NCBI GenBank assembly: GCA_001800275.1
Contig: MGVB01000117.1
Location: 1-34,546 of the forward strand
From: Elusimicrobia bacterium RIFOXYA12_FULL_57_11
GTDB lineage: Bacteria; Elusimicrobiota; Elusimicrobia; Elusimicrobiales; UBA9959
Reading direction: 5' to 3'
Length of the DNA: 34,546 nucleotides
Both the position numbers and the translations under genes were made by a program. The notes below the pieces were generated by a model that did no database searches, was not told the DNA's origin, and saw only the letters and a list, made by a program, of their open reading frames with translations. Shown piece after piece: positions 1 through 34,546 of this stretch. Position 1 is the stretch's first letter. Every line of letters starts with the position of its first letter.

Positions 1-70
1 CGGTTTCTTACTCAGCGAAACCGCCGAGGCGGGCCCGCGCAAAACCGCTATGCGGTTTATGCGCGGGGGA

Positions 71-118
71 GGAGGAGTGAGGCCACGGTGTGGCCGAACG
101 CGTTTTGCGTTCCGGTAC
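71..118 (+). repeat. Partial copy C of the element A/B family
   Basis: 79-106 (GAGGCCACGGTGTGGCCGAACGCGTTTT) matches 25306-25333 at 27/28. The 3' boundary CGCGTTTTGCGTTCCGG is shared with element A. A left arm, if present, would lie outside the window. Confidence 0.75.
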
Positions 119-188
119 CCGCGTCCGGCTCCGTACCCCCGGGCAGACCGACAACGCATCGTGCGGACTATACTGTTGATTTTTTAAC

Positions 189-638
189 ATGAAAATACTT
201 TTTGTTTGCACCGGGAATACCTGCCGCAGCGTTCTGGCGCACTATTACGCCTCCTGGCTGGCGGCGGATGAGAAGCTGGCCCTGACCTTTTCCTCAGCCG
301 GCCTCGAAGCGCACAAGGATATCCCGCAACCCGCCATAGTAGCCGACCTGCTGGCGAAAGAAGGGGTCAAGGGTTTCAAGCATGTGCCGGTGCCGATGAC
401 CGGCAAACTGGTCAAGAGCTCGGACCTGATCCTGACAATGACCGCCGCACAAAAGGCCGGCCTCATAGCGCGCTACCCCCGCGCCGCGAAAAAAACCGCC
501 ACCCTGATAGAATACGCCGGCTTCGGCCGCGACGACATAGCCGACCCCTGGGGCCGCGACGACCTTTTTTACTTCAGCGTTTTTAAAATCATAAAGTCAG
601 CAGTAAAGGCAGCGCTGGAAAAGTTAAAAAAGAAGTAA
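189..638 (+). CDS. Low molecular weight protein-tyrosine-phosphatase family protein
   Basis: N-terminal MKILFVCTGNTCRS P-loop (CX5R) and C-terminal IADPWG acidic loop. Confidence 0.85.
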   Translation: MKILFVCTGNTCRSVLAHYYASWLAADEKLALTFSSAGLEAHKDIPQPAIVADLLAKEGVKGFKHVPVPMTGKLVKSSDLILTMTAAQKAGLIARYPRAAKKTATLIEYAGFGRDDIADPWGRDDLFYFSVFKIIKSAVKAALEKLKKK

Positions 639-704
639 AATAATACCAGCGGGTGCCGTGAAGCTGATATAACAGTTTTTGGGCGGGCGCCAGGCATTGT
701 CGGA

Positions 705-830
705 GGGCCGCCCGGAGGGTTCCCCCGCAAACCCGTTGCAGAAGGGGGGCCCCGCCGTCAAAGTTAGGCGGGGGGAAACCACGTAAGGGTTTCCTCTTCC
801 GGGTTTGCGGGGGAACCCTCCGGGCGGCCC
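705..830. repeat. Inverted-repeat element with 31-bp perfect arms (705-735 / 800-830) and a 64-nt interior
   Basis: Left arm GGGCCGCCCGGAGGGTTCCCCCGCAAACCCG is the exact reverse complement of 800-830. The minus strand of 786-805 (AACCCGGAAGAGGAAACCCT) matches 13844-13863 at 19/20. Confidence 0.9.
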
Positions 831-888
831 GACCGCGCATCCAGCGGCCTTTAACTTTTCATTCAGCAGCAACAAAAGGAGCACCACC

Positions 889-2139
889 ATGTACAACGAA
901 GTCCGCAAATACGACCCCCAGCTTTACGCGGCCATGCAGGGCGAAGTACTGCGCCAGCAGCAGAACCTCGAACTCATAGCCTCCGAAAACTACACCTCAA
1001 AAGCCGTGCTCGAAGCCCTCGGCAGCGTGCTCACCAATAAATATGCCGAAGGCTACCCCGGCAAGCGCTATTACGGCGGCTGCGAACACGTGGACGTAGC
1101 CGAAAAACTCGCCATCGACCGAGCCAAACAGCTCTTCGGCGCCGACCACGCCAATGTACAGCCCCATAGCGGCACACAGGCCAACATCGCCGCCTACCTC
1201 TCCCTCATCAACCCCGGCGACACCGTGATGGGCCTCAACCTCGATCACGGCGGCCACCTCAGCCACGGCCATCCCTTAAACTTCTCCGGCCGCTACTTCA
1301 AGATAATCAAGATGAACGTCAGCAAGGACACCGAGCTGCTGGACTACGACGAAATGGAAAAGCTCATAGAGAAAGAGCGTCCCAAGCTGATCATGGCCGG
1401 CGCCTCCAACTACTCCCGCCAGTGGGACTGGGCCCGCATCAAACGCGCCGCCGACGTCTGGAAATGCTTCCTGGTCACCGACATCGCCCATTACGCAGGC
1501 CTCATAGCCGCCGGCATCTATCCCTCGCCGGTAGAATATGCCGACATAGTGACCACCACCACCCACAAAACCCTGCGCGGCCCGCGCGGCGGTCTGATAC
1601 TCTCCAAGGCCTGCTACGCCAAGTCCGTGGACCGCACCAACTTCCCCGGCAACCAGGGCGGCCCCCTGATGCACGCCGTGGCGGCCAAGGCCGTCTGCTT
1701 CAAAGAAGCCCTGGAGCCTTCTTTCAAGACGTACCAGACCCAGGTACTCAACAATGCCCGCAAGCTGGCCGCCGAGATACAGGCCCGCGGCTACCGCATA
1801 GTGTCCGGCGGCACCGATTGCCACCTGATGAGCGTGGACCTGCGCCCAAAGAATGTTACAGGCAAAGAAGCCGAAATAGCCCTGGACAAAGCCGGGATAA
1901 CGGTCAACAAGAACATGATACCTTACGACCCCCAAAAAGCCATGGTCACCAGCGGCATACGCGTAGGCACGCCCGCCATAACCACCCGCGGCATGGTGGA
2001 GAAGGACATGGCCGTCATAGCCGGGCTGATGGATGAAGCCATCACCGCCCGGGCGGACGACAAGGCCCTCAAAGCGATAAAGGAACAGGTTAAGGCGCTG
2101 TGCGCCGGCTTCCCGATGTACCCGGGCTTCGAAAACTAA
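889..2139 (+). CDS. glyA: Serine hydroxymethyltransferase
   Basis: Residues LELIASENYTS, TNKYAEGYPGKRYYGGCEHVD and TTTTHKTLRGPRGG. Start set at ATG 889 (MYNEVRKYDPQ) behind an AAAAGGA RBS; the upstream part of the 805 ORF runs through an inverted repeat. Confidence 0.97.
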   Translation: MYNEVRKYDPQLYAAMQGEVLRQQQNLELIASENYTSKAVLEALGSVLTNKYAEGYPGKRYYGGCEHVDVAEKLAIDRAKQLFGADHANVQPHSGTQANIAAYLSLINPGDTVMGLNLDHGGHLSHGHPLNFSGRYFKIIKMNVSKDTELLDYDEMEKLIEKERPKLIMAGASNYSRQWDWARIKRAADVWKCFLVTDIAHYAGLIAAGIYPSPVEYADIVTTTTHKTLRGPRGGLILSKACYAKSVDRTNFPGNQGGPLMHAVAAKAVCFKEALEPSFKTYQTQVLNNARKLAAEIQARGYRIVSGGTDCHLMSVDLRPKNVTGKEAEIALDKAGITVNKNMIPYDPQKAMVTSGIRVGTPAITTRGMVEKDMAVIAGLMDEAITARADDKALKAIKEQVKALCAGFPMYPGFEN

Positions 2140-2319
2140 AGCCTAAAGCACTAAACGCGCCGGTTAATAATCAGCGCATGAAACCTGAGCGTGTATTGCC
2201 ACCGCATCATCGACGCGGCCGGCCGGGATCAACGGAGACGCGGACACCGGCAAGCCGCGCCCCAAGATGCCTGGCCAAGGCCTCCGTGCCGCCGTCCGCA
2301 TGCTTCCAGCCGCTGATAG

Positions 2320-3306
2320 CTAATCACATACGCACTTATTGCGGACCTCAAGGCGCAGCCAGGGCGGCGAATTAGACAGGGAAAGCTGGCCGCGCTCTGA
2401 AAAAACAACAAGAGTGTGCGCCCTGTCACAGTATTTTAACAGTGACGGCAGGCAGGCTACGCATCCCCTGATTATTTCGCACTTGGCAGGATTCAAGCTA
2501 TATTTAGCCAGAAAAACCGGAAATCGGCCTGGGTACTTATCCGCAATCGCCTTAAAAAAACCTGCCCTATACCTGCGATTCTCTTTGTCGTTAATGCGCC
2601 ATGGAGAGAAAAAGAAAGTATCCTGCTCCGGTTCGAATTGCGGATCCTTCACTACAGATTCACAATCGGCCAGATAGACCCCTTTTCCTGAAAGGTTCAT
2701 CATCCCGAACATATTCACCAGCGCATCAAACGAGGAAATACCCGGCAACACCTGAACTTCAGCCAAAGACGAAATATCGCGCAGGATGCCCTCTACATGT
2801 GGATTGAGGAACAATGGATTACCGTAAATCAGCAATCCGACGTTGTCATGCCGTACAAATGCCCTGCGTATGTTCCTGGAAAGGCTTTGAAATCTGCACC
2901 TCACGAGCGGAATACTCAGCTTAAAGACTCCCCTGGCGGCAATTGCATCCAGACAGCAGGAATACACTGCGCCGCACGACCGCATGGCGTCAACAGACTC
3001 GCAAGTCATCTGGGCAGGCGGGCCAAATCCGCAGGAGACAACAGAAAGCTTCTTCTTTGCCTTGGAAGCCTGCGCCTTGCGGCCACAGCCCTCACTACGG
3101 CGCGCACTGAGGTTCAATTCGGCCAAAGTGGCGGCATAAAGTTGCGCAAAATGTGCCACGTCAGGCTGTATTTTTTTGGCCCGCCCGAGAAGGCGGACCG
3201 CGGCCTTCAGGTCGCCCTTTGCGATTTCCTGTTGAGCCCGCCGTCTTAACCGATCCGCCAGGAAGAGCGATCCGCCAGGTTTGTCTTTTTTTCCGGAATC
3301 TTTCAT
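2320..3306 (-). CDS. Tetrapyrrole (corrin/porphyrin) methylase-like protein with N-terminal TPR-like extension
   Basis: LSVVSCGFGPPAQMTCESVDAMRSCGAVYSCCLD, then LLIYGNPLFLNPHVEGILR, then VQVLPGISSFDALVNMFGM resembles the TP-methylase pattern (YGHPGxF...MLPGISAxD). Start at ATG 3306 behind an AGGGGGG RBS. Confidence 0.55.
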   Translation of the reverse strand: MKDSGKKDKPGGSLFLADRLRRRAQQEIAKGDLKAAVRLLGRAKKIQPDVAHFAQLYAATLAELNLSARRSEGCGRKAQASKAKKKLSVVSCGFGPPAQMTCESVDAMRSCGAVYSCCLDAIAARGVFKLSIPLVRCRFQSLSRNIRRAFVRHDNVGLLIYGNPLFLNPHVEGILRDISSLAEVQVLPGISSFDALVNMFGMMNLSGKGVYLADCESVVKDPQFEPEQDTFFFSPWRINDKENRRYRAGFFKAIADKYPGRFPVFLAKYSLNPAKCEIIRGCVACLPSLLKYCDRAHTLVVFSERGQLSLSNSPPWLRLEVRNKCVCD

Positions 3307-3687
3307 GCTATTTATCCCCCCTGCAGAAGACACCTGCGCAATTGTCACAAGCATTTTCGAGGAATAACACTTACACGACTGGCCCCTTACTGGGGTTATC
3401 AGGCGAACAATGGTTATGATAACAAAAATATGCCCACACTGATGCCGGCAACCTGATCATGGAAAATGTAAAGATCCGCCAAATATCGCAGTGTAATTGC
3501 GCATCATGGTTGCCCGGCTTTTTTATTAAAGACCCGCCCAAAAGACTTACGAACCCGTTAGATAGCTGTTTTATTGAGGATTAATTGGACCCATTTATTT
3601 ATATAATACATATAGTTACCGAATCAAAAGCGGTCAGTACTGGCCGGCTTCTGTGTTTGACACCTTAGCGGACTGGAGATTTATACG

Positions 3688-4548
3688 ATGGCTATCAAGA
3701 AACTGGCTGAAATAGGGGTTATCGGCGGCACGGGCCTCTACGCGATGGAGGAACTCAAGAAAGTTCGCGAGATAAAGGTAAAAACGCCTTTCGGCAACCC
3801 ATCAGACGCCATTATATTGGGCAAACTCTCCGGCATACCGGTGGCCTTCCTCCCCCGCCACGGCCGCAAGCACGCAATGCTCCCCGGAGAAATCAACCAG
3901 CGCGCCAATATGTGGGCTCTCAAATCCATAGGGGTAAAGACAATAATCTCCGCCAGCGCGGTCGGCTCCCTCAAAGAGGAACTCGCCCCCACCCATTTCG
4001 TATTCCCGGACCAGTTCGTAGACCAGACCAAGGGCCGGCCCTCCACCTTCTTCGGCAACGGGATAGTGGGCCATGTCCCCCTGGCCGAACCGTTCTGCAT
4101 GGCCATTTCGGACATGATGTATAAAGAGGCCGTGAAACTGGGCATCAGGGCCCACAAAGGCGGCACCTACTGCTGCATGGAAGGCCCCGGCTTCTCCACC
4201 AAGGCAGAATCCAATTTCCACCGCAAGATGGGCTACTCCATAATAGGCATGACCATGGCCACCGAAGCCAAGCTCGCCCGCGAGGCCGGCTTCCATTACG
4301 CCCCGGTCTCCCTGGTGACCGACTACGATTGCTGGAAAGAAGGCGAAGAAGTGGACCAGCACCAGGTCTCCAAAACCATGCAGGCCAACATAGAGAACAT
4401 CCGCCGCCTGCTGCTTAAAATCATACCACTGGCCGCCGGCGCGGGTTGCCGCAACCACTGTCCCTCGTTTATAAAAGGCGCGCTGCTCACCCATAAGGAA
4501 AATTTTCCCGCCAAGACCTACGCAAAGATTAAACTTATACTGGGATAA
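3688..4548 (+). CDS. mtnP: S-methyl-5'-thioadenosine phosphorylase (PNP/MTAP family)
   Basis: IGVIGGTGLYAMEEL, FLPRHGRKHAMLPGEINQRANMWALKSIGVKTIISASAVGSL, EGPGFSTKAES and GMTMATEAKLAREAG. Confidence 0.93.
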   Translation: MAIKKLAEIGVIGGTGLYAMEELKKVREIKVKTPFGNPSDAIILGKLSGIPVAFLPRHGRKHAMLPGEINQRANMWALKSIGVKTIISASAVGSLKEELAPTHFVFPDQFVDQTKGRPSTFFGNGIVGHVPLAEPFCMAISDMMYKEAVKLGIRAHKGGTYCCMEGPGFSTKAESNFHRKMGYSIIGMTMATEAKLAREAGFHYAPVSLVTDYDCWKEGEEVDQHQVSKTMQANIENIRRLLLKIIPLAAGAGCRNHCPSFIKGALLTHKENFPAKTYAKIKLILG

Positions 4549-4567
4549 CAGGAGCAGGAGCGAAACT

Positions 4568-5023
4568 ATGGCAAAAAAACCCGCCCACAAACGAAAAGCG
4601 CGGACCAGCGGAAAGTCCTCCATCCGCACGCGTCTGATAGAAGCGGCCAAGGCGGCGCAGAAGAACGCCTACTGCCCGTACTCCCGCTACCCGGTGGGCG
4701 CGGCCGTGATAACCGACTCCGGGCGCGTCTTCACCGGCTGCAATGTGGAAAACGCCTCCTTCGGCCTTGCCATCTGCGCCGAAAGGGTGGCTATTTTCAA
4801 GGCCGTAAGCCACGGGGAAAAAGCCATACGGGCGCTATGCGTGGCGGCCAAATCCGCCAAGCCCTGCGGGGCCTGCCGCCAGGTCATAATCGAGTTCGCC
4901 CCAAAAGACGCGGAAATAATCTATGTGGACTGGAACCCCATGGCCAAAAAGCACAAAGTTACTTTCACAAAAGCCGGCAAGCTGCTGCCCCAGGCCTTCA
5001 ACCCCTCGGAAGCGGGGCTGTAG
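4568..5023 (+). CDS. cdd: Cytidine deaminase
   Basis: YCPYSRYPVGAAV, CNVENASFGLAICAERVA and PCGACRQVI zinc-binding motifs. Confidence 0.95.
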   Translation: MAKKPAHKRKARTSGKSSIRTRLIEAAKAAQKNAYCPYSRYPVGAAVITDSGRVFTGCNVENASFGLAICAERVAIFKAVSHGEKAIRALCVAAKSAKPCGACRQVIIEFAPKDAEIIYVDWNPMAKKHKVTFTKAGKLLPQAFNPSEAGL

Positions 5024-5062
5024 CGCCAGGCGCACCGCAATTTTTAACGGAGGCAACACACT

Positions 5063-5440
5063 ATGGACGTAAAAAAACTCAGCAAACTGACAAAATGGAT
5101 GGAAACCACGGACCTGGAAGAAATAACCTGGCGCAGCGGGGAAGACAAGATCAGCCTCAAACTCAACAACAATCCCGAGCACACCACCACCATCTCTTCC
5201 ACCCTGGAGCCGGTACTGGCGCCTTCCATAGGCATATTCCGCTTCGCCCGCCCCGGAAAAACCAACCACCTGAAGGAAGGCGCCTCCGTAAAAAGGGGCC
5301 AGGAACTGGGCGTAGTGGAAGTCGGCAAAGACTTTAAAAGCGTAACGGCTCCCGAAAACGGCCTTCTTAAAATAATCTCTATAGAGGACGGCAAGCCGGT
5401 TGAATACGGTCAGCCGATGTTCTTTTTGGAGCCCAAATAA
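5063..5440 (+). CDS. accB: Acetyl-CoA carboxylase biotin carboxyl carrier protein-like, atypical biotinylation motif
   Basis: BCCP-like layout: APSIGIFRFARPGKTNHLKEGASVKRGQELGVVEVGKDFKSVTAPENGLLKIISIEDGKPVEYGQPMFFLEP. Upstream of accC. EAMKM is replaced by EVGKD. Confidence 0.75.
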   Translation: MDVKKLSKLTKWMETTDLEEITWRSGEDKISLKLNNNPEHTTTISSTLEPVLAPSIGIFRFARPGKTNHLKEGASVKRGQELGVVEVGKDFKSVTAPENGLLKIISIEDGKPVEYGQPMFFLEPK

Positions 5441-5452
5441 CCGGCCAAGTTA

Positions 5453-7066
5453 ATGACGGAAAATAAATCGGTCATAAGGTGCCCCAAATGCGGCCACGAA
5501 CCCAGGCTTGTAAGCGGCACTTGCGAGAAATGCGGAGCCGTCCTTGAAAAGCAGTGCGGCAGCTGCGGCTTTTCCAATTCCGTTGAAAAGAACTACTGCG
5601 ACCAGTGCGGGACGGCGCTTGCTCTCATCACGCAGAGAACTCCGGGTAAACCACCCCCGCCATCTAAAGAAATCCCTCAACTGGAGATACAGGGCATCCA
5701 GGATACAATAAACGAAAGGGACCACTCCTTCCGGCAGCGCCAGCACCCGGACGAACCGGCGCCGCCCCCCGCCCCGGCGGCGCAGCCGCCGGCCGCGGAA
5801 AAGCCGCTTACGCGCCCCGGCCCGCAGCAGGAACCCGCTCCCCCACCAGCCGCTGCGTCAGGCATAAAAAAAATAACCGGCCCCCTGGTCGGCCTCAGCC
5901 TGCTGGCGGCAGTGGCTGTAATAATTTACATGGTGGTGATCCCGTTTTTACCGCGCCTGCGCCTAACCATGACGGCCAAAGAGTACCTGACCGACCTGTC
6001 CCAGGGCAAGTACGAGAAAGCCTACGGCCTGCTCTCCACGAATTCAAAAGCGGCCTGTACCCTTGAAGACTACATCACATACAACGAAGAATACTACGAG
6101 AAGGTTCCCGCATGGCAGTTTCGCAACGCCCAGGTCTTCACCATGACCAAAACTGCGGCCATGATACGCTACGAGCTTAAAGAAGCCGGCGGCGCCTGGA
6201 AAACCGACTATCTCTCTTTCGTCCTGGAGCACGGCCGCTGGACCCGCCCCTATATCTGGATGCTGTTCCAGCCTATAGACGAAGCCATGGCCCGCAGGGA
6301 TTTCGTACAGGCGCTGTTCCTGTCCCAGAAGCTGTACCTTACCGACCCCATAGACCCGCGCGCTTCAGCCTACCTCTGCTCTTCTGAATTTTTCATGGGC
6401 CTTTACGAAAAAGCAGCGGAATCCTGCAGCCGCACAATAACCGCCGCCGCCGCCTACCCGGTAGGCTACACCAGCAGCGAACTTTACTGGTTCAACCTGT
6501 ACTACGCCGACAGCCTCCGGTATCTGGAACGCAACCGGGCGGCCCTGGAAGAATACGAGAAAATGCTTAAACTACCGAATCTGACCGTGGAGGAGCAGTG
6601 CCCCCTCTTCCTTAACCGGGCCGACGTCTACGTGAACATCAAGGATTATGAAAAAGGCCTTGCCGACATAATGCGGGCCGAGACGGCCTGCACCCAGAGC
6701 CCTTCCAAAGAAGATACCGCCAAGCGCCTGGCCTACATGGGCGGCGGCGCCGCGGAAGAAGCCATCAATTTCGCGAAGAACTCCAGGCTGGGCCAGGGCG
6801 CGCAGACCGTCAGCGGAGCCCGAAGGAAACAGCTGGAAGAACTAGCGGCCAGGCTCGGCAAAAAAAACGCGCGGCTCCTGCCCAAAGACCAGTGGCTGGC
6901 CATACACCTGGCTGGGCCGGAATACCGCGTTTTCCTGCGTCAGGAAGCCTTGAACCCGGTTTCCAGAAAGAAGGAAACCACGGATATTTTTATTTTTTTC
7001 GTCAACCTTTGGACCCGGCAGGGAAAAGTTGAAACGGCCCCCGCCGGCTATGCCGGGCCGCAGTAA
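5453..7066 (+). CDS. Double zinc-ribbon, single-pass membrane protein with TPR-like C-terminal domain
   Basis: CPKCGHEP..CEKCGA..CGSCGF..CDQCG, a Pro-rich linker, TM segment LVGLSLLAAVAVIIYMVVIPFL, then helical repeat-like sequence. Confidence 0.7.
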   Translation: MTENKSVIRCPKCGHEPRLVSGTCEKCGAVLEKQCGSCGFSNSVEKNYCDQCGTALALITQRTPGKPPPPSKEIPQLEIQGIQDTINERDHSFRQRQHPDEPAPPPAPAAQPPAAEKPLTRPGPQQEPAPPPAAASGIKKITGPLVGLSLLAAVAVIIYMVVIPFLPRLRLTMTAKEYLTDLSQGKYEKAYGLLSTNSKAACTLEDYITYNEEYYEKVPAWQFRNAQVFTMTKTAAMIRYELKEAGGAWKTDYLSFVLEHGRWTRPYIWMLFQPIDEAMARRDFVQALFLSQKLYLTDPIDPRASAYLCSSEFFMGLYEKAAESCSRTITAAAAYPVGYTSSELYWFNLYYADSLRYLERNRAALEEYEKMLKLPNLTVEEQCPLFLNRADVYVNIKDYEKGLADIMRAETACTQSPSKEDTAKRLAYMGGGAAEEAINFAKNSRLGQGAQTVSGARRKQLEELAARLGKKNARLLPKDQWLAIHLAGPEYRVFLRQEALNPVSRKKETTDIFIFFVNLWTRQGKVETAPAGYAGPQ

Positions 7067-7093
7067 CCGCACTGCATACCTTACGGAGGATCT

Positions 7094-8452
7094 ATGTTCA
7101 AGAAAGTTCTTATCGCCAACCGCGGCGAAATAGCCATCCGCATAATCAGGACCCTCAGGGAGATGAATATCGGTTCCGTCTCCGTCTATTCGCAGGCGGA
7201 CCACTCCTCCCTGCATGTGCGCCTGGCCGACGAGTCCGTCTGCATAGGCCCCGCCATGGCCCGCGAAAGCTACCTGAGCATCCCGGCCATCATTGCCGCG
7301 GCTAAAATAACAGGCGCCGATGCCATCCACCCGGGCTACGGCTTCCTTTCGGAAAACGCGGACTTCTCCGCCGCCTGCCGCGACAACGGCATAACTTTCA
7401 TCGGCCCTTCCCCCAAATCTATCCAGCAGCTGGGGCATAAAGCCGAAGCCCGCAAGATGGCGGTAAAAGCCGGCATACCGGTAACCCCCGGAACAAAGGA
7501 TTGCGTATATAAGGACGCCGCCGCCCAGGCGGCAAAGATAGGCTACCCCATAATGATCAAGGCCGCGGCCGGCGGCGGCGGCAAGGGCATACGCATAGTG
7601 CGCGCGGCCGGCCAGCTGGCCAACGAGATGAACATAGCCCAAAGCGAGTCCAAGGCCGCGTTCGGCAACGGCGACGTTTATTTTGAGAAGTACATCGAAC
7701 TGCCCCGCCACATAGAAGTACAGTTCGCGCGCGACTCGCACGGCAACGTTATAGCCTTCCCCGAGCGCGACTGCTCCATACAGCGCCGCCACCAGAAGCT
7801 GGTGGAGGAGTCCCCCTCCCCGGCCGTAGACAAAAAATTGCGCGCCAGCCTGGAAGAGGCCGCCGTAAAACTGGCCGAAGCCGCCAATTACGTGGGCGTG
7901 GGTACGGTGGAGTTCCTGCTTACCCAGACAGGGGAATTCTACTTCATGGAGGTTAACACCCGCCTGCAGGTGGAGCACCCCGTAACGGAATACATAACCG
8001 GTTTTGACCTGGTGAAAGAGCAGTTCCTGGCCGCGGCCGGGGAAAAGCTCTCCTACACCGGCGGGCACACTGTCCCGCACCAGGGCCACTGCATAGAGCA
8101 CCGCATCAACGCGGAAGATTTTACACGCAATTTCGCGCCCAGCGTGGGCAGGGTGGAGGAATGGATACTGCCGGGCGGGCCCGGCATACGCATAGATACC
8201 CACGTATACTCAGGCTACAACCTGCCGGTGTACTACGACAGCATGCTGGCCAAGCTCATCGTCTGGGGCCCCGACCGCGCCTCTGCCGTGGCCAGGAGCC
8301 GGCGCGCGCTTGAAGATTTCAAGGTAAAAGGCATCAAAACCACCATAGAAGCGCACAAACTTATAGTGGAAAGTGCGGGTTTCCAGGCCGGCAAGACCGA
8401 TACCGGTTTCATGGAAAGACTGCTGGCGCCGGCCGAGCCCGTAAAGGCATGA
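7094..8452 (+). CDS. accC: Acetyl-CoA carboxylase biotin carboxylase subunit
   Basis: MFKKVLIANRGEIAIRIIRT, IHPGYGFLSENADF, MIKAAAGGGGKGIRIV, FPERDCSIQRRHQKLVEESPSP and FMEVNTRLQVEHPVTE. Confidence 0.97.
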   Translation: MFKKVLIANRGEIAIRIIRTLREMNIGSVSVYSQADHSSLHVRLADESVCIGPAMARESYLSIPAIIAAAKITGADAIHPGYGFLSENADFSAACRDNGITFIGPSPKSIQQLGHKAEARKMAVKAGIPVTPGTKDCVYKDAAAQAAKIGYPIMIKAAAGGGGKGIRIVRAAGQLANEMNIAQSESKAAFGNGDVYFEKYIELPRHIEVQFARDSHGNVIAFPERDCSIQRRHQKLVEESPSPAVDKKLRASLEEAAVKLAEAANYVGVGTVEFLLTQTGEFYFMEVNTRLQVEHPVTEYITGFDLVKEQFLAAAGEKLSYTGGHTVPHQGHCIEHRINAEDFTRNFAPSVGRVEEWILPGGPGIRIDTHVYSGYNLPVYYDSMLAKLIVWGPDRASAVARSRRALEDFKVKGIKTTIEAHKLIVESAGFQAGKTDTGFMERLLAPAEPVKA

Positions 8453-8922
8453 CCACCGCCGCAAAGATAATGCCGCTTGGCAAGGCACTGGCGCTGCGCG
8501 CCGCGCTGCGCCGGAAAGGGAAAAAAGCCGTGTTCACCAACGGCTGTTTCGACGTTATCCACGCTGGGCACATAGCCACCCTGGAGACCGCGCGTTCAGC
8601 CGGTGATTTTCTTTTCCTGGGACTGAATTCCGACGCTTCCGTACGCAGGCTCAAGGGCCCCTCCCGGCCCCTTAACAAGGCCGGCGACAGGGCACGGGTA
8701 CTGGCGGCCATGGCCGCCGTAGACGCGGTGGTGATATTCACGGCTGACACGCCGCTCGAACTCATAAAGGCGCTGCGGCCGGACGTCCTGGTAAAAGGCG
8801 CCGACTACCGCAGGGAAACCGTAGTCGGGGCCGGCTTTGCCGGCAGGGTACTCCTTATACCACTTGTCAAAGGCCGCTCCACAACCGCCCTGGCGGCCAA
8901 ACTGGCGCCCCGGAAGCGTTAA
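8449..8922 (+). CDS. RfaE2/HldE C-terminal-type nucleotidyltransferase (heptose 1-phosphate adenylyltransferase-like)
   Basis: FTNGCFDVIHAGHIATLETAR, LGLNSDASVRRLKGPSRPLN and DVLVKGADYRRETVVG. Confidence 0.9.
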   Translation: MTTAAKIMPLGKALALRAALRRKGKKAVFTNGCFDVIHAGHIATLETARSAGDFLFLGLNSDASVRRLKGPSRPLNKAGDRARVLAAMAAVDAVVIFTADTPLELIKALRPDVLVKGADYRRETVVGAGFAGRVLLIPLVKGRSTTALAAKLAPRKR

Positions 8923-8968
8923 TTTAGCTTTCCCTCACACGGCCAATATATTAAAATATAACGATATT

Positions 8969-10177
8969 ATGATTGACATTTTTGAAAAGTGCAGGAACTT
9001 CACCATTGTACGGCGGCTAATGGAATCCGGCATATACCCGTACTTCAAAGAACTAGAGTCCGAGCAGGCCCCTGAAATCACCATCAAGGGGAAAAAATTC
9101 ATAATGTTCGGGTCCAACAATTACCTGGGCCTGGCCAACGACCCGCGCATGAAGACTGCGGCCATAGATGCCATAAAGAAATTCGGCACCGGGGTGGCCG
9201 GCTCACGCTTCCTGAACGGCAACACGGTCCTCCATATGGAGCTGGAGCGCAAACTGGCCGCCTTCAAAGGCCAGGAAGCCGCCCTCATCTATGCCACCGG
9301 CTACCAGATGAACCTTGGCGTAATCTCCGCCCTGGTCGGAAAAGGCGATTTCGCGATTATAGACAAACTGGACCACGCGAGCATCCTGGACGGCTGCAGG
9401 CTTTCCCATGGCGAATTGCGCCGCTTTAAGCACAATAACCCGGCCGACTTGGACCGCGTACTCAGGGAAATCGGCCCCAGGCACGGCAAGCTCGTTATCG
9501 TGGACGGCGTTTTCTCCATGGAAGGCGACATCTGCCCCCTGCCCGAGATAGTAAAGGTGGTAAAGCGGCACGGCGCCCGCCTGATGGTTGACGACGCGCA
9601 CGCTACCGGCGTCCTGGGCAGGCATGGGCACGGCACCAGCGAACATTTCAGCCTGAACCGCAAAGACGTGGACATTGTGGTGGGCACCTGTTCCAAATCT
9701 TTCGCCTCGGTAGGCGGCTTCGCGGTGGGCAACGCGGACATTATCCACTACATACAGCATATCTCCCGCTCCATGATCTTCTCCGCGGCCCTGCCCCCGG
9801 CTTCGGTCGCAGCTATTTCCAAAGCGATAGACATCATAGAAGAGGAACCCCAGCGCATTAAAAAACTCTGGGACAATTCCAGGTACTTGATGAAGCGCTT
9901 CAAGGACATGGGCCTTAACACCGGCGAGACGCAGACCCCTATAATACCGGTGGTCATAGGTGATAATGAAAAGACCTTCCTGCTCTGGCGCATGCTTTAT
10001 GATAACGGGCTGTTCACCAACCCGGTGGTAAGCCCTGCCGTCCCTCCCAAACGCGCCCTGATCCGCGTTGTGGCCACCGCCACCCATACGCGCGAACAAC
10101 TGGACCGCGCCCTGAATATTTTTGAGACCTGCGTCAGGAAAGTCCTGAAGAAGAAACCCGCGGCCCTGGTTAAATAG
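8969..10177 (+). CDS. PLP-dependent alpha-oxoamine synthase, serine palmitoyltransferase-like
   Basis: FGSNNYLGLANDPR, GSRFLNGNTVLHMELE, DHASILDGCRLSHGE, DDAHATGVLG, GTCSKSFASVGGFAVG and NPVVSPAVPPKRALIRVVATATHT. Start set at ATG 8969 (MIDIFEKCRN). Confidence 0.85.
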   Translation: MIDIFEKCRNFTIVRRLMESGIYPYFKELESEQAPEITIKGKKFIMFGSNNYLGLANDPRMKTAAIDAIKKFGTGVAGSRFLNGNTVLHMELERKLAAFKGQEAALIYATGYQMNLGVISALVGKGDFAIIDKLDHASILDGCRLSHGELRRFKHNNPADLDRVLREIGPRHGKLVIVDGVFSMEGDICPLPEIVKVVKRHGARLMVDDAHATGVLGRHGHGTSEHFSLNRKDVDIVVGTCSKSFASVGGFAVGNADIIHYIQHISRSMIFSAALPPASVAAISKAIDIIEEEPQRIKKLWDNSRYLMKRFKDMGLNTGETQTPIIPVVIGDNEKTFLLWRMLYDNGLFTNPVVSPAVPPKRALIRVVATATHTREQLDRALNIFETCVRKVLKKKPAALVK

Positions 10178-10201
10178 GCCCCGGCCCGCCCGGCCAATTT
10201 T

Positions 10202-11317
10202 ATGTCAATAACCGTCAGGGAACTCGGCGAGGCCGGACTCGGCGCTTTCATAGATTACCCATACGACCTTTTCCGCACCCACCCGCACTGGGTGGGCGAA
10301 CTGAAGAAGGACACCCGGCACCTCCTGGAGACGGCCCATCCTTTTTGGCGCCACGGAGAGCGCTCCCTTCTTATAGCCTACCGGGACAACCTCCCGGTAG
10401 GACGCCTGGCGGCCATAATCAACCGCGCGCACAACTCATTTCACGGTGAAAACTGCGGTTTTTTCGGATTTTTTGACTGCGCCGACGACAAGGAGGCCGC
10501 CGCCGCCTTGTTTGCGGCCGCGGAGAAGTATCTACGCGCCAAAGGGATGGACAAAATACGCGGCCCGGTAAACCCCTCCACCAACGAGACCTGCGGCCTC
10601 CTGATCAGCGGTTTTGACGCGCCGCCGATGATAATGATGCCCTACAACCCGCCTTATTACGCCGGCCTGATAGAGGCCGCGGGGTTCGCCAAGGCCAAAG
10701 ATCTCTTTGCCTTCAGGATGGAGGTGTCATCCGGCCTGGATGAGCGGTTCGAAAAAATAATACGCCGCGCCACGCGGGGCAAGGATATCACCGTGGAGCT
10801 GGTGGACGTAAAGAACCTGGACGGCGCCATAGCCGACCTTAAGGACATATACAACTCCGCCTGGGAAAAGAACTGGGGGTTCATCCCCATGACGGACGCG
10901 GAACTTGACGACCTGGGGCGCGCCCTTAAACCGCTGCTCAAGCCGGACTACCTGTTTTTCGCCAAGGTCGACGGCAAAACGGCCGCTTTTGTGCTTATGC
11001 TGCCCAATTTTAATATCCCCCTTAAGACCGCGCGCGGCGCGCTTAACCCGCTGACGCTGCTGCCGTTCCTTTACAAGATGTTCTTCAAGATACGGTCCGG
11101 CCGCCTGCTGGCTTTGGGCGTCAAGAAAGAATTCCGCAACCGCGGCCTTGAGATACTGCTCATAAAACAGGCCATCGAAGCCGGGCGCCGCATGAACTGG
11201 GAATACGGCGAAATGTCCTGGACCCTGGAAGACAACACCGCCATAAACAACGTCATCGAAGCGGTTGGCGGCAGGGTGTACCGGGAATACCGCATTTACG
11301 AAAAAACCGTTCATTAA
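10202..11317 (+). CDS. GNAT-like acyltransferase-fold protein, possibly linked to the SPT-like gene
   Basis: GRLAAIINRAHN, GFFGFFDCADDKEAAAALFAAAEKYLRAKGMDKIRGPVNPSTNETCGLLI and a C-terminal LLIKQAIEAGRRMNWEYGEMSWTLEDN segment. Immediately downstream of the AOS gene. Confidence 0.6.
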   Translation: MSITVRELGEAGLGAFIDYPYDLFRTHPHWVGELKKDTRHLLETAHPFWRHGERSLLIAYRDNLPVGRLAAIINRAHNSFHGENCGFFGFFDCADDKEAAAALFAAAEKYLRAKGMDKIRGPVNPSTNETCGLLISGFDAPPMIMMPYNPPYYAGLIEAAGFAKAKDLFAFRMEVSSGLDERFEKIIRRATRGKDITVELVDVKNLDGAIADLKDIYNSAWEKNWGFIPMTDAELDDLGRALKPLLKPDYLFFAKVDGKTAAFVLMLPNFNIPLKTARGALNPLTLLPFLYKMFFKIRSGRLLALGVKKEFRNRGLEILLIKQAIEAGRRMNWEYGEMSWTLEDNTAINNVIEAVGGRVYREYRIYEKTVH

Positions 11318-11362
11318 CTATTCCGCAATCATTATTTAACCGGCCGCTGCCATAATATACTC

Positions 11363-12541
11363 ATGAAGTTTTCAAGTCTCGGTAAACTTAAGAATATTCC
11401 CGCGCCCGCCGCTGTTGTCCAGCCGGCGCCGGTCGCCGCGCCAGAAGAAAAAATTCCCGCCCCGGAGCCGCAAAGCCAGGACACGGCCATCCCCGCAGAA
11501 AGCGCAACCCCCCCGGCCCAGGTTTCCAGGCCCGCGCGCACCCTTAAAACCCCGACGCCCGTAGCCGCGCCGGACGTGCCGTTCGAGGAACTGGATGCCC
11601 GGGCCAGAGAAATTTACACGAGCCTGATGGCCCAGGCCAGGGAACTGCTAAGCCGCACGCAGCAGCCCTATACGGAGCAATATGAAGCCGTAAGGCGGGG
11701 CTGTGAAGCCGCCGCTGAAGAGCTGAAGACCAACCCGGTGCTTTTGAACTACAGCGCGTATTCGACTTCGGGAGACTACCTGGCGGGACACACCGCTAAC
11801 ACCACACTGCTGGCGCTGGCCATGGGCCTTGCCGCCAGGCTCAGGCCCGGAGAGTTGAGCCTCCTGGGTTTTTGCGCCATGGCGCACGACATCGGCATGA
11901 CCGCCTACAGCCATCTTTACAATAATGAGGCCCGCCTCAATGAGGATGAGTTCGCCGAAATGGCCCTGCATGCGGAGGAAGGGATAAGAAAACTCGACCG
12001 GATAGTAGACCTTGACTACCGTATAAAAGACCGCGCAAAAACCGTGATATTGCAGGTCCATGAGCGCCTGGACGGCGGCGGCTACCCGGATAGGCTTTCC
12101 AAAGAAGAAATAGACCCCCTGGCCCAGTTCATAGGAATAGCCGATTCCTACGAAGCCCTCACCCACCCGCGGGCCTGGCGCGCCGCGATATCCCCGCCGG
12201 AAGCCGTTAAGACGCTTTTAGAAAAAGAGGGGCGCGGGTTCAATTCAAAAGCCATAAAAGCGCTGATTGGAGCCCTGTCCATTTATCCACCCACTTCGCT
12301 GGTGGCGCTTTCGACAGGAGAGATCGCGCGGGTGATACAGGTTAACCCCGGTTCACTCACCCGGCCCCTGGTAGAAATTTTCCTGGACGGAAAATTCCGC
12401 CAGACGGCGAAAAAAACACTTAACCTGCTTAAACACCCGCTCACCGCTATAGAGAGAGGCGTGCCATTTAAAGAACTGGAGAAGAACAACCCCGAACTAG
12501 CCGCCAGCCTGGAACTGGCCGGCTGGTGGGTGGAGTGGTAA
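11363..12541 (+). CDS. HD-GYP-like domain protein
   Basis: AHDIGMTAYS, VHERLDGGGYPDRLS and FIGIADSYEALTHPRAWR. N-terminal Pro/Ala-rich region. Confidence 0.85.
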   Translation: MKFSSLGKLKNIPAPAAVVQPAPVAAPEEKIPAPEPQSQDTAIPAESATPPAQVSRPARTLKTPTPVAAPDVPFEELDARAREIYTSLMAQARELLSRTQQPYTEQYEAVRRGCEAAAEELKTNPVLLNYSAYSTSGDYLAGHTANTTLLALAMGLAARLRPGELSLLGFCAMAHDIGMTAYSHLYNNEARLNEDEFAEMALHAEEGIRKLDRIVDLDYRIKDRAKTVILQVHERLDGGGYPDRLSKEEIDPLAQFIGIADSYEALTHPRAWRAAISPPEAVKTLLEKEGRGFNSKAIKALIGALSIYPPTSLVALSTGEIARVIQVNPGSLTRPLVEIFLDGKFRQTAKKTLNLLKHPLTAIERGVPFKELEKNNPELAASLELAGWWVEW

Positions 12542-12945
12542 TGAGCAAACGCCAACTGCTTTTCATAGAAGACGAGGGCTATGTTATTGGCCGGGTCAAT
12601 GACATAATTAAAGGTTTCCCCCAATTCGAAGTCACTCATTGCGACAACGCCGAAGAAGCCCGCGAGCTCCTGGCCGGCCGGGTTTTTGACGTAGTAATAA
12701 CCGACATTTACCTGCGCGGAGTTTCCGCCCTGGAACTTTCTTTCAAGGCAAGGGAGAAAAACCCCGACACCTGCGTCATAATAATTACCGGGCTGGACAA
12801 TGTTGAACTGGCCACCAAGGCGGTGAAGGAAGGGGCTTTGGACTTCATCATCAAGCCGCCCGGGCTGGAACGGCTGACCAACACGCTCAGGCTTTTTACT
12901 CTGGTGCGGGGACTAGCGCCGCAGAATGGAGGAGAGAAGCCGTAA
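12541..12945 (+). CDS. Response-regulator receiver domain protein
   Basis: LLFIEDEGYV, VVITDIYL, VIIITG and DFIIKP. Start ATG overlaps the stop of the HD-GYP gene. Confidence 0.9.
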   Translation: MSKRQLLFIEDEGYVIGRVNDIIKGFPQFEVTHCDNAEEARELLAGRVFDVVITDIYLRGVSALELSFKAREKNPDTCVIIITGLDNVELATKAVKEGALDFIIKPPGLERLTNTLRLFTLVRGLAPQNGGEKP

Positions 12946-13761
12946 CGGGCGCAGCAGGTACGCGCCCGGGGAACTTGCGCCGTAACGGCGCCGCATGAAC
13001 CTCTGCTCCGGGAAAAGGTACCGGGCAAGCAGTACCGGCCGGTGCAGCACGGGCAGCAGGTACTCCAGCGCGGTTGAATGTTTTAAAGCGGCTTTCATAA
13101 AGAAGGCCGCCTTTATTTTTTCCGGGCCACGCACAATGAAGTTCCCGACCGCGGCCTCCGGGACAACACCGGCGGCAAGCAGCCGCGCTATTACCGGCCA
13201 AATTACGGGACGAAGGCCGTAAAATCCGGCCTTACGCGCGGCCGCGCTCCAGAACATCGGGCCGTGCACTTCCAGCGCCTTGCGTGCTATGCGGGAACAG
13301 TCCTCTACGGCGCGCGCCGGCAGTTCGCCGTGGTGCAGCAGCGGGTGGGCGGCGCTGTGCAGGAACAGGTCGGGCAGGTTAAGCGCAAGGCCTTCGGGGC
13401 CGGGTTCAAGGCCCCAGTCAAAAAGTTCCTCTGTATTTTTTATGTGCCAGAGGCCGGTATGTATATCTATTATCGCTGGCGGCGCGCTGCCGGAACCGGG
13501 GCGCTGCCAGGCATCGGCGCTGCCGGGCATGGGTTCAAAACCGAGTTCGGCCAGGATCTTCTCGAATTTAAGCAAATCTTTGGAGCGCAGCAGGATGTCC
13601 GCGTCCGTCATGCCGCGTTCGCCTAATTGATAAAGGCCGAGCTCCAGCAGGGCGGCGCCCTTGAGCGCCACGGTTTCTATGCCGGCCTTAAAAGCGGCGG
13701 CGCGCGCCTCTTTAAGGGCGCCTAAAAGCAAAATTTCTCTGGCCGCTATCGCTTTATCCAT
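12913..13761 (-). CDS. Uncharacterised nucleotidyltransferase family protein (NTP_transf_5-like)
   Basis: ETVALKGAALLELGLYQLGERGMTDADILLRSKDLLKFEKILAELGFEP and IDIHTGLWH. Start chosen at MDKAIAAREI. Confidence 0.65.
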   Translation of the reverse strand: MDKAIAAREILLLGALKEARAAAFKAGIETVALKGAALLELGLYQLGERGMTDADILLRSKDLLKFEKILAELGFEPMPGSADAWQRPGSGSAPPAIIDIHTGLWHIKNTEELFDWGLEPGPEGLALNLPDLFLHSAAHPLLHHGELPARAVEDCSRIARKALEVHGPMFWSAAARKAGFYGLRPVIWPVIARLLAAGVVPEAAVGNFIVRGPEKIKAAFFMKAALKHSTALEYLLPVLHRPVLLARYLFPEQRFMRRRYGASSPGAYLLRPLRLLSSILRR

Positions 13762-13821
13762 ATTAGACCACGTACTTATACTCCGAGCATTAACACTCAA
13801 ACCTCGCGCGGTTCTGTCGGC

Positions 13822-13884
13822 GCGGCCAGGGTGGGGCTTTGTGAACCCGGAAGAGGGAACCCTGCAAAGCCCCACCCTGGCCGC
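13822..13884. repeat. Short inverted-repeat element, 20-bp perfect arms (13822-13841 / 13865-13884), 23-nt loop
   Basis: Arms GCGGCCAGGGTGGGGCTTTG / CAAAGCCCCACCCTGGCCGC. Loop TGAACCCGGAAGAGGGAACCCTG shares a 20-mer (19/20) with the element at 705-830. Confidence 0.9.
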
Positions 13885-14070
13885 ACCTCCGGCAACGCTC
13901 ATCCGCTTAAAATTTAAATCCGCCGTCCCTTTACCTATCAGTGATTTTAGAATATGGGAGCAGGGCCGTAAAGGACAAACCGGGGCGCCATTTAAGCGCC
14001 GGCGCTGTTGCGCACTTTTATAAATGCGATAATATAGCGTGGTTTTATCCTGTCCGCACAGAGGGGAACA

Positions 14071-15603
14071 ATGACCGCCAAGACCGAAAAGGCCGAGCGC
14101 CAGAAGAAGCTTTCAGAGTTTTTCAGGATACTCTCAATTCCCATAATCCTGGCGGTGGTGAATTCCACTTTTTTTAAGATGGCTATGACCGCCCTTACGG
14201 GGATGCCGCGCGGCAATTCCGGAGGCAACCTGGTAAACGTTACCCTGGGCAGCCATTACATAGGAGCTTCTTTCGGTTTCTCCTTCGGCATTATGACGCT
14301 GCTGGTCTACCTCTGGGGCAGGCCCGCGTACCTGTACATCGCAAACCCCGACGAGCGCCTGAAGGACAAGATACGGCGGCGCCTCGGGAATATATACAGG
14401 GACGCTTTCCTTATGGTGCTCGGCGTACAGTGCTTATCGCTGGGCATCGCATTCCTCGCCCCGGGCACAATATCGGGAGCGGAATACGCGGCGGCCGGCG
14501 TGTCCTTCCTGGCCCAGGCGGCGCTGCTGGTGGTCTACATAGACGCGCACCTCTCTAAGCAGAAGTTACTTATGGAGGCGCTTTACTCTGCGCAGGAGCT
14601 GGCGCGGCTGCGGCCCGGCTTCGCCCTGCCCATTTACATAAGAATAGCCGCCCTGATAGTCGGCTTCGCCATACTGCCTTTCATGCTGATCTACCTCGCT
14701 TTTCTCAACCGCGTGCCGTGGGACAATTTCTCCGGCGAGTTCGTCATGCTGTTGTTTATTTCTTCCGCGCTGCTGCTCAACGGCCTTTCCAGCATTTACA
14801 ACGGGATCCAGCTGCCGCTGGACGGCCTTATCGCCAAGATGAAGCGCGTCTCCGGCGGCGACTACGGCGTTAAAACGCGCATTTATTTCTCCGACGAGGT
14901 GGCCTTGCTGAAGGCCGGGTTCAACGAAATGACGGAGGGCCTGCGCGAGCGCGAGGAGCTGCGCAATACCTTCGGCCGATACATGTCCATAGAGGTGGCC
15001 CGCCAGCTGCTGAAGAACAAAAAGGTGCACCTCGGGGGCGAGCACCTGGAAGCCGCCGTCATGTTCTGCGACATCCGCAACTTCACCCCGCTCAGCGAGA
15101 ACCTGTCGGCGGCGCGGCTGGTAGAATTCCTCAACCATTATTTTTCCTACATCACCCCGCCCATAACCGCCAACTCCGGCGTTATAAGCAAGTTCATCGG
15201 CGACGCCGTGATGGCCGTTTATACGCCAATGATGGGCTCGGAAAATTACGCCGCGGACGCCGTGCGCGCGGCGCTGGCCATGCGCCGGGCCCTGGCGGAG
15301 TTCAACGCCTCGGGGAAGGGCCCGGGACCGGTGCAGTTCGGCATAGGGATACAGACCGGCGGCCTGGTAGCCGGAAATATCGGCACGCTCAGCCGCCTGG
15401 AGTATACTTTTATAGGGGACACCGTGAACATCGCCGCCCGCCTCGAATCAAAAACCAAGGACCTGGGCACCGATATCCTCATAAGCCGGCTGGTACTGGA
15501 AAAGGTCGGCGGGACCCTGGACGGGGAAGCCAGGTTCGAGAGCGTGGGCCCCGTGGCGCTGAAAGGAAAAGCCGAACCGCTGGAACTTTACAAGGTCCTG
15601 TAG
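14071..15603 (+). CDS. Membrane-anchored class III adenylate/guanylate cyclase
   Basis: Several N-terminal hydrophobic segments, a HAMP-like linker, then VMFCDIRNFTPLSENL, FIGDAVMAVY and YTFIGDTVNIAARLES. Confidence 0.92.
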   Translation: MTAKTEKAERQKKLSEFFRILSIPIILAVVNSTFFKMAMTALTGMPRGNSGGNLVNVTLGSHYIGASFGFSFGIMTLLVYLWGRPAYLYIANPDERLKDKIRRRLGNIYRDAFLMVLGVQCLSLGIAFLAPGTISGAEYAAAGVSFLAQAALLVVYIDAHLSKQKLLMEALYSAQELARLRPGFALPIYIRIAALIVGFAILPFMLIYLAFLNRVPWDNFSGEFVMLLFISSALLLNGLSSIYNGIQLPLDGLIAKMKRVSGGDYGVKTRIYFSDEVALLKAGFNEMTEGLREREELRNTFGRYMSIEVARQLLKNKKVHLGGEHLEAAVMFCDIRNFTPLSENLSAARLVEFLNHYFSYITPPITANSGVISKFIGDAVMAVYTPMMGSENYAADAVRAALAMRRALAEFNASGKGPGPVQFGIGIQTGGLVAGNIGTLSRLEYTFIGDTVNIAARLESKTKDLGTDILISRLVLEKVGGTLDGEARFESVGPVALKGKAEPLELYKVL

Positions 15604-15684
15604 GCAGGAACAAAAGAGCCCTCTCGTTAAAGCGGGCGGCCTGTTTTGCCGGCGGACGAAGCGCCGTCTTCCGGCGCCTACGGG

Positions 15685-16005
15685 TCAGCCAAAAGGTCTT
15701 TTTAATTCCCCGGCAGGATACACGTTCTGCACGGAGTCGAATTTCAGGCCGTAAAGGTTTCCGGCGCCCTCCTTCCTGGTCCAGACGACCTGCGCGGAAA
15801 TATCAAGCACGCCTTTTTCCAAAAGCCTTATGCGGAGCCTGAGCCTGGCCCCGTTCGCCATTGCATTAACGGAAAAAAAAGCCGCGCCGGTAGCGGAAAA
15901 ATCTATCAGGCGCCCGGAATCCAGCAGTTTGCCGGCCGGGCTGAAGATCTCCACCACCGAATCGTGCCTTTCACGCTGTGCACGGCGCTTGTCCTTGTTA
16001 TTCAT
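15685..16005 (-). CDS. PilZ-like domain protein
   Basis: RRAQRERHDSVVEIFSP, GRLIDFSATGAAFFSVN and AQVVWTRKEGAGNLYGLKFD pattern. Start at MNNKDKRRAQRERHDS. Confidence 0.7.
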   Translation of the reverse strand: MNNKDKRRAQRERHDSVVEIFSPAGKLLDSGRLIDFSATGAAFFSVNAMANGARLRLRIRLLEKGVLDISAQVVWTRKEGAGNLYGLKFDSVQNVYPAGELKRPFG

Positions 16006-16116
16006 AAACCCCCGGGTTTGCGGCACCGGACGCCTCCCCACACGCGTATATTATATATTTTTGCGCCAGGGTCGCGCTTTCAGCGGCGCGCAAAATTTGT
16101 ATTATTATCAAAAGCC

Positions 16117-17397
16117 ATGGAAAACGGAATTTATTATCCCGAAGACAAGCTTCCTCTGGCCCGGCTTATCCCCATGGGCATGCAGCATGTTGTGGCCATG
16201 TTCGGCGCCACGGTACTGGCGCCCATACTCATGGGGTTCAACCCCCAGACCGCTATTTTCTTTTCCGGCATAGGCACGCTCCTTTTTATCGTTATAACCC
16301 GCGCCAAGGTCCCCAGTTACCTGGGCTCCTCCTTCGCGTTCATCGGCCCCGTGCTGGCCGTCACCGGCGGCGCGGCGGAGAAGATTCCTTTCGCGCTGTG
16401 CGGCATAGCCGGCGCGGCCGTACTGTACGCCCTGGCGGGGGCCGCCACGGTAAAATACGGTTCAAAATGGATAGACCGCCTGATGCCGCCTGTCGTCACC
16501 GGCGCCGTGGTGGCGCTCATAGGCCTCAATCTCTCCTCCGCCGCCGTAGGGAACTTCATTAATTCTGATTTCCGCCTGGCAGGCGGCCGGGACGCGCTGA
16601 AGCTGCTGGCCGCCTGCGTTACATTCTCAGTGGCCGCCGCCGTGTCCATTTACTTCCGGGGCTTCCTGCGCCTGCTGCCCATACTTACCGGTGTGGTAGT
16701 CGGTTACGCTCTTTCCCTGCTGCTGGGCATAATCGGTCCCGGACAGCTGGCGGCCATACACGACGCGGCCTGGCTGGGCCTGCCGCCATTTACAGCGCCC
16801 GCTTTCAGTTTCGAGGCCCTGCTGGTCATAGCGCCCGTGTTCGTAGTGCTGGTAGCCGAGAACAAAGGCCACATAGAGGCCATCTCCGGGTATATGAAAC
16901 GCGACCTCGGCCCGCACCTGGGCCGGGCCTACCTGGGCGATGCGGCGGCCAGCTTCGTTTCGGCCATGGGCGGCGGCACACCGCAGACCACCTACGCCGA
17001 GAACATGGGCGTGATGGCGATAACCCGGGTGTTCAGCGTTTACAATTTCATGGCCGCAGCCTGCATAGCGCTGCTGCTGGGACTATGCCCCAAATTCGGC
17101 GCGGTGATCTTGTCCATCCCCGGCCCGGTGCTGGGCGGGGTAACCCTTATACTTTACGGCCTCATAGCCATGATGGGCATCAAGATCTGGCTGGACGCGA
17201 AAGTGGATTTCTGCTCGCACAAGAACCTGATTATCGCCGGCTCGTCGCTGATCATCGCCACGGGCCTGGGAGTTAAAGGGGTCACTGTCGGCTCGGTGAA
17301 TATCGCCGGCATAGCTTTCGGCACGGTGTTCGCCGTGCTGATCAACCTGGCGTTGTCCCTTGGCGGCGCCGAAGAGAAAGACGGGACCTGCGCCTGA
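16117..17397 (+). CDS. Uracil/xanthine permease (NCS2 family)
   Basis: QHVVAMFGATVLAPILMGFNPQTAIFFSGIGTLLF, VLVAENKGHIEAI and GGTPQTTYAENMGVMAITRV. Start set at MENGIYYPEDK. Confidence 0.92.
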   Translation: MENGIYYPEDKLPLARLIPMGMQHVVAMFGATVLAPILMGFNPQTAIFFSGIGTLLFIVITRAKVPSYLGSSFAFIGPVLAVTGGAAEKIPFALCGIAGAAVLYALAGAATVKYGSKWIDRLMPPVVTGAVVALIGLNLSSAAVGNFINSDFRLAGGRDALKLLAACVTFSVAAAVSIYFRGFLRLLPILTGVVVGYALSLLLGIIGPGQLAAIHDAAWLGLPPFTAPAFSFEALLVIAPVFVVLVAENKGHIEAISGYMKRDLGPHLGRAYLGDAAASFVSAMGGGTPQTTYAENMGVMAITRVFSVYNFMAAACIALLLGLCPKFGAVILSIPGPVLGGVTLILYGLIAMMGIKIWLDAKVDFCSHKNLIIAGSSLIIATGLGVKGVTVGSVNIAGIAFGTVFAVLINLALSLGGAEEKDGTCA

Positions 17398-17424
17398 ACG
17401 GGCCCGCCGCAGAACGGAGACAAA

Positions 17425-18798
17425 ATGCTTTCAAAATTCCTTTCGCTCTACAAGCCCGCGGCGCACATAGCGCGCCTCCCAAAAACGCTCGAGGACGCCC
17501 GCTACAAAACGCTGCGAGCACAGATGATGCTCTCGATCTTCTTCGGTTACGCCGGCTTCTACCTGGTGCGAAAGAATTTCTCCCTGGCCAAGCCGTACCT
17601 GATAAACCACTACGGTTTTTCCAAAGGCGACGTAGGCCTGATAGCCACAGGGCTGGCCGTCTCCTACGGCCTCAGCAAGTTCGTGATGGGCAACGTTTCC
17701 GACCGGTCCAACCCGCGCTATTTCATGGCCACCGGCCTCATCCTCTCAGGACTCGTCAACCTGCTGTTCCCGACGCTGGTCGGCTCGTTGTGGGCCATGC
17801 TCGCATTGTGGTTCGTAAACGGCTGGGCGCAGGGCATGGGCTGGGCGCCCTGCGCGCGCACGCTCACCCACTGGTTCTCTGACGGCGAGCGCGGCACCAA
17901 GTTCGCCATCTGGAACCTGGCGCACAATGTGGGCGGCGGCATAGTGGGCCCCATAATAAACGGCGCGCTGGCGCTGGCCACCATCCTCGGCCTGACGGCC
18001 CTCACCAGCGGCGGCACCCTGCCCTTCTTCCTTATTTTTTACGTGCCCGCCTTCATGGCCATCGCCATGGGCGCGCTGATAATACTCTTTCTGCGCGATA
18101 CACCGCAGTCGGTGGGCCTGCCCCCGATAGAAGACTACGCCAACGATCATCCCGACACCGGCGTAGCCGACCCCGAGCGGGAAATGGGCGCAAAAGAGAT
18201 CTTCACCAAATACATCCTCTACAACAAGCCGCTTTGGCTGATAGCTTTTGCCAACATCTTCGTCTACGTTATCCGCTACGGCGTGCTGGACTGGGCGCCC
18301 ACCTACCTGACGGCGGTTAAAGGCTGCCCGCAGGACACCGCCCGCTGGCAGTTCTTTATTTACGAATACGCCGGTATCCCCGGCACCCTGCTGGCCGGCT
18401 GGGCCAGCGACAAATTCTTCCACGGCCGGCGCGGCCCCGTCTCGGTCATCTACATGCTGCTGGTGACCATAGCGGTTTATGTGTACTGGCAGAATCCGGC
18501 CGGACGCTTCTGGGTGGACTCGGCCTCGCTGTTCGTCATCGGTTTCCTTATTTACGGGCCGGTAATGCTGATAGGCGTAAGCGCCGTGGACATGGTGCCC
18601 AAAAAAGCCGCGGGCACGGCCGCCGGCTTCACGGGCCTGTTCGGCTACCTGTTCGGGGCGGTCATCGCCGAGGTGGGTATAGGCCGCGTGGTGGACAGCT
18701 ACGGCTGGGACGGCGGGTTCAAGCTGCTCCTTGCCTCTTGCGTGCTGGCCATACTGCTCCTGGCCATGACCTGGAAGAAGCATCACGCGAAAGATTAA
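17425..18798 (+). CDS. MFS organophosphate antiporter (GlpT/UhpT-like)
   Basis: FFGYAGFYLVRKNFSLAKPYLI, LSKFVMGNVSDRSNPRYFMATGLILSG and NGWAQGMGWAPCARTLTHWFS. Confidence 0.9.
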   Translation: MLSKFLSLYKPAAHIARLPKTLEDARYKTLRAQMMLSIFFGYAGFYLVRKNFSLAKPYLINHYGFSKGDVGLIATGLAVSYGLSKFVMGNVSDRSNPRYFMATGLILSGLVNLLFPTLVGSLWAMLALWFVNGWAQGMGWAPCARTLTHWFSDGERGTKFAIWNLAHNVGGGIVGPIINGALALATILGLTALTSGGTLPFFLIFYVPAFMAIAMGALIILFLRDTPQSVGLPPIEDYANDHPDTGVADPEREMGAKEIFTKYILYNKPLWLIAFANIFVYVIRYGVLDWAPTYLTAVKGCPQDTARWQFFIYEYAGIPGTLLAGWASDKFFHGRRGPVSVIYMLLVTIAVYVYWQNPAGRFWVDSASLFVIGFLIYGPVMLIGVSAVDMVPKKAAGTAAGFTGLFGYLFGAVIAEVGIGRVVDSYGWDGGFKLLLASCVLAILLLAMTWKKHHAKD

Positions 18799-18871
18799 CC
18801 CCCGGCACACGGAGCCAGGCAGCAGCGCATAAGGTCCAAAGCCGTGGAGACGCGCCGCAAAAGCCAGGCGG

Positions 18872-19276
18872 TCAGTCCGCGGAATAGCGCGTTTTTTTCA
18901 CATCGGAACGGCGTTTCTTGTCTTCCAGGCGGCGGAGCCGGGAGCCGTAAGACGGCCTGGTGGGCCTCCTGCGCTTAGGGGGCCTCATGGAGCGCTCCAC
19001 AAGCTCAAACAGCCGGGCGCGCGCGGCGGCCCGGTTCTGCTCCTGCGTCCGGTACTCGCCCGCGGTTATCACAATCTCGCCTTCCATGGTAAGTTTTGCG
19101 CCGGCCAGCGTCTTTAGCCGCTGCTGCGCCTCTGCGGGCAGGCCGGAAACGGAAGGGAAAAACCGCAGCTGCACGGTAGTGGCGACTTTGTTGACATTTT
19201 GCCCGCCATGCCCCCCGCTGCGTATGAATTTTTCCTCAAAAGAACCGGGGGCAAGCCGGAAGCCTGATTCGGTCAT
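18872..19276 (-). CDS. arfB: Peptidyl-tRNA hydrolase ArfB / class I release-factor-like protein
   Basis: FIRSGGHGGQNVNKVATTVQLRF GGQ motif and a basic C-terminal tail. Start set at MTESGFRLAPG. Confidence 0.88.
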   Translation of the reverse strand: MTESGFRLAPGSFEEKFIRSGGHGGQNVNKVATTVQLRFFPSVSGLPAEAQQRLKTLAGAKLTMEGEIVITAGEYRTQEQNRAAARARLFELVERSMRPPKRRRPTRPSYGSRLRRLEDKKRRSDVKKTRYSAD

Positions 19277-19531
19277 AAATGGTATGTTATCAAAAAACCC
19301 GGCGCATACCGCAGGGCTCCGCGTGCCAACAGGCCCAGCCGCACACGGGCCGGATACCACCTCCAGCCCGGGCCAAAAGCCCTTTACAATTCCGGTAATT
19401 GATATGTAAACTTTAGACACCCGGACGCATTGCCGTATCACGGCGCCGGGAGAAAAAAAAATCGGTCTTACCTGTAAAAGGGCTGGGGGGCCCTGAAGCG
19501 GTGAGGGCATTCTGCTTGAAAGAAGGCTGCC

Positions 19532-19894
19532 ATGCCCCCCGAAATACTTATAGCTGATGACGATTCCACGATGCGCAGGCTTTATTCCCGCGTATTGTCC
19601 GGACAGGATTATACCGTAACCTTTGCCGACAGCGCCGCCACGGCGAAAACGCTTATTGAAACACGCCATTTCGATCTGCTCGTGACCGACCTGATGCTCG
19701 GCGACGGCCTTGGCACCGATCTGGCGCGCCTGTTCTCTGAAAAATTTTCAGGCGCCAGAAGCCTGCTGGTTACCGGCTCCGCCCAAAACCCCGGCGCAAT
19801 GGACCTTGCCGCCGTATCGGAATGCCTGGGCAAACCGCTGGACACGGACAGGTTCATGCTCTCCGTTGCCAAAGCCCTGGCCCAGACCGCATAA
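19532..19894 (+). CDS. Response-regulator receiver domain protein
   Basis: ILIADDDSTMRRLYSRVL, DLLVTDLMLGDGLG, LLVTGSA and LGKPLD. Confidence 0.88.
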   Translation: MPPEILIADDDSTMRRLYSRVLSGQDYTVTFADSAATAKTLIETRHFDLLVTDLMLGDGLGTDLARLFSEKFSGARSLLVTGSAQNPGAMDLAAVSECLGKPLDTDRFMLSVAKALAQTA

Positions 19895-19949
19895 AACGCC
19901 CTCCGCTTTACGGAAAGAAAACCACCTTTTCCCCTGGCCCGCGGCGCCG

Positions 19950-20003
19950 TTGACAATAGCGGGATTAATTGCTAGTTTTCTTATAGAATCCGGCAATTAA
20001 TCC
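19950..20003 (+). promoter_or_regulatory. Predicted promoter with 11-bp dyad straddling the -10
   Basis: TTGACA (19950-19955), 17-nt spacer, TAGTTT (19973-19978). Perfect dyad GGATTAATTGC (19962-19972) / GCAATTAATCC (19993-20003). Confidence 0.45.
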
Positions 20004-20032
20004 GTTCATCTATATCAAGGGGCCCAATCAAA

Positions 20033-20620
20033 ATGAAAAACATGAATAGCGCGGCGAAAGTATTTGTTTGCATCGGGGCGACGCTAGCTCTTACCGGCTG
20101 CGGCGGCGGGAATAAGAACGTCCAGACCGCCGCTGTCAGCGCGCCCATCGCGGCCGCCGGCCCTGCCTGGGTAAACCAGGGCTCCGGCGCCTTCAAAGAC
20201 GGCAACTTCTACGGCGTCGGGATAGCCACCGGCGTCCGGAACAGGGCGCTTGCCATAGATACCGCCGACAGCCGCGCCCGCGCCAAGATAGCGGAGGTGT
20301 TTAACACCTATATAGCCAAACTGTCCAAAGATTATATGGCCTCCACGACCGCCGGGGACATGAAAAGTTCCAGCGAGGAACAGAACGTGACGAATTCACT
20401 GAAGAGTTTCACCCAGATGAACCTCTCCGGGGTTGTTATCGTTGACCACTGGGTCGATTCCTCCGATGGGTCAATGTTCGCGCTGGCCAAACTTGACGTC
20501 GCCGGGGTAAAAGCCTCGCTCGACAAGGCCGCCGAACTCGACTCAAAGGTGCGGGATTACGTGAAAGCCAACGCTGACAAGGCCTTTGACGACCTAACCG
20601 CGGAAGAAGCCAAGCGTTAA
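20033..20620 (+). CDS. LPP20-like family lipoprotein
   Basis: Lipobox LTGCGGG, GPAWVNQGSGAF...FYGVGIATG and ADSRARAKIAEVF. Confidence 0.8.
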   Translation: MKNMNSAAKVFVCIGATLALTGCGGGNKNVQTAAVSAPIAAAGPAWVNQGSGAFKDGNFYGVGIATGVRNRALAIDTADSRARAKIAEVFNTYIAKLSKDYMASTTAGDMKSSSEEQNVTNSLKSFTQMNLSGVVIVDHWVDSSDGSMFALAKLDVAGVKASLDKAAELDSKVRDYVKANADKAFDDLTAEEAKR

Positions 20621-20639
20621 TTCATATTCCATACGCTGA

Positions 20640-20666
20640 CGCCGGGTTTTCACGGAAAACCCGGCG
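20640..20666 (+). terminator. Strong hairpin, possible terminator or processing signal
   Basis: CGCCGGGTTTTC-ACG-GAAAACCCGGCG, perfect 12-bp stem and 3-nt loop just after the LPP20 CDS. No canonical long U tract. Confidence 0.5.
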
Positions 20667-20704
20667 GAGTTTCCTAGTTCCTCATTCAAGGAGAACCGGT
20701 CATT

Positions 20705-21304
20705 ATGAAAAACTATTTATTAATTTCCACGCTGCTGGTATTGCCGGCGCTGTCCGGCTGCGGCGGGACGCAGGTTAAACGCATCGACACCGCCGCGGTG
20801 GTGGACATAAGCGGAAAATGGAACGACACGGACTCCCGCCTGACCGCCGAAGAGATGATCGCCGACTGCCTGGCCAGGCCCTGGATAAGCGCGGCGGCCG
20901 GCCCGGCCGGGGAAAACCCCACCGTGATAGTGGGCACCGTCCGCAACCAGAGCAGCGAACATATCAACACCGGGGTTTTCGTGGAAGACCTGCAGCGCGC
21001 GCTGATAAATTCCGGACGAGTCACTTTTGTGGCCAGCAAGGACGAGCGCGGCGAAGTGCGCGACGAGCGCCTGGACCAGGACACCAACGCCGCCGAGGAC
21101 ACGAAAAAAGCCCACGGCCAGGAAACAGGGGCGGATTTCATGCTGAGCGGCAACATCAGCACCATAGAGGATAAAGAAGGCGGCAAGTCCGTCATCCTGT
21201 ACCAGGTCAATCTCAAACTCCTCAACCTGAAAAACAACCAGATCTCCTGGACCGGCCAGAAAAAGATCAAGAAATCGGTAAAGCGGTCCAAGTCAACCTG
21301 GTAG
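20705..21304 (+). CDS. LpoB-like penicillin-binding-protein activator lipoprotein
   Basis: Lipobox LSGCGG, VVDISGKWNDTDSRLTAEEMIADCL, RVTFVASKDERGEVRDERLDQ and GADFMLSGNIS. Confidence 0.8.
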   Translation: MKNYLLISTLLVLPALSGCGGTQVKRIDTAAVVDISGKWNDTDSRLTAEEMIADCLARPWISAAAGPAGENPTVIVGTVRNQSSEHINTGVFVEDLQRALINSGRVTFVASKDERGEVRDERLDQDTNAAEDTKKAHGQETGADFMLSGNISTIEDKEGGKSVILYQVNLKLLNLKNNQISWTGQKKIKKSVKRSKSTW

Positions 21305-21314
21305 CATATCGTAA

Positions 21315-22649
21315 ATGAGGGTTCATCTCCCTGCGTACCGCCTGCTTGCCGGCGCGGCCCTGCTGTTCGCGGCCTGCGCCGGCCCCTCACGCTCCTACCG
21401 GGCCGGCCTCAACGCCAAAATAGCGGCACACGACTACGCGGGGGCGCGGGCCGACATAGAACAAAACAAAACTTCCGAATACGGAGAAAAGAATTCAGTT
21501 CTCTACTATTTGGACCTGGGCATGGTACAGCACGACTCCGCCAGCTACCGGGAAAGCGAGCTTAGCCTTGCGACGGCGGAAAACAGGATGGAAGAACTCT
21601 TCACCCGGAGCGTAAGCAGGCGCGCGGGAACCCTCCTTCTTAACGACAACACCACGAAATACGCGGGAGAAGTTTTCGAACGGGCCCTCCTCAACGCTTT
21701 CCGGGCGCTGAATTATGTCTTTCTGGGCAAAACCGACGACGCGCTGGTAGAGGCCCGCAAAGTCACCGCCTACCTCGGCCGCTTCAATGAATTCATGCAG
21801 GGTAAAAGCGGCTACCAGGACAGCGCCTTCTCCCAGTACCTGAGCGCCATGCTTTTTGAACAGAACGGCGACCACGACGACGCGCGCATAGCCTACAAAG
21901 CGGCCGCGGCGGCTTATAAAACATACGCGGCGGACTACGGCATGCCAGAACCGGAATTCACGAGCCCGCCCTATTCCAGACTGGAAAGCCTGGGCGTGGG
22001 GGAATTAATCTTCTTTCACTATAACGGGCCCGCGCCGATGAAAATCTCCCGCACTTTCCAGGTGGCCTGGAACGAGGCCATGCTGGCGGTAAGCCAGAGC
22101 GGCGAGGAAGAGGCGGGCTCGGAACGCTTCGCGAACGCCGTGAACGCCGGCCTTATCGGCAGCGCCATAACCGTAGCTTACCCGCAATACGTGCAGGACC
22201 CGTACACTATCGCCGGATCGCGCATAGAGGCCGCCGGGGCCCGGTCAGAGTCGCTGCTGGTTGAAGACATCTCCGCCATCGCCCGCCAGGTACTGGAGTC
22301 GAAAAACGCGGCAATAAGGCTGCGCGCCATAGCCCGGGCAACCATAAAGTTCGTGCTCGCGCGGGCGGCCTCCGCAGAAGTGGAAAACCGTGCCGGAGCC
22401 GGGCTGGGTTTTCTGGCCAAGATGGTCACCAGCGCCGCCGGAGCCGCCACCGAAACCGCCGACACCCGCGGGTGGACGACGCTGCCGGCGCAGATACGCA
22501 TGGCTCGCGTAACCGCGGCCCCGGGCAGACAGGACGTAAAGATCACTTTTACGGACCGCAACGGCGCCCCGTCCGGAACCATAGATTTCAAAGACGTGGA
22601 AGTGGTAAAAGGCCGGCGGACATACCTGCATTACCGCACGGCTCACTAG
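21315..22649 (+). CDS. COG3014-like lipoprotein
   Basis: Lipobox FAACAG, NKTSEYGEKNSVLYYLDLGMVQHDSASYRESELSLATAE and ALLNAFRALNYVFLGKTDDALVEARKV. Lies within the lipoprotein cluster. Confidence 0.7.
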   Translation: MRVHLPAYRLLAGAALLFAACAGPSRSYRAGLNAKIAAHDYAGARADIEQNKTSEYGEKNSVLYYLDLGMVQHDSASYRESELSLATAENRMEELFTRSVSRRAGTLLLNDNTTKYAGEVFERALLNAFRALNYVFLGKTDDALVEARKVTAYLGRFNEFMQGKSGYQDSAFSQYLSAMLFEQNGDHDDARIAYKAAAAAYKTYAADYGMPEPEFTSPPYSRLESLGVGELIFFHYNGPAPMKISRTFQVAWNEAMLAVSQSGEEEAGSERFANAVNAGLIGSAITVAYPQYVQDPYTIAGSRIEAAGARSESLLVEDISAIARQVLESKNAAIRLRAIARATIKFVLARAASAEVENRAGAGLGFLAKMVTSAAGAATETADTRGWTTLPAQIRMARVTAAPGRQDVKITFTDRNGAPSGTIDFKDVEVVKGRRTYLHYRTAH

Positions 22650-22662
22650 GGGGTTCCCTAAT

Positions 22663-23739
22663 ATGTACAAATATCTTACAGCTGCCTGTTTCGCGGTCGT
22701 GTTGTCGGCGTGCGCCTCCGCCGCCACAAAGCCGGGCACTGGCGCGGCCGCCGCGGCGCAGCCACCCCGCCCCGCCTGGGTGGACGGCGTCTCTTACGAA
22801 TACCCCCGCAGCCGCTTCCTTACCGGAGTGTCCTCGGCCGACGATATTTCCACAGCCAAAGACCGTGCCCGCGCCGAGATCTCTAAAATTTTCTCTACCC
22901 GCATAAATCTTAACACCTCCGTAGTTTCTTCAGACAACTCTTATATGGCGCAAGGGAAGGCCGAAACGTCATCTTCCCAGAACGTGATGCAGAATGTCCG
23001 CGCGGTCTCGCAAAAGGAACTTGAAGGAGTGGAAATAGCACAGACCTGGCGCGACGGCGCCTCGGGCCAGTATTACGCGCTGGCCGTACTGGACCGCGCC
23101 AGAGCCCTGGCGGCACTGGAGGAAAAGACTGGCGAACTGGACGTGCTCGGACGGGAACTCTCGGCGCAGCTGGCGGCCGCGGCAGAAAAATTGCAGAAAG
23201 CCAAACACGCGCTGCAGTTGATGGATCTCCTTAAAACCCGTGACGCCCTGGCGGCCGACAGGCGGGTGCTCGATCCTGCCGGCGCCGGCGCCACGGGTCT
23301 GGACACGAACGCCATCCGCCGCGAGGCCTCCAAAGCCCTGGCGGCCCTGGACGTGGTACTGCTGATGTCCGGCGACAGATCTGACCCCGTAACCGCAGCC
23401 ATCATAAAGGCCTTTAACGGGCTGGGCATGGACGCCAGGACCGCCCCCCGGGCAGACGGCGCTGACCTCGCGGCGGAGTGCACCGTGGAGCTTGCCGCGG
23501 CGGCCGATCCCGATGAACAATCCCGCTGGCGCTGGCGCAGAGGCACGGCCGCCGTGGTCCTTAAAGATGTAAAGACCGCCAAAGTTTTCCTGACCTTTGA
23601 CGCCGCCGCCAAAGAGGCCTCCGCCACCGACGCTGAAGCGCGGTTGAAAACGGAAAAAGCCCTGGGGAAAAAAATAGCCGCGGAAATAAGCCGCGGCATA
23701 ACAACCCACCTCGAACAGCAGCAGGGAGGACCACTATGA
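22663..23739 (+). CDS. LPP20-like family lipoprotein, longer paralogue
   Basis: Lipobox LSACAS, PAWVDGVSYEYPRSRFLTGVSSADD and DRARAEISKIFSTRI. Confidence 0.78.
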   Translation: MYKYLTAACFAVVLSACASAATKPGTGAAAAAQPPRPAWVDGVSYEYPRSRFLTGVSSADDISTAKDRARAEISKIFSTRINLNTSVVSSDNSYMAQGKAETSSSQNVMQNVRAVSQKELEGVEIAQTWRDGASGQYYALAVLDRARALAALEEKTGELDVLGRELSAQLAAAAEKLQKAKHALQLMDLLKTRDALAADRRVLDPAGAGATGLDTNAIRREASKALAALDVVLLMSGDRSDPVTAAIIKAFNGLGMDARTAPRADGADLAAECTVELAAAADPDEQSRWRWRRGTAAVVLKDVKTAKVFLTFDAAAKEASATDAEARLKTEKALGKKIAAEISRGITTHLEQQQGGPL

Positions 23740-25073
23740 AACACATGCTTTTCCTGTCACTGGCGCTGATACTGCCGGCGGCGGGCACAGCGGCCGCGCC
23801 GGCAAAACAACCAGCGCAGAGAGTTTACGAAGTGAGTACCGTGCTGGTAGCCCCCTATAACGGAGTTATCACTCCGGCGGCGGCGGAGTTTATCGGGGCG
23901 GCACTTAACCGCGTAAATGGCCCGGGCGGCGCGGACATGCTCATAATAACGCTGGACACGCCAGGCGGGCTGGATATCTCCATGCGCGCCATAATACAGG
24001 GGATGCTCGCCTCAAAAAAACCGGTGGCGATCTATGTTTCCCCCCAGGGAGCGCGGGCGGCCTCGGCCGGGGTCTTTATAGCCATGGCCTCGCCCCTGGT
24101 AGCCATGTCCCCCGGCACCAACATCGGCGCCGCCCACCCGGTAATGCTCGGGGGCATTCCCCTGGGCGCGGGCGATAAAAAAACCGAGAAAAAAGACGCG
24201 ATGTCCGAGAAAACCCTCAACGACGCGGCGGCGTATATCCAGTCCATAGCGCAGAAGACCGGCCGCAACGCGGCCTGGGCCATGGAAGCCGTGACAAAAA
24301 GCAGGTCCATCTCGGCGCAGGAAGCCGTAAAGACCGGCGTGGCGGATTTTATGGCCGAGAACCTTGAAGAGTTCCTGGCAAAAGCCGACGGGTTCAAGAC
24401 CGGAGGGTTCGGAACGCTCCACGCGCCGCGCCCCGCGGTTGAATACTTCAACCAGACCAGGCGCCAGAAACTGCTTGCCACGATAACGAACCCGGACATC
24501 GCCATGATACTTATGAGCCTTGGCGCCGCGGGACTTTTCATCGAACTATACAACCCCGGGCTGATACTTCCCGGCGTAGTGGGAGCGGTCTCCCTGGTAA
24601 CGGCTTTCTACTCTTTCCAGACGCTGTCCGCCAACACGGCGGGACTTGCGCTGATACTGCTGGGGTTCGTATTCTTCATAGCGGAGATCAAGGTGCTAAG
24701 CTACGGCCTGCTGACGCTGGCCGGGGCGGCGTCCATATTGTTCGGCGCCCTGCTCTTGTTCGACCAGCAAACCATGGGAGGACTCTCGGTCTCACTGAAT
24801 ATGCTTGTTTCAACTATAATCGGTCTTGTGGCGGTAGTGGCCGCGCTGGCGTACATCGTGCTGCGCGCCCAGCTGCTCCGGGTGGTTACCGGCATTGAAA
24901 GCCTGGCCGGCAAGAAGGGCCTGGCCAAAACCGCGCTGTCCCCCAAGGGCACCGTGCTGGCCGAAGGCGAGCTCTGGGAAGCCGAGAGCCTTTCCGGGGA
25001 CATCCCCGCCGGCGCCGAAGTGACCGTAACCGCGGTCGAAGGCTTCAAAATAAAAGTCCGCCGCTCACCCTGA
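23736..25073 (+). CDS. NfeD-type membrane-bound ClpP-class serine protease
   Basis: LIITLDTPGGLDISMRAIIQGMLASKKPVAIYVSPQGARAASAGVFIAMAS and SPGTNIGAAHPV, followed by C-terminal TM segments and an OB-like NfeD domain. Confidence 0.92.
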   Translation: MKHMLFLSLALILPAAGTAAAPAKQPAQRVYEVSTVLVAPYNGVITPAAAEFIGAALNRVNGPGGADMLIITLDTPGGLDISMRAIIQGMLASKKPVAIYVSPQGARAASAGVFIAMASPLVAMSPGTNIGAAHPVMLGGIPLGAGDKKTEKKDAMSEKTLNDAAAYIQSIAQKTGRNAAWAMEAVTKSRSISAQEAVKTGVADFMAENLEEFLAKADGFKTGGFGTLHAPRPAVEYFNQTRRQKLLATITNPDIAMILMSLGAAGLFIELYNPGLILPGVVGAVSLVTAFYSFQTLSANTAGLALILLGFVFFIAEIKVLSYGLLTLAGAASILFGALLLFDQQTMGGLSVSLNMLVSTIIGLVAVVAALAYIVLRAQLLRVVTGIESLAGKKGLAKTALSPKGTVLAEGELWEAESLSGDIPAGAEVTVTAVEGFKIKVRRSP

Positions 25074-25076
25074 GCC

Positions 25077-25214
25077 GGCGCGGGTAGCGGGAGCCCGGAA
25101 CGCAAAACGCGGTGTCGCGCACACCGTGCGCGCACCTCATCACTCGGCGATTGCGCTACGCAAGCAATCGCCTCCGCGAAGGTTTTGCTTATCCGGGCTC
25201 CCGCTACCCGCGCC
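25077..25214 (-). repeat. Inverted-repeat element A (23-bp arms)
   Basis: 25077-25099 and 25192-25214 are perfect reverse complements. On the minus strand the core reads GCAAAACCTTCGCGGAGGC...GATGAGG...CACGGTGTG...CGCGTTTTGCG. Confidence 0.9.
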
Positions 25215-25225
25215 CCGAGCTGCCC

Positions 25226-25362
25226 ACGGGCTCCGGGGTGTGGACCGGGCTGGAAAAACCTTCCGGAGGCTGAGGCTTGCATAGCGCCGAAGCCGGAGGA
25301 TGAGCGAGGCCACGGTGTGGCCGAGCGCGTTTTTCCAGCCCGGTCCACACCCCGGAGCCCGT
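25226..25362 (+). repeat. Inverted-repeat element B (33-bp arms)
   Basis: ACGGGCTCCGGGGTGTGGACCGGGCTGGAAAAA (25226-25258) is perfectly reverse-complementary to 25330-25362. The 71-nt core contains GAGGCCACGGTGTGGCCGAGCGCG. Confidence 0.92.
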
Positions 25363-25413
25363 ACGCCCATACGCACCACAAAAATCCCGAATTCCCGCGT
25401 ATACTGCACAAAG

Positions 25414-25442
25414 TTGAATAAACGTCGCGCATTTGTCATAAT
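25414..25442 (+). promoter_or_regulatory. Predicted sigma70-like promoter for clpC
   Basis: TTGAAT (25414-25419), 17-nt spacer, CATAAT (25437-25442). About 80 nt upstream of the clpC ATG. Confidence 0.55.
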
Positions 25443-25524
25443 AGTATGGCGAAACGGCATTATTCGCGCGTTTCTATTTGCGAATTTAATTTTATTTGTA
25501 GAAGCCGCCACGGAGGCCAGAAAC

Positions 25525-27999
25525 ATGGGAACAAGATTTACGGACAGGGCGCAGCGTGTCATCCTTATCGCGCAAGAAGAGGCCAAGCGCCTCAACCACG
25601 ATTACGTCGGCACCGAGCACATCCTGCTGGGTCTTATAGCCCTTTCGGAAGGCGTAGCCTCCCAGGTCTTCCAGAACCTGGGCATAGACCTGCGCAAAGT
25701 CCGCGCTGAAATAGAAAAAATAGTCGGCACCGGCGACAACATGATGCTCCTGGGCGAAATACCCTTCACGCCCCGCGCCAAGAAAGTGCTGGAATATGCC
25801 GTGGAAGAAGCCCAGCACATGAGTCATTCCTACATCGGCACCGAGCACATCCTGCTCGGGCTCATCCGCGAAGAAGAGGGCGTCGCCGCCCGCGTCCTGG
25901 AAAACCTCGGACTTAAACTGGAAACCGTGCGGGAGGAAGTCCTCAGCATCCTGGGAGAAATGGAACAGAAAGATTCCCCCAAGGAAGCGCCGCAGCCCAA
26001 AAGCCACGCAGCGCACGCCGGCCCCAAAGGCAAGACCAAAACCCCCATCCTCGATGAATTCGCCCGCGACATGACCCAGATGGCGCGCGAAGGCAGGCTA
26101 GACCCCGTGATAGGCCGCAGTGATGAAATAGAACGCGTCATACAGGTGCTCGGGCGCCGCACGAAGAACAACCCGGTGCTGGTAGGCGAACCCGGTGTGG
26201 GCAAAACAGCCATCGTTGAAGGGCTGGCGCAAAAGATCGCCGCCGGAGAGATCTCCGACACCCTCGTCGGGAAACGGCTTTTAAGCCTGGACCTGGCCTC
26301 CATAGTGGCCGGCACCAAGTACCGCGGCGAGTTCGAGCAGCGCCTCAAGGGCATTATAGAGGAGATCCGCAAGGCCAAGAATAACATCATCATGTTCATC
26401 GACGAGCTGCATACCGTGATAGGCGCCGGCGCCGCCGAAGGCGCCATAGACGCCTCGAACATGCTCAAGCCCGCGCTGGCCCGCGGCGAGCTCCAGTGCA
26501 TAGGCGCCACCACCTTCGACGAGTACCGCAAGCATATCGAGCACGACCCCGCGCTGGAGCGCCGCTTCCAGACCGTGATAGTGGAGCCGCCCTCCGCCCC
26601 GGAGACCATAGAGATACTCAAAGGCCTCCAGGAAAAATACGAGAATCATCATAAATGCAAATACACCGACCCCGCCATCTTCGCGGCGGCCACACTCAGT
26701 GAAAAATACATAACCGACCGGGCCCTGCCGGACAAAGCGATAGACCTCATCGACGAAGCCGGCAGCCGGGCCCGTCTCAAGCTTTCCGTGGCCCCCTCTG
26801 AATTCAAGGAAAAGGAAACTGAGATAGAGGAAGTTTCCAAGCAGAAGAACGCCGCCATTTACGGACAGGAATACGAGAAGGCCGCCAAACTGCGGGACAA
26901 GGAAAAAGAACTGAAAAAGGCCCTCGAAGACGCGCGCAAAAAATGGCGCGAATCCCGCGACAAGATCGTCCCGGAAGTCACGGAAGAGGATATCGCGTTC
27001 ATAGCCTCGAAGTGGACCGGCATCCCGGTCACCCGCATGACGGAGACCGAAGCCGATAAACTTAAGAACATGGAAGGCGAGATCCATAAGCGGCTCATCG
27101 GGCAGGACGAAGCGGTAAAGATAGTTTCACAGGCCATCAAGCGCAGCCGCACCGGCATGAAGGACGCCAAGCGCCCCATCGGCAATTTTATCTTCCTGGG
27201 CCCGACGGGCGTGGGCAAGACGGAACTCGCGCGCGTGCTGGCGGATTTCCTGTTCGGCAACGAGGAAGCCATGGTCCGCGTGGACATGAGCGAGTACATG
27301 GAGAAGTTCTCCGTGAGCCGCCTCATCGGCGCGCCTCCCGGCTACGTGGGCTACGAGGAAGGCGGCAAGCTCACCGAGATCGTGCGCCGCAAACCTTACT
27401 GCGTGGTAGTGCTTGACGAAATAGAGAAAGCGCACCCCGACGTCTTCAACATCCTGCTGCAGATAATGGACGAGGGCACACTTACCGACAGTCTCGGCCA
27501 CAAGGTCAGCTTCAAGAACACCATCCTGATAATGACCTCCAACGTGGGCGCGCGGCTTATATCCAAAGGCAAAACCCTGGGCTTTATGCCCGCGGACGAC
27601 AAGGAAAAAGACTACAAAGAGATGAAAGACACGGTGATGGAAGAGGTCAAGCGCGTCTTCAACCCCGAGTTCATAAACCGCATCGACGAGACCATCGTAT
27701 TCCGGCCGCTCACGGAAGCCGACACAGAACTGATACTTGAACTCCGCCTTAAAACGGTAAAGTCGAAACTCGAGGCGAAAGAAGTCGCCTTTGAGATAAC
27801 ACAGGCAGCCAAGAATTTCCTCTGCAAACAGGGCTTCGACCCGAATTACGGCGCCCGGCCGCTGCTGCGCACGGTACAGAAATACGTTGAAGACCCCCTG
27901 TCCGAATTCCTGCTCAACAGCACCATGAAGAAAGGCAATACGGTGCTTGTGGACTACAAGGGCGAAGGCGACGCGCTGGCATTGAGCGTCCGCAAATAA
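25525..27999 (+). CDS. clpC: ATP-dependent Clp protease ATP-binding subunit ClpC
   Basis: MGTRFTDRAQRVILIAQEEAKRLNHDYVGTEHILLGL N-domain, GEPGVGKTAIVEGLAQ and GPTGVGKTELARVLADFLFG Walker A motifs. Start at 25525 behind GGAGG. Confidence 0.97.
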   Translation: MGTRFTDRAQRVILIAQEEAKRLNHDYVGTEHILLGLIALSEGVASQVFQNLGIDLRKVRAEIEKIVGTGDNMMLLGEIPFTPRAKKVLEYAVEEAQHMSHSYIGTEHILLGLIREEEGVAARVLENLGLKLETVREEVLSILGEMEQKDSPKEAPQPKSHAAHAGPKGKTKTPILDEFARDMTQMAREGRLDPVIGRSDEIERVIQVLGRRTKNNPVLVGEPGVGKTAIVEGLAQKIAAGEISDTLVGKRLLSLDLASIVAGTKYRGEFEQRLKGIIEEIRKAKNNIIMFIDELHTVIGAGAAEGAIDASNMLKPALARGELQCIGATTFDEYRKHIEHDPALERRFQTVIVEPPSAPETIEILKGLQEKYENHHKCKYTDPAIFAAATLSEKYITDRALPDKAIDLIDEAGSRARLKLSVAPSEFKEKETEIEEVSKQKNAAIYGQEYEKAAKLRDKEKELKKALEDARKKWRESRDKIVPEVTEEDIAFIASKWTGIPVTRMTETEADKLKNMEGEIHKRLIGQDEAVKIVSQAIKRSRTGMKDAKRPIGNFIFLGPTGVGKTELARVLADFLFGNEEAMVRVDMSEYMEKFSVSRLIGAPPGYVGYEEGGKLTEIVRRKPYCVVVLDEIEKAHPDVFNILLQIMDEGTLTDSLGHKVSFKNTILIMTSNVGARLISKGKTLGFMPADDKEKDYKEMKDTVMEEVKRVFNPEFINRIDETIVFRPLTEADTELILELRLKTVKSKLEAKEVAFEITQAAKNFLCKQGFDPNYGARPLLRTVQKYVEDPLSEFLLNSTMKKGNTVLVDYKGEGDALALSVRK

Positions 28000-28020
28000 C
28001 CGCCCGACAGGGAGATCAGC

Positions 28021-29052
28021 TTGCAACGGCATCATGCAGCCACCCGGCATATCCCGCCCCCGCCCCGGAAACTGTCCGGCTGGGCTTTTGCCTGCCTGGC
28101 GCTCTGCCTGGCCGCGGCCTCTTTCGGGCTTTACCGCGGCGGCGCATGGCTTAACCTGCAGTTAAACCCGCCCCCGGAAGGAAAGAAAACGGTCCAATCC
28201 CCTATAACCGACACGGAATGGGAGTCCATGGTGTCGGGGCTGGAGAAGGCCGCCGCCAATTGGCGCGGCAACGTGGGCATTTACATTGGAGACCTCCATA
28301 CCGGCAGAAACTGGGATTACAACGCGGACCGGCTGTTCCCCTCCGCCAGCCTGATAAAAGTCCCCATAATGGCGGCAGTATTCGACCGCATAAAGAGCGG
28401 TGCCATAACGCTGGGCACGCAGATCCGGCTGACCAGGGCGGACCGGGTGGGCGGCTCCGGGTCGCTTCGGTGGGTACGCGACGGCACGACCCTGAGCGTT
28501 ATGGAAATCATCTACAAGATGATAACAGAAAGCGACAACACAGCCACCAAAATGCTCATAGATTATGTGGGCATGCCTTACCTGAAAACAGCGTTCAAGC
28601 AGCTCGGGCTGGTTCACACCAACATAACCCAGGAGGGGATGAGCCTGTCCTCCGGCCGCATAGCGCGGGAGAATTACACCACCGCGCGGGAAATGGCCGG
28701 CCTCATGGAGCGTATTTACGCCGGAGAGCTGGTCGACAGGGAAGCCAGCGAGTTCATGCTTGACGTCCTCAAGCACACCAAGAGCCGCAGCCGCCTGCGC
28801 AAAGGCCTGCCCCTGGGCTGGGAAATAGGCCACAAGACCGGCCTGCTGCGCAAATCCTGCCACGACGCCGGCATAGTGTTTTCCCCTCGCGGCGACTATG
28901 TTATAGTGGTACTGACCTCCGAGGTTCCGGACTATGCGAGCGCGAAAAAATTTATTTCCCGGGTGGCCAGCCTCACCTACACCTATTACCGGATAGAGTC
29001 GGACTACGCGCAATCCCGCGCCGGAGCCCCGGGCCCGGTAAGGCTGCTGTAA
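28021..29052 (+). CDS. Class A beta-lactamase-fold serine hydrolase
   Basis: SxxK in PSASLIKVPIM, SDN in ITESDNTATKML and KTG in IGHKTGLLRKS. N-terminal TM segment. TTG start. Confidence 0.85.
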   Translation: MQRHHAATRHIPPPPRKLSGWAFACLALCLAAASFGLYRGGAWLNLQLNPPPEGKKTVQSPITDTEWESMVSGLEKAAANWRGNVGIYIGDLHTGRNWDYNADRLFPSASLIKVPIMAAVFDRIKSGAITLGTQIRLTRADRVGGSGSLRWVRDGTTLSVMEIIYKMITESDNTATKMLIDYVGMPYLKTAFKQLGLVHTNITQEGMSLSSGRIARENYTTAREMAGLMERIYAGELVDREASEFMLDVLKHTKSRSRLRKGLPLGWEIGHKTGLLRKSCHDAGIVFSPRGDYVIVVLTSEVPDYASAKKFISRVASLTYTYYRIESDYAQSRAGAPGPVRLL

Positions 29053-29145
29053 ACCCGGACCGCCTGCCGGGCGCCGGCAGCACGCGTTATAAAGACAGCG
29101 GCTTCGGGAATTCGGACAAGATCGGCTGTTTACCTCTGGTGAACC

Positions 29146-30993
29146 ATGAAAAAACTTGAACTGCTGGCCCCGGCCAGGGATCTGGAAACCGGCATAGACG
29201 CCGTAAATTGCGGCGCCGACTCGGTCTATATCGGCGCGGAGCATTTCGGCGCGCGCTCCGGAGCCGCGAATACCGCCTCCGACATAGGGAAACTGGCGGC
29301 CTACGCCCATAAATACCGCGCCAAAGTCTACGCGGCGCTGAACACCATACTTACCGACGAAGAGATCCCGCGCGCCCAGAAGATCATACACACCCTCTGG
29401 GACGCTGGCGCGGACGCGGTTATAATCCAGGACATGGGCCTGCTGGAAACCGCTCTCCCCCCCATACCACTGATCGCCAGCACCCAGACCCACAACGTTA
29501 CCCCGGAAAAAGTTAGGTTCCTTGAGAAGGCCGGGTTTAAGCGGGTAATCCTGGCCCGCGAACTCACCCTGGAGGAAATAAAGGCCATCAGGGCAAAGAC
29601 CACCGTGGAGCTTGAGTTTTTTGTCCACGGGGCGCTGTGCGTGGCCTACAGCGGCCAGTGCTACCTGAGCTGCGACCTGGGCGGCCGCAGCGGCAACCGG
29701 GGCGAATGCGCGCAGCCCTGCCGCAAGCTTTACACACTGAAGGACGCCGCCGGCGCCCCCCTGGCGGAAGGCAAACACCTGCTTTCACTTAAAGACCTGA
29801 ACCTATCGCGCCGGCTGGCCCACCTGGCGGCCGCCGGGATAACCTCTTTCAAAATAGAGGGCCGCCTCAAAGACAGGGCCTATGTGCGCAACATCGTTTC
29901 GGTTTACCGCAGGGAACTCGACAGGGTGATAGCCGGCAAAGGTTTTGCGCGGGCTTCTTTCGGAAAAAGTTTCACGGCCTTCTCCCCGGACCCTGCCAAG
30001 ACCTTTAACCGCGGCTACACTGAATATTTTATAGACGGCAACCCGCTGGACATCGCCTCGCCCGACACTCCCAAATTCGCCGGCGAGCCGCTGGGACGCG
30101 TTTTCGATATAAAGGAAGGTTCCTTTAAAATACATAACGCGCACAAACTCCACCCTGGGGACGGAATAACCTTCTTCGACAAAAACGGAGTACTGTCCGG
30201 CTCACTGGTGAACGGCGTAAAGGATGACCGCGTGCGTGCCGACAACCTTAAGGGCCTGGACAACGGCAGCGCGGTATACCGCAATCTGGACAAAGAATTC
30301 CTGAAAACCGTGGAGCGCGACACGGCGCAGCGCAGGTTCGCGGTCAAACTTGAATTTTCGGAAACCAGGGACGGTTTCTCCCTGAAAGCCTCTGATGAGC
30401 GCGGCGCGACAGCCGTAAAAGAGCTGCCCTCAAAGAAGGAGGCGGCCAAGAAACCGGACCAGGCGCTGGACACTATAAAAAAACAGCTCTCGAAACTCGG
30501 GGAAAGCGGTTTCTACCTGGAAGCGCTTGAGCTGAAGCTGTCAGCCTCCTTCTTTATCCCCGTTTCCGCGCTGAACGACCTGCGTCGCGACACCCTGGCG
30601 GCACTCGACGCTGCCGGCGCGGCCGCCGGGGAACGCGAAGAAATAAAGATAACACCCAACGACACTCCTTACCCGGAACGGAAACTGGATTTCACGGGGA
30701 ACGTGCTGAACGCAAAGGCGGCGCGCTTCTACACGCGCCACGGAGTAACGGCGATCGGCCGGGCGGCGGAAGCCGGGGCGGACATGTCCGGCCGCGCACT
30801 GATGACCATGCGCTTCTGCCTGCCCCGCCGGCTGGGATTATGCAAAAAAGGAAAGCCGGTGGAAACGATGTACCTTGAGGACGCTGAAGGCGCGGTCTTC
30901 CGCCTGGAGTTCGACTGCGCCGCCTGCAGAACGCGTCTTTTCAGGGCTTCCGCCGCGCCCGCAAAAAAACTGCGGGCGGAACCGGAGGAGTGA
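29146..30993 (+). CDS. Peptidase U32 family protein (RlhA-like)
   Basis: MKKLELLAPARDLETGIDAVNCGADSVYIGAEHFGAR, FVHGALCVAYSGQCYLSCDLGGRSGNRGECAQPCR and SFKIEGRLKDRAYV. Confidence 0.93.
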   Translation: MKKLELLAPARDLETGIDAVNCGADSVYIGAEHFGARSGAANTASDIGKLAAYAHKYRAKVYAALNTILTDEEIPRAQKIIHTLWDAGADAVIIQDMGLLETALPPIPLIASTQTHNVTPEKVRFLEKAGFKRVILARELTLEEIKAIRAKTTVELEFFVHGALCVAYSGQCYLSCDLGGRSGNRGECAQPCRKLYTLKDAAGAPLAEGKHLLSLKDLNLSRRLAHLAAAGITSFKIEGRLKDRAYVRNIVSVYRRELDRVIAGKGFARASFGKSFTAFSPDPAKTFNRGYTEYFIDGNPLDIASPDTPKFAGEPLGRVFDIKEGSFKIHNAHKLHPGDGITFFDKNGVLSGSLVNGVKDDRVRADNLKGLDNGSAVYRNLDKEFLKTVERDTAQRRFAVKLEFSETRDGFSLKASDERGATAVKELPSKKEAAKKPDQALDTIKKQLSKLGESGFYLEALELKLSASFFIPVSALNDLRRDTLAALDAAGAAAGEREEIKITPNDTPYPERKLDFTGNVLNAKAARFYTRHGVTAIGRAAEAGADMSGRALMTMRFCLPRRLGLCKKGKPVETMYLEDAEGAVFRLEFDCAACRTRLFRASAAPAKKLRAEPEE

Positions 30994-30994
30994 G

Positions 30995-31519
30995 ATGAAC
31001 ATCCGGTGCGACCTTAACATAAACGGCGGCTCACGGCGCGCGCTCATAGCGGCCAAAGAGGAAGAAACGCCCGAGCACGTGGCCTTACGGCTGACCGCGG
31101 CCATACTTTTTTTTGACCAAGAACCGGCGCTGGACACCGGCCCGTCGGACCCGTCCGTGACCGATATCGGTTTTCTGCCGGACCTGATGGTGGGGGATGG
31201 CGCAGGCGGGGTAGCCGTCTGGATAGAATGCGGGAACGTCGCGGTGAATAAACTTACCAAAGTCGCCAGACGCATCCGCTCCGGCCGGCTGGTCATCCTT
31301 AAAGAAAGCGCGGAGGCGGGGCGCAGGATGCGGGAAGTTATAAAAAAAGAGATCTCCAAGGGGGAGAAAGTGGAAGTGTGGGCCTGGCCCAAAGAGGACT
31401 TCGCCCGCTGGACCGCGGCGATACACGAATCCAACTACATTTTCGGGGAAGCCTCCGGCTCCACCCTCAACCTGGTCCTAAACGAAACAGTATTCGACAC
31501 ACAGCTTATCCTCTGTTGA
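30995..31519 (+). CDS. YaeQ family protein
   Basis: ETPEHVALRLTAAILFF, LPDLMVGDGAGGVAVWIECGNVAVNKLTKVAR and NYIFGEASGSTLNLVLNETVF. GGAGGAG RBS before ATG 30995. Confidence 0.75.
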   Translation: MNIRCDLNINGGSRRALIAAKEEETPEHVALRLTAAILFFDQEPALDTGPSDPSVTDIGFLPDLMVGDGAGGVAVWIECGNVAVNKLTKVARRIRSGRLVILKESAEAGRRMREVIKKEISKGEKVEVWAWPKEDFARWTAAIHESNYIFGEASGSTLNLVLNETVFDTQLILC

Positions 31520-31557
31520 GCGTTTGCAGGCCCCGGCCGCGCGCGCTCCCGGCGCCT

Positions 31558-32457
31558 ATGGCGAAAAAAAGAAGAACTCTAATTATTAAAATCGGGGCGG
31601 CCGGGGACGTACTGCGCACCACACCGCTGCTCCATAAACTTTCCGGAGACGCCGTCACTTGGGTAACGGGCCGGACCGCGCTCCCGTTGCTGGCCGGCAA
31701 CCCGCGCATAGCCCGGGCACTCACCCCCGGCGGATTCAGCCGGATAAACGGTGAAAAGTTCGACTGGGTCATAAATTTCGACGAGAGCGCGGCCGCGTGC
31801 CGCATAGCGTCTGCCGCCCGGGCGCCAAGGAAGACAGGCGCCCGGCTGGACCGCGGGAAACCCGTGTACTGCGAAAGCTCCGCGCCCTGGTTCGATATGA
31901 GTCTCATAAGCCGGCACGGGATCCCCGCCGCAGATAAACTTAAGTACCGGGCGAGAAAATCTTATCAGGATTACCTGTTCGAGGCGTGCGGTTTCAAATT
32001 CGCCGGAGAGGAATACTTCCTGCCCACCGCCCCGGCCGGGGCTCTTGCCCCTCTTGTGGCGGTGGAAAAACGGGCCGGGCCGAAGTGGCCCCTGAAACAC
32101 TGGCCGGGTTATTGCAACCTGACGGCCCTGTTCAGGAAGAACCATATAAATTTTTTCATTCTCCGGCAGCGGAAAAATCTGCGGGACTACATCTCGGACA
32201 TCGGCCGGTGCACTCTCCTGGTTTCAGGCGACACCCTGGCGATGCACCTCGCGCTGGCCCTGCGCAAGAGCGCTGTGGCTATTTTCAATTGCACCAGCCC
32301 ATGGGAAATATACGGTTACGGAAGGCTGAGTAAAGTCGTAAACCCCGGGCTGGCCGGCATGTTCTACTCGCGCCGCGCCTTTGACGGGAAAGGCACTCAT
32401 GTGGCGCCGCAAACGGTGCTGCGCGCGGTCCTTAAGGCCGCCGCCAGGACGCCTTAA
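31558..32457 (+). CDS. Glycosyltransferase family 9 (heptosyltransferase-like)
   Basis: TLIIKIGAAGDVLRTTPLLHKL, FDWVINFDES and CTLLVSGDTLAMHLALALRKSAVAIFNCTSPWEIYGYG. Start at MAKKRRTL. Confidence 0.82.
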   Translation: MAKKRRTLIIKIGAAGDVLRTTPLLHKLSGDAVTWVTGRTALPLLAGNPRIARALTPGGFSRINGEKFDWVINFDESAAACRIASAARAPRKTGARLDRGKPVYCESSAPWFDMSLISRHGIPAADKLKYRARKSYQDYLFEACGFKFAGEEYFLPTAPAGALAPLVAVEKRAGPKWPLKHWPGYCNLTALFRKNHINFFILRQRKNLRDYISDIGRCTLLVSGDTLAMHLALALRKSAVAIFNCTSPWEIYGYGRLSKVVNPGLAGMFYSRRAFDGKGTHVAPQTVLRAVLKAAARTP

Positions 32458-32510
32458 CGGCCAAGGGAAAGCCGTCCCCTGAAAATGCGCACACCAGCCA
32501 TCACGCGCGG

Positions 32511-32539
32511 ATAACATTAAGCGTTTAATGTGCTACAAT
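32511..32539 (+). promoter_or_regulatory. Predicted extended -10 promoter upstream of the small ORF
   Basis: ATAACA (32511-32516), 17-nt spacer, TACAAT (32534-32539) preceded by TG (TGCTACAAT). Start codon 48 nt downstream. Confidence 0.5.
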
Positions 32540-32586
32540 AGGATGAAATTACAAGCAGCTCATTTTCAGATCCGGTGAGCAAAAAA

Positions 32587-32715
32587 ATGGCTCCTAATAA
32601 CGGAAAAAACAAGAAGGCACAGGCAAAAAACACAAAGAAGGCGTACTTAAAGCCTTCCCTGACAAAGCACGGTTCGCTGAAATCGCAAACCGCCTCTTTC
32701 CGGACTTTCTATTAA
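32587..32715 (+). CDS. Small peptide with lasso/RRE-type leader motif (putative RiPP precursor)
   Basis: Manual translation: MAPNNGKNKKAQAKNTKKAYLKPSLTKHGSLKSQTASFRTFY. Contains YLKPSLTKHGSLKSQT = YxxPxLxxxGxLxxxT. GGTGAG RBS-like sequence upstream. Too short for the supplied ORF track. Confidence 0.65.
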   Translation: MAPNNGKNKKAQAKNTKKAYLKPSLTKHGSLKSQTASFRTFY

Positions 32716-32777
32716 GCGTTCACCCTGCCGGCCTTAAAAATATCCCGGCCCGCCGCGGCCTGGGTACGGGGATTTAA

Positions 32778-33872
32778 GTGGATATCACGCTGCTTCCTTC
32801 AACATTCTTTTCCGACCCCACCTACAATCGCATACTGTCCGGCCTCAGCAGAGAATTCGTCCGCGCCGGCCACCGCACCTCCATAGTGTCGCAACAAATA
32901 TCCGCAGGGCCGCAACTCCGCTTAAACCCGGGCCCCGCGCCGCTAATCCTTACGCGCGACTGCCTTGCCCTCGCCGAAAAAGAGCGCCGCTCGGCGCTGC
33001 TGCGCGCGCTGGCCGGGCAGCTACCCCCGGGCGCGGTCCTCAACTTCCACTTTTCCGGGTGGCTGCGCGCCTGGCACGCACCGGTGCTGCTGTCAAAGCG
33101 GCTCGCCCGGGCACGCCTGGTGGTAACCTTTCACGATTACCGCCACCCGGACCTTCCGCCATTGACGAGCGCCACACGCCGCGCACTGGGGAAGATCCTG
33201 GACAGGGCCGCCCGCATAACCGCGGTCTCCGGCTTCCTGGCGCGCATGATACGCGAAGATTTCCCCGTTGTGTCGGACAAGCTCAACATAGTCCCTGACG
33301 GGACCGATGCTCCCTCTCCCTCCGGCGCGGCGCCTTTTACGCGCCGCCGGGCATACATACTCACCGTAGGCCGCCCGGCGCCCTATAAAGGGCTCGACCT
33401 GCTGATCTTCGCTTTCGCGGCGGCGATTGAAAAAGGATGCGCCTGCGATCTGGTGGTCTGCGGAACCGGCCGCCGCGGGCCCCTTGCGGATCTGGCCAAA
33501 AAGCTCGGAATAGGCGGGCGGGTACACTTTAAAGGCCTGCTGCCTCCGGGCGAAATCACCGCACTTATGAAGGCCTGCCTTTTCTACGCCACTACTCCGC
33601 GCTGGGAATCCTTCGGCATGTCGGCGCTGGAAGCGATGGCGGCCGGCAAAGCGGTCCTGGCGGCCAAAACCGGCGGTCTGGCGGAATTCGCCAGGAACGG
33701 GCACAACGCGGTCCTGGTCCATCCCGAAAACTCACAAATGGTTTCTTCCGCTATCCTGCGCCTGTGCGCCGACAAGGGCTTTAGAAAAAAACTGGCCGGC
33801 GGCGGCGCGGCGACCGCTCTTGAATATCCCTGGAAAAAAATCGCCGGGCGGTATCTCAGCGCTTACCGCTGA
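32778..33872 (+). CDS. Glycosyltransferase family 4
   Basis: ILTVGRPAPYKGLDLLIFAF, GRVHFKGLLPPGEITALMKAC and PRWESFGMSALEAMAAGKAVLAAKTGGLAEF. GTG start. Confidence 0.9.
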   Translation: MDITLLPSTFFSDPTYNRILSGLSREFVRAGHRTSIVSQQISAGPQLRLNPGPAPLILTRDCLALAEKERRSALLRALAGQLPPGAVLNFHFSGWLRAWHAPVLLSKRLARARLVVTFHDYRHPDLPPLTSATRRALGKILDRAARITAVSGFLARMIREDFPVVSDKLNIVPDGTDAPSPSGAAPFTRRRAYILTVGRPAPYKGLDLLIFAFAAAIEKGCACDLVVCGTGRRGPLADLAKKLGIGGRVHFKGLLPPGEITALMKACLFYATTPRWESFGMSALEAMAAGKAVLAAKTGGLAEFARNGHNAVLVHPENSQMVSSAILRLCADKGFRKKLAGGGAATALEYPWKKIAGRYLSAYR

Positions 33873-34546
33873 CACCGTCCGTCGCATGCGGCCAGGCGAG
33901 GTGGTCCGCGGCAAAGTTTTCGGAGAATTTATTGCCGGCCATTTTAACCTCGCAGGGGCCGTCCTCTTTGATACCGTGCCGGTTGGCCGCGAAGCTGTTG
34001 GAGTTAAGTTCAAGCTTGACACCTTCCCCGCACCAGATCCCATCCCACTCGCACCCATACACCGAGGTCATAGCCATACGCACCGTTGCGCCCCGGTCAC
34101 ATTTAAGCCCGGTCCTGTTGGCGGAGAATTCCGCCTTATCGATTACCACCGCGCCGGCGTGATCGGAAAAAACTCCGATATTGTTTTTCTTAAAGCCGGC
34201 GCCGGCAACCGAAACCGCTCCTCTGTCGGTGTAAATACCCGCAAAGGAATTGTTCTCAAAAACCCCGCCGCAAACGCTCAGCGAGGCATCTTCCTGTATC
34301 CAGACGCCCCTGTCGCAGCCGTTCACGGAACTGTCGGACAGGCGGAGACGGACCCCGCTGGTGGCCTCTATGCCAGTCTGCGCCGCGCGGACAGCCGAAC
34401 CCGAAATATCGGCGGCCGAACAGGAATGCAGCGCGAAGCCTGTTTGCGAGCGCAGGATCGCGACAGCGGCCGCGGTCAGTTTCCCGGCCACGCAAGTCAC
34501 CCCCGCGCCGGCGATGTCCGTCAGCGCACAGTCGCGGATGGCGGCC
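33856..34546 (-). CDS. Right-handed parallel beta-helix repeat protein (5' part beyond window)
   Basis: Roughly 22-residue repeats such as LSVCGGVFENNSFAGIYTDRGAVSVAGAGFKKNNIGVFSDHAGAVVIDKAEFSANRTGLKCDRGA. The frame stays open to the window end. Confidence 0.75.
   Translation of the reverse strand, partial: AAIRDCALTDIAGAGVTCVAGKLTAAAVAILRSQTGFALHSCSAADISGSAVRAAQTGIEATSGVRLRLSDSSVNGCDRGVWIQEDASLSVCGGVFENNSFAGIYTDRGAVSVAGAGFKKNNIGVFSDHAGAVVIDKAEFSANRTGLKCDRGATVRMAMTSVYGCEWDGIWCGEGVKLELNSNSFAANRHGIKEDGPCEVKMAGNKFSENFAADHLAWPHATDGVSGKR

Follow-up and report, generated by a model that had tools for sequence, protein, structure and literature searches.

In the mycofactocin system (MftA/MftB/MftC/MftF), a small RRE-bound precursor with a C-terminal Tyr is accompanied by a radical SAM enzyme and a glycosyltransferase, and the core of MftA has the form IDGxCGVY. 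We know of no identified precursor for the SynChlorMet and HPr-rel-A/GeoRSP cassettes. RREs, HprK-like kinases and YxxP peptides recur in capsular polysaccharide loci, where the role of paeninodins and LPPs has been stated to be unknown, and LPPs have been described as restricted to Bacillota (Popov et al. 2026, PMC13381572). Mutations in the RRE protein LppB revealed the importance of D70, which hydrogen-bonds with the leader Tyr, and of N33, which is associated with the kink at the leader Pro (PMC13381572). The motif of lasso-precursor kinases, as seen in BsfK, comprises H, G..G.GKS and DD (PMC10368454).

The window that we analysed is a stretch of 34,546 nucleotides from Elusimicrobia bacterium RIFOXYA12_FULL_57_11 (genome G000; contig MGVB01000117.1), and near its right end it encodes a peptide that is likely to be a precursor in an RRE-guided, non-lasso modification system of Elusimicrobiota surface-glycan loci. 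The gene, MAPNNGKNKKAQAKNTKKAYLKPSLTKHGSLKSQTASFRTFY (32587-32715, forward strand), opens with an ATG at 32587, closes with the stop codon at 32713-32715 and specifies 42 amino acids, exactly as claimed by a sequence-only reading of the window. The RBS-like GGTGAG noted in that reading is present at 32574-32579 (forward strand), 7 nt upstream of the ATG, and an alternative in-frame GTG start at 32575 (46 amino acids) is unsupported because orthologues align from the ATG. Also present is the extended -10 promoter candidate TGCTACAAT (32531-32539, forward strand; at -56), whose 7/8 fit to TGnTATAAT is by itself not significant, in that an equal score is reached by about 5% of 150-nt segments taken at random from the window. 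This element is kept in two congeners, G026 and G014, with 8/8 versions at -47 and -51 upstream of their respective orthologues, and a 7/8 version is located at -45 in genome G093. Within the peptide, a putative RRE-binding leader motif, Y20LKP23SL25TKHG29 (32644-32673, forward strand), is proposed from its invariant residues and from an RRE fusion and its model described below, and the C-terminal tail ASFRTFY occupies 32692-32712 on the same strand. The pattern YxxPx[LIVMFA]xxxG occurs only once among the 591 stop-to-stop frames of at least 30 amino acids in the window.

The peptide gene is genuine and its tail is under purifying selection. Identity of the peptide is 68% to its orthologue in G026 and 64% to that in G014 (Elusimicrobia bacterium GWA2_61_42, contig MGTU01000028.1), and the three genes have the same ATG, the same YxKPx[VIL]xKHG core and the same ASFRTFY end, despite synonymous changes in most of their codons. 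Nei-Gojobori estimates of dN/dS are 0.27/1.19 for the window gene against that of G014 (0.17/0.92 for motif plus tail) and 0.21/0.90 for G026 against G014, again with lower values for motif plus tail. Across 17 family members, the Y, P, H and G of the leader motif are invariant. One element of the sequence-only reading does not hold, namely the Thr at position -2 as part of the leader signature: Thr is found there in the window peptide, Ile in both nearest orthologues and other residues elsewhere.

A profile (A1) built from the 17 members matched the peptide in 40 of the 235 genomes of the class that were searched (E <= 0.01), and 39 of these genomes were kept, one match with an E-value of 0.004 being left out of the count. 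The profile found no match in the genomes of the phylum outside the class. The tails, which span 6-10 residues, fall into three types, each of which keeps its own neighbouring enzymes, although this pattern is partly confounded with phylogeny since type II is limited to one family of genomes. Furthermore, the neighbourhoods come from draft MAG contigs of one bacterial class, with genes called by our own caller. Type I tails end in Tyr and vary in length (ASFRTFY in the window, G014 and G026; elsewhere ASFSYTY, AAFSALY, AAFSLLY, RAFQLLY and TALA[RH]SY). The last six residues of the type II tail, ASAFKP, are the same at 16 loci in spite of variable third codon positions (motif plus tail: pN 0.062, pS 0.55), and its neighbours are genes for a radical SAM enzyme, an RRE, a MAT-like acyltransferase and HprK, without GT4. 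The type III tail is LSIVEGD, with GT4 pairs as neighbours. The window genome has two peptides, the type I peptide described here and a paralogous type II peptide on contig C160 (L053:489-590), whose gene comes immediately after a PqqD gene.

Two further arrangements are recorded as separate observations. At one locus (L099:463-549 and 650-757), tandem, near-identical leader peptides with different tails sit behind one PqqD gene. When HprK-positive genomes without a profile match were examined for peptides, one divergent candidate emerged (L146:4032-4187), a precursor with a longer, Trp-rich core, AYKAPKLLAFGLLSMAAFPGGAMAQSWWGWW, located between PqqD and two GT4 genes in a cassette of the same make-up as the others, with GT2 and HprK present; no peptide was found in the other genomes of this set.

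The window genome encodes three PqqD/RRE genes (PF05402), one of them probably about 5 kb past the right end of the window, and PqqD/RRE genes are present in all 39 confident peptide genomes versus 106 of the 235 overall. At type II loci, PqqD and peptide genes overlap or directly adjoin each other, and in genome G230 (L108:7548-7925) the two are fused into one 125-residue protein in which the RRE is followed by ...KFSYSKPQLTRHASLEQKSYAWATY. No further fusions were found in 20 additional RRE loci that were searched. The leader peptide of this fusion ends in WATY. The family RRE profile is nearest to TbiB1 (5v1u/5v1v, E 1.4e-21), with TfuB1 (6jx3), PbaB1 (9x90) and LppB (9x8z) as other close relatives, and the structures of all four have been solved with leader peptides. 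The equivalent of LppB D70 is an Asp in 26 of 27 family RREs and the equivalent of N33 is an Asn in 20 of 27; both are carried by the RRE encoded on contig C57 of the window genome.

When the fusion was modelled with AlphaFold from RRE rows alone, the pTM was 0.66 and the peptide stayed loose and undocked (pLDDT 59-65), whereas a block alignment with peptide rows gave a pTM of 0.82, a pLDDT of 93 around Y104-P107, a strand at L109-R111 and a free tail. Docking in the model thus depends on the peptide rows, because only the alignment with those rows docked the peptide; whole peptides aligned together with RREs came out misplaced. The docked model, made for a fusion that comes from another genus than the window genome, is matched best in the PDB by the leader complexes of TbiB1 and TfuB1. 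The fusion, the co-occurrence, the pocket residues and the AlphaFold model agree in suggesting that the leader docks on the RRE.

In the window genome, the RRE, the kinase-like gene and the peptide gene are each on separate contigs. The 3' part of a beta-helix gene (33856-34546, reverse strand; PF13229) is broken by the end of the window contig (C117) and corresponds to amino acids 981-1200 of a 1206-residue homologue in G014. Amino acids 1-223 of this homologue are matched by the terminal part of contig C57, adjoining the RRE gene. These are the only two matches to the homologue in G000, and therefore C57 and C117 probably lie on either side of a roughly 2.3-kb gap within a single gene, which would most likely place the C57 RRE gene (C57:10589-10873) about 5 kb from the window peptide. 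In G014 and G026, where the same RRE operon shares a contig with the peptide gene, the distances are 63 kb and 48 kb, respectively. Besides this RRE gene, C57 would bring two radical SAM genes and genes for one GT4, one GT2 and two divergent glycosyltransferases into the neighbourhood of the window. Upstream of the peptide gene is a gene for a GT9 (heptosyltransferase-like) glycosyltransferase (31558-32457, forward strand; PF01075, E 2e-6; mechanical ORF open from a GTG at 31378), whose position is matched in G014 and G026, and directly downstream is a GT4 gene (32778-33872, forward strand; PF00534, E 2e-31). The product of the latter clusters with the GT4s next to the type I peptides of G014, G026 and G093 (support 97/94). 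Among the neighbours anticipated from the sequence alone, genes for an RRE, an HprK-like kinase, radical SAM enzymes and an ABC exporter do occur in the system; the anticipated B2 protease was not found in the genome, and asparagine-synthetase homologues are found only off these contigs.

Other contents of these regions are noted in their own right. Contig C28 of G014 (L036, L110-L112) and contig C52 of G026 (L113-L115) hold runs of at least eight genes for B12-binding radical SAM and radical SAM/SPASM proteins inside the peptide/RRE superlocus. At L053:939-2528 the ORF of an ABC-transporter ATPase domain also encodes a histone-deacetylase-like domain (PF00850), and at L052:968-3028 another such ORF includes a DegT aminotransferase-like domain (PF01041).

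We propose that the leader segment KAYLKPSLTKHG would dock as a beta-strand on a discrete RRE of the lasso B1 type (PqqD fold), which in the window genome is most likely the one encoded on C57. The modifying enzymes to which the RRE would then present the short tail ASFRTFY are most likely the HprK-like protein, acting as a kinase, and the linked glycosyltransferases, namely the adjacent GT4, GT2 and GT9. The product would be phosphorylated and/or glycosylated, probably uncyclised and perhaps uncleaved, and may enter a surface-glycan locus served by ABC-2 export. This proposal builds on what the computations show, namely a real gene under selection, the linkage of leader and RRE, the joint occurrence of the peptide with the HprK-like and GT2 genes, and neighbours that are specific to each tail type. 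A universal Ser target is excluded because the type I tail RAFQLLY has neither Ser nor Thr, and Tyr42 is favoured as a putative type I target because Tyr is the sole hydroxyl residue common to type I tails. For type II, the tail Lys and the FabD-like acyltransferase fit a possible Lys acylation, although this idea is weakened by G014, where the RRE has a MAT-like gene nearby and yet the only peptide is of type I. No leader peptidase was recognised for the peptide family, so the peptide may never be processed.

A related explanation, which we consider somewhat unlikely, is that the ribosome makes the peptide as a primer or carrier. Its leader would be retained while GT4, GT9 and GT2 assemble a surface glycan on the RRE-held tail, on the C-terminal Tyr or on Ser/Thr, and the glycopeptide would then be exported or handed over. 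GT4 comes immediately after the peptide in 10 of the 14 type I loci, and an eleventh has GT4 in the operon (the remaining loci are mostly at contig ends). Every type I tail ends in Tyr even as its length varies, no peptidase has been found to remove the leader, and the loci include ABC-2 exporters, many glycosyltransferases and UbiA prenyltransferases. However, paeninodins and LPPs are also usually found in glycan-rich surroundings with no primer role shown (PMC13381572), the ASAFKP tails of type II have neither a Tyr nor a GT4 neighbour, and the GT4 sequence gives no sign of accepting a peptide.

It is also somewhat doubtful that the peptide is simply another LPP- or paeninodin-like linear phosphorylated peptide, for which the HprK-like protein would be the sole primary modifier and the glycosyltransferases mere neighbours. 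An RRE, an HprK-like kinase, a capsule-type locus and a linear precursor are indeed shared with LPPs (PMC13381572), and the co-occurrence of peptide and HprK-like protein is nearly perfect. The HprK-like family (c5) is single-copy in 44 of the 235 genomes, comprising 37 of the 39 that bear the peptide and seven others (Fisher p 1e-33), and within the genus it occurs in 15 of 15 peptide genomes versus 0 of 17 without the peptide (p 2e-9), although these p-values overstate the significance because genomes of one class are not independent. The family retains LHR.HA, GxxGxGK[TS] and SDDTPL, and the one copy in the window genome (C72:286-1302) has the kinase motif. Kinase activity is nevertheless a guess from this motif because the family is very divergent: NCBIfam matches (E about 1e-5 to 1e-2) are far below the cut-offs, and comparison of the profile with known structures gave no significant HPr kinase (best 1ko7, E 0.06).

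What argues against the HprK-like protein as sole modifier is that GT2 (family c8) co-occurs equally tightly, with matches of E < 1e-75 in 43 genomes, 41 of which are also HprK-positive (counted from lists), and that the neighbouring enzymes shift with tail type. In the window genome, the HprK-like and GT2 genes are both on contig C72, right after the end of a MAT gene begun on C160. One locus (L045) has RRE, GT9, GT4, GT2, HprK and peptide genes in a single same-strand run, and the G014 peptide is about 4 kb from both GT2 and HprK. Furthermore, the LPP leader consensus and the long variable core are absent, and no signal-peptidase-like gene was seen next to types I-III among the neighbours that were profiled. 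A bolder reading, which we regard as unlikely, is that the RRE-held peptide acts as a scaffold that can be used repeatedly to build a surface glycan or glycolipid, with the tail end specifying the module: glycosyltransferases for tails ending in Tyr or VEGD, a radical SAM enzyme plus an acyltransferase for ASAFKP. If true, the peptide would prime envelope polysaccharide under RRE guidance and would not be the precursor of a natural product.

A lasso peptide, or a degenerate remnant of one, is very improbable. Features shared with lasso systems are the YxxPxL leader (Y20, P23 and L25 in the window, with Y and P invariant in the family), the B1-type RRE with its closest relatives TbiB1 and TfuB1, and a weak match to the NCBIfam model lasso_cyano (17.4 bits versus a cut-off of 33). 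The conserved leader Thr at -2 is not a feature of the family, and the tail of 6-7 residues lacks the Asp or Glu that lasso cores have at ring position 7-9, as had been read from the sequence. No B2 peptidase (PF13471) above the family cut-off was found in 10 genomes, including G000, which itself gave no match (there was one sub-cut-off match among the 10), an absence that rests mainly on the other nine genomes because the G000 MAG is 82% complete. In G000, G014 and G026, the contigs with the peptide, RRE or HprK genes encode no lasso cyclase (PF00733), and the PF00733 proteins that do occur are full-length and on other contigs. Finally, the tail is selected, not decaying. A classical lasso precursor is thus ruled out. 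Even less credible is the view that the ORF is spurious or encodes a small protein without any connection to RREs, such as a basic nucleic-acid-binding peptide; a short, Lys-rich sequence with no Pfam match might invite it, but selection, motif invariance across many genera, the RRE fusion and the co-occurrence data contradict it. The original suggestion of a non-lasso RiPP, or of a peptide that reuses an RRE leader, is supported, and none of the three points on which it had been said to stand or fall (conservation in close relatives, substitution rates and an RRE-type gene in the genome) told against it. Beyond the reach of that reading were the conserved GT4, GT9 and GT2 partners, the ASAFKP paralogue in the same genome, the division of the tails into three types and the fusion of RRE and peptide.

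How, then, does this RRE-guided, non-lasso precursor family relate to the systems already described? Paeninodin/Bsf-type lasso peptides (PMC10368454) have an HprK-like kinase with the same motif and, in some members, Ile or Val near position -2, but they differ in having a B2 protease, a cyclase, an acidic ring residue and a far longer core. The SynChlorMet and HPr-rel-A/GeoRSP cassettes (TIGR04248-TIGR04251, TIGR04352/53, TIGR04302/03) share the combination of PqqD-like, HprK-like and radical SAM/SPASM proteins, but their profiles give only weak matches, far below the curated cut-offs, and the cassettes are defined by other genes. Mycofactocin is similar in its C-terminal Tyr and in the company of radical SAM and glycosyltransferase genes, but here there is no IDGxCGVY-type core, and the tails end in SFRTFY, AFSALY, TALARSY and the like rather than in Val-Tyr. 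We searched the open-access literature and found no description of this peptide family, and papers on Elusimicrobiota RiPPs or lasso peptides yielded nothing.

The closest parallel is with LPPs (Popov et al. 2026, PMC13381572), which likewise combine an RRE for a YxxP leader, an HprK-like kinase and a linear precursor in capsular-polysaccharide-type loci without a cyclase. However, the LPP leader is YxxPxVLxHQxIxFETxxS, whereas the Elusimicrobiota family has YxKPx[LIV]xxHG without FET, and the LPP core is long, variable and phosphorylated at Ser3, whereas the tail here is short and invariant, with one type I tail free of Ser and Thr. The family is linked to GT2/GT4/GT9 or to radical SAM enzymes and acyltransferase, and it occurs in Elusimicrobiota rather than in Bacillota. 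The signal-peptidase-like leader peptidase of LPPs is not among the profiled neighbours of types I-III and is seen only beside a different peptide in the window genome, that of contig C69. This separate cassette (L054:3937-5464) encodes an HprK-like protein, a PqqD protein, a short protein of the signal-peptidase/S24 type and the 45-residue peptide MKNKKPYVKPAIKSEKVFETAALACGKCITGPTGQLSCKTLKKFS, of which L129 of genome G009 has a near copy. The cassette is LPP-like in its peptidase and in the YxxPxI...FET motif of its peptide. Next to it (L054:5443-9931) are prepilin-like genes (N_methyl; carboxypeptidase-regulatory and lamin-tail domains), homologues of which also adjoin type III peptide loci (L103, L104 and L150).

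To judge from these comparisons, the family appears to work like LPPs and paeninodins, yet neither its leader nor its core fits the LPP pattern, and we therefore file it among the RRE-guided, HprK-linked peptides as a new form. A separate phylum seems to have the same combination in stripped-down form, in which a leader is joined to an invariant tail of 6-10 residues with no cyclase and no recognised protease. Such minimal substrates should make the role of these peptides beside glycan genes directly testable, and they indicate that RRE leaders are also found on peptides that score below the cut-off in standard lasso models.
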